A stretch of 64,000 nucleotides of DNA from Gemmatimonadota bacterium (lineage in GTDB: Bacteria; Gemmatimonadota; Gemmatimonadetes; Longimicrobiales; Gaopeijiaceae). A model generated the notes under the pieces. That model was given only the letters and a program-made list of their open reading frames with translations, ran no database searches and was not told the origin of the DNA. The stretch lies in the NCBI GenBank assembly GCA_007121555.1, contig SKKH01000175.1:1-64000 (forward strand), written 5' to 3'. Of the stretch, positions 1 to 64,000 are shown piece after piece (position 1 is the stretch's first letter; each line of letters opens with the position of its first letter). Made by a program: the position numbers and the translations under genes.

Positions 1-1295
1 CGACTCCCGTTTGGCTCCAACGGATACATCTCCACGAAGGGGAGACCCAGTTCGTCGTATCGGAGGAGCAGGATGCTCCCTTCATCGGCCCATAGCCACC
101 CCGACCTGGGGGGAAGTGTGACCGAACCCAGCGGCTCACGACCGTCGTCCAGGATCAACCATTCCCGGACCTCGGGCCCACCCCCCGACGGAAGCACCGT
201 GGGCAGGTCCTGGGCCAGACCTACCCAGAGGCGTTCCGCGGCATCGACTCGAAGCTGAACCAGGGGCGGCCGGTGAGTGGGATACTCCCTCTCCTCCTGA
301 CGGATTCGAAGTCGCCGGATCCGCTCCGGATCATCCCCTGCCTGCTGGATCTCCTCTTCATGAAGATCCTCCAGAGTCGTCCGATCCAATGGGATTCGGG
401 GAGCGTCGATCCGGACCCGCTCCTCAGGCCGGTCCTCCCCGGGACTCCAGAGTTCGATCCGCCAGTCCATTCCGTCGGTGACCCAGACGCCCTGGGCATC
501 CCCTGCGGTCAGGAGGTCCGGGTGGTACCAGTCCCTGACCCGGGTCGCGGCCCCTTCGCCCTGAGGGCGCAGGGAGTAGCCCGGCCCATCCACCTCCGAC
601 ACCCCGCCCACATCTCCCCCGAAGCTCCAGTGGTGGAGGAGTCCGCGCTGGCGGATCCACCCTTCCGAAGCTGAATCCACCTCCGCGGAGGCCACCGCGA
701 CCACGATCATCCCTCCATCAACTGCGGGATGGAGCGCAACGACTCGCTCCACGTCCGCTCCCAGCTCCAGGGGCTCCACCCCGATCTCGTCTCCCTCCAG
801 ATCGAAGAAAATGACCTCCTCCAACCCCGGGTCCCACACCGCCAGGGTGTCAGCGGAGAGGAGTACCAGGCGCTGGGGGAGCCGGAATCTGGTCTCCATG
901 TCCTCCTCTCCCTCCCGCTCCACCTCCACCTCCCTCGCTACGCGCCAGAGCAGCGCCCCGTCACGATCGAAGCGGAGCAGGTCCCGCAACCCTGCATCGA
1001 GCACCACCACCGAACCGTCGGGAAGGGCCAGGGCGCCCACCACGCGCCCGAATCGCTCCGCCACCGCTCCCGTCAGAGTGCCTAGCCTGAAAACAGGATC
1101 CTGGGAGAGGAGGAAGGGCGCGGACAGATCGAGTGAAGAAGCCGGAAGTACCCGCTCTAGCACGCCGTCCACTTCATCGACCTGGGCCTCCGGGCCGGCG
1201 GCATCTCCACATGTCGCCGCCAAACCCGACACGGCGAGGGTAGCGGAAATTCGAAGGATCCTCCGACGGAGTCGTCGGTGATCGGGGAAGGCCAA
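1..1295 (-). CDS. Secreted protein of unknown function, possibly beta-propeller; 3' end outside window
   Basis: A single open frame runs from a TTG at 1295 leftward off the window edge, about 430 residues seen. The TTG is chosen because GGAGG lies 5 nt upstream of it; an in-frame GTG at 1337 has no comparable site. The N-terminus has an Arg-rich stretch (HRRLRRRILR), a hydrophobic stretch (ISATLAVSGLAA) and then TCGD, so it is exported, perhaps as a lipoprotein with an imperfect lipobox. The body has repeated hydrophobic-strand/VVLDAG- and LLRFDRDG-like turns seen in secreted six-bladed propellers, but I cannot assign a family. It is divergent from the S8 protease at 1520. The reading frame is well supported; the function is not known. 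Confidence 0.8.
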   Translation of the reverse strand, partial: MAFPDHRRLRRRILRISATLAVSGLAATCGDAAGPEAQVDEVDGVLERVLPASSLDLSAPFLLSQDPVFRLGTLTGAVAERFGRVVGALALPDGSVVVLDAGLRDLLRFDRDGALLWRVAREVEVEREGEEDMETRFRLPQRLVLLSADTLAVWDPGLEEVIFFDLEGDEIGVEPLELGADVERVVALHPAVDGGMIVVAVASAEVDSASEGWIRQRGLLHHWSFGGDVGGVSEVDGPGYSLRPQGEGAATRVRDWYHPDLLTAGDAQGVWVTDGMDWRIELWSPGEDRPEERVRIDAPRIPLDRTTLEDLHEEEIQQAGDDPERIRRLRIRQEEREYPTHRPPLVQLRVDAAERLWVGLAQDLPTVLPSGGGPEVREWLILDDGREPLGSVTLPPRSGWLWADEGSILLLRYDELGLPFVEMYPLEPNGS

Positions 1296-1420
1296 TAGAG
1301 CCTCCGGCTGGAAGGAGGTAGGAGAATTCAGCTTCACCCTCGCCCGGGGCGTCCAGTGCCAGGGAGATGCTCGGACGAGTTGCCTGGCACATCCCTTGGT
1401 GGACCGATAGTCTGTTTCGC

Positions 1421-1442
1421 ACCCTTGTGATGAGGCAAGGGT
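1421..1442. repeat. 7-bp inverted repeat in a divergent intergenic region
   Basis: ACCCTTG and CAAGGGT are separated by 8 nt, about 80 bp before the S8 protease start and 126 bp before the divergent TTG start. It could be an operator or an RNA hairpin. No convincing -35/-10 pair was found in 1296-1519. Confidence 0.35.
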
Positions 1443-1519
1443 CGACCGATCTCCACAGGTCCGGGCTCCACTGGCAGGTCCACCCCGCACCCTCACCCGT
1501 GATCCGACCGAGGCCCTCC

Positions 1520-4500
1520 ATGCGCCGGCTCCTTCTGTTGACCGCCACCGTTGTCCTGGCCGCTCCCGGGATGACCGAAGCCCAGGTTCCCGATGGCCGT
1601 TCGTTCCTTTTCAAGGATGCCCGGGCCCGCCTTGCCGAGGCGCTGGTCCGGGAGCAGGACGACGTCCTCCTCATGATCGCCGCCCGGCGGGGACAAAACG
1701 AGCAGGTCGCGCAGCTCCTCACGGGGTGGGGCGCCGACATCCACTTCCGGGCCGACGAGGTGGACTATCTCAGGGCCCGCGTCCCCATTCGTAGGGTAGA
1801 GGAGTTGGCTCGACACGAAGCAGTCTTCAGCGTGGATCTCTCGGACGTGCCGCCTCCCGAGTCGGAGGAGGACGAGGAGGAGACCGACCCACCGTTCGGA
1901 CTGCACGAAGACCGGCCGACCTACCTGGCCGGAGTGTCCGATACCACCGAGGTCTGGCCGCCAGTCTGGTCCGATTACCCTCTCCGCAACCGCTACGATC
2001 CCGTCTCCAGCATGAACGGGCTGGAATTCCGCAGACAGAACCCCACCTTCGACGGCCGAGGCGTCACGACGGCCATGATCGACCGGAGCATGGATCCGCT
2101 CCTTCCTGAGCTTCAGCACGCACTCACCCTGGAAGGGGAGCCGGTAGATAAAGTGGCGGCTTACCTTTCCGTGACCGACCGGGTGGAGGAACCGGACGAC
2201 CGCTGGGTTCAGATGGATAGCGTGGTGACCGCCTCCAGCGGCCGGATCCGCTACAACGACGAGGAATGGGCCGCGCCGCGGGAAGGCTCCTTCCGCATGG
2301 GGATCCTTCCCAAGGGCGGGTATGTGAGCGAGATCATCACCCCCGAGGCGGAGAAACCCGACTCCACCGACTTCGGGGTGCTCTGGGACGAGGACACCGA
2401 TGAGGTCTGGGTGGACACGAAGCGTGACCGGAGCTTCGCCAACGAACAGGCCCTCACCGACTTCTCGGTGCGACCGGAATTCGGGGTGATCGGGGAGGAC
2501 GACCCTTCCACTCCCATCCGGGAATCCATCGGTTTCGCCATCCAGATCGAGCGAGAGAGGACCGAGGTGGGAGTTCTCCTGGGCACCCAGAGTCACGCCA
2601 CGCTGGTGATCGGGGCCGCCGTGGCCAGCCGAGGCGAGGAAGGTCGCTTCGAAGGGGTGGCACCCGGCGCCCGGGTGGCGAACGTGGACGAAGGGTGCAA
2701 GGGCTACGGACAGACCGAGGCCGTGATTGTCGCTTTCCAGAATCCCGAGGTGGACATCGCCTTCCTGGAGCAGTGCTCCAACATCACCCGCCCCTATCTC
2801 ATCCGGGACGGACGCCTCACCACTACCGAGATTTACTCTCGTCTCATCGAGGAGTACGGCAAGACCCTCATGGTACCGACCCACAACTATCCTGTCCTGG
2901 GGGCGCCCGATGACTTCGTGTCGGCCCGCGGCGCCATGGGGATCGGGGGCCACGAGAGTCGGGACAACTACTTCACGAACACCGGGACTCGAGTGGAGCA
3001 CGAGCACAACCTCCTCGTGACTGGGGGTTACGGCCCTATGGGTGACGGGGCGCTGAAGCCCGACGTGATCGCCCCCTCCAACCACGTGAGCACCGCACTG
3101 GGATTCCAGTGGGGTCGGACCCGTCCCGGACTGTTCACCCTCCCGCCCGGCTACACCACCGCTGGAGGAACCTCCACGGCCACCCCCACCGCCACCGGTG
3201 CGGTCATGCTTCTCATGAGCGGCGCCCGACAATCGGGGATCCGGCACGAGAACGAGCGGCTGAAGCACGCGGTGACCATGGGCGCCCACCATGTTGCCCA
3301 CCTCCCGGCCTACAAGCAGGGCAACGGGGTCGTGGACATCGCCGCCGCCTGGGAAATCCTCAAGGCCCTGGACACGGTGCCGGAATTGCTCGAGATCGAG
3401 ACTCAGGCCGGGGTGCGCCACGAGTGGAGCCACCTGCTGGCCACGCCCCACGAAGGCGTGAGTATCTACGAGCGGGAGGGCTGGGCCCCGGGAGACGTGG
3501 CGAGCCGGGTGATGACATACACCCGGAGGAACGGTCCCGCCGAACCCATGGTCTTCGACGTGGGATGGATCGGCAACGAGGGGAGCTTCTCCGCGCCGTC
3601 CACGCTCACCTTGCCCTTGAACACCCCCACCCCCCTTCCTGTGACGATCCGAACGGACACGGCGGGCGTCCACAGCGCGCTCCTCACCCTGGACCACCCC
3701 TCCATGCCGGGAGGGGCGAACCGGGCCATGGTGACCGTGGTGGCGGGAGAGCCCCTCACCGCCGATAGCGGCTTCACCCACGAGAAGGAGGTGAAGGTGC
3801 CCCGGCCCGGGATGCACTCGGTCTTCTACGAGGTGCCCGAAGGAACACAGCTCCTCCGCATCGATGTGGATGCCCCGGATCGGGCCGTGGGAGTGGCCGT
3901 GGCCGAGCCCGACACCCGGTCCGTCGAGGGGATCGGCGGACCGGGGAGCACGGGCCGGACCACACACTTCGTGGAGCGTCCCAGGGCCGGGGTCTGGGAG
4001 ATCCGTCTCAGCGACACCCGCGACCTCCAGGAGTGGGACTGGGAGCAGGCTCGAGAAGAAGAGCCTGTGCCTCCCACCTCCGCCTCACTCACCGTTTCCG
4101 CTATCGGAGTGACGGTAGCCGGCGACGCTCTGGCCTCGGGCAACGGCGAAGACCGGCGTTTCGGGGAGGCTACGGTCACCAACCGGCTGGCCGAGTTCAC
4201 CGGAGGCATCGCCTCCCTTCCCCTGGGAGCCGCCCGGCAGGAGCAGCGGAGGATCGGTCCCCATGAGCAACAGCTCCTGGAAATCGACGTGCCCGAAGGA
4301 TCCACGGGCTTGATGGTTCACCTGGGAGGGTTCACCGAAGCGGAGGCCGACCTCGACGTGTACCTCCACGACTGCACCGGGGATCACTGCGACCGGGAAC
4401 GCAGCGGTGCCACTCTCAGGGGCGAGGAGTACATCTACATCGACACCCCCGCGGCGGGAATCTGGAAGGTGGTGGTGGACGGATTCCGGGTACCGGGAGA

Positions 4501-4744
4501 AGGGATCGACTACGAGTACCTGGATGTGGTCTTCAATCCGACCTTCGGAAGCGTGTCCGCAGCCGACGTTCCCAGGGAGCGAGAGCAGGATGCCTCATGG
4601 GAGGTCCAGGCCGGTCAGTGGAGGACGGAGACCTTCCCGGACGGCAGGGAGCCCTTCGCCGCGTTCCAGTTGGAAGTCCAGACCAAGGACGCCGAGACGC
4701 GACGTTTCATCATGGGTGAGTTGTTGGGAGGGCAGGACCGGTAG
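1520..4744 (+). CDS. Subtilisin-like S8 family serine peptidase, secreted, with C-terminal pre-peptidase (PPC-like) domains
   Basis: Exported endopeptidase of about 1074 residues. The ATG at 1520 is preferred over the longer open frame from 1367 because it begins a clean signal peptide (MRRLLLLTATVVLAAPGMTEAQ). The catalytic triad is visible in family order: Asp188 in TAMIDRS, His359 in SHATLVIGAA and Ser552 in GGTSTATP. The flanking sequence departs from the canonical HGTHVAG (here SHATLVIG), so this is a divergent S8 subgroup. About 170 residues precede the Asp. Two C-terminal beta-sandwich segments (roughly 755-835 and 910-1000, the latter with DLDVYLHDC) resemble PPC domains that are often removed on secretion. 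The gene stands alone, 168 bp before the DUF3179 gene. Peptidase assignment is secure; substrate unknown. Confidence 0.9.
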   Translation: MRRLLLLTATVVLAAPGMTEAQVPDGRSFLFKDARARLAEALVREQDDVLLMIAARRGQNEQVAQLLTGWGADIHFRADEVDYLRARVPIRRVEELARHEAVFSVDLSDVPPPESEEDEEETDPPFGLHEDRPTYLAGVSDTTEVWPPVWSDYPLRNRYDPVSSMNGLEFRRQNPTFDGRGVTTAMIDRSMDPLLPELQHALTLEGEPVDKVAAYLSVTDRVEEPDDRWVQMDSVVTASSGRIRYNDEEWAAPREGSFRMGILPKGGYVSEIITPEAEKPDSTDFGVLWDEDTDEVWVDTKRDRSFANEQALTDFSVRPEFGVIGEDDPSTPIRESIGFAIQIERERTEVGVLLGTQSHATLVIGAAVASRGEEGRFEGVAPGARVANVDEGCKGYGQTEAVIVAFQNPEVDIAFLEQCSNITRPYLIRDGRLTTTEIYSRLIEEYGKTLMVPTHNYPVLGAPDDFVSARGAMGIGGHESRDNYFTNTGTRVEHEHNLLVTGGYGPMGDGALKPDVIAPSNHVSTALGFQWGRTRPGLFTLPPGYTTAGGTSTATPTATGAVMLLMSGARQSGIRHENERLKHAVTMGAHHVAHLPAYKQGNGVVDIAAAWEILKALDTVPELLEIETQAGVRHEWSHLLATPHEGVSIYEREGWAPGDVASRVMTYTRRNGPAEPMVFDVGWIGNEGSFSAPSTLTLPLNTPTPLPVTIRTDTAGVHSALLTLDHPSMPGGANRAMVTVVAGEPLTADSGFTHEKEVKVPRPGMHSVFYEVPEGTQLLRIDVDAPDRAVGVAVAEPDTRSVEGIGGPGSTGRTTHFVERPRAGVWEIRLSDTRDLQEWDWEQAREEEPVPPTSASLTVSAIGVTVAGDALASGNGEDRRFGEATVTNRLAEFTGGIASLPLGAARQEQRRIGPHEQQLLEIDVPEGSTGLMVHLGGFTEAEADLDVYLHDCTGDHCDRERSGATLRGEEYIYIDTPAAGIWKVVVDGFRVPGEGIDYEYLDVVFNPTFGSVSAADVPREREQDASWEVQAGQWRTETFPDGREPFAAFQLEVQTKDAETRRFIMGELLGGQDR

Positions 4745-4793
4745 TGTGGTGAGAGGCCGAGAGCCCGCTCTGTGAGGTTGCCGGTTCGACGTG

Positions 4794-4842
4794 GAAGCAC
4801 GGTGCGAAATCGGGCCCGAAGTGCAGGAACCGTTGCACCGTG
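4794..4842. promoter_or_regulatory. Inverted-repeat box (GAAGCACGGT) upstream of the DUF3179 gene
   Basis: CACGGTGC (4798-4805) is mirrored by GCACCGTG (4835-4842) after 29 nt. The left arm is part of the 10-mer GAAGCACGGT, which recurs exactly at 8745 upstream of the neighbouring plug/DUF1111 operon, also with an inverted mate. It lies 70-119 bp before the start at 4913. Candidate operator; no regulator is identified. Confidence 0.35.
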
Positions 4843-4912
4843 TAGGGTGTTGGGCTCGTTGAAAGGCAGGGTCCTCCTCTCGACCTGCCTGCACCCTCGG
4901 CGGATCGAAATC

Positions 4913-6097
4913 ATGCCCTTCTGGTTTTCCAGCGTGGGACCCACCCCTTCTGCATTCGCCTCGGACCCGGGCCGGTTCCGACTCGTCGGAATGCCGACCG
5001 TGGCGTTCCTCCTTCTGGCCACCGGATGTACGGACCCCGTGAACTCGAGTTCCCGAGGCCAGAACGCCCTCCTGAACCTGCAGTGCAGCATCCCCAGGGG
5101 CGAGATCTTCGACGGGGGCGTGCCCGTCGACGGGATTCCCGCACTCAACAATCCCACCTTCGTGGAAGTCGGGGACCCGGACATCCGCTACCTGGATGAA
5201 ACGACTCAGTTTCTCGACCCACGGGTCGTAGGAATCCAGGTGGACGGACACCCATACGCCATACCTCACAACATCCTGTGGTGGCACGAGGTCGTGAATC
5301 TGGACCTGGCGGACGGGACGCAGCTGGCCGTCAGCTACTGCCCACTCACCGGTTCCGCTCTCGTGTTCGATCGAGAAGGGATCGGGGGAGTGGAGATGGG
5401 CGTCTCCGGTCTCATCTTTCGAAACAACCTCATCCTGTTCGACAGGAACGCCCAACGCTCGCTCTTTCCCCAGATGATGCACAGTGCGCGGTGCGGACCG
5501 GCGGATGGCCTGCGACTCGAGATGTTTCCGGCTATCGACATGCGCTGGAGCCGATGGAGGAACCTCCACCCCGACACCCGGGTCGTGAGCGGCGACACCG
5601 GAATCGATCGGGACTACACCCGATACCCCTACGGCAACTACGAGCAGTCCCGCGAACTGCTCTTTCCCCAGGACGTCCCGGGTCCGGACGAGGAAATCCG
5701 GCCCATGAAGGAGCGGATCCTGGGGATCCCGAGCCTCGACACCCCCGGTGCAGGAGGAGTGGCCGTCCCATTCGGAGAACTCGAGTTGGCAGAGGATCAG
5801 GGCGTGGCCGCGGTCTATGTGGAGAGTCCTCAGGGAAAGGCCCTGGTCCTGTGGGATGGCGCGGCCCGAGGAGCCATGGCGTTCCGGTCCAGGACAGAGG
5901 ACGATGGGCCGGTGGAATTGATGGCCGTGGACGGACGATTCCTGGATCGGGAAACGGGTTCGGAATGGACGGTGGATGGTCGAGCCGTGGCTGGCTCGTT
6001 GACGGGCGCCACGCTGGAAGCGATCTCCGACTCGTACGTGGCATTCTGGTTCGCATGGAAGGCGTTCCATCCGGACACGGAGATCTGGACCTTCTGA
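4913..6097 (+). CDS. DUF3179 domain-containing lipoprotein
   Basis: About 394 residues. Start at ATG 4913 gives an N-terminus with basic residues (GRFRLVG) before a hydrophobic segment and a lipobox ending LLLATGC, so an outer-envelope lipoprotein is likely; an internal ATG at 4991 would lose the basic region. DUF3179 hallmarks are present: DGIPALNNPTF, a NILWWHEVVN segment, SYCPLTGSALVF, a LHPDTRVVS motif and the YTRYPYGNY block. The biochemical role of the family is not established. The gene converges on the DUF1111/plug operon (83 bp gap), and both carry the GAAGCACGGT box upstream. Family call is firm; function unknown. Confidence 0.88.
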   Translation: MPFWFSSVGPTPSAFASDPGRFRLVGMPTVAFLLLATGCTDPVNSSSRGQNALLNLQCSIPRGEIFDGGVPVDGIPALNNPTFVEVGDPDIRYLDETTQFLDPRVVGIQVDGHPYAIPHNILWWHEVVNLDLADGTQLAVSYCPLTGSALVFDREGIGGVEMGVSGLIFRNNLILFDRNAQRSLFPQMMHSARCGPADGLRLEMFPAIDMRWSRWRNLHPDTRVVSGDTGIDRDYTRYPYGNYEQSRELLFPQDVPGPDEEIRPMKERILGIPSLDTPGAGGVAVPFGELELAEDQGVAAVYVESPQGKALVLWDGAARGAMAFRSRTEDDGPVELMAVDGRFLDRETGSEWTVDGRAVAGSLTGATLEAISDSYVAFWFAWKAFHPDTEIWTF

Positions 6098-6103
6098 GCT
6101 GTC

Positions 6104-6173
6104 GGACCCTCGGATTCCTATTCTGACCTCAGTCGGGGCACTGCCGAACTGCCCGGCCACGCACCGAGGGCCC
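6104..6173. terminator. Possible bidirectional structure between convergent genes
   Basis: GGACCCTCGG (6104-6113) can pair with CCGAGGGCCC (6164-6173) with one mismatch, enclosing a smaller GGGCA/TGCCC hairpin. It fills the gap between the stop codons of the DUF3179 and DUF1111 genes. There is no T-tract, so intrinsic termination is only a guess. Confidence 0.25.
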
Positions 6174-6180
6174 CAATGAA

Positions 6181-7389
6181 TCAGAGGGTACGAAGGAACG
6201 CCAGTAGAGCTTCCCGTTCGGAAGGTTCCAGCGCGTGGAAGGCCGACCTGACCGTGGCCGCTTCTCCGCCATGGAACGAGATGGCCTGCTCGAGCCGCAC
6301 CGCACGACCGTCGTGAAGGAGCTGGGTCCGAAATCTCAACCCCATGAGCATCGCCGTCCTCCACTCCGAAGGACCGGCATCGTAACTGCAGATGCTGGCC
6401 ATTTCCGGTCCCAGGTCGTGGAGGAGCAGGTCGGAGTACAGGGGCACGGGAACCCGATCCAGGGCCGCTACCTCACTGGTCCCCGTGGTCATCTCCGGGA
6501 CGTGACAGCCGGCACACCCGACCCGGTCGAAGAGGCGCTCGCCCCGATTCACTCTGGCCAACTCGTCGGGATCGTCGGGAAGGACCCGAGGCGGGGCCGC
6601 CAGGAACCGCACGTAGTCGGTGAGGATCTCCACCTCCCGGTCCGTCATCTCCGGATCCGCTGTCGGATCCACGCCTTCCGGCAGAGGCCGGTCGTGGAGG
6701 GGAACTTCGTCGGGGTGGCTGGAGGTGGTGATCCCCATCTCACCCAGCAGAGCGCCGGCGGTGAAGCTCCGGAGGTCGGCATGCGTTGCCTTCCGCCCGA
6801 AGCGTCCGGGGCGGCCCTCGATCGTCGTTGCCACCCTGCCCGGGGTCGACGATTCGGGACGGATTCCGGAAGCGGCCCGGGCATGGATCTGTTCGTCGGG
6901 GATGGCGTCTACGAGGCCCATGCCGTAGAGGGGCGGTCCGATCATTTCCACCACGTCCGTCGCCCAGGGCGGGACGGCGGATCGGGTCATGCCCTCCTCG
7001 TCCAGCGCCTGGGCCAGAGCGGGGGTCATCCTCTGCTGCACGAGAGCATTGCCATCGGGGCCAGGCAGTTCGCACCGAGCTTCGTCCTCGATCCACCGGG
7101 AGACCAGGGTCACCGGGTCAACGCCGGTCCCTCCGCTCGTGGGGGTGTCGTGGCAGGAGAAGCAGGAATTGTCGTTGAAGAGGGGCCCCAGGCCCTCCTC
7201 CGGTGCGAACTCTCGCATGAAGAGGGCCTGGCCCTGCTGAAAGCGCTGCAACTCCTGGGTCGTCAAGCCCGGAAGAGGCTCTCCCGGAGGGGCCGTGATG
7301 GGTGGGGACGGCTCCCCGCAGCCGACCGCGGCGGCGGCGAGTCCTCCCCAAATTCCCAAGAAGGGAATCCATTTCCGGGGTCGTCTCAC
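6181..7389 (-). CDS. Di-haem DUF1111 (thiol-oxidoreductase-like) lipoprotein
   Basis: About 402 residues. The GTG start at 7389 overlaps the TGA of the upstream plug gene (GTGA), indicating translational coupling. It gives MRRPRKWIPF, a hydrophobic stretch and AAAVGC, a lipobox. Two c-type haem motifs are visible: CFSCH near residue 75 and CAGCH near 292. The C-terminal pattern (PLYSDLLLHDLG, LRFRTQLLHDGRA, SFHGGEA) is characteristic of DUF1111, a family related to MauG/CcpA di-haem proteins. Predicted to sit in the periplasm and carry electrons or oxidise a substrate; the true reaction is unknown. A paralogue lies at 19021-20220. Confidence 0.9.
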   Translation of the reverse strand: MRRPRKWIPFLGIWGGLAAAAVGCGEPSPPITAPPGEPLPGLTTQELQRFQQGQALFMREFAPEEGLGPLFNDNSCFSCHDTPTSGGTGVDPVTLVSRWIEDEARCELPGPDGNALVQQRMTPALAQALDEEGMTRSAVPPWATDVVEMIGPPLYGMGLVDAIPDEQIHARAASGIRPESSTPGRVATTIEGRPGRFGRKATHADLRSFTAGALLGEMGITTSSHPDEVPLHDRPLPEGVDPTADPEMTDREVEILTDYVRFLAAPPRVLPDDPDELARVNRGERLFDRVGCAGCHVPEMTTGTSEVAALDRVPVPLYSDLLLHDLGPEMASICSYDAGPSEWRTAMLMGLRFRTQLLHDGRAVRLEQAISFHGGEAATVRSAFHALEPSEREALLAFLRTL

Positions 7390-8711
7390 CGAGCTTCGGA
7401 GACGGTGTCGGAGGAATTCCTGAGCGTGCGAAAATAGCGATTGGCCAGGCTGGCGGAGATCGGCACTCCAACCAGAACGAGTCCATGTCCGATCCGTTGA
7501 CCCGTGGTGATCGGATGCTGGTTGCTGGCCGTGGTGACCGTGTACGCGACTCCCAGCGCCGCGGCGCTCACCAGCAGGGTCGTTCGGAGGCTTCCCGTCG
7601 ACTCCTCCGTCTTCCCCGTCATCTGCGCTCCGAGGGCGGTGCCCATGAGCGGAAGAAGAAACCCGGCGATTCCCTGTTCGGGGGTGGGCGACTGGCCGCA
7701 GAGCGCCCCCAGCCCCACCTCGTTGGACAGGCACGCACGGCCGGGCCGACTCAAAGCGAGTCCCAGGGCGTTTCCGGCCATGGCTCCAAGCATGGTCGAC
7801 ACCCATGGATGGCCGCTCTCCTCGGCGGACCAGTCGTACGTGGGATACCTCCAGTTGCCGTGTTCCCCCTCGCTCGGAATGGCGTTCGGGCGGCGGCTGG
7901 TGATGAGCAGGACACCGTTGCCGGCGTCACTTCCGTACCGGACTCCTGCTTCCCCGGGGGAGAGGAATTCCACCGACTCGATGTGATGAAGCGGCATTCC
8001 CGCCAGGAGGGTGGCTGGCTGGCTGACCGGAACCCGATCCACCAGTACGAGAGCCATTCGGCACCGGTTCGCCTGTATGAGGCTGGCGGTGCGTCGCGAC
8101 TCGATGCAGGTGCCCTGGCTCGCCATGCTCGGAGTGTCGTGCACGTTGAGGCCGGGGAGCCGGGCCCGAACGAGGTCACCCAGTGAGGTGTCCGTGCCCT
8201 CGAACTGCTCGATGACCTCCCGGGGAATGAGGCGCACCGAAGTTCCGCGACCTGCCCTGGGCCACTCCTCCCTCGATCGTCCTTCCACCACCAGGGGATC
8301 CAGTCGGAGAGCCTGTGGGGAGAGGCGGATATCCAGCCGGAGAACACCTTCGTCGCCGACGTCCACCTGGCGCCGATGCTCCCCGAACGCCAGGTGTTCC
8401 AGAATGAGCTCGTACTGCCCCGGACGAACGTCGGACAGGTCCAGCCGTCCTGCGGCATTGGTGACGCCCTGGTGGGGAGTTCCAGCGAGGCGCACCCGCG
8501 CCCCCTCGACGGGATCTAGGGAACGGTTGTCCAGCACCCTCAGCTGGAGGTCTGCGGTTGCGGCGGGAGTCGTGGTGGGCTGCACCTGAGCCGTGACACC
8601 CCCCGCGACGAAGAGTCCCAGGCCGACCAGAACGAGAGAAAGTCCCAGGCTCGGTCGCGACGGCGCGGAGGCGGGGTCGACACCGGAAGGGGTGGGAGCA
8701 GAGTGTCTCAT
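7386..8711 (-). CDS. Carboxypeptidase-regulatory-like plus TonB-plug protein without a beta-barrel
   Basis: 441 residues. A signal/anchor segment (GLSLVLVGLGLFVAGG, ending VTAQ) leads into a CarboxypepD_reg-like domain (about 50-125: LDPVEGARVRLAG, GQYELILEHLAFGEH). A short TonB-dependent-receptor plug follows (about 125-275: LDPLVVEGR, LPGLNVHDTPS, MALVLVDRVPV, HHIESVEFLSPGEAGVRYG, GNGVLLITSRR). Where a 22-strand barrel would start, the protein instead ends with about 150 residues holding several hydrophobic segments (GFLLPLMGTALGA, LLVSAAALGVAYTV, GHGLVLVGVPISASLA). It cannot be a transport pore by itself. It is coupled to the DUF1111 gene. Structure call is firm; role unknown. Confidence 0.85.
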   Translation of the reverse strand: MRHSAPTPSGVDPASAPSRPSLGLSLVLVGLGLFVAGGVTAQVQPTTTPAATADLQLRVLDNRSLDPVEGARVRLAGTPHQGVTNAAGRLDLSDVRPGQYELILEHLAFGEHRRQVDVGDEGVLRLDIRLSPQALRLDPLVVEGRSREEWPRAGRGTSVRLIPREVIEQFEGTDTSLGDLVRARLPGLNVHDTPSMASQGTCIESRRTASLIQANRCRMALVLVDRVPVSQPATLLAGMPLHHIESVEFLSPGEAGVRYGSDAGNGVLLITSRRPNAIPSEGEHGNWRYPTYDWSAEESGHPWVSTMLGAMAGNALGLALSRPGRACLSNEVGLGALCGQSPTPEQGIAGFLLPLMGTALGAQMTGKTEESTGSLRTTLLVSAAALGVAYTVTTASNQHPITTGQRIGHGLVLVGVPISASLANRYFRTLRNSSDTVSEAR

Positions 8712-8744
8712 TCGTCGGTGTCTCGCTCGGGGGAGAGCTCCCCT

Positions 8745-8773
8745 GAAGCACGGTGAAACTGAAACCGTGCTTC
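8745..8773. promoter_or_regulatory. 10-bp perfect inverted repeat upstream of the plug/DUF1111 operon
   Basis: GAAGCACGGT and ACCGTGCTTC are separated by 9 nt, 34-62 bp upstream of the ATG at 8711. A second small hairpin (GGGGA/TCCCC, 8730-8743) follows toward the start codon. It may be an operator or a leader RNA stem. The left arm is identical to the box at 4794-4803. Confidence 0.5.
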
Positions 8774-9078
8774 GGCCACCAGCCGCGGGTGAGAGTTGAA
8801 CTTGTGGAGAGGGGGCTCTCGATCGGTCGCTCAGATTCGTCCTTCCAATCTCTCAAGAAGTCTAATTTTCTGCAAAGGTAGGGTCCCCGTCCGCCGGAGG
8901 CAAAGGTCTCTGATGACTCGCCACGCACCGTCCGGAAGGGGCAGGGCGGAGGGGGCGCTTGCGGGGGGTCCGGCTGCTGTCGGCTCTGCTCCTGAATGTG
9001 CGTCATGGGCAACTGAGCCATCCTTGGACGCTTCTGAAAATTACCTGACGCGACCGAAAGAAAAAACCCAATCTGTGC

Positions 9079-9107
9079 TTGACGAAGGCAGGCGGCCCCT
9101 CTATTAG
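9079..9107 (+). promoter_or_regulatory. Housekeeping-type promoter for susC/susD
   Basis: TTGACG (9079-9084) and TATTAG (9102-9107) are 17 bp apart, preceded by an A-rich stretch near 9056-9066 that resembles an UP element. Transcription would begin near 9114, leaving a leader of about 220 nt before the susC start. Confidence 0.6.
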
Positions 9108-9134
9108 TGTCAGGAAGTTGATGTTGAACCAATT

Positions 9135-9164
9135 CTGCTGGTCAAGTCCAAGCTGGATCAGCAG
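9135..9164 (+). other. Leader stem-loop in the susC 5' UTR
   Basis: CTGCTGGTC pairs with GATCAGCAG (9 bp including one G-U) around a 12-nt loop. A second stem, CGGCCT/AGGCCG, lies at 9229-9245. Together they suggest a folded 5' UTR. Confidence 0.4.
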
Positions 9165-9334
9165 CCTCCGCATCGCTTTGGTTCCCACAGGGACCGGGAG
9201 GACGCTGAGATATCGGGTGATCACACTACGGCCTCCCACAGGCCGCAGCATTCGCATGTCGCCCGGAAGCCAGGATTCTTCCTGCGATGCGAACTTCATT
9301 GAGCAGGCCCCGCCCCGCGTAAGGAGTTGAACGC

Positions 9335-12256
9335 ATGGAAGACACACGTTGGAACTGGAGAAGGTGCGCTCAGATCTTCGCGCTCCCCGCCCTTCTGATC
9401 TTCCTGCTGCTTCCCGGAACGACGGAAGCGCAGGAGACCGGAGCGATCGAGGGAACCGTTACGGATCGAAGCACCCTGCGGCCGCTGACCGGTGCCCAGG
9501 TGCAGGTGTTGGGGACTAACCGCGGTATTGTCACGGACCGAGACGGTCAATTCAGAATCGCGAACTTTGCAGCGGGTACGTATGAAGTTCGAGTGACCTA
9601 CATCGGGTACCGCTCCGAAACGCAGGAGGTGCAGGTCGTAGCCGGACAGACGGTGCAGGTTGACTTCCCGCTCGCATCCAGCGCCGTGGCCCTGGATGAG
9701 GTGGTGGTCACGGGTACTGCCGGTGCTGTGGAACGTCGACGTGTGGGGGCCTCCATCTCCACCGTCGATGTAGGAAGCATCAGTGAGAACGTAGCCATCC
9801 AGGACTTCGGAACTGCCCTCCAGGCAAGGATTCCGGGTGTCCGGTCCATCGGCACGGTGGGCGGGGTGGGTGCCGGTCGGGAGCTCAAGGTTCGGGGCAC
9901 CAGCTCCTTCCAGCTCGGGCAGCGACCCATCGTCTACATCGACGGCGTCCGGATGGACACGAACCAGACGGAGTGGGGCAGTCTGGCCGATGCCGCTTGC
10001 TGCGCCTTCTCGGGCGGAGCCGGTGAGGATCGCCTCGGAGACATCAACCCGGCCGACATCGATCGGATCGAGGTTCTGAAGGGAGCTGCTGCCACAACAC
10101 TCTACGGCTCCGAGGCGTCGAACGGCGTGATCCAGATCTTCACGCGAAGGGGACGGAGTGGAACCGCGGCCCAGTGGACCGTGGAAGCCAAGACAGGCTT
10201 CAATCGCCATCGGGAGAACTTTCCCACCACTCTCTTCCCCCTCTTCACGGGCCCCGACGGCACCCGCGCGCTGGATGCCAACGAGACTATGATCGAAAAC
10301 GGTCTCATCCAGAGCTACGATGTAACGGTCCGGGGTGGTGCCGAGAGCGTCACGTACTTCCTCAGCGGTGGTTTTCTCGGTGAAGAGGGCTCGATCAAGC
10401 CCAACGAGCAGCAGCGGGGCAACCTGCGCATGAACCTGCGCTTCCTCCCCACCGAAAACTGGACGATGGAAGTCAACTCAGCCTACTCCCGGAATCGGGT
10501 GCTGGCCCTCCAGTCCGGCAACAACTGGACGGCGCTCCTGGGGAACGCCACCATCGGCAATCCCCGACAGGCCTCGGCCGAGCGGCCCTACGGCGAGCCC
10601 TGGGTGTCGGTCGCGGACATCCAGCGGATCGAGGCCTTTTCCGACGTGAGCCGGTGGACCGGTGGGGTCACGGCCATCTACACCCCGAGCCCGAACCTCA
10701 CCCAGCGCGTCACCTTCGGCCTGGATGCCCTCAGTGACGAGAAGGAACGGCTCATGCCTTTCGGCAGCTTCTACGTGTACGTGGGAGAGGCCGGTGAGAA
10801 GAACGTGGGCTACCGAAACTTCCGCTCCGCCACGGCCGATTATCTGGGGCAGTACTCCTTCGACCTCAGGCCTTCGGTGGAATCGGAGCTGGCCTGGGGT
10901 GCCCAGGGCTTCTGGGAGACTGAGCGGCTGAGCATGGCCACGGGTCGGGAGTATGCCGGCCCCGGGGTGTCCGTCGTGGGCGGTGGCGCCCAGACCTTCG
11001 GCGACGAGCAGTTCAAGGAGGTCATCAACCTGGGGTTCTTCGCTCAGAATCGGTTCAGCTTCGACGATCAGCTCTTCGTGACGCTGGGAGTCCGGGTCGA
11101 CGGCAACTCGGCCTTCGGTGTGAACTATGGGCTCCAACCCTATCCCAAGGCTGACGTGGCCTGGGACCTGACTCAGTCAGAGAGGCTCTTCGGGCCGATC
11201 AGCTCGCTGAGGCTTCGGGGCGCCGTGGGAATGTCGGGGCTGGCACCCGGCGCGTTCGACCAGTTCCGAACCTTCCAGGCCGTAGCGGCGCTGGATGATC
11301 GTCCGGCCGTGACGCCTGACAACCCGGGGAACCCGGAGTTGAAGCCCGAGGCCACCACCGAGGTGGAGGCCGGCTTCGAGATGGGACTCTTCGAGGATCG
11401 CCTCGGCCTGGATTTCAGCGCATTCCGGTCCACGACTCGAGACGCCTTGCTGAACGTGGCAGTGCCCCCGAGTGCAGGGTTTTCCGCTTCCCAGCTCAGA
11501 AATGCCGGTGAGATCCTTAACCGGGGCTTCGAGCTCTCGATGAACTCCACCCTCTACCAGAGCCCCCGCCTCCGTTGGCATTCCACCTTCAACGTGGACT
11601 ACCACGAGAACGAGGTGGTGGACCTGGGGCCGACCGCCGAGGACGGCGTCCTGGGCGGTTTCAGGGAGGGCTACCCGGTGCGCATCCAGTTCAACAACCA
11701 GATCATCGGTTACGATGCCGAGACGAACACCCACATTCGTTCCGACACGGCCATGTACGCCGGAAACCTGGAGCCGGACTGGAACTTTGGACTCTCCAAC
11801 ACCCTCGAGTTCGGAAGCTTCCGCGTCTACGGCCTGGTGACGGCCGAGTCCGGGGCCGTATTCGGCAACGGTGACCGGCCCTACAGGATCCGGTTCCAGA
11901 CCGGAGACGAGTACCTCTCCACCCTGGATGAGAACCTCGAGCCCACGGCCCAGTCGGATTCCCTCCGGAACTACTACACGCTGGTCTCCGCGGTGGACTC
12001 GCGAGACAACATCCGGATCCGGGAGGTTTCCGTGGGCTACCAGATTCCGGATCGGTGGCTCGCACCCATAGGGCTGTCCAGAACCTCCCTCACCCTGTCC
12101 GGGCAGAACCTGCACTGGTGGGATGACTGCAACTGCTGGGACCCCAACATGCGCTATCGGGGAGGCGACTCCACGCAGAACTTCGAAATCGGGTCGGGCT
12201 TCCTCGCCATGCCACAGCCCAGACGTTTCGTGATGACGGTGAGGACGAGTTTCTAG
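9335..12256 (+). CDS. susC-like: SusC/RagA-family TonB-dependent outer-membrane receptor
   Basis: 973 residues. AAGGAG lies just upstream of the ATG. Signal peptide (about 1-32, ending TEAQ), then a CarboxypepD_reg-like domain (about 37-110: GAIEGTVTDRSTLRPLTGAQ). The TonB-linked plug follows (about 125-270: VALDEVVVTGTAG, IPGVRSIGT, RPIVYIDGVRMD, IDRIEVLKGAAATTLYG, SNGVIQIFTRRG). The rest is a 22-strand beta-barrel ending VMTVRTSF with the usual terminal Phe. It imports oligomeric substrate across the outer membrane using TonB energy, with the SusD lipoprotein as lid. Neighbouring peptidases suggest a peptide substrate, though this is inference. Transcribed with susD; a structured leader precedes it. 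Confidence 0.93.
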   Translation: MEDTRWNWRRCAQIFALPALLIFLLLPGTTEAQETGAIEGTVTDRSTLRPLTGAQVQVLGTNRGIVTDRDGQFRIANFAAGTYEVRVTYIGYRSETQEVQVVAGQTVQVDFPLASSAVALDEVVVTGTAGAVERRRVGASISTVDVGSISENVAIQDFGTALQARIPGVRSIGTVGGVGAGRELKVRGTSSFQLGQRPIVYIDGVRMDTNQTEWGSLADAACCAFSGGAGEDRLGDINPADIDRIEVLKGAAATTLYGSEASNGVIQIFTRRGRSGTAAQWTVEAKTGFNRHRENFPTTLFPLFTGPDGTRALDANETMIENGLIQSYDVTVRGGAESVTYFLSGGFLGEEGSIKPNEQQRGNLRMNLRFLPTENWTMEVNSAYSRNRVLALQSGNNWTALLGNATIGNPRQASAERPYGEPWVSVADIQRIEAFSDVSRWTGGVTAIYTPSPNLTQRVTFGLDALSDEKERLMPFGSFYVYVGEAGEKNVGYRNFRSATADYLGQYSFDLRPSVESELAWGAQGFWETERLSMATGREYAGPGVSVVGGGAQTFGDEQFKEVINLGFFAQNRFSFDDQLFVTLGVRVDGNSAFGVNYGLQPYPKADVAWDLTQSERLFGPISSLRLRGAVGMSGLAPGAFDQFRTFQAVAALDDRPAVTPDNPGNPELKPEATTEVEAGFEMGLFEDRLGLDFSAFRSTTRDALLNVAVPPSAGFSASQLRNAGEILNRGFELSMNSTLYQSPRLRWHSTFNVDYHENEVVDLGPTAEDGVLGGFREGYPVRIQFNNQIIGYDAETNTHIRSDTAMYAGNLEPDWNFGLSNTLEFGSFRVYGLVTAESGAVFGNGDRPYRIRFQTGDEYLSTLDENLEPTAQSDSLRNYYTLVSAVDSRDNIRIREVSVGYQIPDRWLAPIGLSRTSLTLSGQNLHWWDDCNCWDPNMRYRGGDSTQNFEIGSGFLAMPQPRRFVMTVRTSF

Positions 12257-12303
12257 CCGCGGCTCACGGCAGGTGAACGCATCGCTCCGCCCAGACAGAA
12301 GTC

Positions 12304-12335
12304 GGGCCGGGCGCCCCTCCAGGGCGTCCCGGTCC
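12304..12335 (+). other. Stable stem-loop between susC and susD
   Basis: GGGCCGGGCGCCC (12304-12316) pairs with GGGCGTCCCGGTCC (12322-12335) around a 5-nt loop, with one bulge and one G-U. No T-tract follows, so it is more likely an mRNA-stabilising or attenuating element than a terminator. Confidence 0.5.
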
Positions 12336-12386
12336 GGCCTGGCGGACACTTGGAGTCGAACAACCCCATAGGGAGTGACCATACCG

Positions 12387-13703
12387 ATGACGAGACGCAT
12401 ATTGGGATTCCGAGCACTTTTTCTGGCCACCGTGCTGGGAGTCCTCGTAGTGGGATGCGATGACATCCTCACCGTGGCCGACCCTCAGCGCTACACCTCC
12501 GACGACCTGGATGAAGCGCTGGAGGCGGTGGCGTCGGGCGTGGAGGGTGACTTTCATGTCGCCATCGACACCTGGGTCATCTATTCCGCCCTGGCGAGCG
12601 ACGTCTACCGTCACACTGGGACCTGGGCGGGCTACGAGGAGTTCGACGTCGGCACCTTTGACTACGGCAACAGTGGCGGGAGCAACACTGCCATGAACCA
12701 GTTGCTGCGAACCCGCTGGGCCGCCCAGGACGCGAAGGAGCGTTTCGAGCGTGTGATGGAGAGCCCCACCACCAGCCCGCTCTACGTGCAGGTTCAGGCG
12801 GTGGAGGGTCTCACCGAGTTGATTCTGGGCCAGAGCTGGTGTGAGGCACCGGCTGAGATGATGGGTCCGGCCGTACCCGACACGCAAATTCTCGCGAGCG
12901 CCATCGAGAAGCTCACGACCGCCCAGTCCCTCGCTCAGGGGGCCGGCGAGGGCGCGTGGGCGCTCGTCGCCCAGGCCGCCCGGGCCAGGGCTCACCTCCT
13001 CTTGGGCAACTATGACCAGGCCCTGTCGGATGCTGCGGCGATCCCCGATGGGTTCGCGTATTCGGCGGCCTTTTCCACGAATTCAGGACGGCAGAACAAC
13101 TCCATCGTTTCCTTGACCACGGCCGGAGAGAACCGGGCTGCGGGGATCCGCGAGCGCTGGTGGTCCATGGTGGACACCGACGCGCACCTGCTGCGCGATC
13201 CGTGGACGGACGAGCTGGATTCCCGGGTACCCATCCGGTTCACCGGCGAGTTGGGAGTGAATGGCTTCACCGAACACTTCAGCCAGTGGAAGTATCGGAG
13301 CCGTGGCGACGACATCCCCCTGCTGCACACGGGAGAGATGCGCCTCATCCAGGCCGAGGTCCACTGGCGCCGAGGTGAGTTGGGGCAGGCCATGGAGCTG
13401 ATGAACGGGGGCCGTGCCGCCGCGGGCCTCAGCGCCCTTCCGGACACGAACGACCCGGCCCAGGTGAGAGAGTACCTGATCCACGAGCGGTTTGCTCAGA
13501 TGTTTATGGAGGGTCAACGCATGAGCGACCTGGCACGTTTCGGCCTTTTCAGCACCCTCGAGGTGACTCGGGGTGAGGCGCCAAACCAGAACCTGTTCGG
13601 TCCGAATCGGCCCATCAAATTTCCTCTCACCCCCACCGAGGCGTTGAACAATCCGGAGATCGCCGACGACAGGGCGGAGCGGTGTCTGCCTCGAGCAGGT
13701 TGA
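12387..13703 (+). CDS. susD-like: RagB/SusD-family outer-membrane lipoprotein
   Basis: About 438 residues. ATG 12387 follows AGGGAG at 12369. The lipobox is LVVGC with Cys24, then DDILTVADP, a typical SusD start. The helical TPR-like body includes the QAVEGLTELILGQSWCEAP segment, and the C-terminal IHERFAQMFMEGQRMSDLARFG matches the SusD signature in which a large loop recognises substrate. It caps the SusC pore on the cell surface. Immediately downstream is a strong intrinsic terminator, so the S9 peptidase genes are not in this transcript. Confidence 0.92.
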   Translation: MTRRILGFRALFLATVLGVLVVGCDDILTVADPQRYTSDDLDEALEAVASGVEGDFHVAIDTWVIYSALASDVYRHTGTWAGYEEFDVGTFDYGNSGGSNTAMNQLLRTRWAAQDAKERFERVMESPTTSPLYVQVQAVEGLTELILGQSWCEAPAEMMGPAVPDTQILASAIEKLTTAQSLAQGAGEGAWALVAQAARARAHLLLGNYDQALSDAAAIPDGFAYSAAFSTNSGRQNNSIVSLTTAGENRAAGIRERWWSMVDTDAHLLRDPWTDELDSRVPIRFTGELGVNGFTEHFSQWKYRSRGDDIPLLHTGEMRLIQAEVHWRRGELGQAMELMNGGRAAAGLSALPDTNDPAQVREYLIHERFAQMFMEGQRMSDLARFGLFSTLEVTRGEAPNQNLFGPNRPIKFPLTPTEALNNPEIADDRAERCLPRAG

Positions 13704-13726
13704 TGGACTGAACGACGGGATAGACC

Positions 13727-13770
13727 GACCGGGGAAGGGGCTGACCAGCCCCTTCCCCGGTCGTTTCTTT
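13727..13770 (+). terminator. Intrinsic terminator after susD
   Basis: A perfect 16-bp stem (13727-13742 with 13747-13762) with GACC loop is followed by GTTTCTTT. It closes the susC-susD unit. Confidence 0.93.
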
Positions 13771-13874
13771 GGCCGGGGCAGACGCCCCGGCTCCTTCCAG
13801 GCCCCGACGTCCCCGAACTCCGGCAGGTCCCGGGGAGGTCAGACGCAAACGACGTCCAACCCAAAGGAACCGGC

Positions 13875-16313
13875 ATGTGGAGCTTCATCCTGGCTCCGGG
13901 TCTTGCGCTCCACCGATCCTTCGCCAACCTGCGGCGGGTGGGTGGCCCCACGACCCGGATCCGATTTCACCGGAATCCGGGTCTCCTGCTGCTGGGACTT
14001 CTGGCTCTCGGAAGCGGACTGGAGCCGTTCCCTTCCCCCCTTCACGCCCAGGGTACTCTGGGGGACTACCAACGGGCTGAGCAGTTCCTGGGATGGAATG
14101 CCCGCCAACTCGTGGCCCACGATGCAGTAGATCCGACCTGGATCGATGAGAACCGCTTCTGGTTCCGGGACCGCATTCCCGACGGCACTCGCTTCGTGCT
14201 GGTCGACCCCGAGCAAGACGATCAGCGCCCGGCATTCGATCACGACCGACTTGCGGCCGCGCTGTCCGTAGCCGCGGATACCGCGCTGGAGGGCCGCAAG
14301 CTGCCCTTCGACGAGTTCCGGTACGTGGACGGGGAACAGGCCGTTCAGGTAGTCCTTTCAGAAGGGCGGGCCTGGACGTGCCGTCTGGCCGACTACCGTT
14401 GTACGGGGCCCGAAGAATGGGACGAGCCGAGTGCGGGAGAGGTCCTCTCTCCTGACGGTCGATGGATCGCATTCCAGCGGGACTGGGACGTGTGGGTCCG
14501 GTCCATGGAGACCGGCGAGGAGTTTGCCCTGACCACGGACGGGGAGGAATTCTGGGGATACGCCACCAACGACCAGTGCTGTGCCCAGGTCACCGCAGTG
14601 CGGGAGGGGATGGAGCGGCCCCCGGTCCTGCGATGGTCGCCGGACTCCCGTCGGCTGGCCTTCATCCGGCTGGATCAGCGTGAGGTGGAAGAACTCCATC
14701 TCCTGGAGACCTCCGAGGGCCGGCCCATCCTCCACTCCTACCGGTACGGACTTCCCGGCGATTCCATCCTGCCCACCTACGACATCCACATCGCTGAGGT
14801 GGAAGAACGGAGGACGGTGAAGGTTCAGGTCGAGCCCCAGGTGGCCGTGAACACCACCTGTTGCGGGCTCATGGCCGATACCATCTGGAAGGATGCCCGG
14901 TGGGGAAAAACCGGCCGGGAGTTCTACTTCACCAGGGGGCAGAGGGACTTCGGAGGGCTGGATCTGTTGGCCGCCGATCCAGCCACCGGTCAGGCACGGG
15001 AGGTGATGCGAGAGGAGTCACCGACCTGGGTGCAGACCAGCGTCCTTTCCGGGGCCGAGCCCAACTGGCGCCTGGTGACCGAGGACCGCGAGGTGCTCTG
15101 GTTCTCGGAGCGGGACGGCTGGGGCCACCTCTATCGGTATGACGCCGCCAGCGGCGAACTCCTGAATCGGGTCACCTCGGGTCCATGGGTGGTGGCCCGG
15201 GTGCTGGCCGTGGTGGAGGATCTGGTCTACTTCACCGCCATGGGAAGAGAGGAAGGCCGGGACCCCTACCTGGAGCACCTCTATCGGGCACGGCTGAACG
15301 GGAGTGGGATCGAGCTCCTGACGCCCGAGGAGGGAGACCACCGGGTTCATATGGCCCCGTCCGGGCGGTACTTCGTGCATACCCATTCTCTTGCGGACCG
15401 GCCTCCCGTCACGGAACTGCGAAGAGCGGACGGAGCGTCGGTGCGTACGGTGGCCGAGGCCGACGTGGACGAGCTCCTCGCCTCGGGCTGGCCGTATCCC
15501 GAGCCGGTGACGGTCCGGGCCCGTGACGGCGTCACGCCGATGCGCGGCCTCGTCTTTCGACCGTCCAACTTTGATCCGGCGGGCAGGTACCCCGTCATCA
15601 ACTACATCTATCCCGGTCCACAGGTGGGAACGCTGGGCACCCGGCAGTTCAGCGTGAATCCCCGGGGGAACGCCCAGGCCCTGGCCGAACTGGGTTTCAT
15701 CGTGGTGCAGGTGGACGCCCTGGGCACGCCGGGCCGGTCCAAATCCTTCCACGCCCACTACTTCGGCGACATGGGCGACAACGGAATTCCGGACCAGATC
15801 GCGGCCATGCAGCAGCTGGCGACCCGCTACCCAGAAATGGACCTGAGTCGGGTGGGCATCTACGGACACTCGGGAGGGGGCTTTGCCTCTACCGGAGCCA
15901 TTCTCCGGCATCCCGACTTCTTTCATGCAGCCGTCTCTACCGCCGGAAATCACGACAACCGGAGCTACGACTACACCTGGGGAGAGAAATACCAGGGGGT
16001 TCTGGAGCGGGACACCATCCGCGGCACCGACAACTTCGACTCCCAGGCCAACCACCTTCTGGCCCACCGCCTGCAGGGAGCGCTTCTCCTCATGCACGGG
16101 ACCCTGGACGACAACGTCCATCCCAACGCGAACCTGCTCCTGGTCGACGCTCTCATCGAGCACAACAAGGATTTCGATCTGGTGGTCCTCCCGAACCGGA
16201 ACCACGGCTTCGCCAACGAACCGTATGTCATCCGACGCACCTGGGATCACTTTGTGCAACATCTGCTGGGCGTGGAGCCGCCGGGAGCCTATCAGATCCG
16301 GAGGCCCTCGTGA
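13875..16313 (+). CDS. S9 family peptidase, dipeptidyl-peptidase IV-like, exported
   Basis: 812 residues. AAGGA precedes the ATG at 13875. A long basic N-region leads to a hydrophobic signal segment (GLLLLGLLALGSG) and cleavage near PLHAQ. The N-terminal half is a DPP IV-type beta-propeller (about 60-520); the C-terminal half is an alpha/beta hydrolase. Catalytic residues are visible: Ser666 in YGHSGGG, Asp pair 745-746 in HGTLDDNVH and His777 in NRNHGF. It would cleave dipeptides from peptide N-termini in the periplasm or at the surface, complementing the SusCD importer just upstream. A paralogue follows after 215 bp. Confidence 0.93.
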   Translation: MWSFILAPGLALHRSFANLRRVGGPTTRIRFHRNPGLLLLGLLALGSGLEPFPSPLHAQGTLGDYQRAEQFLGWNARQLVAHDAVDPTWIDENRFWFRDRIPDGTRFVLVDPEQDDQRPAFDHDRLAAALSVAADTALEGRKLPFDEFRYVDGEQAVQVVLSEGRAWTCRLADYRCTGPEEWDEPSAGEVLSPDGRWIAFQRDWDVWVRSMETGEEFALTTDGEEFWGYATNDQCCAQVTAVREGMERPPVLRWSPDSRRLAFIRLDQREVEELHLLETSEGRPILHSYRYGLPGDSILPTYDIHIAEVEERRTVKVQVEPQVAVNTTCCGLMADTIWKDARWGKTGREFYFTRGQRDFGGLDLLAADPATGQAREVMREESPTWVQTSVLSGAEPNWRLVTEDREVLWFSERDGWGHLYRYDAASGELLNRVTSGPWVVARVLAVVEDLVYFTAMGREEGRDPYLEHLYRARLNGSGIELLTPEEGDHRVHMAPSGRYFVHTHSLADRPPVTELRRADGASVRTVAEADVDELLASGWPYPEPVTVRARDGVTPMRGLVFRPSNFDPAGRYPVINYIYPGPQVGTLGTRQFSVNPRGNAQALAELGFIVVQVDALGTPGRSKSFHAHYFGDMGDNGIPDQIAAMQQLATRYPEMDLSRVGIYGHSGGGFASTGAILRHPDFFHAAVSTAGNHDNRSYDYTWGEKYQGVLERDTIRGTDNFDSQANHLLAHRLQGALLLMHGTLDDNVHPNANLLLVDALIEHNKDFDLVVLPNRNHGFANEPYVIRRTWDHFVQHLLGVEPPGAYQIRRPS

Positions 16314-16528
16314 GACGAACCGAACTCCGGACGTCTTTCCAGCACGGAGCCCGGGAGGGGATCCGGGTTCGGACCCGTCGTGGAGAACACCGCCGGAGAC
16401 CAACCCCGTTGCGTCCGGCCACCTCCTTGCCGACGGGGGTTTCTGCTGGTGCCTCACTCCGGAATGATCGAGGCCCAGCGCGACGAACGCGACCGGTCCT
16501 CTTTGCCTCAACACCAGGAAGCCACTCG

Positions 16529-18874
16529 ATGACCTTTCTCTCCAATCCTTGTTTGCCCTCTCGTTCTCGCCCCATCCAGGCGTGGTCGTCTCTCGTGGTC
16601 TCTGTTGGGCTGGGCATTTTCTTCGGTACTGCGGTTCCTGGAGTGGCCCAGGCTCAGGTGAACTACAGCAACGCGGAGCAGCTCCTGGGATGGCACGCGT
16701 CCACGAAGCTCCAGAATCACGAGGTGGATCCCAACTGGATCCACGGGGAGGATCGGTTCTGGTACCGGGTGGCCCGGGCCGAGGGACACGAATTCATGCT
16801 GGTGGACCCGGACCGGAGCGAACGCCGTCCCGCCTTCGACAACGAGCGCCTGGCCTCGGCCATGTCCATGGCGGCGGACACTGCGTACGATCCCGTCCGG
16901 CTCCCCTTCGAGACCTTCGACTACCTGGATGAGGAGCTCCGGAGCATCCGGATCCGTGTGGACGATCAGCGTTTCGAGTGCGACGTGCAGCAGTACGACT
17001 GCACCGTGGGAGATACGATCCCCAGGTCCGACGAGTCCTTCGTCATGTCCCCGGACTCCACCAGGGAGGCTTTCGTGCACGAGCACGACCTCTGGGTGCG
17101 CTCGGTGGAGAACGGTGATTCCATCCGATTGACTCAGGACGGAGAGGAATACTGGACGTACGGCTTGCGGGCGCCCAGGGCCAACGATCAGAAGAGCGGC
17201 GATCCCCAGGAGCCGTCGCTCAGGTGGTCTCCGGACAGCCGATACATCGCGGTGCAGCGTTGGGACGAACGGGAAGTGGAGCATATGCCCATGTACTCCA
17301 TCACCTCCATCCGTCCCCAGGGATTCACATATCCCTACGCCCTTCCCGGTGACTCCATCTATCCCATCGGTGCCCTCCACGTGGTGGATGTGGAGGCTGG
17401 GGCCAACCGGAGGGTGGAAATCGATCCCGATCCTGCATTCATGAGCTGGGCCTCGAACCAGGATTCGACCTGGACCACCGATTCGCAGCGGGTCAGGATC
17501 CTCACCACGGAGCGGGGACACCGGCACGCGCAACTCGTGGAGGTGGACGCGGCCACCGGGGACCACCAGGTACTGGCGGTGGAGAGCCAGCCCACATTCG
17601 TGGACCTGGCCCACCGGGGTCTCCCCAACTGGTACGCAGGGCAACGCGATGTGATCTGGTTCTCCCAGCGCGACGGATGGGGACATCTTTACCGGTACGA
17701 CCGCGACGGAAACCTGGTGAATCGGATCACTCGGGGAGCCTGGCTCGCCGGGCACATGATGCATGTGGACGAGGACCGCCAGCGGATCTACTTCACCGCC
17801 TGGGGCCGGGAAGCCGACCGACACCCCTACTACACCCACTTCTACCGGGTGAACTTCGACGGATCCGGACTGGAACTCCTCACCCCTGAGGATGCGGATC
17901 ACGACATCCAGGTCTCACCCTCGGGGCGCTACTTCATCGATGCGCGTTCTACCGCACACGACGCGCCGATCATCACCCTCCGCTCCACCGAGAACGGAAA
18001 CACCGTGCTGACGCTCGAGGAGGCGGACATCTCGGGAGTGGAGGCGCTGGGCTGGACCCCCCCGGAGATCTTTCGGGTGAAGGCGCGGGATGGAGTGACC
18101 GACATCTACGGGCTTCTCCACAAGCCCTCCCACTTCGACCCCGATGAGCGCTATCCGGTGGTGAACTACATCTATCCGGGACCGCAGATCGGTAGCGTGG
18201 GTTCGTGGGGCTGGGGGCTGGGTACCCGGGGCAATGTCCGGGCCCTGGCCGAACTGGGCTTCATCGTGCTCCAGATCGACCACATGGGCTCGCCCTTCAG
18301 GTCCAAGAGCTTTCACGACGAGTACTACGGCGATATGTCGGACCACGGCCTCCCGGACCACGTGGCTGCCCTTCGCCAACTCGGCTCGGCCCGGCCCTAC
18401 ATGGACCTGGATCGCGTGGGCATCTACGGCCACTCAGGCGGCGGCTTCGCGTCGACCGCTGCCATCCTCCAGTACCCCGACGTCTTCCACGTGGCGGTCT
18501 CCACCGCAGGGAACCACGACAACCGCCGATACGGGATCCACTGGGGCGAAAAGTACCAGGGGCTTCTGGAACGGGACACGATCCAGGAGACGGACAACTA
18601 CGAGAGTCAGGCCAACCAGAACTACGCCGAGAAGCTGGAGGGGAAGCTCTTCCTCATGACCGGCGACATGGACGACAACGTCCACCCGGCCATGACCTAC
18701 AAGGTGGCCCACGCCCTCATCGAGGCGAACAAGGACTTCGACTTCCTGATCCTTCCCGACCGGGCTCACGGGTTGAACGAACCCTACGTGATCCGGAGGA
18801 CCTGGGACTATTTCGTAAAGCACCTCAGAGGTGAAGAGCCCCCCCACGAATACGTGATCCGAAGACCCGAGTAG
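16529..18874 (+). CDS. S9 family peptidase, dipeptidyl-peptidase IV-like, exported (paralogue)
   Basis: 781 residues. The ATG at 16529 has AGGAAG upstream and opens a signal peptide ending VAQAQ; the longer open frame from 16310 has no ribosome site and a non-signal-like N-terminus. Same architecture as the preceding gene: propeller, then hydrolase with Ser636 (YGHSGGG), Asp pair 715-716 (DMDDNVH) and His747 (RAHG). Long stretches match the neighbour (NYSNAEQLLGWHA versus YQRAEQFLGWNA; EKYQG-LERDTI; EPYVIRRTWD). This points to tandem duplication with divergence of the propeller, hence probably different substrate preference. Confidence 0.93.
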   Translation: MTFLSNPCLPSRSRPIQAWSSLVVSVGLGIFFGTAVPGVAQAQVNYSNAEQLLGWHASTKLQNHEVDPNWIHGEDRFWYRVARAEGHEFMLVDPDRSERRPAFDNERLASAMSMAADTAYDPVRLPFETFDYLDEELRSIRIRVDDQRFECDVQQYDCTVGDTIPRSDESFVMSPDSTREAFVHEHDLWVRSVENGDSIRLTQDGEEYWTYGLRAPRANDQKSGDPQEPSLRWSPDSRYIAVQRWDEREVEHMPMYSITSIRPQGFTYPYALPGDSIYPIGALHVVDVEAGANRRVEIDPDPAFMSWASNQDSTWTTDSQRVRILTTERGHRHAQLVEVDAATGDHQVLAVESQPTFVDLAHRGLPNWYAGQRDVIWFSQRDGWGHLYRYDRDGNLVNRITRGAWLAGHMMHVDEDRQRIYFTAWGREADRHPYYTHFYRVNFDGSGLELLTPEDADHDIQVSPSGRYFIDARSTAHDAPIITLRSTENGNTVLTLEEADISGVEALGWTPPEIFRVKARDGVTDIYGLLHKPSHFDPDERYPVVNYIYPGPQIGSVGSWGWGLGTRGNVRALAELGFIVLQIDHMGSPFRSKSFHDEYYGDMSDHGLPDHVAALRQLGSARPYMDLDRVGIYGHSGGGFASTAAILQYPDVFHVAVSTAGNHDNRRYGIHWGEKYQGLLERDTIQETDNYESQANQNYAEKLEGKLFLMTGDMDDNVHPAMTYKVAHALIEANKDFDFLILPDRAHGLNEPYVIRRTWDYFVKHLRGEEPPHEYVIRRPE

Positions 18875-18944
18875 TTGCGTACCGAGCCGGATTCGGTGGC
18901 AGCGGCCTCGAGATCCTCATCCACCCGGGACTCTTCCGTGGGAG

Positions 18945-18965
18945 CGTGGAGGTGGGGATTCCACG
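18945..18965. terminator. Small hairpin between convergent genes
   Basis: CGTGGA and TCCACG flank a 9-nt loop in the 146-bp gap between the S9 peptidase and DUF1111 stop codons. There is no T-tract, so a terminator role is weakly supported. Confidence 0.25.
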
Positions 18966-19020
18966 TGAGCGGGTGTGGAGGCAATGATGCCCGCGGCGGG
19001 CAGGTCGCTTCAGCCGCCTT

Positions 19021-20220
19021 CTACAGCGACGCAAGGAACCTCAGGAGAAGGGCCCGGCTTTCCTCGTCCAGGCCCCGGAAGGCCTCCCGCACTCCGGCCG
19101 CATCGCCTCCGTGCAGGAGAATGGCTTGCTCGGGAGAGGCGGCCCGACCGTCGTACATGAGTTCGTCTCGGTGCCGAAGTCCCGCCAGGATCGCCGTCCG
19201 GTGCTCCGTGGGTGCGGTCCCCGGGGCGCACACGCTGGCCAGTCCGGGTCCCAGGTCGTGCAGGAGGAGATCCGAGTAGAGGCGCACCACCTTCCGATCC
19301 AGCGCCGCCACATCGCTCCTGCCCGTTCGCATGCTGGGGGTATGGCACGCGGCGCAGCCGACCTCCCCGAAGACGGCTTTGCCCCGAAGGATGGTGTCCT
19401 CCACGGCCTCGGTCCTGGGCCGCTCCGGGGCGGGAAGTGCCAGGAAGCGGATGTAGTCCGTCAACAGTCGGATCCCACGCTCCTCCATCTCCGGATTGGG
19501 AGCCGGGTCGACACCCGGTGGCAGCGCGCCTCCCCCCACAGACAGCTCCCGGGGATGGTTGGGCGTCGTGAGTCCCAGCTCGGTGAGGAGGGCGGAGTCG
19601 ACGAAGTCCTGAATGGAGGCGAAGTCCGCCTTCCTTCCGAATCGACCCATCTGACCATCCGCACTTCGGCCGACTCGCCCCGCGATACCGTTCGAAGGAG
19701 CTTCCGGTCCTGCGGCTCGGACCGCGATCTCCTCCTCGGGGATCGCCTCCACGAGCCCCAGCCCGAACAGCGGCGTGGAGGCGACGTGGGCGACGTGGGT
19801 GGCGGCGTCGGGGATCTCCTGGCCCGTGACTCCCAGAGCTTCCTGGAGCGCAGGCGTGGCCTGCTGCTGGATGATGGTTCCGCCGGCGGACTCCAGCAGG
19901 TCGCACGCTCCGTTCTCCCAGCGGGTCGCCTTGAGGACCGGGGGCCCTCCCACCCCTCCGATGGCCGGATCGATGTGGCAAGCGCTGCAACGCGTCTCGT
20001 TGAACAGCGGACCGAGCCCTTCCTCGGGAGTGACGAGCCGTTCGAACACGGCCTTCCCGAGGAGGAACCGACCCAGTTCCTCTTCGGTGAGTCCATCCAG
20101 GGGTCGTCCCGGTATTCCGACGACCTCTTCCGCAGCGGGCCCCCCGCAGGCCACGCCCATCATCGCGGCCAGCCAGAGAAACAGAAGCCTTCTGAACGTG
20201 GGACGAGGGCCGCGGCTCAT
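19021..20220 (-). CDS. Di-haem DUF1111 (thiol-oxidoreductase-like) lipoprotein, second copy
   Basis: 399 residues. ATG 20220 overlaps the TGA of the upstream PpiC gene (ATGA), so the two are coupled. The signal segment RRLLFLWLAAMMGVAC supplies a lipobox. Haem motifs are CSACH (residue 78) and CAACH (residue 289). The C-terminal blocks RLYSDLLLHDLG, LRHRDELMYDGRA and LLHGGDA match the copy at 6181-7389. Probably exported and loaded with haem by the cytochrome c maturation system, then acting as an envelope redox protein. The paralogue is coupled to a different partner gene, so partner identity does not reveal the substrate. Confidence 0.9.
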   Translation of the reverse strand: MSRGPRPTFRRLLFLWLAAMMGVACGGPAAEEVVGIPGRPLDGLTEEELGRFLLGKAVFERLVTPEEGLGPLFNETRCSACHIDPAIGGVGGPPVLKATRWENGACDLLESAGGTIIQQQATPALQEALGVTGQEIPDAATHVAHVASTPLFGLGLVEAIPEEEIAVRAAGPEAPSNGIAGRVGRSADGQMGRFGRKADFASIQDFVDSALLTELGLTTPNHPRELSVGGGALPPGVDPAPNPEMEERGIRLLTDYIRFLALPAPERPRTEAVEDTILRGKAVFGEVGCAACHTPSMRTGRSDVAALDRKVVRLYSDLLLHDLGPGLASVCAPGTAPTEHRTAILAGLRHRDELMYDGRAASPEQAILLHGGDAAGVREAFRGLDEESRALLLRFLASL

Positions 20221-21611
20221 GGCCGGTTCTCCCCGGACCCTGCGAGCAGGTCCCCCCGACCCGTGTACCCGGCTGCGATCAGAAGGCGCTGGGCCATGGC
20301 CAGAGCGTCCTCGAGCCGGTCCGGGTCCAGCTTCCAACCGGCCTCCTCCAGGAGGCGGGCTGTCAGGAGAGGAGAAAGGGACTCCATGGGTGTGCGCCGA
20401 GCGGCCACGGCCTCCAGATACTGTTGCACTCGCCACCGAGCAAACTCGACCCTGCCGTCTTCATAGGCGGATGTCTGGTCGAGGGAGTCGGGCCAAAGGC
20501 GCGTGTTTCCCCACACCCGCCTGAGCTCCTCCCGGTACCGCTCCAATTCCAGAGCCCGGACCTCCTGCTCGTCCACCCGCGGATCCGCCCTGGCTTCCTG
20601 GACCAGTCGGTTCCGGGCCACGACCTGACGGACGAACGTCTCGATCTCTTCCGCAGCGCCTTCGCCCAGGTGCTCCACGGCCCCTTCGTGGAGCTCGAGG
20701 ATGGACCGCGCCAGCTCGCCGGCCTCCAGCGCACCGCCGGCATGCTGGGCCACCAGGCTTTCGGAATCCACGAAGGCCAGGGGGTCCCGGGCGACTTTGC
20801 GCACCCGTTCCATTCCTTCCTCTGTGAACTCCACATCAGTTGAGTTCACCAAGCCCTCCAGGTAGTCCACCTCGGCTTCTTCCCGCAGCCGGTTCGCCAC
20901 CAGGTGAGCGAAGGTGTCCCGGAGGTCGTCGTCGAACCGGGGTCGAAAGACGACGTGGTAGCCGAGTCCGGTCTCCACCAGGCGGGAAAGCTGGCCGGGT
21001 TCGAGGGCGTAGGCCACTTCCTCGAGCGCGGGTGGCAGGTCGCCTGGGGCAACGAGGCGAATCCCCCCCTGGTCCCGGGCCACCTCGTCCTGATTCTCCA
21101 GATTCACCACGGAGAGCTGCCCGGTCTCGGAGAGGAGCCGATGAAGCCGCTGGGCCATCTCCCGCTGTCCCGCTCGCTCCTCGGCGGGCATCCCGGAAGG
21201 TGTGCGACGAAAGATGTGGCCCACCAGGCGGAGATCCCCCGCGTGGCGGACGGAGTCCAACTGATTCACCGTCAGGGAGGCTTCCACTGGGCTCACTCCT
21301 GCCAGATGTTGCCGAATCATGGCCTCGCGCACCCTCGTGCGGGTCGCCTCATGGGCCACACCGGGCGCCATGAAGTCGCTGCCCCGAGCCAGCTTCTCGC
21401 CAAAGGTCGAGATCTCCGCCCAGTGCACGGCCCACACTTCCGCCTCTACGGGAGTGAGGTCCATGGGTTGAGCCAGCACCAGAAGTTCGGCGAGGCGCTG
21501 CACGGTGAGCGTGTCCCCCTCCACCCACGCCACGGGCGCATGACGAGGGTCATCGTCCGCAGAACAGCCCAGGAAGAGAAGGGCGAGGAGGGTGAGGGAC
21601 AGATGGCGCAT
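20217..21611 (-). CDS. PpiC/SurA-type peptidylprolyl isomerase lipoprotein
   Basis: 464 residues. Lipobox LLFLGC with Cys near residue 16. The N-terminal helical part resembles a SurA/PrsA chaperone domain. A parvulin-like core covers about 130-235 (VGHIFRRTP, GGIRLVAPGDLPPALEEVAYAL, GQLSRLVETGLGYHVV). A long helical C-terminal half (about 240-460) follows, which is more than the usual tail. The likely job is folding exported proteins at the membrane surface. It is translationally coupled to the DUF1111 gene, so it may assist maturation of that haem protein; this is inference from overlap alone. Confidence 0.85.
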   Translation of the reverse strand: MRHLSLTLLALLFLGCSADDDPRHAPVAWVEGDTLTVQRLAELLVLAQPMDLTPVEAEVWAVHWAEISTFGEKLARGSDFMAPGVAHEATRTRVREAMIRQHLAGVSPVEASLTVNQLDSVRHAGDLRLVGHIFRRTPSGMPAEERAGQREMAQRLHRLLSETGQLSVVNLENQDEVARDQGGIRLVAPGDLPPALEEVAYALEPGQLSRLVETGLGYHVVFRPRFDDDLRDTFAHLVANRLREEAEVDYLEGLVNSTDVEFTEEGMERVRKVARDPLAFVDSESLVAQHAGGALEAGELARSILELHEGAVEHLGEGAAEEIETFVRQVVARNRLVQEARADPRVDEQEVRALELERYREELRRVWGNTRLWPDSLDQTSAYEDGRVEFARWRVQQYLEAVAARRTPMESLSPLLTARLLEEAGWKLDPDRLEDALAMAQRLLIAAGYTGRGDLLAGSGENRP

Positions 21612-22022
21612 GTGTCTCTGGAAGGCGTAAAGGTCTGCTCAGGAAGTGCATAGCACCAACGGAGGGTTCACCAGACCACCGTTTCACAGCGGGGTCTCCA
21701 CGGTGATCCTCACCTGCTCGGTCAACAAAGGCAATCCAACCGACCCGATCCAATGGGTTCCTCGAACGTCAGGAGCATGACTACGGAAGCGTCCCCCCGA
21801 CCTTCCAGTTCCAATGCAGGGAGTGAATCTTCCCACGCCCCGGATCCGGAATGATGGTGGTGGATGGGCGACTCCGAGTCAGTGTGCAGCGAGGAGACGG
21901 AAACCGGGGAGACTGGACGGACGCCCGACCGACCCCCTTCCCTCCCCTCTACTCGCACCTCTGGAAGGGACGTTCCAGACGGAGGGGCCGCCGCGCGCAG
22001 GCGGCCCTCTCCCCACCTGCTT
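21612..22022. other. Intergenic region between two minus-strand genes
   Basis: No gene is supported. Near the DUF885 stop are two hairpins: GGGCCGCC/GGCGGCCC (21985-22007) and CTGGAA/TTCCAG (21961-21978). Either could end DUF885 transcription, although no T-run follows. A small GGTGA/TCACC stem lies near 21700. No clear promoter was found for the PpiC gene. Confidence 0.5.
21985..22007 (-). terminator. GC-rich hairpin downstream of the DUF885 gene
   Basis: Perfect 8-bp stem with a 7-nt loop, 15 bp past the stop codon. It lacks a T-tract, so termination may be weak or Rho-dependent. Confidence 0.35.
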
Positions 22023-23708
22023 TCATGACGATCCCTCCTCGCCGGACCCCACGTCCATCATCCGGATCTCATCGTCCAACCCCGTCATCTCCCACCGGAT
22101 CAGGGAGAGCGGGATGAGCCCGGCTGCGTGGAACTCGTCCATAAACTCCTGGAGGGAGAAGGCGCTTCCAAGCTGTCGCCGCCGATCCGCCAGAAGCCGG
22201 TCCAGGTGCAGCTTGCCCACCACGTAGCTGGTCCCATAGCTGGGCTGCTCCAGGTAGAGCTGCCCCTCCCTCCAGACGGTGCCTCCCTCCAGGGTCAGCC
22301 AGTCGTAGGGTGTGTTCTCCACGATGAACTCGGCAGCTTCATCGAGGGTCATACGGTTCGCATGCATCTCCAGCTCGCCCAAGGCCCGCGCCGCCCTCTG
22401 AGCCAGGAGCACCCAGACCAGCTCGCGCAGTTGAGGATCGTCGAGGAAACCGGCCTCGGCCATCCATTCCTCGAACCCTGTGGCCAGACCCTCGGCCCGG
22501 GAGGCCCAGATGTTATACAGGACCGGAGCCTCCCGGATGGGACTGGGATGGGGTTCGGCCTCCATTCGGGCCAAGTCGAACCAGTGGGTCCCGTGGGCAC
22601 GCATGGGCCGGAGATCCCGGTAGTTGACCTGTGTGAAGAACTCCCTGAGTCCGGCCTCGGGTGGCTGGTAGCTCCCTTCCCGGGCCAGGAGCGCCTCCTC
22701 CTCGTACCCCGCGAGGGTGAAGATCCCCTCCTCCTGCAGGAACGAGATGAAGTCGCTCACCGCTTCCCGATACTTCATCTGATACTCCGCCTGCGACTCC
22801 ACCATCGTCAGCGCAGATCGGTCCCGATTCCGGTTCTCGGCCAGCGCCAGGAATCCCCAGGCCCGCTCGAGTTGCCGCCTCACCAGAGTCACCTGATCCT
22901 GCCAGGTGTAGGGGACCAGCTGAACATGCTTCAGGTGCCAGTCGTAGGCCTCCACCCCGATTCCGGAGGGTCCGGTGCGGGAGGGAAGTTCGGCTTCGAG
23001 CCAGTCTCGGAAGTCATCCATGGCGCCCCGCGCCTCCAGGGCCCGAGTGGCGAGCTCCGGGTGATGATCGGCAGCCCGCTCGGCGAAGGCGGCCAACGCA
23101 CGACTCTCCCCTTCCTTGACCCGGATCCCCAGGTACCAGAGATCCCGAGCATCCTCGACCAGGTTCTCCCGGGCCTGGGACAGGATCGTTGGGATGACGG
23201 ACAACCGCTCGTCCAGCTCCCGCTCGCGATCCGGATCGAGGGGAGGCACGAATTGCCACAGCTCGATGGCGCCGTGCATGACCTGACCCTCCCGGGCCGG
23301 CACGTCGGTCTCGGAGGGGAGCACGACCTTGTAGAAGCTGGGCATCCGCGACCACGGCCGCATGACCCGGTGGTCGAAGTCCAGCCCATTCATCTCCGCC
23401 CTCACCAGGTGGAGGTCCACCTGCTCCGCCACCGACCAGCCACTGGAATCCACAGCCGCCAGCCGAGCCTTGTACTCAGGCAGTGCCTCGTGCTGCCGCG
23501 CCATGGCCTCGGCGGAGTAGTCCGGCGCCCCGTCCCTGAGCTCAGGGGCCTGGAACGCTCTCCACTCCTCGAAGAAATCGAGGAACTCAGAATAGCTGGA
23601 GATCGGAGGTCCGAGGGTCTCGGCCCCATCTCCGGATCGGGGGTCACACCCATGCAGGGACAGAAGCGATGGTAGGGCCAGAAGGAGGAACGTCCAGGGA
23701 AGGCGCAT
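22023..23708 (-). CDS. DUF885 family protein lacking the usual HExxxxHH-type metal motif
   Basis: 561 residues. Signal with lipobox-like SLLSLHGC. The DUF885 fold is recognisable in the C-terminal half: EGLATGFEEWMAEAGFLDDP (equivalent to EGWALY in relatives), an HANRMTLDEAAEFIVENTPYD helix pair, LEQPSYGTSYVVGKLHLDRL and FSLQEFMDEFHAAGLIPLSLI. Members of this family usually carry an HExxPGHH segment before the EGWALY block; here that position reads VLYNIWASRAEG and no HExxH occurs anywhere. It is therefore probably a non-metallopeptidase member. Isolated gene with 411 bp downstream and over 600 bp upstream. Confidence 0.85.
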   Translation of the reverse strand: MRLPWTFLLLALPSLLSLHGCDPRSGDGAETLGPPISSYSEFLDFFEEWRAFQAPELRDGAPDYSAEAMARQHEALPEYKARLAAVDSSGWSVAEQVDLHLVRAEMNGLDFDHRVMRPWSRMPSFYKVVLPSETDVPAREGQVMHGAIELWQFVPPLDPDRERELDERLSVIPTILSQARENLVEDARDLWYLGIRVKEGESRALAAFAERAADHHPELATRALEARGAMDDFRDWLEAELPSRTGPSGIGVEAYDWHLKHVQLVPYTWQDQVTLVRRQLERAWGFLALAENRNRDRSALTMVESQAEYQMKYREAVSDFISFLQEEGIFTLAGYEEEALLAREGSYQPPEAGLREFFTQVNYRDLRPMRAHGTHWFDLARMEAEPHPSPIREAPVLYNIWASRAEGLATGFEEWMAEAGFLDDPQLRELVWVLLAQRAARALGELEMHANRMTLDEAAEFIVENTPYDWLTLEGGTVWREGQLYLEQPSYGTSYVVGKLHLDRLLADRRRQLGSAFSLQEFMDEFHAAGLIPLSLIRWEMTGLDDEIRMMDVGSGEEGSS

Positions 23709-23758
23709 GGGACCCCAAGGTCTCGAGAAAGGGAAGATCCACCTCAGAAAGCGCTGTA

Positions 23759-23786
23759 GCCCGGGATCTCATGAGATCGCCCGGGC
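23759..23786. repeat. Palindromic hairpin upstream of the DUF885 gene
   Basis: The 12-bp palindrome ATCTCATGAGAT is nested inside GCCCGGG and CCCGGGC arms, with a 2-nt bulge. It lies 51-78 bp upstream of the DUF885 start. Candidate operator or leader structure. Confidence 0.5.
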
Positions 23787-24125
23787 CGATTCCCGTTCGA
23801 GCAGCTCATCCACAAGGCTCTCGAAGGGGAGGGAGAGGACGCCTCGAACTTCAAGGGTCCCCTCGAAAGGCAGTCGACGAACTGGAGCGAACCTGCTGGG
23901 CGCGCCAGGGCACCGAAGCTCACCTCCCCGATGTGGGGGCCACGCCAGTTCTTCGAAACAGTTTTCATGAGTAACCACCGCCCGTGGATTTCGGCAAGAC
24001 TTTCGCAGGCACTCCATGGAGGATGGACGGTCGGTCTGGAAGATCGGAGCCTGCCAATCCACAAGGGGTGCAGGGCGATCCCTCGGCGCGGATTTCTCCT
24101 GCGCCGAGCCTGTTTCGGTGTGTCG

Positions 24126-24155
24126 TTGCGCATGGGTAGGGAGGAGATCTACATT
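24126..24155 (+). promoter_or_regulatory. Weak candidate promoter for the LVIVD operon
   Basis: TTGCGC and TACATT are separated by 18 bp, the best pair seen in this region. A start near 24162 would leave a leader of about 174 nt. Confidence 0.3.
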
Positions 24156-24335
24156 GGGCCGTAAACCATGGTCGCGATCCGAGTGCGCATCGAGTGGAGG
24201 AGGTATCCGACGATACCGTCTCCCCCGGTCTGAGTGTGGTCGCAGCCCAGTGGACAGTTCGCCATCCCAACTCGTCCCGGAATTCCCTGACGGGTCGCAC
24301 CCGGCCCAGAAGCCCACCGCCGTACTGGAGCAATC

Positions 24336-26447
24336 ATGCCGATCGTCCTTCGAGCCCAATCATCGATCCTCGTGCCTTCCCTCATGATACTGACGCTGGG
24401 ACTGATCCTGGGCGTGTGGACGGCTTCCGCCTCCGCACAGGATGTTGAAGAACTCTACCGCCTCGTGCCCGAACCGGCCGAGGTCGTGGTGGAGGTAGGA
24501 GAAACGACTCCGCTGGAAGTTCGCAGCTATGACATGGATGGGAATCCCGTCGAACTCGACCTCAGCTTCTCCGCCCCCCGGACGGGTCTACACGTCCGCG
24601 ACGGGCAGGTCCTGGGCCGTCAGGTCGGGGAGTACCGGATCCACGTCGCCATCATCACCCCCGATGCGCCACGACGGGTGCCCGCGGCGATCTACGTGGA
24701 GAATCCTCCGCCGGGGATGCCTCGCGGCCCTCAACCGGTGTTGGAGGTGCCGGTCCGGGTGGTATGGCCGGCGGTCAGCCAGGTCGAGGTCGACGTGGCG
24801 GACACCCGGATCTACGAGGGCACGCGGACGCGACTTCGGGCCGAAGCATTCCACGGGGATGGAACCCGGAGGCAATCTCCCGACGTCCGTTGGGCCTCCT
24901 CCGACGAATCCGTTGCCCAGGTTGATCGTCACGGCAACCTGGAGGCACGGAGCGTGGGATCGGTGACGGTCACCGCCGAGGTGGACGGGACCCGGGGGAG
25001 TGCCTCACTGGAGGTGGCTCCCTTCCCCGCCCGGGGCATCGAGCTGGAGGCCCCGGTCGACGAGGCGCGAACGGGCGACGTCCTCCACTTCCAGGCCCGG
25101 GTTCAGGGCGAGGACGGCTCGGAGATCGACGACCTCCCCCTGGAGTGGGGGTACATCTTCACCCCCCACGACAGCGTTCACGCCCGGGGAGCCGCAGCCA
25201 CGATCCGCGACGGCACCTTCGTGGCGGAGGTCCCGGGGATCTACACGATCCACGCCGTGGCGGGCGCCCTGGCCGCCCGTGCCACCGTCGAAGTCCATCC
25301 TCGCCAGGTGCTGCACCGGGCCCATGAGGTCGGACGGGGCCGGGTGACCCATACCATGAGCCATGACTTCTGGATCTTCGAAGGGGTGGACGGCCGGGAT
25401 TACGCGATCACCGGAACATCGGGCGGCACGGCCTACATCTGGGACGTGACCGACCCCAGCGCCATCGAGAAGACCGACTCCATCCAGGTGGATGCCCGGC
25501 AGGTGAACGACGTGAAGGTGTCGCCGGACTCGCGCTACGCGGTCCTGACCCGCGAAGGTGCGTCGGATCGGGTGAACGGCGCCGTGATCCTGGATCTCGA
25601 GAATCCGCGAAATCCGACCATCGCCACCGAGTTCACGGATCGGCTCACCGGCGGCGTCCACAACGCCTGGCCCATGAACGACTACCTCTACGCCCTCTCC
25701 GCGGGGCAGGGCTGGGTCATCATCGACATGGCCGACATCTACAACCCCCGGGTGGTGGGAAGCTACAACCACCCCAACTCGTCGGTCCACGATGTCCTGG
25801 TGCATGACGGGATCGCCTATTCGTCCGAGTGGGAGAACGGGATCGTCGTGGTGGATGTAGGCAATGGGCGCTGGGGGGGGAGCCCGGAGAACCCGGTACT
25901 GGTGACGGAGGTCTACTTCCCCGAGATGCTCACCCATACCCTATGGCCCTACGAACAGGAGTCCACGGGGAAGTTCTACCTCTTTGCCACCGATGAACTG
26001 TGGCCCCGGGTGGGCTCGCCCCTGGAAGGGTATGCCGACCTCATGCCCTTCGACCCCGAGACCGGCGAGGGAGGCCGACCGGCCCACACGGGCGGGTACG
26101 TGCACATCATCGACTTCACCGACCCGGAGAATCCTGAAAAGGTGGCCCGGTATCAGATGGAGGAGTACGGGACCCACAACCCCTGGGTCGAAGACGACAT
26201 CCTCTATCAGGGCTACTACGAGGGAGGGCTGCGAGTCGTGGACGTGTCGGGCGAGCTGAAGGGAGACCTGCGGGCTCAGGGTCGGGAGATGGTGGTGTTC
26301 AAGCCCTACGACCCCCAGGGCTACATCGCCAACGCTCCAATGGTCTGGGGTGCGCAGCCCCACAAGGGCCACATCTTCTTCTCAGACGCCAACAGCGGGC
26401 TCTGGTCGATTCGAATTGAACCCAGGGAGGGTCGCCCGGTCTTCTGA
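24336..26447 (+). CDS. LVIVD-repeat propeller protein with Ig-like (BIG2-type) domains, secreted
   Basis: 703 residues. GGAG precedes the ATG by 5 nt. Signal peptide about 1-35, cut near SASAQ. Next come Ig-like beta domains: about 40-115, a BIG2-like domain about 145-230 (DVRWASSDESVAQVDRHG, VGSVTVTAEV), and another about 235-315. The C-terminal half (about 320-700) is a propeller of LVIVD-type blades (YIWDVTDPSAIEKTDSI, WVIIDMADIYNPRVVGSY, HIIDFTDPENPEKVARY, LRVVDVSGEL). No catalytic motif is visible; LVIVD proteins are generally surface or binding proteins. First gene of a four-gene run ending at the terminator at 31472. Specific function unknown. Confidence 0.88.
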   Translation: MPIVLRAQSSILVPSLMILTLGLILGVWTASASAQDVEELYRLVPEPAEVVVEVGETTPLEVRSYDMDGNPVELDLSFSAPRTGLHVRDGQVLGRQVGEYRIHVAIITPDAPRRVPAAIYVENPPPGMPRGPQPVLEVPVRVVWPAVSQVEVDVADTRIYEGTRTRLRAEAFHGDGTRRQSPDVRWASSDESVAQVDRHGNLEARSVGSVTVTAEVDGTRGSASLEVAPFPARGIELEAPVDEARTGDVLHFQARVQGEDGSEIDDLPLEWGYIFTPHDSVHARGAAATIRDGTFVAEVPGIYTIHAVAGALAARATVEVHPRQVLHRAHEVGRGRVTHTMSHDFWIFEGVDGRDYAITGTSGGTAYIWDVTDPSAIEKTDSIQVDARQVNDVKVSPDSRYAVLTREGASDRVNGAVILDLENPRNPTIATEFTDRLTGGVHNAWPMNDYLYALSAGQGWVIIDMADIYNPRVVGSYNHPNSSVHDVLVHDGIAYSSEWENGIVVVDVGNGRWGGSPENPVLVTEVYFPEMLTHTLWPYEQESTGKFYLFATDELWPRVGSPLEGYADLMPFDPETGEGGRPAHTGGYVHIIDFTDPENPEKVARYQMEEYGTHNPWVEDDILYQGYYEGGLRVVDVSGELKGDLRAQGREMVVFKPYDPQGYIANAPMVWGAQPHKGHIFFSDANSGLWSIRIEPREGRPVF

Positions 26448-26480
26448 TCCGGGTCCTCTCGCCACTACGGCAGGCGCACC

Positions 26481-28562
26481 ATGAAAAGCATTCAACGGGG
26501 CACGGGCCTCGCTATAGGACTCCTGCTCCTGACCGCCCTCCCACTTGCGGCCCAGGCCGAGGCGGAGCTTCTGCGCCTCGTGCCCTCCCTCTCAGAGATC
26601 GAGGTGGCGGTGGGAGAGAGCGTGCCCCTCTCGGTAGAGGCCTTCGACGCCGAAGGCAACCCGGTGGGGGACGTGGAGCTCCGCTTCGCCGCCCCCAGAA
26701 CCGGACTCCACGTCCGAGACGGACAGGTCACGGGACGGGAAGTGGGACGCTACGCGATCCACGTGTCGGTGATCGTGCCCGACGGGCCTCGCCGCGTCCC
26801 CGCCTCGATCTACGTGGAGAACCCCCCTCCCGGGATGCCTATCGGACCCGCTCCCGCCCTGGAGATCCCGGTCCACGTGACCTGGCCGGGAATCGAGACC
26901 GTGGAGGTCACCTCCCCGTCCGCGACCTTCCATCCAGGCACGCGCATTCGTCACCGGGCCCGGGCCCTCCATGCCGATGGCACCACCCGCGAAGCCGAAG
27001 GGGTACGCTGGACCTCCTCGGATCCGGAGGTGGCCCAGGTGGACATCCACGGCTTCGTCACGGCTCTCGCACCGGGCGAGGTGGCCATCGAGGCCAGCGT
27101 GGAGGGAGTGACCGGCTCGGTGATCCGTAGAGTCGAGCCCTTCCCCGCCGAGGGGCTCACCCTCCGGTCCGATGTCGACGAGGTCCGGACCGGGGATGTG
27201 GTTCGCCTCCAGCTCCAGGCCTGGGATTCAGCGGGAGAGGAGGTGGCTGCGCCCCCTGCAGAGTGGAGCTACCAGCACCAGCCCCACGACTCGATCATGG
27301 CCCGGGGCGCCGGCGCCCACGTGGAGGAGGGTGTCTTCGTGGCGGAGGTGCCAGGGGTCTACACGGTCACAGCCATGGCAGGGGACCGGGCAGCCCGAGC
27401 CACCTTCGAGGTCCATCCCCGGCAGGTTCTCCACCGGGCCCATCTGGTGGGCCGAGGTGAGGTCACACATGATCGGACCCGGGACTTCTGGGTCTTCGAG
27501 GGATTGGACGGGCGGGACTACGCCATCTCCGGATCCTCGGGCTTCGCCTACGTCTGGGATGTGACCGATCCCGGCAACATGATTCGGACCGATTCCATCT
27601 TCGTGGACGCCCGCAGCGTGAACGACGTGAAGGTATCGCCCGACTCCCGCTACGCCGTACTCACACGAGAGGGGGCTTCGGACCGGGTGAATGGAGTGAT
27701 CCTCCTGGACCTGGAGAATCCCGCCAACCCCGCGGTCGCCTCGGAGCAGACCGCCGGACTCACCGGGGGTGTTCACAACGTCTGGCCGGAGAACGACTAT
27801 CTGTACGCCCTCTCCGGAGGACAGCGATACGTGATCATCGATGTCTCGGACATCTACGACCCCCGGGTCGTGGGTGAGTACGCTCATCCCAACTCCTCGA
27901 TCCATGACGTCATCGTCCACGAAGGGATCGCCTACTCCTCGGAGTGGGAAAACGGAATCGTCGTGGTGGACGTGGGCAACGGCCAGTGGGGCGGTACGCC
28001 CGAAGCCCCGGTCTTCGTGACCCAGGTCCGCTTTCCCGAGATGCTCACCCACACGATCTGGCCCTACGAGGAGCCCTCGAGCGGCCGCTTCTACCTGCTG
28101 GCCTCCGACGAGCTCTGGCCCCGGGTGGGTTCGCCTCTGGAGGGCTACGCTGACCTGCTCGCCTTCGATCCTGAGACCGGAGAGGGAGGCCGGCCGGCCC
28201 ACACCGGTGGATACGTGCACATCATCGACTTCACCGATCCGGAGAACGCGAAGAAGGTGGCCCGGTATCAGATGGGCGAATACGGCACCCACAACCCCTG
28301 GATCGAAGACGGCATCCTCTACCAGGCCTACTACGAGGGAGGGGTTCGGATCATGGACGTCTCCGGGGAGCTGAGAGGAGACCTCCTGGCCCAGGGACGG
28401 GAGATGGTGGTCTACAAGCCCTATGACCCCCAGGGGTTCATCGCCAACGCTCCCATGGTCTGGAGCGTCATGCCCCACAAGGGCCACATCTTCTTCTCAG
28501 ACGCCAACAGTGGGCTCTGGGCCATCCAGATCGAACCCCGGGAACACCGGGCGATCTTCTGA
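26481..28562 (+). CDS. LVIVD-repeat propeller protein with Ig-like (BIG2-type) domains, tandem paralogue
   Basis: 693 residues with the same order of domains as the gene 33 bp upstream: signal peptide (about 1-25, LPLAAQA), Ig-like region, BIG2-like domain (GVRWTSSDPEVAQVDIHG), third beta domain, propeller. Blocks such as VNDVKVSPDSRYAVLTREG and GEGGRPAHTGGYVHIIDF are identical in both, while the Ig-like half is more divergent. This is a recent tandem duplication, with the propeller conserved and the presumed binding arms changing. Same operon; 67 bp before the M24 gene. Confidence 0.88.
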   Translation: MKSIQRGTGLAIGLLLLTALPLAAQAEAELLRLVPSLSEIEVAVGESVPLSVEAFDAEGNPVGDVELRFAAPRTGLHVRDGQVTGREVGRYAIHVSVIVPDGPRRVPASIYVENPPPGMPIGPAPALEIPVHVTWPGIETVEVTSPSATFHPGTRIRHRARALHADGTTREAEGVRWTSSDPEVAQVDIHGFVTALAPGEVAIEASVEGVTGSVIRRVEPFPAEGLTLRSDVDEVRTGDVVRLQLQAWDSAGEEVAAPPAEWSYQHQPHDSIMARGAGAHVEEGVFVAEVPGVYTVTAMAGDRAARATFEVHPRQVLHRAHLVGRGEVTHDRTRDFWVFEGLDGRDYAISGSSGFAYVWDVTDPGNMIRTDSIFVDARSVNDVKVSPDSRYAVLTREGASDRVNGVILLDLENPANPAVASEQTAGLTGGVHNVWPENDYLYALSGGQRYVIIDVSDIYDPRVVGEYAHPNSSIHDVIVHEGIAYSSEWENGIVVVDVGNGQWGGTPEAPVFVTQVRFPEMLTHTIWPYEEPSSGRFYLLASDELWPRVGSPLEGYADLLAFDPETGEGGRPAHTGGYVHIIDFTDPENAKKVARYQMGEYGTHNPWIEDGILYQAYYEGGVRIMDVSGELRGDLLAQGREMVVYKPYDPQGFIANAPMVWSVMPHKGHIFFSDANSGLWAIQIEPREHRAIF

Positions 28563-28629
28563 GCGCCGAAGCCATGACGAGACATCCCGAACACACGAGT
28601 TCCAGGACATCCATGAGAGAGGACCCACG

Positions 28630-30270
28630 ATGAGGCCCAGCGGCATCGATCCCCGAAACGTCCTCCAGGTGGCTCCCAGTCCGCGTGACCGCGGATGGGA
28701 CGCTCCAGGCCGGCCACGCACGGCTCTCCTTCCCCTTCTGATGGGCGTCCTCGCCCTGGGCATGGTCCTCACCGGTTGTGCCGAGGCGCCGGGGAGTGAG
28801 ACAGACACCTGGCACGCTTCGCCCATTGAGGAGACTCGGCCGCTCTTCACCGAACACTTCCCCCCCGAGGAGTTCGCGGAACGACGGGACCGCGTCTATG
28901 ACGCCATTGGCTCCGATGCCATCGCCGTGATCCAGGGGGCTCCCACGCCCATGGGCTTCGTGGCCTTCCGGCAGTCCAACGAATTCTATCACCTTACCGG
29001 GATCGAATCCCCCCACGCCTACCTGATCCTTGACGGCGCCGATCGCGAAGCCACCCTCTACCTGGCCAATCGGAAAGAGGGTCGCGAATACGGTGAGGGA
29101 AAGGTCCTCTCCGCCGAGGACGCGGACCTGGTACAGGAGCTCGCCGGAATCTCACGGGTTCGCTCCATCGACGACCTTCGATCCGACCTCCAGGCCCGGG
29201 GTGGAGCGGCAGCGGTGTACGCGCCCTTCGCCCCACCGGAGCTTCGAGCGACCACCCGGAACATGGCGAACCGCACCCTCGGGGACATTGCGGAAGACCC
29301 CATGGATGACCGGGAACCCCGCCACGAGCGCTTCCTGGCGCTCCTCCGCTCGGACCTGGGGGTGAGCGAGCTTCAGGACCTCAACCCCATCCTGGATGAG
29401 ATCCGGATGATCAAGAGCGAGCGGGAGCTCCAGATGATCCGGGCGTCCAGCCGACTCCACGGGCTGGCCATCATGGAAGCCATGCGGGCCACTGAACCCG
29501 GCGTCACCGAGTACGACATCGAAGCGGTGGCCCGATACGTCTTCTGGCGTCACGGGGCCATGGGAAGCGCCTACTACGCCCTCTCCCACGTGGCCTCCAA
29601 CGCCCACATGAACCACTACCACGCCGGAGTGCGTGAGGCGCTCGACGGCGACATGATCCTCCTGGACTACGGCGCCGACTATCACTACTACGTGAGCGAC
29701 ATGGGTCGGATGTGGCCGGCCAACGGCCGCTTCAATGATGTGCAGCGGGAGCTCTACGGGTTCTACCTCGCCTTCTACGAGGCCATCCTCGACCGGATCC
29801 GCCCCGGGGTCTCCGCCCAGCAGGTGAAGCTGGAGGCGCTGGAGGAGATCGACGACATCCTGGCATCATGGGAGTTTTCCCGGGACAGCTACGAAGCCGC
29901 GGCCCGGGACTTCGTGGAGGCCTACCGTCGGGGAGCGCAGAACCCTGACACCCGACTCGGCCACGGGGTGGGGATGGCCGCCCACGACCCGTTTCCATAC
30001 GAGGGCGAGCTTCTTCCCGGCATGGTCTTCGTGATCGAGCCCCAGTTCCGGGTCTCCGACGAGATGATCTACATCCGCCTCGAGGATACGATCATCCTTA
30101 CGGAGGATGGAGCGGAGATCGTCACCGACTTCGTGCCCCGAGACATGGAGAGCATCGAACGGTTGGTGCAACAGAGGGGCATCCTGCAGGACTACCAGCG
30201 CCTCATGAGCGAAGACGGGGAGTTCCTCGACGCGGCGGACCGGCTGCTCTCAGCGGCCCGGGGGAACTGA
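28630..30270 (+). CDS. M24 family aminopeptidase P/prolidase-like lipoprotein
   Basis: 546 residues. The ATG at 28630 follows GAGAGGA; the longer open frame from 28423 overlaps the previous gene without support. A lipobox (GMVLTGC) places it in the envelope, unusual for a family that is mostly cytosolic. An N-terminal creatinase-like domain (about 75-235) precedes the pita-bread domain. All five metal ligands are seen: Asp346 and Asp357 (DYGADYHYYVSD), His445 (GHGVGM), Glu470 (FVIEPQF) and Glu485 (RLEDT). It should remove an N-terminal residue preceding proline, or split Xaa-Pro dipeptides, using two metal ions. Operon with the LVIVD pair and the YncE-like gene (2 bp downstream). Confidence 0.92.
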   Translation: MRPSGIDPRNVLQVAPSPRDRGWDAPGRPRTALLPLLMGVLALGMVLTGCAEAPGSETDTWHASPIEETRPLFTEHFPPEEFAERRDRVYDAIGSDAIAVIQGAPTPMGFVAFRQSNEFYHLTGIESPHAYLILDGADREATLYLANRKEGREYGEGKVLSAEDADLVQELAGISRVRSIDDLRSDLQARGGAAAVYAPFAPPELRATTRNMANRTLGDIAEDPMDDREPRHERFLALLRSDLGVSELQDLNPILDEIRMIKSERELQMIRASSRLHGLAIMEAMRATEPGVTEYDIEAVARYVFWRHGAMGSAYYALSHVASNAHMNHYHAGVREALDGDMILLDYGADYHYYVSDMGRMWPANGRFNDVQRELYGFYLAFYEAILDRIRPGVSAQQVKLEALEEIDDILASWEFSRDSYEAAARDFVEAYRRGAQNPDTRLGHGVGMAAHDPFPYEGELLPGMVFVIEPQFRVSDEMIYIRLEDTIILTEDGAEIVTDFVPRDMESIERLVQQRGILQDYQRLMSEDGEFLDAADRLLSAARGN

Positions 30271-30272
30271 GC

Positions 30273-31451
30273 ATGCGTGGAGTCACCGCCCGAATCCACT
30301 CCCTCGTCGTAGGAGGAGTCCTGCTGGGCTCCATCCTCATGGCCGGGCCCGATCCGGCCCTGGCCCAGACCTCCTCTGCTCCCGAGGCGGACTACTGGGT
30401 CTGGGTCGGCGCGGAATCCGACGACCTGATCCACCGAATCCGTTTCGGACCCGACGGAGCCGTGATGGAGAAACAGGTCGGTGTGGGAGTGAATCCCACC
30501 GAGACCGAGGGGCCCCACGGTCTCGCCGTCTCCCCCGATGGCCGGTATCTCTATATGACCACGGGCCATGGGACCCCCGACGGGATGCTCTGGAAGTACG
30601 AGCTGGGTCCCGACACCCTGGTGGCCGGGCCCACCCGCCTCGGACAGTTCCCGGCGTCTCTGGACGTCACCCCCGACGGCCTCTTCGTCTTCGTAGCGAA
30701 CTTCAACCTCCATGGACAGCACGTGCCCTCGACCATGTCGGCGGCCTATGGACCGGAGCTCTACGAGATCGAGCAGATCGAGCTCTGCGTCATGCCCCAC
30801 GGGGCGCGGGCCAGTCCATCGGGGAACCGGATCTACACGGTCTGCATGATGGATGAACAGCTGGTGGAGGTGGACGCAGGGAGGTTCGAGGTGGCCCGAC
30901 GCTTCTCGGTGGCCGAGGGCTCGGAAGGACCAATCGAAGAGCATGGCGACCATGCCGGGCATCACGGTGCGCACCCGGGCGGAGGCGTCATGAGCCACGA
31001 CGACCTGGGCTGCTCTCCCACCTGGGCGTCGCCCCACCCGGAGGGCGACCGCGTCTATGTGGCGTGCAACCGAGGGGACCGGATCCTGGAGGTCGATCTG
31101 GCCGGCTGGAGCCTGGCTCGAACCTTCGAGACCGGTCGAGGTCCCTACAACCTGGAGGTCACCCCCGACGGTCGACTTCTCGTCGTCACCCTCAAGCAGG
31201 GCAATGCCGTGGAGTTCATCGACCTGGCTTCGGGGGAGACCGTCGGTCGATCCGAGACCTCGACCACGGTGGTCCACGGGGTGGCGTTGTCACCGGACAG
31301 CCGATACGCCTTCGTGAGTGTGGAGGGGGTCGGCCAGGAACCCGGCAAGGTGGACATCTTCGACCTGGAGAGCTTCCAGCGGGTGGCCGACGTCCCCGTG
31401 GGCCGCCAGGCTTCGGGCATCGCCTTCTGGAAGATGGAAGAGCGTCCGTAG
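30273..31451 (+). CDS. YncE-like secreted beta-propeller with a His-rich loop
   Basis: 392 residues, starting 2 bp after the M24 stop. Signal peptide about 1-31 (DPALAQ). The remainder is seven-bladed propeller repeats (GLAVSPDGRYLYMTTG, SLDVTPDGLFVFVANF, RASPSGNRIYTVC, NLEVTPDGRLLVVTL, GVALSPDSRYAFVSVEG), as in YncE/YVTN proteins. Between blades, near residues 219-240, is a conspicuous insert EEHGDHAGHHGAHPGGG followed by SHDD, which could bind metal. No enzyme motif. Last gene before the terminator at 31472, so it shares transcription with the LVIVD proteins and the M24 metallopeptidase. Confidence 0.85.
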   Translation: MRGVTARIHSLVVGGVLLGSILMAGPDPALAQTSSAPEADYWVWVGAESDDLIHRIRFGPDGAVMEKQVGVGVNPTETEGPHGLAVSPDGRYLYMTTGHGTPDGMLWKYELGPDTLVAGPTRLGQFPASLDVTPDGLFVFVANFNLHGQHVPSTMSAAYGPELYEIEQIELCVMPHGARASPSGNRIYTVCMMDEQLVEVDAGRFEVARRFSVAEGSEGPIEEHGDHAGHHGAHPGGGVMSHDDLGCSPTWASPHPEGDRVYVACNRGDRILEVDLAGWSLARTFETGRGPYNLEVTPDGRLLVVTLKQGNAVEFIDLASGETVGRSETSTTVVHGVALSPDSRYAFVSVEGVGQEPGKVDIFDLESFQRVADVPVGRQASGIAFWKMEERP

Positions 31452-31471
31452 AAAGAAGGAGGGCGAGTGAG

Positions 31472-31507
31472 CGGCCTTCAGGGATCTCCCTGAGGGCCGT
31501 TCTTCTT
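31472..31507 (+). terminator. Intrinsic terminator after the LVIVD-M24-YncE operon
   Basis: A 13-bp stem (31472-31484 with 31487-31499, one T-G pair) is followed by TTCTTCTT. It separates this operon from the aminotransferase/RidA genes. Confidence 0.88.
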
Positions 31508-31651
31508 GCCCCGGACCCGGCCCTGTCCCACGTTGGCCCTGTCCGCCCGTGCCGTCAGGAACCACCCGGAGGGCTCCTCGCGCGTTTCCTGCAGCGAGAG
31601 CGTCCTCCCGCGACCCGGAGGTTGCCGGGTCGGGACCGACCGGAGGTCTCC

Positions 31652-32977
31652 ATGCCCGACCGTCGAAGCTTTCTCACCTCCCTGGCCGGAGCCGGGGCTG
31701 CCGCCCTCCTCGGGCCTGCCGCCGCCGCCGCGCGCACGTCCCCGGCATATCTCCACCCTCAAGGAATGGCCAGGGCCCTCGACGCCTTTCAGGGCGAGTC
31801 CCGAAGCCCTGCGGAGGCCGCGTCCGACGAGGACCTCTGGCGAGAGGTCCAGCAGGCCTTCACCGTGGACCGGAGCATGGTGAATCTCAACAACGGGGGG
31901 GTGAGCCCGGCCCCCGCCGCCGTGCAGGAGGCCATGGCCCGGTATCTGGCTTTCTCGAACGAGGCGCCGGTCCACACTATGTGGAACGTCCTGGAGCCGC
32001 AGAAGGAAGGGGTCCGCCAGCGCCTGGCCCGGAGCTTCGGCTGCGATACCGAGGAGATGGCCATCACCCGGAACGCCTCCGAAGGGCTCCAGATCTGCCA
32101 GTTCGGCATCGATCTCGAGGCCGGCGACGAGGTCCTCACCACGGACCAGGACTATCCCCGGATGCTGACCACTTTCGAGCAGCGGGTGCGGCGAGAGGGA
32201 ATCGTGCTGAAGAAGTTCCCCATCCCGGTGCCGGCCGAGGACCCGGTCGAGATCGTACGGCTCTTCGAGGAGCGGATCACGGACCGGACCCGGCTGATCC
32301 TGATGTGTCACATGATCAACATCACCGGCCAGATTCTGCCCGTCCGCCCCGTGGTGGAGATGGCGCGGGAACGGGGCATCCCCGTCATCGTGGACGGAGC
32401 CCACGCCTACGCCCACTTCGACTTCGACCTCGACGACCTGGGTTGTGACTACTACGCCACCTCGCTGCACAAGTGGCTCTTCGCCCCGTTCGGCACCGGA
32501 TTCCTCTACGTCAGGCACGATAAGATTCCCGAGCTCTGGCCTCTCATGGCCTCACCGGAGACCCTGGACGACGACATCCGGAAGTTCGAGGAGATCGGAA
32601 CGCACCCGTGCGCCAACTACCTGGCCATCGGGGCGGCGCTGACCTTCCACCAGGGGATCGGACCCGCCCGGAAGGAGGCCCGACTGGTCCACCTCCGGAA
32701 CACCTGGGCCCAGGAGCTTCTGCAGGAGGATCGGGTGCACCTCCACACGAGCCTCGAGCCGGGCTTCGCGGCAGGGATCGCGAACGTGGCGGTGGAGGGC
32801 ATCGAGCCCGGGGAGCTGGCCCGTTTCCTCTGGGACCGCCACCGGATCATCGTGACCCCCATCTCTCACCCCGACTGCCGGGGACTCCGGATCAGCCCCT
32901 CGGTCTACACGACCGCCGAAGAGCTCCATCGCTTCGTAGACGGGGTCCGGCACGCCATCCGAAACGGGGTGGCCTGA
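31652..32977 (+). CDS. Tat-exported class V aminotransferase-fold PLP enzyme (isopenicillin-N-epimerase-like)
   Basis: 441 residues. GGAGG lies 6 nt before the ATG. A twin-arginine signal (DRRSFLTS followed by Ala-rich AAALLGPAAAAA) means it is folded with its cofactor in the cytoplasm and exported. The class V fold is clear: LNNGGVSPAP near 78, NASEGLQIC near 146, VDGAHAY with the cofactor-pairing Asp, and the Schiff-base Lys274 in SLHKWLF. Relatives include epimerases, cysteine desulfurases and lyases, so the reaction cannot be fixed from sequence. It is followed 5 bp later by a lipoprotein RidA, suggesting that it releases enamine/imine products in the periplasm. Confidence 0.9.
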   Translation: MPDRRSFLTSLAGAGAAALLGPAAAAARTSPAYLHPQGMARALDAFQGESRSPAEAASDEDLWREVQQAFTVDRSMVNLNNGGVSPAPAAVQEAMARYLAFSNEAPVHTMWNVLEPQKEGVRQRLARSFGCDTEEMAITRNASEGLQICQFGIDLEAGDEVLTTDQDYPRMLTTFEQRVRREGIVLKKFPIPVPAEDPVEIVRLFEERITDRTRLILMCHMINITGQILPVRPVVEMARERGIPVIVDGAHAYAHFDFDLDDLGCDYYATSLHKWLFAPFGTGFLYVRHDKIPELWPLMASPETLDDDIRKFEEIGTHPCANYLAIGAALTFHQGIGPARKEARLVHLRNTWAQELLQEDRVHLHTSLEPGFAAGIANVAVEGIEPGELARFLWDRHRIIVTPISHPDCRGLRISPSVYTTAEELHRFVDGVRHAIRNGVA

Positions 32978-32982
32978 CGATC

Positions 32983-33486
32983 ATGCACCTCCTCACCATC
33001 GGACCACATGCCCCCCTTCTTCTCCTCACGGCCCTCCTGGTTGTGGGATGTGCGGAGCCCCCTCCCCCTGCCGGGCCCCATCTCCCGGTACCCGTTCCCG
33101 AGGAGGTGGCGACCCCTGGAGCTCCCGAAGCCATCGGGCCCTACAGCCAGGGGATCCTGGCCGGCCACACCCTGTACCTGGCAGGCCAGATCGCCCTGGA
33201 CCCCGAGAGCGGAGAGATGGTCGAGGGTGGCATCGAGGCCGAGACCCACCGGGTGATGGAGAACCTCCAGGCCGTCCTCCACGCGGCGGGGATGGACTTC
33301 AACGACGTCGTGCAGAGCCAGGTCTTTCTCGTGGACCTGGAGGAGTTCGGCGCCATGAACGAGATCTACGGAGACTACCTCTCGGAACCCTTCCCGGCCC
33401 GCGCGACGGTCCAGGTAGCCGCCCTCCCCCGGGGGGCCAGGGTGGAAATTCAGATGGTGGCGGTGGGAGGCGCGGACCGCGACTGA
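32983..33486 (+). CDS. RidA family (YjgF/UK114) enamine/imine deaminase, predicted lipoprotein
   Basis: 167 residues, of which about 40 precede the RidA domain: a hydrophobic segment and lipobox LLVVGC, then a Pro-rich linker. The domain shows the family pattern PEAIGPYSQGI, LYLAGQIALDPESGEMV, AAGMDFNDVVQSQVFLVD and the key arginine Arg140 in PARATVQVAALPRGARVEI. RidA hydrolyses reactive 2-aminoacrylate-type intermediates made by PLP enzymes, normally in the cytosol. Here both the PLP enzyme 5 bp upstream and this protein carry export signals, so a periplasmic pair is likely. Confidence 0.92.
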   Translation: MHLLTIGPHAPLLLLTALLVVGCAEPPPPAGPHLPVPVPEEVATPGAPEAIGPYSQGILAGHTLYLAGQIALDPESGEMVEGGIEAETHRVMENLQAVLHAAGMDFNDVVQSQVFLVDLEEFGAMNEIYGDYLSEPFPARATVQVAALPRGARVEIQMVAVGGADRD

Positions 33487-33614
33487 CCCTGCCGGGCCAA
33501 CTGGCCTTCCCTCAGTTCTCTCCCTAATTTGCCACACTAACTCGATCGCCCTTCCCCCTCGTGCCTGGAGCCGAGGGGTGAAAGCCCCGGATCCATCCCG
33601 ACCCCGGTATCGGC

Positions 33615-35951
33615 ATGCTCAAACGCCTCGTCCGCATTCTCCCGCTCGCCCTGGCCCTGCTTCTCGTCGTCCCGCCCGCCCAGTCTCAGGAGATCCCCAC
33701 CCCCCTCGACCACTTCGGTCAGGAGATCGGTTCGGATGGGTTCCTCGCCGACTGGCAGGAACTCGCCGCCTATTACCGGAGCGTGGCCGAGGCCAGTCCC
33801 CGAATCACCCTGGAGCGGCTGGGTGATACGACGCTGGGTGAAGACTTCATCCAGATGGTCATCACCAGCGAGGAGAATCATCAGAACCTGGATCGCTACC
33901 TGGAGATCCAGCAGCTTCTGGCCGACCCGCGGAGGGTCTCCAGCGATGCGGAGGTCGAAGCCCTTAAGGAAGAGGGCCGGACCGTGGTCCTCATCACGAG
34001 CCACATCCACTCCACCGAGGTCGCGGCCGGGCAGATGCCGGCCCGCCTCGTCTACAATCTGGCCACCTCAGAGGACCCCGGGGTCCGGGAGATTCTCGAT
34101 GAGACGATCATCGTCCTGATCCCCTCGCTGAATCCCGACGGGACCCAGATGGTGTCGGAGTGGTGGCGGGAGTGGCAGGGCACCGAGTTCGAGGGCGCTC
34201 CCCTGCCCCGGCTCTACCACCACTACATCGGCCACAACAACAATCGGGACTGGTTCTTCTTCGCCCAGGTGGAGACCCAGATGACGGTGCTCCACGCCCA
34301 CAACCGCTGGAAGCCCCAGATCGTGCACGATGTGCACCAGATGGGCAACGCGGGCGCCCGCTTCTTCATCCCGCCCTACATCGATCCGGTGGAACCCAAT
34401 GTAGACCCCCGCCTCATCGCCGGCCTGAATCAACTCGGTCAGTACATGGCCGCGGAGATGACCAAGGACGGGATGGACGGTGTGGTCACGGGCGCGATCT
34501 TCGACATCTACACGCCCGCGCGGGCCTACATGCACTACCACGGAGGCGTCCGAATCCTCTCCGAGACCGCCCGGTCGGACTGGGCGAACCCCATCGAACA
34601 GACGATGGACGACCTCACGGGGGAGACCCGGGACTACAACCCGCGCGAGATGAGCGTGAAGTTCCCCTCGCCCTGGCAGGGAGGCCGGTGGGGGCTGGAT
34701 GACGCAGTGGACTACATGGAGGCCGGGGCCATGGCACTGCTGCGGAATGCCGCCAGGAATCGGGACTTCTGGCTCGACAACTTCGTCGAGATCCACCGGG
34801 ACGCGGTGGACGGGTGGGACCGCTGGCCCGAGGCCTGGGTCGTGACCGCCGACCAGGACAACGAGGTGGGGGTCGAGCAGCTCCTCCGGGTGCTCACCAC
34901 TGGGAACGTCGAGGTCCACCAGGCCGAGTCGGCCTTCGAGATCACGGATGCCTCCGCCGGGTCTTCCATGACCCGAAGCTTCCCGGCCGGGTCCTACGTG
35001 ATCCCCATGCAGCAGCCCTATGCGGCCTTCGCCCAGACCATGCTGGAGGCCCAGGAGTATCCGGACCTCCGGGAGTTTCCGGGCGGACCCCCGATCCGGC
35101 CGTATGACGCCACGGCGCACACCCTTCCCCTCCTCTTCAATGTGGAAACCGAGGCCGTGGAATCCCTTCCCGCGGGGGTGAGCCTCTCCGACCCCATCGA
35201 GCAGCGGACGGAGCTCACCTTTGACGTCCCCGCCCACCTTCAGGGAGCAGGGGCCCCCAGGATCGGACTCTACCGAGCCTATCAGGAACCCATGCCCGAG
35301 GGGTGGACCCGTTGGCTCTTCGACCACGCGGGCGTGGCCTACGAAGAAGTGAGGAACCAGGACGTCTGGGAGGGAGGACTCGGAGACCGCTACGACGTGA
35401 TCATCTTCCAGGATCAATCTCCGTCCTCCATCCTCAGCGGCTACAGCGAGGATATCATGCCGGCCCCCTACGCAGGGGGGATCGGTCCAGAAGGGGTGGA
35501 GGCGCTCCGCGAGTTCGTGGAGGGCGGAGGCCGGGTGGTCAGCATCGACGAGGCCACCGACTTCGCTATCGACGCCTTCGAGTTGAACATCCGGGACGCA
35601 GTGGCCGACCTTCCGCCGGAAGACTTCTACATCCCCGGCTCCATCCTTCGACTGGACCTGGATCCCTCGCATCCCATCAGCGAAGGGGAGCCTGCCGAGA
35701 ACATCGCGTGGTACTGGCGGACCAGTCGCGCCTTCGAGGTGAACGACGACCGGGCCACGGTCGTGGGCACCTATGGAGACGGGGACCCTCGACTGGCGGG
35801 CTGGGTCCTGGGTGAGGAGCACGTGGCCGGGCAACCCGCGCTCGTGGAGGTGGAGATCGGGCAGGGTTCGGTGGTCCTCTTCGGCTTCCAGCCCAACTTC
35901 CGGGGTCAGACGGTCGCCCTCTGGCCGCTTCTCTTCAACAGTCTCCGTTGA
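33615..35951 (+). CDS. M14 family zinc carboxypeptidase, secreted
   Basis: 778 residues. Signal peptide about 1-25 (AQSQ). The M14 catalytic domain occupies about 30-370: zinc ligands His132 and Glu135 (SHIHSTE), distal zinc His in the HDVHQ segment (238-241), SLNPDG substrate-site motif near 175, and a probable catalytic Glu in GGVRILSETARSDWA. The C-terminal 350 residues include a Rossmann/glutamine-amidotransferase-like region (IGLYRAYQEPM, YDVIIFQDQ, LREFVEGGGRVVSID) common in large bacterial M14 proteins. It removes C-terminal residues from peptides in the periplasm. A second, longer M14 protein is at 54438. The UDG gene starts 19 bp downstream. Confidence 0.92.
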   Translation: MLKRLVRILPLALALLLVVPPAQSQEIPTPLDHFGQEIGSDGFLADWQELAAYYRSVAEASPRITLERLGDTTLGEDFIQMVITSEENHQNLDRYLEIQQLLADPRRVSSDAEVEALKEEGRTVVLITSHIHSTEVAAGQMPARLVYNLATSEDPGVREILDETIIVLIPSLNPDGTQMVSEWWREWQGTEFEGAPLPRLYHHYIGHNNNRDWFFFAQVETQMTVLHAHNRWKPQIVHDVHQMGNAGARFFIPPYIDPVEPNVDPRLIAGLNQLGQYMAAEMTKDGMDGVVTGAIFDIYTPARAYMHYHGGVRILSETARSDWANPIEQTMDDLTGETRDYNPREMSVKFPSPWQGGRWGLDDAVDYMEAGAMALLRNAARNRDFWLDNFVEIHRDAVDGWDRWPEAWVVTADQDNEVGVEQLLRVLTTGNVEVHQAESAFEITDASAGSSMTRSFPAGSYVIPMQQPYAAFAQTMLEAQEYPDLREFPGGPPIRPYDATAHTLPLLFNVETEAVESLPAGVSLSDPIEQRTELTFDVPAHLQGAGAPRIGLYRAYQEPMPEGWTRWLFDHAGVAYEEVRNQDVWEGGLGDRYDVIIFQDQSPSSILSGYSEDIMPAPYAGGIGPEGVEALREFVEGGGRVVSIDEATDFAIDAFELNIRDAVADLPPEDFYIPGSILRLDLDPSHPISEGEPAENIAWYWRTSRAFEVNDDRATVVGTYGDGDPRLAGWVLGEEHVAGQPALVEVEIGQGSVVLFGFQPNFRGQTVALWPLLFNSLR

Positions 35952-35970
35952 GGTCGAAGCCCGCGCCCGC

Positions 35971-36696
35971 ATGAGCCACCCCATCGATGCCGTACAGGAG
36001 CGGGTGGTCCAGTGCCGAGCGTGCCCTCGCCTCGTGGAGTGGCGGGAAAGGGTGGCACGGGAGAAGCGAGCAGCCTTCGCGGAGGAGAGCTACTGGGGCC
36101 GTCCCGTGCCGGGGTTCGGAGACCGGCGAGCGCGGCTGCTCATCGTCGGGCTGGCCCCTGCGGCCCACGGGGCCAACCGCACCGGCCGGATGTTCACTGG
36201 AGACCGCTCGGGCGACTGGCTCTTTCGCGCCCTGCATCGAGCCGGGTTCGCCACTCAGCCCGACGCGACACACCGAGGTGACGGCCTGGAACTCCGCGAC
36301 GCATTCCTCACGGCGGCGGTCCGCTGCGCACCTCCGAAGAACCGGCCGAAGCCAGCGGAGCGGAAGGCCTGCCGCCTCTTCCTGGAAGAGGAGTTCGACC
36401 TCCTCCTCCCCCGACTTCGGTGCGTGGTCTCGCTCGGGGGATACTCCTGGAATCATGTGCTGCGCATCCTCCGCGACCGGGAGCTGGCTGTCCCCTCACC
36501 CAAGCCCGCCTTCGGCCACGGCGTCGAAGTGCCCCTGGACGACGGACCGACGCTTCTGGCCTCCTACCATCCGAGCCAGCAGAACACCTTCACCGGCACC
36601 CTGACCGAGGAGGCCTTCGACGACATCTGGACCCGCGCCCGGGAGCTCCTCACCCAGGGCTCCACCCACTCCTCCTCTTCCCCCGACATCCCATGA
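35971..36696 (+). CDS. Family 5 (UDGb) uracil-DNA glycosylase with a 4Fe-4S cluster
   Basis: 241 residues, cytoplasmic. It excises uracil and related deaminated bases from DNA at the start of base-excision repair. Start at ATG 35971, 19 bp after the M14 stop. Cluster cysteines are Cys15 and Cys18 (VQCRACPRL), Cys119 (VRCAPPKNRP) and Cys134 (KACRLFLEEE). The motif GLAPAAHGANRTGRMFTGD is diagnostic of family 5, and the C-terminal SYHPSQQNTFTG supplies the minor-groove loop. It is the only clearly cytosolic enzyme in a run of exported hydrolases, and its stop overlaps the next start (ATGA). Confidence 0.95.
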   Translation: MSHPIDAVQERVVQCRACPRLVEWRERVAREKRAAFAEESYWGRPVPGFGDRRARLLIVGLAPAAHGANRTGRMFTGDRSGDWLFRALHRAGFATQPDATHRGDGLELRDAFLTAAVRCAPPKNRPKPAERKACRLFLEEEFDLLLPRLRCVVSLGGYSWNHVLRILRDRELAVPSPKPAFGHGVEVPLDDGPTLLASYHPSQQNTFTGTLTEEAFDDIWTRARELLTQGSTHSSSSPDIP

Positions 36697-37883
36697 CCCC
36701 GTCCCCCCTCCGGTCTGGGCCGCCCGTCCTGACCCAGCCGCGGGCCCGTTCCGGCCGCGTGTCTCCCGAGCCCCATGACGGTCCCGGTCGGTCCCGGTGG
36801 CGCCCCCTCCGGCGGTCCCCTTTCGCCGCGGCTGGGATCCTGGGCCTTCTCCTGCTCCTCCTCATCGGATGCGGGACCGGCTCGACCCCCTTCCCTGGGG
36901 CGGAGTGGGACCGGTGGGGCTCGCCGGAGGCGGGGGGTCTCAGCTCCGAGGGCCTGATCCCGGTCGAGGAGCGCCTTCAGGGAATGTCGACCTCGGCCAT
37001 GATGGTCGTGACGGGAGGCCGGGTGGCCTTCGAGTACGGGGACCTGGAAGAGGTCAGCTACCTGGCCTCGGTCCGAAAGAGCATCCTCGCCATGCTCTAC
37101 GGGATCTACTGGGACCGGGAGATCATCGATCTGGACCTGACGCTGGCCCAACTGGACATTGATGACCACGGGGAACTCACCGGGTCCGAACGGGAGGCCC
37201 GGACCCGCGACGTCATCGCGTCCCGCTCCGGGATCTTCCATCCAGCGTCCAATTCAGGAGACGATCTGGACTCGGCGCCCGACCGAGGAAGCGTGGCGCC
37301 GGGGGAGTACTACCTCTACTCGAACTGGGATTTCAATGCCGCCGGGACGATCTTTGAGGTCCAGAGCGGGGTGGACATCTTCAACGCTCTGGAGATGGAG
37401 CTGGCCATCCCCCTGCGGTTCCAGGACTTCGAGCGGGAGCGGCATGAGAAGGGGGGCAATCCGGACCGCTCCATCCACCCTTCGTACCACATGCACCTCT
37501 CGACCCGGGACATGGCCCGAGTGGGCTACCTGGCGCTCCGCCAGGGGCGGTGGGGGGACCACCGGATCATCTCCGAGGAGTGGATGGAGAAGATGACGCG
37601 CCCCACCACGCCGGTCCACGAGATGAATCCGGAGCGTCGAAGGGATGGACCCCACGGCTACGGGTACATGTGGTGGGTCTGGGACGGGGAGGCCGCGACA
37701 GGGCCGTACCGGGGCGCCTACACCGGGGTGGGAGCCGTCGGCCAGTACATCACGGTCCTTCCCGAACTGGACATGGTGGTGGCACACAAGACGGTCCCGG
37801 GTGAGGACCGACGGGTGGAGCACACCCAGTTCTTTCAGCTCCTGGACGACGTGGTGGAGGCCTACTGCGGCGAAAGCTGTTGA
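36693..37883 (+). CDS. Class C beta-lactamase-fold serine hydrolase, lipoprotein
   Basis: 396 residues, overlapping the UDG stop by 4 bp. Basic N-region, hydrophobic segment GILGLLLLLLIGC with lipobox. The SxxK motif is Ser126-Val-Arg-Lys129, and the second motif is Tyr209-Ser-Asn211 (LYSNWDFNAAG). The third motif may be the HKT of VVAHKTVPG near the C-terminus. Enzymes of this fold include penicillin-binding proteins, esterases and D-aminopeptidases; resistance to beta-lactams should not be assumed. It ends 3 bp from the stop of the convergent kinase gene, with no terminator between them. Confidence 0.9.
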   Translation: MTPSPLRSGPPVLTQPRARSGRVSPEPHDGPGRSRWRPLRRSPFAAAGILGLLLLLLIGCGTGSTPFPGAEWDRWGSPEAGGLSSEGLIPVEERLQGMSTSAMMVVTGGRVAFEYGDLEEVSYLASVRKSILAMLYGIYWDREIIDLDLTLAQLDIDDHGELTGSEREARTRDVIASRSGIFHPASNSGDDLDSAPDRGSVAPGEYYLYSNWDFNAAGTIFEVQSGVDIFNALEMELAIPLRFQDFERERHEKGGNPDRSIHPSYHMHLSTRDMARVGYLALRQGRWGDHRIISEEWMEKMTRPTTPVHEMNPERRRDGPHGYGYMWWVWDGEAATGPYRGAYTGVGAVGQYITVLPELDMVVAHKTVPGEDRRVEHTQFFQLLDDVVEAYCGESC

Positions 37884-37886
37884 CGT

Positions 37887-40145
37887 TTACCGCAGGTCGG
37901 CCAGGACCCAGCTCCTCCCTTCCCGATCGAATCGCATGGTGAGGGGAAAGGTCTCCTCGTCGACGGGCTCCCCCTCCTCGTCCGCGAGAGTCACGGTCAT
38001 CGAGAACACCACGGTGGCCGTGGCCCCGATGGGGATCACCTCACTCCGGGGCACCAGGTTCACCGTCCGGGTCACCTCTTCGTCCAGCTCGTCGCCGAAG
38101 GTCCACCATCCCTCCTCACCCTCGAATCGGGGATAGGCCTCGGCCATGGCGGCCGGATCCTGATCCGCCACGGCCTCCGCGAATCCACGTATCAGCGAGG
38201 CGATGATGGCCAGGTCGTCTTCCACCTCCGCCTCGGAGGGGGGTGGGGCGGGCTCATCCTCCATGGGGGGAGCCGGATCCTCGTCGGGCGCATCCGGAGG
38301 CGCGGGATCGGGGTCTGGCTCCCCTTCCTCGTCGACCTCAGCCGGGGTCGGGGGTGGCTCCGGTTCAGCGGCTTCCTGGTCCGCGGGAGACGGGTCCGGT
38401 GCGGGAGAGGGCTCGACGGCGGTGGGCTCCGGCTCCGGTTCCTCCTCCACCGGGCTCTCCACCGGCGGAGCGGGCTCGGGTCCCGAGTCCTCAGCCCCGG
38501 CCTGGACCGAGGTTCCCAACGCTCCGGTCTCGCCCTCCCGTACCTCCGCCTCCACCGGATCTCCAGCATCCTCCAGCATCGCGGCATCAGGCGGAGCGGA
38601 CTCTCCCCGGTCTCCCATCAACGCCCAGGCTCCCACGCCGAGGAGGACCACGAGTCCCACACCCGCGCCGAAGCCCACGGCGGTGAGCATTCCACGCCCG
38701 GGGCGCCTGGAGTCCTTTCCCTCTCCCGGATCCCAACCGGCTCCGGATTCCTGTGACTCCGGTCCAGGACCTTGCCGGGAGGCTGACACCTCCGCCGATG
38801 ACGAGGCCCCTTCCTGGCCCAGCGGATCTGTGTGAGGACCCGAGGAACCCAGGCCGGGAGGAGCAACCGATGATGAGCCGGACATGGGGGACGGAGCCGA
38901 CGACGGAGTGGGTGGAGGCGGGGAGGGCCGGGTCACTGCCACCACCGCCACGGGCTCGCGGGCCAGGGCCTCCTCACAGCGGACCGAGATCACCGCGACC
39001 CCGGGACTGATCCCGCGCAGGACACCCTGGTCGTCCACCTCGAGGACTCCGGGCTCCGAGCTCTCCCATTCCACTCGACGATCGGGGAGGGGAGTCCCCG
39101 CATCGTCCACGGGCATGGCCTGGAGCCGTCCCTCTTCACCAGGCTCCAGCTTCTCCGTCTCCCCCCGCTCCAACCGGAGCTCCACCGCAGGTGCGGCCAG
39201 AGCGGCCAGCTCCCTCCAGATCGGAGCGGAAGGTCGGGGGCCGGTGAGCTCGAGGGCATCCAGCGCCTGGGACACGTCGGTCCACCGGTCGTCCGGCCGC
39301 TTGGCCAGCATCCGCTCGATCCCACGAGCCAGATCGGCCGGACATTCTGGACGAAGCTCCAGAATCGCCGGCGGCTGGTCACGTACCTGCGCGTTCAGGA
39401 CCTGGAGGGTGGAACCGGTGAACGGAGGCGCACCGGTGAGAAGCTGGTAGGCCACGGCTCCGAGCGCGTACTGGTCCGAGAGGGGCGTCGCCGGATCGCC
39501 CATGCACTGCTCGGGGCTCATGTACGCCGGCGTCCCCACGATCTGACCGGTGCGGGTGAGCTGGGGATCGCCCAGGGTCAACTTGGCGATCCCGAAGTCC
39601 GAGACGAGGGCCGCACCCTCCCGGTCCAGGAGGATGTTGCTGGGCTTCACGTCGCGATGGATCACCCCCCGCAGGTGCGCATGCGAGAGGGCCAGTCCCA
39701 CCTGAGCAAGCCAGGCACGGGCCACAGGCAACGAAACGGGTGCCCTGCCCCACTCCATGACCCGTGCCAGAGTGCGCCCGCCGACGAACCGCATGACGAT
39801 GTAGTGGAGGCCCTCGGTCTCTCCCACATCGAAGATGGTCACCACGTAGGGACTCGAGAGCTGGGCCGTGGTCCGAGCCTCGTGGGCGAATCGCTCCACC
39901 ATGGAGGAATCGGCCATGACTCTGGGGGACATGACCTTGATAGCCACCACCCGGTCCAGGCGAGGCTCCCGAGCCCTGAATACCGCAGCCATGCCCCCCC
40001 ACCCCACCATCCGCTCCACCTCGTATCGAGGGGCCAACGCGGCTCGAACCCGGGCGAGGAACTCGTCCTGACTACTGGAACCAGATCCCGGACGGCCCGG
40101 AGAGTCCGAGCCGTCTACTGGAGAGTTCGATGAGGGGTCGGTCAT
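37887..40145 (-). CDS. Transmembrane Ser/Thr protein kinase with BIG2-like and NTF2-like domains
   Basis: 752 residues; ATG 40145 is chosen over an upstream in-frame start with no ribosome site. The kinase domain (about 30-290) is complete: VGWGGMAAVF glycine loop, AIKVM lysine near 69, HRDVKPSN near 160, DFG near 182, TPAYMSPEQ. A BIG2-like Ig domain follows (about 330-395: RRVEWESSEPGVLEVDDQG, ISPGVAVISVR), then a Ser/Pro linker and one membrane helix (about 486-510, GFGAGVGLVVLLGVGAWAL). Outside is a Pro/Glu-rich spacer of about 130 residues and a C-terminal domain resembling NTF2/SnoaL folds (about 641-752). Simple topology would leave the Ig-like domain inside the cell. Confidence 0.9.
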   Translation of the reverse strand: MTDPSSNSPVDGSDSPGRPGSGSSSQDEFLARVRAALAPRYEVERMVGWGGMAAVFRAREPRLDRVVAIKVMSPRVMADSSMVERFAHEARTTAQLSSPYVVTIFDVGETEGLHYIVMRFVGGRTLARVMEWGRAPVSLPVARAWLAQVGLALSHAHLRGVIHRDVKPSNILLDREGAALVSDFGIAKLTLGDPQLTRTGQIVGTPAYMSPEQCMGDPATPLSDQYALGAVAYQLLTGAPPFTGSTLQVLNAQVRDQPPAILELRPECPADLARGIERMLAKRPDDRWTDVSQALDALELTGPRPSAPIWRELAALAAPAVELRLERGETEKLEPGEEGRLQAMPVDDAGTPLPDRRVEWESSEPGVLEVDDQGVLRGISPGVAVISVRCEEALAREPVAVVAVTRPSPPPPTPSSAPSPMSGSSSVAPPGLGSSGPHTDPLGQEGASSSAEVSASRQGPGPESQESGAGWDPGEGKDSRRPGRGMLTAVGFGAGVGLVVLLGVGAWALMGDRGESAPPDAAMLEDAGDPVEAEVREGETGALGTSVQAGAEDSGPEPAPPVESPVEEEPEPEPTAVEPSPAPDPSPADQEAAEPEPPPTPAEVDEEGEPDPDPAPPDAPDEDPAPPMEDEPAPPPSEAEVEDDLAIIASLIRGFAEAVADQDPAAMAEAYPRFEGEEGWWTFGDELDEEVTRTVNLVPRSEVIPIGATATVVFSMTVTLADEEGEPVDEETFPLTMRFDREGRSWVLADLR

Positions 40146-40213
40146 GATGCCACGCGGGAGGCCACCGGAACGGGATGCTGCATCCGCACCCAATATGCGG
40201 GGGCCGGACCGGC

Positions 40214-40227
40214 ATCCGCCAGCGGAT
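40214..40227. repeat. Small hairpin between the kinase gene and the small secreted gene
   Basis: ATCCGC and GCGGAT separated by 2 nt. No T-tract. It could be a weak end signal for the small gene at 40326. Confidence 0.2.
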
Positions 40228-40325
40228 CAGTCCGGCGAGCACCGGCCATGGATCAGGGGGCCGGCTGAATCGGAGCCGATTGCCGGGGATGGGGAGGGAG
40301 ATCGGGTCGGCGGGACACCCGTGCG

Positions 40326-40532
40326 TCAGTCCCTTCGGTGCACGTGGCGGTATAGCTCGAAACGGGTGGAGTCGGCGACCATCCCGCCGGCAGTCAGCGC
40401 TGCCGGACGCTGGGTCGAGTGACACTCACCTCCCTCCGCCAGCAGGTTTCCGCTGAGCTCCGGAGGATCCGAGCCGAAGGCCGACGGCAGCGCAAGCAGG
40501 AGGCTGAAGAGGACGGAGCGAACGATGAACAT
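40326..40532 (-). CDS. Small secreted protein of unknown function
   Basis: 68 residues. GCGAGG lies just before the ATG at 40532. The N-terminus is a convincing signal peptide (MFIVRSVLFSLLLALPSAFG) followed by about 48 polar residues with one Cys and several His (GGECHSTQRPA, YRHVHRRD). No family is recognised. It is divergent from the LytS-type kinase, and the 297 bp between them contain an operator-like inverted repeat. Real on the strength of the signal peptide and ribosome site, but short enough that chance cannot be excluded. Confidence 0.55.
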   Translation of the reverse strand: MFIVRSVLFSLLLALPSAFGSDPPELSGNLLAEGGECHSTQRPAALTAGGMVADSTRFELYRHVHRRD

Positions 40533-40829
40533 GGAGCCTCGCTTTCAATGACCACCCGAGCTTTTCGAGCCGATTCCGGTCGACCCGGGCCGGGTCTCTG
40601 CCGACCCGACACTCCAAAGCTCCCCTCCTCCGGGTCCGGTCTCAACGATGGGTTGATCCAGCGGACATCCCACTGGATCACCGGTCCGTCGGTCGGACGA
40701 ACGGGAAGCCCGGACCTGCCTTGAGCGAGCCCCACCCATACCTCCACGGAACCGTCCACCCGCCGTGTTCCCCGTCCATCCCTGGTGGTTTGCTGCGGGC
40801 TCCCGAATGGACCCATCTTCAGATCCATC
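40533..40829. other. Divergent intergenic region before the LytS-type kinase
   Basis: No gene supported. Contains an 8-bp inverted repeat (40654-40680) and directly after it GTCCG/CGGAC (40684-40698). No good -35/-10 pair in either direction. Confidence 0.5.
40654..40680. promoter_or_regulatory. Operator-like inverted repeat
   Basis: TGATCCAG-N11-CTGGATCA. The half-sites are 19 bp apart, about two helical turns, as expected for a dimeric regulator. It lies 122-149 bp upstream of the small secreted gene and 150-176 bp upstream of the sensor kinase gene. Confidence 0.45.
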
Positions 40830-41993
40830 ATGAGCTTGTACTGGAAGTGCCAGATCGGCGGCTGGACCGCCATGACCCTCTGGAGCCTGGGAATCTCCAC
40901 GGCGCTGGGAACCCTCACCCTCGAAGGGTTCTTGGCCATCGTATGGGTATCGGGGCTGGGCCTGCTGGGCACCCACCTCTTCCGTCCAATCATGAGGCGA
41001 GGAGAATGGACCCGTCTCCCTCCGGCTCGACTCATCCCCCGGGTGGCCCTGGGTATCTTCGTCATCGGGACTTCCATGGGGATCCTGAGCATCCCCTTCA
41101 TCCTGCCTCGCATCCCCGACGGTGCGAGTCCCTTCCAGTTCATCATCAGCAACACGGTGGGAAGCTGGTTCGCGATCCTGGGCTGGATGCTGCTCTATTT
41201 CAGCTATCACTTCCGGACTCAGACCCGTGAGGCTCGGCAGAAGGAGTGGGAGCTGAGAGTCGCCATGAGAGAGAACGAGCTCCGGACCCTGCGAGCCCAG
41301 CTCAACCCCCACTTCCTCTTCAACAGCCTCAACAACCTTCGGGGTCTCATCTCCGAGTGCCCCGAGCGGGCACAGGACGCGGTCACGCACCTGGCGGCGC
41401 TCCTCAGGTACACACTCCACCTGAGCCAGTCTCCCACGGTGACCCTGGAACAGGAACTCGACGGGGTCCGGAACTACCTGGCATTGGAGAAGATCCGCTT
41501 CGAGGAACGGCTTCGGGACGAGGTGGAAGTGGATCCCAACCTCCTGGACCAGGCGGTCCCTCCCATGCTCCTCCAGAACCTGCTGGAGAACGCGCTGAAG
41601 CACGGCATCGCCCGACGGCGGGATGGAGGGGTGGTCTCGCTTCGGATCACGGAGGCGGACGGGAGGGTGATGGTCCGGGTCACGAATCCCGGACGGCTCG
41701 TAGAGCACGATGGCAGGGAGAGGGTGGGCCTCACCAACGCCCGGGAGCAGCTTCGCCTTCTCTTCGACGAGGACGCCCACCTGGAGCTCCGGCAGGAAAC
41801 CGAAGGCACGGTGGTCTGCCATGTGGAGCTTCCCCGTCGCCGCGCCGCCGAGGTCCTGTCCGCCCGGGGTCGGGCGGATGAGGTGGATCCGGACGTCTCA
41901 GTGGGGCCGGCTCTCCTTCAGGACAGCCTACCGGCCAGGAAGAGCTCCCGGGGCCGGCCTTCCCGGACCCTGAAGCCCGGAGCCCCTCCATGA
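40830..41993 (+). CDS. LytS/YehU-type sensor histidine kinase
   Basis: 387 residues; start at ATG 40830. The N-terminal 130 residues contain four hydrophobic segments (TAMTLWSLGISTALG, FLAIVWVSGLGLLG, VALGIFVIGTSMGIL, SWFAILGWMLLYFSY) and no large sensor domain. The His_kinase domain follows, with phospho-acceptor His161 in AQLNPHFLFNSLNNLRGL, then an HATPase region with N-box LLQNLLENALKHGI and a reduced G-box (RVGLTNAREQLRLLF). It signals to the LytTR regulator whose ATG overlaps its stop. Tail of about 50 disordered residues. Confidence 0.93.
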   Translation: MSLYWKCQIGGWTAMTLWSLGISTALGTLTLEGFLAIVWVSGLGLLGTHLFRPIMRRGEWTRLPPARLIPRVALGIFVIGTSMGILSIPFILPRIPDGASPFQFIISNTVGSWFAILGWMLLYFSYHFRTQTREARQKEWELRVAMRENELRTLRAQLNPHFLFNSLNNLRGLISECPERAQDAVTHLAALLRYTLHLSQSPTVTLEQELDGVRNYLALEKIRFEERLRDEVEVDPNLLDQAVPPMLLQNLLENALKHGIARRRDGGVVSLRITEADGRVMVRVTNPGRLVEHDGRERVGLTNAREQLRLLFDEDAHLELRQETEGTVVCHVELPRRRAAEVLSARGRADEVDPDVSVGPALLQDSLPARKSSRGRPSRTLKPGAPP

Positions 41994-42745
41994 GCTCCCT
42001 TCTGACCGCGCTCATCGTGGACGACGAGCGCCTCGCCCGCCTTGAGCTGCGTCGTCTCCTGGCAGCCCACCCGAGGATCGAAATCCTGGGCGAAGCCCCC
42101 AACGCCGAGGAGGCCCGAGCGGCCCTGGCCGAGCTCGATCCCCAGCTCCTCTTCCTCGATGTCCAGATGCCCGGCGAGACGGGATTCGACCTTCTGGCAT
42201 CCCTGGACCGGGTGCCTCTGGTGGTGTTCACCACCGCCTACGACGACTACGCGCTGAAGGCCTTCGAGGTCAGCGCTCTGGACTACCTGGTGAAGCCCAT
42301 CGAACCGGCTCGCCTCTCTCGCACCGTGGAGCGACTCCTTCAGTCCCCCGCTGCGGACTCGGCCAGGACGGCCGAAGACGAGGAACCCGAGACCCGGGGG
42401 CCACCCCCCCTTCAGCCTCATCACCGCGTCTTCCTGCGCGACGGGGATCGGTGCTGGTTCGTCGAGCTTCGGCAGGTGCGCCTCTTCGAGTCCGCCGACA
42501 ATTACACCCAGGTGCACCTGGCCGGCGAGAGTCCCCTGATCCTACGATCCCTGAACGAGCTCGAAGCGAAACTGGATCCCCGATTCTTCTTCCGTGCCAA
42601 CCGCAGCCAGATCATGAATCTGAACGAAGTGGAGTCCATCGACCCCTGGTTCGGAGGCCGCCTGATGGCCAAGGTTCGGGGCGGCCACGAGGTGGTCCTC
42701 TCGAGGCGGAGAAGCCGGGAGTTCAGAGAGCGGATGAGCGTGTGA
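41990..42745 (+). CDS. LytTR-family response regulator
   Basis: 251 residues; ATGA overlap with the kinase gene. Receiver domain 1-120 with acidic pocket VDDE, phosphorylated Asp57 (LLFLDVQMPG), and the KPIEP lysine. A Pro-rich linker connects to a LytTR DNA-binding domain (about 147-251: VELRQVRLFESADNYTQVH, FFRANRSQIMNLNEVESI, VVLSRRRSREFRERM). LytTR proteins bind spaced direct repeats upstream of target genes; none is obvious close by. A consensus -10 on the opposite strand just past its 3' end may drive antisense RNA across it. Confidence 0.94.
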   Translation: MSSLLTALIVDDERLARLELRRLLAAHPRIEILGEAPNAEEARAALAELDPQLLFLDVQMPGETGFDLLASLDRVPLVVFTTAYDDYALKAFEVSALDYLVKPIEPARLSRTVERLLQSPAADSARTAEDEEPETRGPPPLQPHHRVFLRDGDRCWFVELRQVRLFESADNYTQVHLAGESPLILRSLNELEAKLDPRFFFRANRSQIMNLNEVESIDPWFGGRLMAKVRGGHEVVLSRRRSREFRERMSV

Positions 42746-42819
42746 AGCTCCGCAACTCCGCGACCCCTCGGGCGTGACCGGGCCGCCCTGCCCGATCCGA
42801 CTGCTGGATATGTGATTTT

Positions 42820-42848
42820 ATTATACTGCGAGGGTCCTGATCTCTCAC
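42820..42848 (-). promoter_or_regulatory. Candidate antisense promoter pointing into the LytTR gene
   Basis: On the minus strand GTGAGA (42848-42843) and a perfect TATAAT (42825-42820) are 17 bp apart. The region is the most AT-rich short stretch in this part of the window. It lies at the 3' end of the M15 gene, and transcription would run leftward through 42745-41990. Confidence 0.4.
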
Positions 42849-43957
42849 CAGCGTGCCGGCGTGCCCCGGGCGTCCACATGGATGAAGGGGCCGCGGCGGG
42901 CATTCGACCTGTAAAGGGACAGCCCGCCCGGTCGCACATGGCGCTCACCCCGAGCCTCGACCCGTTCGATGATCCTGTGGAGCTCACGGGCATCGGCATC
43001 CGTTCCCCTCCCCGAGCCATTGAGGCTGTCCATCCAGCCGTCTCCGACCTCGTCGATGAAGACGTCGGCCGCGTCTCCCCAGAGGTGGCGGCTCCCATCG
43101 GTGGTATTCCCAATGGCCCGATTGTAGTGAGGCGTTCGGAACGCCGACATCACGTGGAGAGTCTCGGCCCGGATCCCCTCGGCTTTCACCTCTTCCAGTA
43201 CCGCCTCGAGCTTGAGGAGGAGGGGCTCGGAGAGGGCCAGATAGCGGGGGTCTCCCGGCTGATGGGGGAGGAACTGGCCCAGGGTGAACCCCGGTGCCAC
43301 ACGCAGGTCCAGCACCTCATCCCCCGCCTCGATGAACCCCGGAGGAGGGGAGTCGTCGGCCGGGACCCGGTATTCCCCGATTCGAAACCCGTTCAAGCTC
43401 CCGTCGGCAGCCTCTTCGACAGGATGAAGGACGAAGACGTTCAGAGTGATGGCGTCGGCCTCGCCCGTCGCCTCCACGCGGAGGGGCACGGTGCCCGGCT
43501 CCAGAGGAGCCGACCAGATCCACCGGCCGGCCGATTCCGGGGCATGGACCCCGTCCGGAGTCCGCAGCCGGAAGTCCTCCGGGGCCGATTCCCCCCAGAC
43601 CTGGTCCAGTTCGATTTCGATCACCTCGCCGGGACGCACCGTGATCGCCAGGACCCGGTACGGGATCAGCAGGTCCCGGACCCGGAGTCGAAAGGAGGCT
43701 CGGACCTTCCGGGAGTAGGGGCGATCCCGCACCCCGGGAGGAAGGGCGGCCCCGTGCGGCGCCACCGGTGCATCCCGGACCAACTCGAGGGGCCGGTCGA
43801 CGAAGGGATCCGTCGGGAGCACCTCCGGAGAGTGATTCGCCAGGGCTCTCACCGGATCGCCCAGGACCTGGGAGGTGGAGTCGGGAACGAGGCTGCCGGC
43901 CACCAGCACCGGGATCGCGAGGATGAGGGCGAGGGCGCCCACGTTACGAAGCATCAT
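42845..43957 (-). CDS. M15-type (YcbK/DUF882-like) peptidase, exported
   Basis: 370 residues. AGGA sits 5 nt before the ATG. Signal peptide in the first 25 residues (ALALILAIPVLVAG). The middle (about 90-170) is a beta-rich accessory region. The C-terminal M15 domain holds zinc ligands His291 and Asp298 (SRHLWGDAAD) and His360 (FIHVDARG), preceded by HVMSAFRTPHYN, the usual M15 entry motif. Such enzymes cut D,D- or L,D-linkages in peptidoglycan. Converges on the LytTR gene; located 100 bp downstream of the CopB-type ATPase gene, with no clear terminator between. Confidence 0.88.
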   Translation of the reverse strand: MMLRNVGALALILAIPVLVAGSLVPDSTSQVLGDPVRALANHSPEVLPTDPFVDRPLELVRDAPVAPHGAALPPGVRDRPYSRKVRASFRLRVRDLLIPYRVLAITVRPGEVIEIELDQVWGESAPEDFRLRTPDGVHAPESAGRWIWSAPLEPGTVPLRVEATGEADAITLNVFVLHPVEEAADGSLNGFRIGEYRVPADDSPPPGFIEAGDEVLDLRVAPGFTLGQFLPHQPGDPRYLALSEPLLLKLEAVLEEVKAEGIRAETLHVMSAFRTPHYNRAIGNTTDGSRHLWGDAADVFIDEVGDGWMDSLNGSGRGTDADARELHRIIERVEARGERHVRPGGLSLYRSNARRGPFIHVDARGTPARW

Positions 43958-44057
43958 ACGTTCCTGAGATCCTTAACGGGTTCTGTCCGAGGTGTTCGAC
44001 TGATCGACCCCTGGACTACCGCGTCACCCCTCCGCAAGATCCCCTGTACTTCTTCAT

Positions 44058-46145
44058 CTAAAGCTTCACCCGCTTCAGGAACTGGGCGTTGACGGCCACG
44101 ATCACGGTGCTGGCCGACATGAGCACAGCCCCGACCGCCGGGGTCAGGAGGATTCCCCACGTCGCCAGGACACCTGCGGCCAGGGGAATGGCCACGATGT
44201 TGTAGCCGGCAGCCCACCAGAGGTTCTGAACCATCTTCCGATAGGTGGCGCGGGAGAGGGTTACGACCCGACCGATGTCCCGGGGATCCGACCGGACCAG
44301 GACGATGTGACCTGCCTCCACCGCCACATCGGTGCCTGCGCCCACCGCGATTCCGATGTCCGCGGTGGCCAGCGCCGGCGCGTCGTTCACCCCGTCACCC
44401 ACCATGGCGACCTTGTGGCCCATGGCCTGCAACTCCTGCACCTTCGACGCCTTGTCCTCGGGCAGGACCTGGGCGAAGACCGTCTCGATCCCCAGCTCCC
44501 GGGCCACCGCGTCGGCCACCTCCTGGGCGTCCCCGGTGAGCATGGCCACCTGGATCCCCCGCTCCTGAAGGGACCGAACGGCGTCCCGGCTTTCCTCCCG
44601 GATCGCATCGGCCACGGCAAAGACGGCGAGCACCTCTTCCCCTTGCAGGAGATAGATAGCTGCCTGACCCCGGGCACCGGCGTCCTCGGCTCGCTCCCGC
44701 AGGACTTCCGGAACCTGAGCACCCTGGGCCTCCAGGAGGGCCGGACCGCCCATGAAGTACTCGGTCCCGTCGATGGATGCGGCCACTCCCTTCCCGGTGA
44801 GGGCCCGGAATCCCTGGGCTCGAGGGAGTTGGATTTCCCGCTCCTCCGCCGAGTTCACGATTCCCCGGGCAATGGGGTGCTCCGACTCGGCTTCGACGCC
44901 TGCGGCGATCCGGAGCGCCTCCTCCTCGGTGAGGTATTCGGTCACGGCCATCTCCACCACCCGGAACTGGCCCAGGGTCAGGGTCCCGGTCTTGTCAAAG
45001 ACCACCATGTCCAGGTTCCGGGCCTCCTCCAGCCCCCGCCGGTCCCGCACCAGGAGCCCGTTTCCGGCCCCCATGGTCGTGGAGATGGCCACCACCAGGG
45101 GCACGGCCAGTCCCAGGGCGTGGGGGCAGGCGATGACCAGGACCGTCACCGTCCGGACGATGGAGAAGTCGATGGGGGCCCCGATGAGCTGCCACGTCAC
45201 CAGGGTGACCACACCCGCAGCCAGGGCCACCGCGGTCAGAAGCCGAGCGGCCCGGTCGGCCAGGTGCTGGGCCCGGGACTTGGATTCCTGAGCGTCCGCC
45301 ACCAGGCGCATGATCCCGGAAAGCTTGGTGTCCTTCCCGGTACCTGTCACCTCCACCCGAAGGGAGCCTTCCCCGTTGATGGTTCCGGCGATGACCTCAT
45401 CCCCCTCCCCCTTCTTCACGGGCCGGGACTCGCCGGTGATCATGGCCTCGTCCAGGGCGGTCTCACCACTCCGGACGATCCCGTCCACGGGCACGGATTC
45501 ACCGGGTCGAATGAGGACGAGGTCACCCTTCTGAAGCTCGGACACCGGCACCTCCTCCTCGCCCTCCTCCGTGATCCGGTTCGCCGTGTCCGGAAGGAGC
45601 TTGGCCAGCTCCTGGAGGGCGCCCTGGGCCTGCTCGATGGAGCGCATCTCGATCCAGTGACCCAGGAGCATGATGGTCACCAGGGTGGCCAGCTCCCACC
45701 ACAGCGCCTGGGCATCGATGAGCCCCAGCTGAACCACCCACGAGAACCCGAAGGCCACGGCAATGGCCAGCGAGATGAGGGTCATCATCCCTGGGAGCCG
45801 GTCCCTCAGCTCGTCCACTGCCCCCTTGAGGAAGACCAGTCCGCCGTAGAGAAACACGGCGGTGCCCAGAACGGGTGGAATCCAGTCCGATCCGGGGAAG
45901 GTGGGGGCCGTGTAGCCCAGGAGATCCTGAATGTGTCCTGACCAGAAGACCACGGGGAGGGTCAGAACGAGGGAAACCGCGAATTTCTCCCGAAAGGCCT
46001 CCGGGGAATGGCTCTCGTGATGCTCGTGGCCACCACCGTGAGGGCGATCTCCTCCGTGATCGTCATCCTTCTCGTGGTGGCCATTCTGGCCCGCGAGGCC
46101 CACGTGATCCGCACCTTGGGCCTGAGTTGCTCCGTTCGTCTTCAT
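44058..46145 (-). CDS. copB-like: CopB-type (P1B, CPH motif) heavy-metal translocating ATPase
   Basis: 695 residues. Pumps Cu(I)/Cu(II) or Ag ions out of the cytoplasm. No N-terminal CxxC metal domain; instead a His-rich tail (about 13-50, GHHEKDDDHGG and HGGGHEHHESH), typical of CopB. The CPH motif with Cys340 (ACPHALGLAVPL) defines the subgroup. Other P-type hallmarks: TGES in the actuator, phosphorylated Asp384 (DKTGTLTLG), SEHPIA, and GDGVNDAPAL. About eight membrane helices. ATG overlaps the RND pump stop by 4 bp; last gene of the metal operon. Confidence 0.94.
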   Translation of the reverse strand: MKTNGATQAQGADHVGLAGQNGHHEKDDDHGGDRPHGGGHEHHESHSPEAFREKFAVSLVLTLPVVFWSGHIQDLLGYTAPTFPGSDWIPPVLGTAVFLYGGLVFLKGAVDELRDRLPGMMTLISLAIAVAFGFSWVVQLGLIDAQALWWELATLVTIMLLGHWIEMRSIEQAQGALQELAKLLPDTANRITEEGEEEVPVSELQKGDLVLIRPGESVPVDGIVRSGETALDEAMITGESRPVKKGEGDEVIAGTINGEGSLRVEVTGTGKDTKLSGIMRLVADAQESKSRAQHLADRAARLLTAVALAAGVVTLVTWQLIGAPIDFSIVRTVTVLVIACPHALGLAVPLVVAISTTMGAGNGLLVRDRRGLEEARNLDMVVFDKTGTLTLGQFRVVEMAVTEYLTEEEALRIAAGVEAESEHPIARGIVNSAEEREIQLPRAQGFRALTGKGVAASIDGTEYFMGGPALLEAQGAQVPEVLRERAEDAGARGQAAIYLLQGEEVLAVFAVADAIREESRDAVRSLQERGIQVAMLTGDAQEVADAVARELGIETVFAQVLPEDKASKVQELQAMGHKVAMVGDGVNDAPALATADIGIAVGAGTDVAVEAGHIVLVRSDPRDIGRVVTLSRATYRKMVQNLWWAAGYNIVAIPLAAGVLATWGILLTPAVGAVLMSASTVIVAVNAQFLKRVKL

Positions 46146-49100
46146 GAACGCCTCCGCTTCAGTTCGAGTTCACGCCAGAGGGAGTAGATGACCGGGAGTA
46201 CGATGAGGGTCAGGATCATGGCGGTGAGGAGTCCCCCCACCATGGGCGCCGCGACGCGCTGCATGGTGGCCGCACCCACTCCTGTGGCCCACATGAGGGG
46301 CATGAGTCCACCGATGTCCGAGACCACCGTCATCATGACGGGTCGGACCCTGGTGGTGGCGCCCTCGAGCGCCGACGACCTCACCAGCTCGGGGGTCAAA
46401 CCGGCCTCCCCCACCTCGTCCACCCTTCGCTGGAAGGCCTGGTCGAGATAGAGGAACATGACCACGCCGAGTTCGGCTGCGACCCCGGCCAGAGCGATGA
46501 ATCCGACCCAGACGGCCACGCTCGTGTTGTAGCCCAGAAGCCAGAGAAGCCACACCCCGCCGACCAGCGCGAAGGGCAGGGTCAACATCACCATCACGGC
46601 TCGGGTCGCGCTCCTGAAATGCAGGAAAAGCAGGAGGAAGATGAGTCCCAGGGTCAGGGGTACCAGGAGGGTCAGTCGTTCCTGAACCCGCTCCATCGCC
46701 TGATACTGGCCCGCCCACTCCAGGCGGAAGCCGGCGGGGAGTTGCACCTGATCCCGGATCAAGGCATCGGCCTCGGTCACGTACCCACCGAGATCCCGCC
46801 CTTCCACATCGATGAAGACCCGGCTCACAGGGAAGGCATCCTCGGTATTCACCACCATGGCCCCCTCCGACGGCTCGATCCGAGCCAGCTGGCCCAGGGG
46901 TACCTGGGTGCCGGCAGGGGTGTCGATGAGCACGTCGGCGATCCGTTCGGCGCTCTGGCGAAGCTCGCGAGGGTACCGAACCTGAACGGTATAGCGCTCC
47001 CGTCCCTCCACCGTGCGCGTGGCCGACTCGCCCCCGACCGCCGTCATCATGGCAAGCTGCACCTCCCGCACGTTCAGTCCGTAACGGGCCGCCTCCCGGC
47101 GGTCCACTACCACGTCCAGGTAGCTCCCGCTCGCCCCGCGCTCCGCCACCGCGCTCCGGGTCCCCTCCACCTGGTAGAGGAGCCCTTCGATCTCCTCACC
47201 CAATCGCTCGATCTCATCCAGGTCATCCCCGAAGATCTGCACCCCCACGGGAGAGCGCATTCCGGTGGCCAACATCTCGATCCGGTTCTGGATGGGCATG
47301 GTCCAGACGTTCATGACCCCGGGCATCCGCACCGCCGCATCCATCTCCGCCACGAGGGAGTCGTAGTCCACCCCGGCCCGCCATTCGGAGGCGGGCTTCA
47401 GGTTCACCAGCGTCTCGAACATCTCCAGAGGCGCCGGGTCGGTGGCGGTATTGGCCCGCCCCGCCTTCCCGATCACGCTCTCCACCTCGGGAAAGGAGAC
47501 CAGGATGGAGTCCTGGACCCGCATGATCTCGGCGGCCTGCTGAATCGACACCCCCGGCAGGGTCATGGGCATGAAGAGGGCCGTCCCCTCCTCCACCGGG
47601 GGCATGAACTCGGAGCCCAGGCGACCCAGAGGGATCACCGTCACCGCAAGGATCACCGCGGCGAGTCCCAGAGTGACCCAACGGAAGCGGAGGGCAAGGG
47701 AGAGGACCGGCCGATAGCCACCCAGGAGGGCCCGGCTCACCGGGTTCTCCTTCTCGGACCGGATTCGTCCCCGCACGAAGTACCCCAGGGCCACCGGAAT
47801 CAGGGTCACAGCCAGCAGCGCCGCCCCCGCCATGGCAAAGGTCTTGGTGAACGCCAGGGGCCGAAAGAGCCGTCCCTCCTGCGCTTCCAGTCCGAAGACC
47901 GGAAGGAAGCTCACGGTGATCACCAGCAGGCTGAAGAAGATGGCCGGACCCACCTCTGAAGCCGAGGCGGCCACGATCTCCCACCTCCGGGCCGGCGAGA
48001 TCGAGCCCTCTTCGCTCTCCAGGTGCTTGTGCATGTTGTCGATGAGGACCACGGCGGCATCCACCATGGCCCCGATGGCGATGGCGATCCCCGCCAGGGA
48101 CATGAGATTCGCCTGGACCCCGAGGATCCGCATCACGAGGAAGGCGAAGAGGACCGCCACCGGGAGGGTGATCACCACCACCAGCGCGCTTCTCAGGTGC
48201 AGCAGAAAGAGCGAGGCGATGAGCGCGGTGAGGATCAGCACCTGGATCAGGGTCCGGGTGAGGTTCCTCTGGGCCTCCCGGATCAACTCGGATCGGTCGT
48301 AGGCCGGCACGATGGAGACTCCATCGGGGAGCCCGGCCTCGACCTCTGCGATCCGGTCCTTCACGGCGTCGATGACCTCCAGCGCATCGGCACCGTGACG
48401 CATCACGACGATCCCGGTGACCACATCCCCCCGCCCGTCCTTGTCCGCCACCCCGCGGCGCATGTCCGGGCCGAGCTGGACCCGGGCCACGTCTCCCACC
48501 CGAATGGCCGTCCCGTTCCGGGTGGCCAGGGGGATCTCCTCGATCTCTTCCACCGACTCCAGATAGCCCAGCCCCCGGACCATGTACTCCCGTCCCCCCT
48601 GTTCCACGATACGCGCGCCCATGTCGGCGTTGGCCTCACGGATGGCGGCGGTCACTCGGTTCAGCGAGAGTCCCTGGGCCCGAAGCTGGTCCGGATCCAC
48701 ATCCACCTGGTACTGCTGGACGTACCCCCCCACGGTGGCGATCTCGGCCACTCCCGGGACGCCCTGGAGCTGGTAGCGCACGAAGAAGTCCTGGAGGGAA
48801 CGGAGCTCCGCCAGGTCGTGGCGGTCCGACTCCAGCGTGTATTGATAGACCCACCCGACCCCGGTGGCATCCGGACCGAGCCGCGGGGTGACTCCATTGG
48901 GGAGTTCGTCGCCGAGCTGGGAGAGCTGCTCCAGGACTCTGGAGCGGGCCCAATAGGGGTCGGTCCCGTCCTCGAAGAGCACGTAGACGTAGGAGGTCCC
49001 GAATGCCGAAATCCCCCGGACCGTCGTGGCCCCCGGGACAGCGAGGAGTGTGGTGGTGAGGGGATAGGTGACCTGGTCCTCCACGATCTGGGGTGCCTGC

Positions 49101-49264
49101 TCGGCCCAGTCGGTCTGGACGATGACCTGTACGTCCGAGAGATCGGGGATGGCATCCACCGGTGTGGTCCGCACGGACCAGACACCTCCGGCGACCAGAA
49201 AGGCAGCGAGGATCAGGATCAGCCCCCGATTGTGGACCGACCCCTGGATGATCCGCTCAAGCAT
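46142..49264 (-). CDS. cusA-like: CusA/CzcA-type heavy-metal RND efflux pump
   Basis: 1040 residues; ATG 49264 is preferred over an upstream GTG because it begins the standard MLERIIQGSV inner-membrane start. Twelve-helix RND transporter with two large periplasmic loops. Characteristic HME-family blocks: TTPVDAIPDLSDVQVIVQT, the charged TM4 motif GAMVDAAVVLIDNMHKHLE, and GSEFMPPVEEGTALFMP. It takes metal from periplasm or cytoplasm and exports it through the adaptor and outer-membrane channel encoded just upstream, driven by protons. Cu/Ag is favoured by the CopB-type ATPase neighbour, but Zn/Co/Cd pumps look similar. Overlaps the adaptor gene by 8 bp. Confidence 0.94.
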   Translation of the reverse strand: MLERIIQGSVHNRGLILILAAFLVAGGVWSVRTTPVDAIPDLSDVQVIVQTDWAEQAPQIVEDQVTYPLTTTLLAVPGATTVRGISAFGTSYVYVLFEDGTDPYWARSRVLEQLSQLGDELPNGVTPRLGPDATGVGWVYQYTLESDRHDLAELRSLQDFFVRYQLQGVPGVAEIATVGGYVQQYQVDVDPDQLRAQGLSLNRVTAAIREANADMGARIVEQGGREYMVRGLGYLESVEEIEEIPLATRNGTAIRVGDVARVQLGPDMRRGVADKDGRGDVVTGIVVMRHGADALEVIDAVKDRIAEVEAGLPDGVSIVPAYDRSELIREAQRNLTRTLIQVLILTALIASLFLLHLRSALVVVITLPVAVLFAFLVMRILGVQANLMSLAGIAIAIGAMVDAAVVLIDNMHKHLESEEGSISPARRWEIVAASASEVGPAIFFSLLVITVSFLPVFGLEAQEGRLFRPLAFTKTFAMAGAALLAVTLIPVALGYFVRGRIRSEKENPVSRALLGGYRPVLSLALRFRWVTLGLAAVILAVTVIPLGRLGSEFMPPVEEGTALFMPMTLPGVSIQQAAEIMRVQDSILVSFPEVESVIGKAGRANTATDPAPLEMFETLVNLKPASEWRAGVDYDSLVAEMDAAVRMPGVMNVWTMPIQNRIEMLATGMRSPVGVQIFGDDLDEIERLGEEIEGLLYQVEGTRSAVAERGASGSYLDVVVDRREAARYGLNVREVQLAMMTAVGGESATRTVEGRERYTVQVRYPRELRQSAERIADVLIDTPAGTQVPLGQLARIEPSEGAMVVNTEDAFPVSRVFIDVEGRDLGGYVTEADALIRDQVQLPAGFRLEWAGQYQAMERVQERLTLLVPLTLGLIFLLLFLHFRSATRAVMVMLTLPFALVGGVWLLWLLGYNTSVAVWVGFIALAGVAAELGVVMFLYLDQAFQRRVDEVGEAGLTPELVRSSALEGATTRVRPVMMTVVSDIGGLMPLMWATGVGAATMQRVAAPMVGGLLTAMILTLIVLPVIYSLWRELELKRRRS

Positions 49265-50582
49265 CGGGACCCCCGGCGTCGTGCCCACCGTGGTCGTGCT
49301 CCGGCTGCTCGTCCATGTCCATTTCCATGCCCGGCTCGTCCATGTCCATCTCCATTCCCGGCATACCGGGCTGACCCATCATGGCGTCCATAAGGCGGCT
49401 CTCGGCATCCAGGATGAAGCCGGCACGGGCGACCACGAGCTCTCCTTCCTCCAGGCCCGAGAGGACCTGGGTTCGGCCTCCGGCCTCGGCCCCGATCTGG
49501 ATGGTCCGGTTCTCGTACGACCCCTCCCCGTGAGCAACGAAGACGAGACTCCGCTCTCCGGTATGCATCACCGCGTCCCGGGGGACGGTCACTGCGTCCT
49601 CGGCGACGACCACCCGGGCCCGGGCCGTCCCGTACATTCCCGGCTTCAGGCGCATGGCCGGGTTGAGGAGTTCGATCCGTACCCGGGCCGTGCGCCGATC
49701 CCGCTCCACCTCCGGGTAGACGTAGGCGACCTCCCCCTGCACCGGTTCGCCCGGATAGGCGGCCACCTCCACCTCCACGGGTGTCCCGACGTGGACGAAG
49801 CGGAGGTCCCGCTCGTAGACGTCCACGTCGATCCAGACCTGGGACAGATCGGCAAGGCGGTACAGTGTGGACCCGCTCTCGAAGCGTTCCCCGGCCTGGA
49901 TCCGCTTCTCCACCACATATCCGGTGAAGGGCGCGGGGAGAGTCAGGTGGGGCTGAACCTCCCCAGACTCCTCGACGGCTCGGATGTCGTCGTCGGAAAC
50001 GTTCCAGTAGCGCAGCCGCTCCCGGGCCGCTTCCACCACGGAGCGACCTCGGTCCGAACTCCCCGGAACCCGACTGCTTGCGAGGGTTCCAGCAAGTCGG
50101 GCGGCAGCCAGTAGATCTTCCTGGGCCGAGACCAGCTCCGGGCTGTAGACCTCGAGCAGGGGCTCGCCGGCCTCCACCAAACGCCCCGTGAAGTCGGCGT
50201 GGAGCCGCTCGGCCCAGCCGCCGAACCTGAGGCTCACGACGCTGAGGCGGGTCTCGTCCCAGGTCACCTCGCCGGTCCCCCTGATCGTCCGTTCCAGGTC
50301 CTCGGTGCGGGCTTCTTCGAAGGTCACACCCAGTCGGTGGGCCAGCTCGTCCGAGACCCGGATCATCCCATCTTCGTGTTCGTGCGCCTCCTCTTCCTGA
50401 CGATCGGTCGGAGCATGCTCCGTGTGCTCCTGGCCGACCGGCTCTGACACAGCATCGTGCCCGTCATGCCCATCGTCGTCGGCCACGCCACAGCCCAGGA
50501 GGAGGGCGGTGAGGAGCACGGCGGTCGAGGCCACCCGAGTGGACGAGCGTGGTGAGTTGGATTCGATTCGACGGTACCTCAT
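49257..50582 (-). CDS. cusB-like: CusB-type periplasmic adaptor with Met/His-rich tail, lipoprotein
   Basis: 441 residues. Lipobox LLLGCG. A His-rich N-terminal region (about 35-75: DDDGHDGHD, GQEHTEHAP, EEAHEHEDG) precedes the usual membrane-fusion fold: beta-barrel and lipoyl halves flanking a helical hairpin (RGTGEVTWDETRLSVVSLRF, PAPFTGYVVEKRI, VWIDVDVYERDLRFVHVG). The C-terminus adds an unusual tail, GMPGMEMDMDE repeated once, then a His-rich end (EHDHGGHDAGG). Met and His clusters of this kind bind Cu(I)/Ag(I). Translationally coupled to both neighbours (4 and 8 bp overlaps). Confidence 0.93.
   Translation of the reverse strand: MRYRRIESNSPRSSTRVASTAVLLTALLLGCGVADDDGHDGHDAVSEPVGQEHTEHAPTDRQEEEAHEHEDGMIRVSDELAHRLGVTFEEARTEDLERTIRGTGEVTWDETRLSVVSLRFGGWAERLHADFTGRLVEAGEPLLEVYSPELVSAQEDLLAAARLAGTLASSRVPGSSDRGRSVVEAARERLRYWNVSDDDIRAVEESGEVQPHLTLPAPFTGYVVEKRIQAGERFESGSTLYRLADLSQVWIDVDVYERDLRFVHVGTPVEVEVAAYPGEPVQGEVAYVYPEVERDRRTARVRIELLNPAMRLKPGMYGTARARVVVAEDAVTVPRDAVMHTGERSLVFVAHGEGSYENRTIQIGAEAGGRTQVLSGLEEGELVVARAGFILDAESRLMDAMMGQPGMPGMEMDMDEPGMEMDMDEQPEHDHGGHDAGGPDA
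49308..49361. repeat. Two 27-bp tandem repeats inside the adaptor gene
   Basis: Copies at 49308-49334 and 49335-49361 differ at two positions. Each encodes nine residues of the Met/Asp-rich tail, so the motif has grown by in-frame tandem duplication. Confidence 0.8.
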
Positions 50583-51994
50583 CGGTCCTCCCTCCGGCTG
50601 ATGCGCGCACCCACCGCCTGTTCGAGTCGGGCCAACTCCTGCCCGAGCCCGGCGGTGAGGTGGGCCAGTTCGATCTCGTTGCGGAAAAGGACGGCGTAGG
50701 CCTCCATGAGGCTCACGAAGTCCACCTCCCCCTGACGGTATGCTGCGGCAGAGCTCTCTACGGTGGCTCGGGCCTGAGGAATCACCCCCTCCTCGAGCAG
50801 GATCACCTGCTCCCGAGCACGGATGAGATCGGCGTGGGCTCGGGCTACCTCCTCCCTCACGGAGCGTTCGAGAGATGCCACTCCCAGCTCCTCGGCCTCC
50901 CATTCGAACTCGGATTCCCGGATGACCTGATCTTGCTTCCGACCCCGGAAGACGGGAAGTGGCACGGAGATCCCAGCGGAGAACATGTCGGCTCGGCCAC
51001 TTCGCATGCCGTAGCCGCCGGTGACGGAGATCCCGGGTCTTCGGTCCAGGCGGGCCACCTGCATCTCGCGTCTGGCCACTTCCCCCTGCCCCCGAGCGAG
51101 AAGGAGCTCCGGGTGGTTTCGGACCGCCTCCTGCTGGAGCTGGGCGAGGGTGGGGAACCCTCCGCCCAACTCCGGATTGGTCAGATAGGAGGTGAGCACC
51201 CCGGGGCCCGGATCCGCGTCCAGAAAGTCCTCCGCCCAACCGGGGAGGGTCACCTCTACGGATTCCCTGGAATCCCGCCCTAGAAGAGAGTTGATTCCTG
51301 CGAGCGCCACGCTACGACGTTGACGAAGCTCGGCGAGGTGTTCCTCGATGGCGGCCAGCTCCGTCTGGGCCCGGAGGATGTCCTGTTGAGGAGCAAGTCC
51401 CTGCGTGTAGGCTGCCTCGGCGGAGGCCGCGAAGGCCTCCAGCGCCAGATGCGCCTCATGGTGCACCTCCTCGGCCATCTCCACCAGGAGAAGCTCGAAG
51501 TAGGCCTCCCGGAGTTGTGTGGTCACGGACCAGCGAGCCACCTCCACCCTGGCCCGAGCCACGGCCACCCTGGCTTGGGCGCTCTCCTCCCGGGCGTGTC
51601 TGAGTCCCCTGGGCGGCAAGGTCTGGGAAAGCTGGAACGAGGCCATGGCCATCCCGTCCGCCGAGAGGTTGAAGTCGGGGAGTGGGAGGTTCATGAGGCC
51701 GACTGAGAGGGTGGGATCGGGCAGAGCCCCCGCCTGCGGCACCTGAGCCTCGAGGGCCAGGATTCGGGTTAGAGCGGCCTGGATTCCAGGGTGGGAATCG
51801 AGCGCCTCGACGACCAGAGAATCCAGGGGATCGACGGGGGTCTCATCCGGTGAGATGCTGGGGCCCGGGAGCGAATCCAACTCGATCTCCTGTGCCCCGG
51901 CGGAGAAAGCGAGGAAGAGTCCTGCGAAGAGGCCGTAGAGGAGAGCCGGACGAGAAACTGCACTGGTGCCGGCGCCCCGGGTCGGGGTGTTCAT
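50579..51994 (-). CDS. cusC-like: TolC-family outer-membrane efflux protein (CusC/CzcC type)
   Basis: 471 residues. GAGGTG lies just before ATG 51994; a longer open frame to 52039 lacks signal features. Signal peptide ends FSAGAQ. The two-fold TolC repeat is visible: ALDSHPGIQAALTRILALEAQ and QEAVRNHPELLLARGQGEVA, each followed by long alpha-helical stretches, with barrel strands GMAMASFQLSQTLP and FSAGISVPLPVF. Forms the outer-membrane exit duct for the RND pump. Second gene of the metal operon, 130 bp after the small His-rich gene. Confidence 0.93.
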   Translation of the reverse strand: MNTPTRGAGTSAVSRPALLYGLFAGLFLAFSAGAQEIELDSLPGPSISPDETPVDPLDSLVVEALDSHPGIQAALTRILALEAQVPQAGALPDPTLSVGLMNLPLPDFNLSADGMAMASFQLSQTLPPRGLRHAREESAQARVAVARARVEVARWSVTTQLREAYFELLLVEMAEEVHHEAHLALEAFAASAEAAYTQGLAPQQDILRAQTELAAIEEHLAELRQRRSVALAGINSLLGRDSRESVEVTLPGWAEDFLDADPGPGVLTSYLTNPELGGGFPTLAQLQQEAVRNHPELLLARGQGEVARREMQVARLDRRPGISVTGGYGMRSGRADMFSAGISVPLPVFRGRKQDQVIRESEFEWEAEELGVASLERSVREEVARAHADLIRAREQVILLEEGVIPQARATVESSAAAYRQGEVDFVSLMEAYAVLFRNEIELAHLTAGLGQELARLEQAVGARISRREDR

Positions 51995-52124
51995 GGATGC
52001 ACCTCGTGGGTACCTGAACCCGTGGAGTGCAGGCTGCATGGCTGCACCCTGCCCCCGGATCAGGGGATGTAGGTCATACGGTTGTCTGGGAACTCAGGTG
52101 GCCGCAGAGAGCGGCCTGGAAGGA

Positions 52125-52538
52125 TCAACCGCGAGGTGGTCGAAACTGCGTCAACGGCAGGAGGGCTCCTGCGACATCGTCGGAAAGGGGGCGGGCGAGG
52201 GCCTCCATGGGAGCTGGAATCTGTGCGGTCAGCATCAGGACGGAAGGAGCAGTGGCAGATCCGGAGCAGACCGCCAACGAGCCCGATCCGAAGGGGCAGG
52301 CATCCGAGTTGGAGGGCTGCGAGTGGTCCCCGTGGTCGTGTGGGGCTGCCGACCCTTCCGCGTGGCCGGACGCATGGGTGTCCGGGTGGTCGGGAGCCTG
52401 CGCCGTCTCGGTGACGTGCTCCTCCATCTCAGGGTGGCACAACGCAGCCACGAGACCATCTCCGGTGTGGGCCAGAAAGGCCAGGACCAGAAAAGGTGCC
52501 AGGAATCGGACTCCAGGCGTGCGGCCGAGAGGCGCCAT
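52125..52538 (-). CDS. Small exported His-rich protein leading the metal efflux operon
   Basis: 137 residues from ATG 52538 (a GTG at 52595 is possible). One hydrophobic N-terminal segment (FLAPFLVLAFLAHTG) is followed by CHPEMEEH and a His/Asp-rich stretch (PDTHASGHAEG, PHDHGDHSQ). Then comes ACPFGSGSLAVCSG, with two cysteines. I do not recognise a Pfam family; small secreted proteins of this general style often open copper-efflux operons. No CusF-like gene is present, so it may fill a metal-handling or sensing role. Upstream, CGAATATTCG (52563-52572) is a perfect palindrome. Confidence 0.7.
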   Translation of the reverse strand: MAPLGRTPGVRFLAPFLVLAFLAHTGDGLVAALCHPEMEEHVTETAQAPDHPDTHASGHAEGSAAPHDHGDHSQPSNSDACPFGSGSLAVCSGSATAPSVLMLTAQIPAPMEALARPLSDDVAGALLPLTQFRPPRG

Positions 52539-52562
52539 CGTGTCTGCGGTCAGGGTCCGGTG

Positions 52563-52572
52563 CGAATATTCG
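52563..52572. promoter_or_regulatory. AT-centred palindrome upstream of the metal operon
   Basis: CGAATATTCG, 25-34 bp before the first start codon of the operon. Possible operator or -10 region. No MerR-type 19-bp spacer promoter could be identified. Confidence 0.3.
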
Positions 52573-52651
52573 TCTTGCTTGCCAGGTATCCGCACCCCTC
52601 TTGGTCAGGAAAGGTCCCCCAAGCCCCGCACCGACCGAGCCGCCCTTGCTC

Positions 52652-54445
52652 TCACTCCCCCGACCACGGCCGAGCCGCCAGCGCCGCCATGACCCGAGGA
52701 TCGCGGTTGTAGATGTCGTCCCGGAAGTGAACGGTGCCGTCGAGCTCCACCCACGCGGTCCAGTACTGAACGTGCACTGTGTAGGATCGGGGCAACGTGA
52801 CAGCACGCTCCCGACCCTGTGCGATCACCTCCCGGATGCGCTCCGGGGTCCAGGACGGATCGTCGCGAAGGAGGTGGGCCGCCAGCTCCAGGGGCCGCTC
52901 CACCCGGATGCACCCGGAGCTGAAATCCCGGGTGACCCGGTCGAAGAGCTCCCGGGCCGGCGTATCGTGGATGTAGACGTTGTGCCGGTTGGGGAACATG
53001 AACTTCACCTGGCCCAGGGCGTTGTCCGGGCCGGGCTCCTGGCGAAGGCGGAAGCGCCGGTTGAACTCGGCGCCGCTCATGCCCGTCCAGTTCACCGTAC
53101 TTGGATCGACGACGCGGTTCGTCCCATTCTCGAAGAGAACCATGTTCTGCCGACTCACGTACCCCGAGTCCTCCCGGATGCGGGGAAGCTGGTCGTTGGC
53201 GGCGATTCCCGGGGGCAGGTTCCAGTACGGTGCCAGGGCCAGGTAGGTCATCTCGGCCGAGAAGACCGGCGTCTGACGATAGTTCCGCCCGACGATCGCC
53301 CGGAGCCGGAGTGTCTCCTCTCCGTCATCCACCACATGGACCTGGTACCCGGGGATGTTCACCAGGATGTACCGGTCCCCCAGCTCCCGGGGAAGCCAGC
53401 GCCAGCGCTCCAGATTGACCACGAGCTGACGATACCGTTCAGTGGCTGGCACGTTGAGCGCCCTTCGACTGGCCGGACCGACCCTTCCGTCGGAGGCCAG
53501 GCCGTGGGTCCGTTGGAAGGCCTTCACCGCTTCCTCGAGGGCCTCGTTGTAGAGTTCGGGGTCCCCCGGCGCCGCATGGTCTCGGGGAAGGTGACCCGTC
53601 GCCGCCAGCCGAGCCCTGAGGAGGGGTACCCTTTCGCTCCGGTCTCCCGGGTCCAGGGTGGGGCCCTCGGGGATCTCGGCCCATCCTCCCGCCTCCACGA
53701 TCCGTTCGTACTGTCGCAGCGTCCTCCGCAGGATCTGGTACCGGTTTCCGGACGGCCGCAACTCGTTCAGGGCGTGACGCACGCCCTGACCCGCCAGAGC
53801 CTCCTCGAGGATCGGGCCCATCTCGAGCCCGTTTCGGGACGCGGTCCAGGCCGGCTCCACCGAGTTGGGATCGAGTCGGCCGAGCGCCAGGTGCGACCCG
53901 AGCTGCAGGAAGGCGTCGGTGAGAAGGAACTCCACATCCACCTGGTTCCGGAGCTCGTCGTCAGGGTCGTCTGCTCGACCCAGGATCGGGATGAGGGAGT
54001 CCAGCGCGATCCGGTGGTAGTCGTCAGGGTCCAGGCCGTCGGCCCGGGCTCCCCCGATCTGGGCCAGAAGGGTCCGGGCCTCCCGGGTCACCTGGTCCCC
54101 CTGGATCCAGATGGGAAGGAATCCTCGATTCCGATAGATCTCGGGGAGGGTCGTGGTGGAACGGATCCTCTCTCCCCCGCTCCAGGTGGGTACTCCCTGG
54201 GACAAGGCCTCGACCCGACTCCGGATCTCCGATTCCAGATTCGGAGTCGACTCCCCCAAGGTCACCCACGCCGCGGCCTCGACCGGGCCGGTGTGGACAC
54301 CCGCGATCCCATGCCCGCCCAGGGCCGGAGTCGACCGCGGCGCCAATCCATGGTCTGGCGGGCCGGCTGTCGATGCCCCCCCGAGAACGAGCCCCAGGAG
54401 GAGGGGAAGAAAGACCACCCTGGTCCAGGGGAGTCGGTCAGTCAC
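52652..54445 (-). CDS. YcbB/LdtD-type L,D-transpeptidase
   Basis: 597 residues; GTG start at 54445, with GGAG upstream, overlapping the M14 gene by 8 bp. Signal segment RVVFLPLLLGLVLGG. A scaffold region (about 90-240) is followed by a peptidoglycan-binding domain (about 250-340: LYNEALEEAVKAFQRTHGL, DGRVGPASRRALN). The YkuD catalytic domain (about 350-530) includes VNIPGYQVHVV, IHDTPARELF and nucleophile Cys512 in DFSSGCIRVERP. It forms 3-3 crosslinks between meso-DAP residues in peptidoglycan. Coupling to a carboxypeptidase gene suggests joint action on the cell wall, but the M14 partner could equally act on proteins. Confidence 0.92.
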   Translation of the reverse strand: MTDRLPWTRVVFLPLLLGLVLGGASTAGPPDHGLAPRSTPALGGHGIAGVHTGPVEAAAWVTLGESTPNLESEIRSRVEALSQGVPTWSGGERIRSTTTLPEIYRNRGFLPIWIQGDQVTREARTLLAQIGGARADGLDPDDYHRIALDSLIPILGRADDPDDELRNQVDVEFLLTDAFLQLGSHLALGRLDPNSVEPAWTASRNGLEMGPILEEALAGQGVRHALNELRPSGNRYQILRRTLRQYERIVEAGGWAEIPEGPTLDPGDRSERVPLLRARLAATGHLPRDHAAPGDPELYNEALEEAVKAFQRTHGLASDGRVGPASRRALNVPATERYRQLVVNLERWRWLPRELGDRYILVNIPGYQVHVVDDGEETLRLRAIVGRNYRQTPVFSAEMTYLALAPYWNLPPGIAANDQLPRIREDSGYVSRQNMVLFENGTNRVVDPSTVNWTGMSGAEFNRRFRLRQEPGPDNALGQVKFMFPNRHNVYIHDTPARELFDRVTRDFSSGCIRVERPLELAAHLLRDDPSWTPERIREVIAQGRERAVTLPRSYTVHVQYWTAWVELDGTVHFRDDIYNRDPRVMAALAARPWSGE

Positions 54446-57302
54446 GGGCTCCGTCCAGATCAGAGTCGAGGTTGGCGTCGTCCGTCAGAACCGGGGTTTC
54501 TACCCTGGAGGGTCCGAGGTAATCCCAGTTGAGGATCGCGTTCCAGGCCAGAGCGAAACTCCCCCGGGTCTGGTTCCGGTGCAAGGTCCGCACGCCGTAG
54601 AGGACGATGAACCCCTCGCCGAGAGGCAGGGAGACGATGGCCGGATGACCACCCAGACCCTCAGGGCCGGCGACCAGGCCGCTGAGAAACACGTCTTCCG
54701 TGGGTGCGTAGCGGAGCACCACGTGCTCTTCCAGGTCGGAAGAGACGGACAGATAGGGCCCGAAGCGATCGAAGACCGGGACCCTCTCCTCGTATCCAAA
54801 GACGATGGGGTGACCGAGGTCATCCACCTCGCCGAGCACGATGGATCCCGGACTGAAGAGCTCGGACGGCGAGCGGAGAGAGACCCCGCGCACCAGCCCG
54901 AACTCCACCGGGAGGGTGGCTGCGGAGCCCAGGGCCAGGAGGGTGCCGCCCCCGTGCACGAAGTCCCGGAGGGCGGCCAGCCCCTCGTATCCCATCCCAC
55001 CGGTCATGTCCGGCGTGGTGGAGATCTGTCCGATGCTGGGCATGCCGCTCAGTGGCTCCCAGGGGAGGGGCCCATCGGCTGGATCCACCCCTGAGAAGAT
55101 CTCTCTGCCCGTCGCGTTCCTCCCCTGTTCGGGAAAGAGAATCACGTCGAATCGGTCTCGCAGATTCCCCTCCCGAAGGCGATCCTCAGGCAGATAGATG
55201 AATGGGATGTTCCACCCGTCCAGGGCGTAGCGGATCGATCCGTCGTCCTGGGTGTTGCGCCAGGTGTGGAGAAGGGCGATCCGGGGGAGCGTCTGAGGGC
55301 GATGTTCGATGGCGTCGACCTCCTCCTGGGACATTCCTGCTACCTCCATCCCATACGCCTCGGCCCACCGCTCCATCCGGTCCCGGGAGAGGTCGTCGGT
55401 GCGAATGAGCCAGGACCCTCGGCCGAACGAGTCCTCCTCCCCGATCTCCAGCGGCTCCCGGGTGACCCGGACCGGCACCTCTTCCCCCAGGGACCACCTG
55501 GCCTCCAGAGTGTGGGCCGAGGCCTCGGCCCGGACCACCCACCAATCGGACCCCTCCGCCCCTCCGCGAAGCCGGCCAGCCAGATGGACGGGGTCTGTGA
55601 CCAGGGTCATGGAATGACCGAAGACCTGGTCGTCATCGACCTCATGTACCGTGACGTTGTGGACCAGGGGGAAGGTCCAGGCCACATCGTCGTAGGGGCG
55701 CGGAGCGTTCTCGGGGAAGTGCTGGATCTCCATGAGGTTCCGGACGAAGTCTCCGTAGGGCTGGTCGGCCCGGATCAGGAGATCGCCCTGCTCCACCCCA
55801 ACCTCACCGAACTCCCCGCGAGATTCCGAACGATGCAACTCCACCCCGTGGGTACGCAGGAGGTTGGCCATATGGGCCACATCAGGACGCCGGAGCTGGT
55901 CCGTGGGGATCACCCAGGCGTGGGGCGCCTGCGTCCGACCCCGCTCCACCGAGTTGGCGTTCTTCCGCCAGTAGTTCCGCAGGAGCTCCCTCCGGTTCCG
56001 CGCCAGCAGATGGGCCGAGTGCAGCACCCCGGTCTGAGCGTAGTTCAGGTTGTTCCTGAGCGACCAGGTCACCTCGGCATAGGGAGGGTTGGCCCGGAAC
56101 CACTCCACCGAGGTCCGATTCTCACCCACCTCACGATCCAGGGTCTGAGGCACCGAGTTGCCGAAAGTCTCGTAGAAGCGTCCCACGGCGTTCCGGTTAT
56201 TGAACGCGAAGACCATGTATCCCGGATTCCATCCGTCGAAGAAGTCATGGGTCCAGACCCCGGGCATCCCATGGGCGGTGGCCTGGGTCACCTCGTGGTG
56301 GGCGATCCACTGCCACTCATGGCGCGTGATGGCATCGATGTTGGGGTTGTAGGGGCCGGTCCCGGTGGAGACGTAGAGGAAGGGAACGGACTCGTGGAGA
56401 TCGAGCCCCACCGGATACTTCCAGTGCTCGAAAAGGGAGACGACCTGGCGGCTCAGATTCAGCGTGAGCTGGAGCCCGTCGCGGTTGTTGTCGTGGCGGA
56501 TGTACTTCCCCCAGAAGGGAGGTCCGGGCGGTCGGTCCTCCCAGATCTCCACATCGGTGGCGTGGAGCCGGTACCACTCCACCACCCGGTCGCGACCGTC
56601 AGGATCGGTCACCGGCATGATGAAGAGGAGGGAGTTCTCCCGGATCTCCTGGATCATCGGGTCGTCGGAGACCGCCACCCGATAGGCCAGTTCGGCCGTC
56701 ACTTCGGGGTGGCCGGTTTCGGGCGAATGCAGACCGGAGAAGATCATGTAGATCGCCGGAAGATCCGCGACGATCTCCTCCATCTCGTCCCGCGAGGTCT
56801 CCCTGGGATCCGTCAGACGGTGGTAGGCCGCCCGGATCTCCTCCACTCGGGCCAGGTTCTCCTCGTTTCCCACTTTCACCAGCGCGAAGTTGCGCCCCTC
56901 CTCCGTTTCATCCAGTAGGTCGAACTCCACCCTGGGCGACGCGGCGGCCAGGGCCTCGTACCAACCGTAGAATTCCGCAGTGGTATGGAGCGTACCTGGT
57001 TGGCCCAGGGGATACCCGAAGTGCTCCACCGGCGACGGAACCCCCTCCCTCAGGGGAAGGTGATCGACCAGGGGGCTCGTGAACTCCGCCCCCGTGGTCC
57101 AGGACCGCATGAGTCGGGTCGCCGTGGTATCCACGGGCTGCCCCCAGGGGGTGGTAGGGGCGATGGGGTCGGCCAGATGCCAGTCGAAGGTCTGGGGCGC
57201 ACCCCGGGTCGAGGCGTCCTCCCCGTCCTGGCCCTGGAGTCCGACGGGAAGCACGAGCACGCTGGCGAGGAGGAAGGACAGCAGGACTCGGGGACGACAC
57301 AT
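54438..57302 (-). CDS. Large M14 family zinc carboxypeptidase, secreted
   Basis: 954 residues. ATG 57302 with AAGGAAG upstream and a signal peptide (VLLSFLLASVLVLPVG) is chosen over the longer frame. The catalytic domain spans about 75-430: zinc motif His-x-x-Glu in SGLHSPETGHPE, VTDPDGRDR, and distal His in GLDLHESVPFLY. The C-terminal 450 residues include a glutamine-amidotransferase-like domain (RIALLHTWRN, FDVILFPEQGRN, LRDFVHGGGTLLALG), as in the smaller paralogue at 33615. An inverted repeat lies 54-94 bp upstream. First gene of a two-gene unit with the L,D-transpeptidase. Confidence 0.92.
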   Translation of the reverse strand: MCRPRVLLSFLLASVLVLPVGLQGQDGEDASTRGAPQTFDWHLADPIAPTTPWGQPVDTTATRLMRSWTTGAEFTSPLVDHLPLREGVPSPVEHFGYPLGQPGTLHTTAEFYGWYEALAAASPRVEFDLLDETEEGRNFALVKVGNEENLARVEEIRAAYHRLTDPRETSRDEMEEIVADLPAIYMIFSGLHSPETGHPEVTAELAYRVAVSDDPMIQEIRENSLLFIMPVTDPDGRDRVVEWYRLHATDVEIWEDRPPGPPFWGKYIRHDNNRDGLQLTLNLSRQVVSLFEHWKYPVGLDLHESVPFLYVSTGTGPYNPNIDAITRHEWQWIAHHEVTQATAHGMPGVWTHDFFDGWNPGYMVFAFNNRNAVGRFYETFGNSVPQTLDREVGENRTSVEWFRANPPYAEVTWSLRNNLNYAQTGVLHSAHLLARNRRELLRNYWRKNANSVERGRTQAPHAWVIPTDQLRRPDVAHMANLLRTHGVELHRSESRGEFGEVGVEQGDLLIRADQPYGDFVRNLMEIQHFPENAPRPYDDVAWTFPLVHNVTVHEVDDDQVFGHSMTLVTDPVHLAGRLRGGAEGSDWWVVRAEASAHTLEARWSLGEEVPVRVTREPLEIGEEDSFGRGSWLIRTDDLSRDRMERWAEAYGMEVAGMSQEEVDAIEHRPQTLPRIALLHTWRNTQDDGSIRYALDGWNIPFIYLPEDRLREGNLRDRFDVILFPEQGRNATGREIFSGVDPADGPLPWEPLSGMPSIGQISTTPDMTGGMGYEGLAALRDFVHGGGTLLALGSAATLPVEFGLVRGVSLRSPSELFSPGSIVLGEVDDLGHPIVFGYEERVPVFDRFGPYLSVSSDLEEHVVLRYAPTEDVFLSGLVAGPEGLGGHPAIVSLPLGEGFIVLYGVRTLHRNQTRGSFALAWNAILNWDYLGPSRVETPVLTDDANLDSDLDGARD

Positions 57303-57355
57303 ATGGACGCTTCCTTCTGCGGGGTGTGGAACGGGTCGGTGCAGGGCCGCAGTGT

Positions 57356-57396
57356 GGTGAGTCAGAGATTCGCCGACCTTCGCGACCCGACTCACC
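57356..57396. promoter_or_regulatory. 8-bp inverted repeat upstream of the M14 gene
   Basis: GGTGAGTC (57356-57363) and GACTCACC (57389-57396) are separated by 25 nt, so half-site centres lie 33 bp apart, close to three helical turns. Candidate operator or leader stem. Confidence 0.4.
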
Positions 57397-57506
57397 GTAC
57401 CAGCGGCCCCTTTCTCCGAGAATACGGACCGACGCGCTCCCGCGCACGCCGGAACCGCTCGAGAAAAGCCCCCACGCCCCGAATCCTGCCGCGTCCTCGA
57501 CTCCGG

Positions 57507-57902
57507 TCAGGTCACCTCACCCTTTCGCCGACCCGCCAGGAATCCATCCACAGAGAAGCTTCCTCCCCCCCGGACCACGAAGTAGAGGAAGATGAAGCAG
57601 TAGAGCGTAGCCGTGGTGCCTCCGTTCACATACGGCCAGAAGTCCTGGGGGGCATGCGCCAGGAAGTATGCGAAGGCCATGAGCCCGGACGAGAGAAAGG
57701 CTGCGGCCCGGGTTCCGAATCCCACCAGGATGAGAAGACCCCCGAAGAACTCGATGACCCCGGCGAAGAACCGAAGTTCGGGAAACTCCACCACCGAACC
57801 GTCGAACCACCCCCAGAGCTTCGCCGCTCCATGCTGGAAGAAGAGAAAGCCAGTGACGATCCGGAGGATGTTCAGAAGGATGGGCTCCAGGCGTTCCTGC
57901 AT
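57507..57902 (-). CDS. DoxX family membrane protein
   Basis: 131 residues. ATG 57902 with GGAG 8 nt upstream. Four hydrophobic helices in the usual DoxX order: ILLNILRIVTGFLFFQHG, FAGVIEFFGGLLILVG, AAAFLSSGLMAFAYFLAH and ATLYCFIFLYFVVRGGG, with FFQHGAAKLWGWF after helix one and GGGSFSVD near the end. DoxX proteins sit in the inner membrane and are tied to thiol or quinone redox balance in some species; the function here is unknown. It is 195 bp from the regulator upstream and 204 bp from the M14 gene downstream. Confidence 0.9.
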   Translation of the reverse strand: MQERLEPILLNILRIVTGFLFFQHGAAKLWGWFDGSVVEFPELRFFAGVIEFFGGLLILVGFGTRAAAFLSSGLMAFAYFLAHAPQDFWPYVNGGTTATLYCFIFLYFVVRGGGSFSVDGFLAGRRKGEVT

Positions 57903-58059
57903 CGTGGGTGCTCCCGGTGAAGAGATGGGGGTGGATGAATCGACCCGCCCCCCGGCTTCCATGATGGGCTCGGGGGTCGACGGTCTGGAGAGAACGACGA
58001 AGGGTACCGCCGAGGGTCCGACGGGGTCCATGGAGGGCGTGGCAGCGGGGCTGGGGACC

Positions 58060-58078
58060 CGGCGCCCGTTCGGCGCCG
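58060..58078 (-). terminator. Hairpin downstream of the SARP gene
   Basis: CGGCGCC and GGCGCCG flank a 5-nt loop, 20 bp past the regulator stop codon. No T-tract, so weak support for termination. Confidence 0.35.
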
Positions 58079-58097
58079 CAGCGTCGCTCGCGCTCCG

Positions 58098-61000
58098 TCA
58101 GGGCCGCCCGGCGGTTCCGGGAACCTCGAGCAGGGCCAGCCAATCCTCCGGTCCATCGGCTACACGGGCCTGGACTTCGGAGCGAACCAGATCCCACTCC
58201 GGGTCGGCGTCGCGCCAGAGTTCGGCCGCCCTCCGATAGGCCGCCGAAGCCGCGGCGCGGTCGCCCTGGGCCTCGTGCACCTCTCCGATCCGGACCCAGG
58301 AAGCCCCCAGGAGCGGAGCCTCGCCGAGACTGCTACGGACCAGCGTCTCGTACCATCCCAGGGCCGCCTCTGCGGCTCCTTCCTCCCGTAGAAGCTCGGC
58401 CAGAAGAAAGCGCTCCCGTGCCAGGGAGTAGAGCGGGGAGAGCCGGGTCCGCTCGTACCAGGTGCCGGGGGCGGTGAGAAGCTTCTCGAAGCTCTGCAGG
58501 GCCAGCGACCGCTCCTGACTCCGTCGCACGGCTTCAGCCTCCAGGGCGCGGGCGAGGAGTGGACCAAGGGGAGCCTCGTGCGGTGGGAGAGCGTTCAGTG
58601 CCTCCACCGCCTCGCCCAACGACGGCCGCGGGGTGGATGACGCCTGGGCCGACGCCCCTCCCAGGGCCGCGAGGTACCAGCCCAGATCCTCGTCGACTCC
58701 CGCCGTCCTCGCCGCCTCCGTGCCCGGCACGAGGGTCGGCCCCCCCCACGAGTCTCGTGGCGCAGCGGGTCGGGGCGTCATATCTCGCGCAGGACGGGCC
58801 CCGGGGGGATCTTCGATCACCAGAGGAAGCCCACCGCTCACCTCCAGGGCCCGGAGCTCCAGCAGGGCCTCCGGGAGCGAGTGAAGGTAGGCGCGCAGGA
58901 GCGCCCCCTGGGAAGGAGCGATTTGCTCGAGGGCGGTCACCTCGTCTCCGGCAGCTCTCAGGCGCCCCATGGCCAGCTCGAGAAAGGCGGCCCGGGTATG
59001 GCCCCGCGCCCGCTCCAGGTCGGAGGACGCCTCCTCAGCGCGGGTCCGCGCCAGTTCGAGGGCTCCGGGCACTTCGTGGAGATACCTCACGAGATATTCC
59101 ACGGCCCAGCCCACGGCTCGGTCGGGCTCATGCCGCGCTCGTTCGAGGACTCTTAGCTGGGCGGGCCGGTTCCGGGTGGCCCAGGCCGCCAACGCCTCCA
59201 CCGAGAGGTTCGGACCCTGGTCCGGGTCTCCCGCCGACAGACGCTCGAGTATATGTGTCAACTCGTTGACCCGGCCCTCACTGACCTCGGTCAGGGCCAG
59301 ATGGAAGAGCGCACCCCGATGGTCGGGCTGGACCTCCAGAACGCGCTCCCAGGCCTCCCGGGACTCCGAGGGAGCCCGACCCATCACCGGTGCATAGTGA
59401 AACAGGACCTCTCCCAGATTGAACCAGGCCTCCACGTTCTCCGGCTGGCGGATGAGGATCTGCCGGTAGAGGCGCTCCGACTCCATGGGCCGCCCCCCGA
59501 GGAAGGCGTCCAACGCCGAGATCAGGAGTTGCTCCTGCTCCGGAAGGCGGGATGCGTGGGCCCGCCCCCTCTCGATCCAGCTCCGGGCCAGGTCGAAGTC
59601 CGGAGATCCCATCCACAGAGCGCTCAAGGCCCCCCGGTAGTAGGCCAGAGCAAAGGAGGGATCGAGGTCCACCGCCACCTCCATGGCCTGGAACGCGCCC
59701 TCGTAGTCCCCCCTGCGGTAGAGATCCTCGCCTTCGAGGAAGCTGCGGAAGGCCGGAAGGGAGTGGGTCGTGACGGCAGCCGTCCGGCCCAGCCAGCTCC
59801 CAGCTGGAAGATGCTCCATCGCCAGGATCTCGCGAACCAGATCGTCCATGATCTGGAAGAGGAGGGTTTCATCCGTCGTGTGCTTCCGGAGGGAGGCCAG
59901 CAGATCGCCTCCCTGGCGGTACAGATAGACGATGATCTCGATCCGACCGCCGAACTCGATCACGCTGCCGGTGATGTAGAACTGGGCGTCATAGCGCTCG
60001 GCGATCCGGTCCGCCTCCCGCACGGGAACGGGGCCGGGAACGCGCGCCTCATCCAGGGCCGAGGCCACGGCCAGGGGATCGACCATCCGGAGGGGCCGGA
60101 GCTCACCCAGGCTGATGTTCAGGAGTTCGGCCACCCCGCTCCCGAGGTACGCGTAGTCCTCGCTCCCCTGAAAGGAGAACGGGAGAACGGCGACCCGGGC
60201 CCCGGCGTCGGTGGCGAGAGTCGAGGCCTCGCTCGAAGGCCCTTCCCGCCCGATCAGCGCGATGGCCAGCCCCAGCATCACGGCGAACGCCCACCCCGTG
60301 AGAGACACCGGGCCCAGCCCCAGCACCGTGCGAGTTCGCCGTCGGGGATGCCGAAGCCCGGTCGAGCCTTCCGGCGCCGCATCGATCCAGGGGGGCCGTC
60401 GATCGGAGTCCCCGGCCCGGCGCCTCGGTCCGCCGGAATCGGTGGTGACATGGGGCCAGGCCTCCGGCTCGGGAGTCCCGGACCCCGGAAGGGCCGAAGG
60501 TGACCGGGCCGGGGCCTGGCCCGTAGCCCCTGAACCAGCGGAAGTATTCAGACCGATGCGGGCCACGAGCTCCCGCGTCGCCGTGGAGGGCTCGACCCCC
60601 AGCTCCCGCTCGAGGCGCTCCTCGAACTCCCGGTAGACCGAGACGGCGCGACCTCGGTCACCGGCCAGCTCCAGCGCCGAAAGAAGGCAGCGAAGGGGCC
60701 GCTCCTCTAGAGGCGCGATCCGCACCGCGGATTCGGCATGGCGGCAGGCCGTCGGGAGATCTCCCGCCTCCCGGGCCTCGTCAGCGGCGGCCATGGCCGC
60801 ATCTCGGGCGCGACCTTGAAGGAGGGACCGGGCCTCATCGAGCCAGCGATCGAACTCAGGGTGGTCGGGAAGGGAGAAGCCCTCGAGCAAAGGTCCGGTA
60901 TAGAGCTCGAGGGCGCCGCTGGCATCGCCCGCGTCGAGCCGTTGCTGGAAGAGCTGGACATCCGCCCGGAGGAAGTCCGGTGCGATCCGAACCCGATCCG

Positions 61001-61259
61001 CCTCCTCGGTCGGCAGAGCCCGCTTGCCCAGGGACCTTCGGAGAAAGTAGAGGGCCTGGCTCAGCGCGTGCCGACCACTTTCGGGGTCCGCATCAGGCCA
61101 AAATAGGGACACAAGGTGGTCCCGGGACGCGGAACCACCCTGCTCAATGGCAAGGAAGGCAAGTAACGCGATTCGCTTGGGCTGGCTCAGAACGGAGCGT
61201 ACCGCCACGCCGTTGCCATCGACAAGCTCCACGCGTCCGAAGCAGCGGAGCTCATGCAT
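58098..61259 (-). CDS. Transmembrane SARP-type regulator: OmpR-like wHTH, BTAD, membrane helix, FlgO-like and TPR domains
   Basis: 1053 residues from ATG 61259 (an upstream in-frame ATG at 61298 is possible; neither has a strong ribosome site). Residues 1-95 form an OmpR-like winged helix (LRCFGRVELVD, LAIEQGGSASRDHLVSLFWP, ALSQALYFLRRSLG). Residues about 100-250 are the BTAD helical domain (YREFEERLERELGVEPS). A disordered linker leads to one membrane helix (about 318-340, SLTGWAFAVMLGLAIALIG). The exported part begins with an FlgO/TolB-N-like fold (VAVLPFSFQGSEDYAYLGSGVA) and continues as TPR repeats to the end. Family precedent: SARPs activate promoters through direct repeats; such repeats lie 80-120 bp upstream of its start. 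Confidence 0.92.
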   Translation of the reverse strand: MHELRCFGRVELVDGNGVAVRSVLSQPKRIALLAFLAIEQGGSASRDHLVSLFWPDADPESGRHALSQALYFLRRSLGKRALPTEEADRVRIAPDFLRADVQLFQQRLDAGDASGALELYTGPLLEGFSLPDHPEFDRWLDEARSLLQGRARDAAMAAADEAREAGDLPTACRHAESAVRIAPLEERPLRCLLSALELAGDRGRAVSVYREFEERLERELGVEPSTATRELVARIGLNTSAGSGATGQAPARSPSALPGSGTPEPEAWPHVTTDSGGPRRRAGDSDRRPPWIDAAPEGSTGLRHPRRRTRTVLGLGPVSLTGWAFAVMLGLAIALIGREGPSSEASTLATDAGARVAVLPFSFQGSEDYAYLGSGVAELLNISLGELRPLRMVDPLAVASALDEARVPGPVPVREADRIAERYDAQFYITGSVIEFGGRIEIIVYLYRQGGDLLASLRKHTTDETLLFQIMDDLVREILAMEHLPAGSWLGRTAAVTTHSLPAFRSFLEGEDLYRRGDYEGAFQAMEVAVDLDPSFALAYYRGALSALWMGSPDFDLARSWIERGRAHASRLPEQEQLLISALDAFLGGRPMESERLYRQILIRQPENVEAWFNLGEVLFHYAPVMGRAPSESREAWERVLEVQPDHRGALFHLALTEVSEGRVNELTHILERLSAGDPDQGPNLSVEALAAWATRNRPAQLRVLERARHEPDRAVGWAVEYLVRYLHEVPGALELARTRAEEASSDLERARGHTRAAFLELAMGRLRAAGDEVTALEQIAPSQGALLRAYLHSLPEALLELRALEVSGGLPLVIEDPPGARPARDMTPRPAAPRDSWGGPTLVPGTEAARTAGVDEDLGWYLAALGGASAQASSTPRPSLGEAVEALNALPPHEAPLGPLLARALEAEAVRRSQERSLALQSFEKLLTAPGTWYERTRLSPLYSLARERFLLAELLREEGAAEAALGWYETLVRSSLGEAPLLGASWVRIGEVHEAQGDRAAASAAYRRAAELWRDADPEWDLVRSEVQARVADGPEDWLALLEVPGTAGRP

Positions 61260-61338
61260 GATGAATCGAAGATAAAGCGGCGGAGCCGGCAGCGCCATCG
61301 AGACGGAGATAGAGGGACATGGGTGCAGAGTGGGCCAG

Positions 61339-61371
61339 GTGATTCCCGCGTGATAGCCCGGTGATACCCCC
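61339..61371. promoter_or_regulatory. Three 11-bp direct repeats, candidate SARP operator
   Basis: GTGATTCCCGC, GTGATAGCCCG and GTGATACCCCC begin at 61339, 61350 and 61361, exactly one helical turn apart. Counting 7-bp half-sites, the last ends at 61367. Eight bp later is CATTCT (61376-61381), a poor -10, which a bound activator could compensate for. It lies between the SARP gene and the divergent SusC gene. Confidence 0.65.
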
Positions 61372-61460
61372 GCGCCATTCTCTCGTCGCGAGATCTCGCC
61401 CCCTGCGGCGAACTCGGGCCGTCATCCCGAGGTTTCACGCTTCCAGGATGGAGGAAACCC

Positions 61461-64000
61461 ATGAGCCTGCTCTACCGTCACAGCACTGTCGACCCCGTCC
61501 GCCCACCGCCGGGAGCATCGCACCCGGCCGGCCGCCTCGGGGCCCTCCTCTTGGCCGGCATCGCCCTGGCGATCGTCCTGGCCCTTACCCTCCCCGGCGC
61601 CGCCGTCGCCCAGGCCACCGGATCCATTGACGGGCAGGTCCGGGACGGCGACGGACTTCGGCCCCTGGCCGGCGCCCAGATCCAGTTGGTCGGCACCGAG
61701 CGAGGAGTCCTTACCGACCCCTCGGGTCGATTCACCCTTCCAGAGGTCCCCGCGGGCACCCACCGACTGAGGGTCGTCATGTTGGGGTTCGCCACCCGCG
61801 AGGTCGAGGTGGACGTTGCCGCCGGCGAGGTGGCCACGGTCCAGATCGACCTCCGGCGGGCCGCCCTGGCCCTGGACGAGGTGGTCGTCACCGGCACCGC
61901 CGGAGGCACCCAGCGCCGGGCGCTGGGCAACGTGGTGGATCGGCTCTCGGCCGCGGACCTGGCCGAGGTGACGCCGGCTCAGAGCCTGAGTCAACTCATC
62001 GGACAGCGTTCGGCCGGAGTAACAATGGGTGGCGACGTCGGCCAGGTCGGCACCGGCACCCGGATTCGGATCCGGGGCGTTCAGACCATGGGGCTGCCCA
62101 ACGATCCCATCATCTACATCGATGGGGTCCGGATGGACAACAACCCCACCTCCGGCCCCGGCCAGCGGGGCGGTGCTCGGGTGAACCGCCTCAACGACAT
62201 CGCCCCCGAGGACATCGAGAGCATCGAGATCATCAAGGGACCGGCCGCGGCCACCCTCTACGGGACCGAAGCCTCCAACGGGGTGGTCCAGATCATCACG
62301 AAGCGGGGGGTCGAGGGCGACGCCCGGATCGACTTCACCGTGCGGACGGGAACGAACTGGCTCTGGAACCCATCGGGACGCCTCGGCGAACGGTGCGCCA
62401 CCCCGCCGGGAGTCACCGGGGTCCCCACTGAAGACCAGCTCGTCTGCTTCAACGTCATCGACCACGAGCGGGAATTCGGGACCGGCGACATCTTCACCTA
62501 CGGGTTCACCCAGACCTACCAGGCGAACATCAGCGGGGGGACCGACCGCTTCCGCTACTTCACCTCGGGCTCCTTCCAGGACAACACGGGGGTCCTCGAG
62601 CACAACTGGGACCGCCGCCTGAACGTCCGGACCAATCTGGACGCCACCCTGACGGACGAACTGAACCTTCAGACGAGCGTGGGCTACGTCGAGGGCAAGA
62701 CCCGGCTGGCCCAGGGCGGATTCAACAGCGATCCGTTCAGCAACATCTTCTGGTCCAACCCCAACTTCATCGAGAGGAACGGGGGCTACTTCCGCGCTCC
62801 CCCCACCGAGTGGCGGAAGATCGAGGACCGGGCCGACGTGGACCGGTTCACCGGGAGCGTCCAGATCCGCCACAATCCCATCTCCTGGTTCAATCACCGC
62901 GTGGCCATGGGGCTGGACAACGTGAACGAGCGCAACTGGTCGCTCACCCCCCGGCAGCCCGAGGGTACGGCCCACTTCTTCGGTGGGGACGCCCTGGGAA
63001 CGCGGTCCGAAACTCGGGCTCGGGTCCGGATCTGGACCTTCGACTACTCAGCCTCCGCCAGCCATGACGTGGGCGACCGGCTGAACTCCACCACCTCGGC
63101 CGGACTCCAGTACTACCGGAACGAGCGGGAGACGGTGGGGGCCTCGGGATCCAACTTCCCGGCTCCCCAGATCACCACGGTTTCGGCCGCCTCGGACCGG
63201 AACGCCTCACAGACCTTCGAAGAGAACAGCACCCTCGGCGTCTTCATCCAGCAGCAATTCGGATGGGACAACCGGCTCTTCGTGACCGGCGCGGTGCGCG
63301 GCGACGACAACAGCGCCTTCGGTGCCGAGTTCGAAGCCGCCATCTACCCCAAGATCAGCGCGAGCTGGGTCGTCAGCGAAGAGGATTTCCTGGACCTCCC
63401 CTGGCTGGCGGAGCTCCGCCTCCGGGGGGCCTGGGGCGCCGCCGGACAGCAGCCCGGGACCTTCGACGCGGTTCGGACCCTGAGCCCCCAGGTCGGGGCT
63501 GGCAACCAGCCGGGCCTCGTTCCCAGCGCGTTCGGAAACCCCGACCTCGAGCCCGAGCGGGGTGAGGAGCTGGAGATCGGGTTCGACGCCCAGCTCTGGG
63601 ACGGTCGCGTCACCGTGGAATACACACGGTTCCAGCGGACAACGAAGAGCGCCATCGTGGCCCGACCCCTCTCGGCGTCCCTCGGATTCCCGGGAAGCCA
63701 GTTCGTGAACCTGGGCGAGGTCAAGGCCTGGGGGAACGAGCTCGCCCTGAGCACGAGGGTCATGGAGGGAGGCTGGGGAAGCTGGGAGCTGGGAACACAG
63801 CTCGCCACCAACGCCAACGAGATCCAGGAGCTGGGGCCGGATCAGGACTTCATCTCCGGACCGGGCTCCGTTCGCCACCACCTGGGACACGGGGTGGGCG
63901 ACATCTACTACCGGACGGTCCGGCAGGCCGAAATCGACGAGACCGGACAGGTGACCCTGGCCCTCTGTGACGGGGGAACGGGTCGATTCGGTGTCGAACA
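61461..64000 (+). CDS. susC-like: SusC/RagA-family TonB-dependent outer-membrane receptor, 3' end outside window
   Basis: 846 residues seen and continuing. GGAGG lies 7 nt before the ATG. Long N-region and signal peptide (LGALLLAGIALAIVLALTLPG, cleavage near AVAQA), then CarboxypepD_reg-like domain (GSIDGQVRDGDGLRPLAGAQ). The plug follows (LDEVVVTGTAGG, DPIIYIDGVRMDNNP, IESIEIIKGPAAATLYG, SNGVVQIITKRG), then barrel strands. A CATPPGVTGVPTEDQLVC segment just after the plug may form a disulfide loop. Divergent from the SARP gene, whose probable operator lies about 90 bp upstream. No SusD is visible before the window ends; one may follow. Confidence 0.93.
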   Translation, partial: MSLLYRHSTVDPVRPPPGASHPAGRLGALLLAGIALAIVLALTLPGAAVAQATGSIDGQVRDGDGLRPLAGAQIQLVGTERGVLTDPSGRFTLPEVPAGTHRLRVVMLGFATREVEVDVAAGEVATVQIDLRRAALALDEVVVTGTAGGTQRRALGNVVDRLSAADLAEVTPAQSLSQLIGQRSAGVTMGGDVGQVGTGTRIRIRGVQTMGLPNDPIIYIDGVRMDNNPTSGPGQRGGARVNRLNDIAPEDIESIEIIKGPAAATLYGTEASNGVVQIITKRGVEGDARIDFTVRTGTNWLWNPSGRLGERCATPPGVTGVPTEDQLVCFNVIDHEREFGTGDIFTYGFTQTYQANISGGTDRFRYFTSGSFQDNTGVLEHNWDRRLNVRTNLDATLTDELNLQTSVGYVEGKTRLAQGGFNSDPFSNIFWSNPNFIERNGGYFRAPPTEWRKIEDRADVDRFTGSVQIRHNPISWFNHRVAMGLDNVNERNWSLTPRQPEGTAHFFGGDALGTRSETRARVRIWTFDYSASASHDVGDRLNSTTSAGLQYYRNERETVGASGSNFPAPQITTVSAASDRNASQTFEENSTLGVFIQQQFGWDNRLFVTGAVRGDDNSAFGAEFEAAIYPKISASWVVSEEDFLDLPWLAELRLRGAWGAAGQQPGTFDAVRTLSPQVGAGNQPGLVPSAFGNPDLEPERGEELEIGFDAQLWDGRVTVEYTRFQRTTKSAIVARPLSASLGFPGSQFVNLGEVKAWGNELALSTRVMEGGWGSWELGTQLATNANEIQELGPDQDFISGPGSVRHHLGHGVGDIYYRTVRQAEIDETGQVTLALCDGGTGRFGVE

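Follow-up and report, generated by a model that had tools for sequence, protein, structure and literature searches.

The regulator and receptor genes

The window, meaning here the whole 64-kb stretch of DNA analysed, ends in a divergent gene pair. On the minus strand lies the gene for a 1053-residue BTAD-TPR regulator (58098-61259), and on the plus strand the gene for a 1037-residue SusC/RagA-type TonB-dependent receptor, which runs from 61461 to the end of the window at 64000 and continues to position 64574 of contig C32. The mechanical open reading frame of the regulator begins at 61298, but the ortholog (L115) aligns from the methionine of an internal ATG at 61259, and 61259 (MHELRCFGRVEL) is most likely the translation start rather than 61298; the gap between the two genes is therefore taken as 61260-61460. 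A ribosome-binding site, GGAGG (61450-61454, plus strand), is positioned 6 nt before the SusC ATG at 61461. A sequence-only reading of this DNA had identified a regulator gene of this kind adjacent to and divergent from a SusC receptor gene, and both identifications were borne out, the former by the BTAD profile described below and the latter by Pfam and NCBIfam (TIGR04056, 405.7 bits against a cut-off of 368). Three genes follow SusC; their products, judged from sequence without a family scan, are SusD-like, an S9-type peptidase and Ig/LVIVD-like. An antibiotic or secondary-metabolite target, which is the usual role of SARPs and not a structural criterion, is thus not what this operon provides. 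Further along contig C32, past the window and on the strand opposite the SusC operon, imidazolonepropionase-, formimidoylglutamase- and urocanate hydratase-like genes of histidine degradation were seen (L269:15488-19087). An Rfam scan of 60500-62500 gave no match.

Domain structure of the regulator

The N-terminal domain of the regulator (60555-61259, minus strand) is SARP-like by sequence and by predicted fold. It comprises a winged helix (about residues 25-80) and a BTAD domain (residues 113-235), the N-terminal combination by which SARPs are recognized, as identified by Pfam, by comparison with PDB sequences and by Foldseek. BTAD was matched at 2.9e-15 (60.4 bits, cut-off 22.1); Trans_reg_C reached 22.0 bits, under its cut-off of 26.2, and the fold search still matched AfsR across the whole domain. 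The N-terminal 253 residues found AfsR (8hvr, 4.4e-4) and EmbR (2fez, 1.5e-3) as best matches among PDB sequences, and a structure model of the N-terminus searched with Foldseek likewise gave AfsR (8k60, 2.0e-6) and EmbR (1.1e-5). The models were built from two sequences only, with pLDDT of 65-66 and TM-scores to AfsR of about 0.5. No receiver domain was detected in the regulator by Pfam scan, whereas an OmpR/PhoB response regulator would have one, with a phosphoacceptor aspartate.

One transmembrane helix is predicted at residues 318-336 (60252-60308, minus strand), by hydropathy only; it is preceded by an arginine-rich RHPRRRTR, consistent with an N-terminus-in orientation, and is kept in L115. 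Because this helix follows the SARP domain, the protein is probably located in the inner membrane, as a membrane-anchored SARP resembling CadC and ToxR in its predicted topology. The remainder (58101-60251, minus strand) is predicted to be periplasmic, with a VAVLPF-type alpha/beta subdomain followed by TPRs, on the basis of profile matches and weak fold matches: TIGR04510 scored 9.6e-17 over residues 376-778, below its cut-off, TPR matches occur in the C-terminal part, and the CadC periplasmic domain (3ly9/3ly8) is among the weak Foldseek matches. Pfam gave no match for residues 300-520. The similarity to CadC is weak, to 5ju7 by sequence and to 3ly9 by fold, and a sensor role for this part is inferred. 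The arrangement is not confined to this protein, as 25 of 51 Gemmatimonadota BTAD proteins passed the same hydropathy threshold. In about half of those examined a single predicted helix directly follows the SARP domain, mostly with an arginine-rich sequence before it; a few of the 25 matches lie a long way further along the protein and might not span the membrane at all.

The repeat array and candidate promoter

Between the two genes, direct reading of the sequence confirmed the proposed GTGAT motifs at 61339, 61350 and 61361, an exact 11-bp pitch. The array GTGATTCCCGC-GTGATAGCCCG-GTGATACCCCC (61339-61371) consists of plus-strand units at 61339-61349 (GTGATTCCCGC), 61350-61360 (GTGATAGCCCG) and 61361-61371 (GTGATACCCCC), which have mainly the GTGAT cores in common and differ in their spacers. 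A potential fourth unit, GAGTGGGCCAG at 61328, was too weak to count. A search for GTGATN6GTGATN6GTGAT gave a single exact match in the 64-kb window and one more elsewhere in the 4.05-Mb genome; for the genome as a whole, chance would give about 0.008 (15 fixed bases, both strands), and a reversed-pattern control gave none. GTGAT doublets, present at 12 places genome-wide, were left out of the evidence. A SARP operator is expected to consist of directly repeated heptamers spaced by 11 (or 22) bp, and the window has this form, as do its ortholog and the phylum set described below.

The sequence-only reading had also placed a -10 element, CATTCT, 8 bp past the third heptamer (GTGATAC, ending at 61367). 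It is indeed at 61376-61381 on the plus strand, at exactly that spacing, which is the one expected of a SARP promoter, though it is weak as a -10, with three of six positions identical to TATAAT. No sigma-70 consensus promoter was found in 61200-61500 by promoter scan. Better -10 hexamers occur 7-8 bp from the last repeat in the ortholog, the paralog and the phylum set.

Conservation and recurrence of the array

Loss of the repeats from orthologous gaps would have counted against an operator, but the triple is kept. The same-genus genome G409 (PWWP01000130, Gemmatimonadetes) has the same divergent pair, with the regulator 54% and SusC 84% identical, and its gap retains GTGAGGTCCAG GTGATAGCCCC GTGATACCTGA, counterparts of units 1, 2 and 3 respectively, followed by TAGGAT, while the remainder of the gap has diverged and is poorly alignable. 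A wider contig search with the regulator returned a single relative, L115, apparently the same locus as that in G409.

The second exact triple in the genome lies on contig C57, about 150-200 bp before another SusC gene, which is followed by SusD and amidohydrolase genes; its third unit is GTGATACCCGC, and no BTAD gene adjoins it. The C57 receptor is 52% identical to that of the window and has closer SusC relatives on contigs C25 (61% over 727 residues) and C1 (55%), whose upstream regions gave background scores only and have no such operator. Shared descent alone therefore does not readily explain the operator common to the window and C57, whose SusC genes are the only two of the genome's 53 Plug-domain genes with the full GTGAT triple. 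At a further locus, on C75 (L075:931-1716 and 1948-6608; G000:C75), a small SARP of 254 residues is divergent from SusC/SusD genes, with the triple GTGACCGTCAG ATGACTCTCAC GTAACCCTCAC (GTGAC/ATGAC/GTAAC) between them. Here TAAGAT begins exactly 8 bp past the last heptamer, in the same register as CATTCT, whereas TAGGAT in the ortholog and TAAGCT at C57 come one base earlier, at 7 bp.

Pitch and orientation across the phylum

Exact-triple matches in other genomes are partly microsatellite-like, and for that reason the tests for enrichment relied on pitch and orientation and set raw counts aside. With no sequence assumed, the best three-unit 7-mer self-similarity was scored at each pitch in 130 regions upstream of Gemmatimonadota BTAD genes, a score of at least 16 of 21 defining a strong triple. 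At a pitch of 11, 25 of the 130 regions had one, against 0-4 at pitches 7-10 and 12-16, 0.8 in dinucleotide shuffles, and 1 of 50 control SusC upstream regions of the same genome at the 11-bp pitch. A replicate on new loci gave 5 of 27 at pitch 11 and 0-1 at other pitches. The effective sample is smaller than 130, since the regions include some close relatives, and about 80% of the BTAD genes were without a strong triple. Control regions at a distance of 600-820 bp showed a rise at pitches 9, 12 and 15, as predominantly coding sequence would. When a -10-like hexamer was also required 1-8 bases into the fourth unit, 15 regions qualified in the direction of the divergent gene and one backward, with at most one at any other pitch; the window itself does not pass this oriented test.

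Starting instead from the DNA, a search of 395 genomes for an RTGAY triple with TANNNT at the right distance found 17 sites, against one for the reversed control. Seven of the 17 directly adjoin a divergent BTAD gene and ten do not. An RTGAY triple followed by TATGAT precedes a non-BTAD gene whose product has a response-regulator-like N-terminus, and this arrangement is kept in two related genomes (L148, L149; G021, G023). Near-perfect 11-bp GTGAT tandem arrays of microsatellite-like character were also seen away from BTAD genes (G108:C5, G294:C3, G313:C53). At L102 (G262:C353:4435-4461), an exact GTGAT triple is directly upstream of or overlaps a BTAD start and points at the BTAD gene, an arrangement for which autoregulation is possible.

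The repeat sequences vary between loci, and their similarity follows that of the recognition helices (Mantel r 0.22, p 0.001; 0.17, p 0.004, once the remainder of the domain is partialled out), a correlation to which shared ancestry could add. The divergent genes at the 25 strongest regions, judged by eye, mostly encode exported or lipoprotein-like products. SusC is therefore just one of the envelope proteins targeted, and a BTAD gene divergent from a SusC gene was found in no more than three places (the window, its ortholog and C75). The proposal that SARP operator logic acts on a TonB receptor was accordingly supported by comparison, through the ortholog, the 11-bp pitch, the orientation and the SARP-like domain, but SusC proved to be a rare target.

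Possible functions of the repeats

The reading favored here, with a probability of roughly 0.8, is that the divergent BTAD regulator has these three 11-bp units as its operator, activates the SusC operon and senses from the membrane; there are no binding, transcription or start-site data. A chance or microsatellite-like tandem repeat without function is very improbable: near-perfect GTGAT arrays do exist away from BTAD genes in some relatives, but the units in the window share little beyond their cores, and the triple has outlasted the divergence of its flanks in the ortholog and recurs before a second SusC gene. It could also be supposed that another winged-helix response regulator of the OmpR/PhoB type binds the repeats and that the BTAD gene is only a neighbor. 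PhoB boxes, in which direct repeats of 7 bp are separated by 4 bp, can share the 11-bp pitch, and the ten RTGAY sites without an adjoining BTAD gene fit such a view. This explanation is at odds, however, with the enrichment found ahead of BTAD genes across many genera, where the heptamers differ and track the neighboring recognition helix, and with the seven sites that adjoin BTAD genes although they were found without reference to them; it is considered unlikely.

Slightly less remote, though still improbable, is that the BTAD regulator does bind the repeats but acts chiefly as a repressor, or chiefly on its own gene, and does not activate susC. The gap is common to both genes, and the triple at L102 is placed as autocontrol would have it; however, the repeats with their -10-like elements face the divergent gene and not the regulator by 15 to 1, and there is no consensus promoter for a repressor to block. 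Activation of the SusC operon by the divergent regulator thus remains the preferred reading.

For such activation, each of the three units would be occupied by one SARP domain, with neighboring domains aligned along the same face of the DNA; the units would reach from about -49 to -17 relative to a start near 61388 that is itself inferred from the candidate -10. The bound regulator would bring RNA polymerase to a promoter whose -10 is weak and which lacks a good -35, much as AfsR works at afsS, and would thereby switch on the SusC-SusD-peptidase operon and, putatively, the second SusC-SusD operon on C57. From the inner membrane, the TolB-like/TPR part may sense a periplasmic signal in the manner of CadC or ToxR. 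That the signal is a peptide or peptide-derived is a guess, made because the operon contains a peptidase.

Comparison with known regulators

In Streptomyces coelicolor, AfsR binds two 11-bp repeats centered at -29.5 of afsS, where the -10 is CACTGT (PMC10936776). The window resembles this layout in its direct repeats of 11-bp pitch, followed after 8 bp by a weak candidate -10, and its last two units, at about -38 to -17 from a start near 61388, agree with it within two bases; it differs in having three units rather than two, a nutrient-receptor target and a host in the phylum Gemmatimonadota. In a pairwise alignment, the AfsR backbone contacts W74, P79, R94 and K95 correspond to W54, P59, R74 and R75 of the regulator, whereas R92 and T88, with which AfsR reads bases, are matched by F72 and Q68 (AfsR contacts from PMC10936776), as expected because the heptamer differs. 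Like the large SARP AfsR (8hvr, 8k60), the regulator has a winged helix and BTAD domain at its N-terminus and TPRs at its C-terminal end, but it is without a NOD/ATPase domain and has a transmembrane helix. Its predicted layout, with an OmpR-type winged helix in the cytoplasm, a single membrane-spanning helix and a part in the periplasm, would be that of CadC and ToxR, from which it differs in the BTAD domain of its head and its 11-bp direct-repeat operator.

The winged helix-BTAD fold is also that of EmbR of Mycobacterium tuberculosis (2fez, 2ff4), a BTAD regulator of cell-envelope genes that, unlike the window regulator, carries a C-terminal FHA domain and is soluble and kinase-controlled. 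SusC/SusD operons of Bacteroidota are controlled by SusR, HTCS and ECF sigma/anti-sigma systems, an unrelated type of regulator. DnrS of Thermus thermophilus is a BTAD regulator from outside the actinomycetes whose activated genes are unrelated to antibiotics, but it joins a GAF domain to a C-terminal BTAD and responds to oxygen, and the text of the paper mentions no direct repeats (PMC5748679). SARPs were described in 2020 as occurring exclusively in actinomycetes (PMC7040171). Searches of literature titles and abstracts, with subscription papers outside the scope, for BTAD regulators in Gemmatimonadetes, for BTAD with SusC and for transmembrane SARPs gave no account of the arrangement seen here.

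Significance

In summary, judged from sequence, a Gemmatimonadota bacterium appears to turn on an operon for nutrient uptake through the outer membrane by means of the repeat-operator layout known from antibiotic regulators of Streptomyces. The presence of this layout beside related regulator genes across the phylum suggests that such control extends far beyond actinomycetes and the making of antibiotics. SARP architecture and operator geometry recur in another phylum, where the operators point at envelope genes and the regulators are often predicted to be membrane-anchored. How SARP activation arose and what its general role is can thus be put to the test, and targets could be predicted from operators for many uncharacterised BTAD regulators of a poorly studied phylum. 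Whether membrane-anchored SARPs form a phylum-wide class, each with its SARP head in the cytoplasm, a helix across the membrane and a TPR sensor in the periplasm, and each activating a divergent envelope gene through its own 11-bp direct-repeat operator, is evenly balanced on present evidence. If true, the class would represent transmembrane one-component signalling by the sigma-adaptation mechanism of SARPs, with envelope targets that include the SusC/SusD receptor here and lipoproteins elsewhere.
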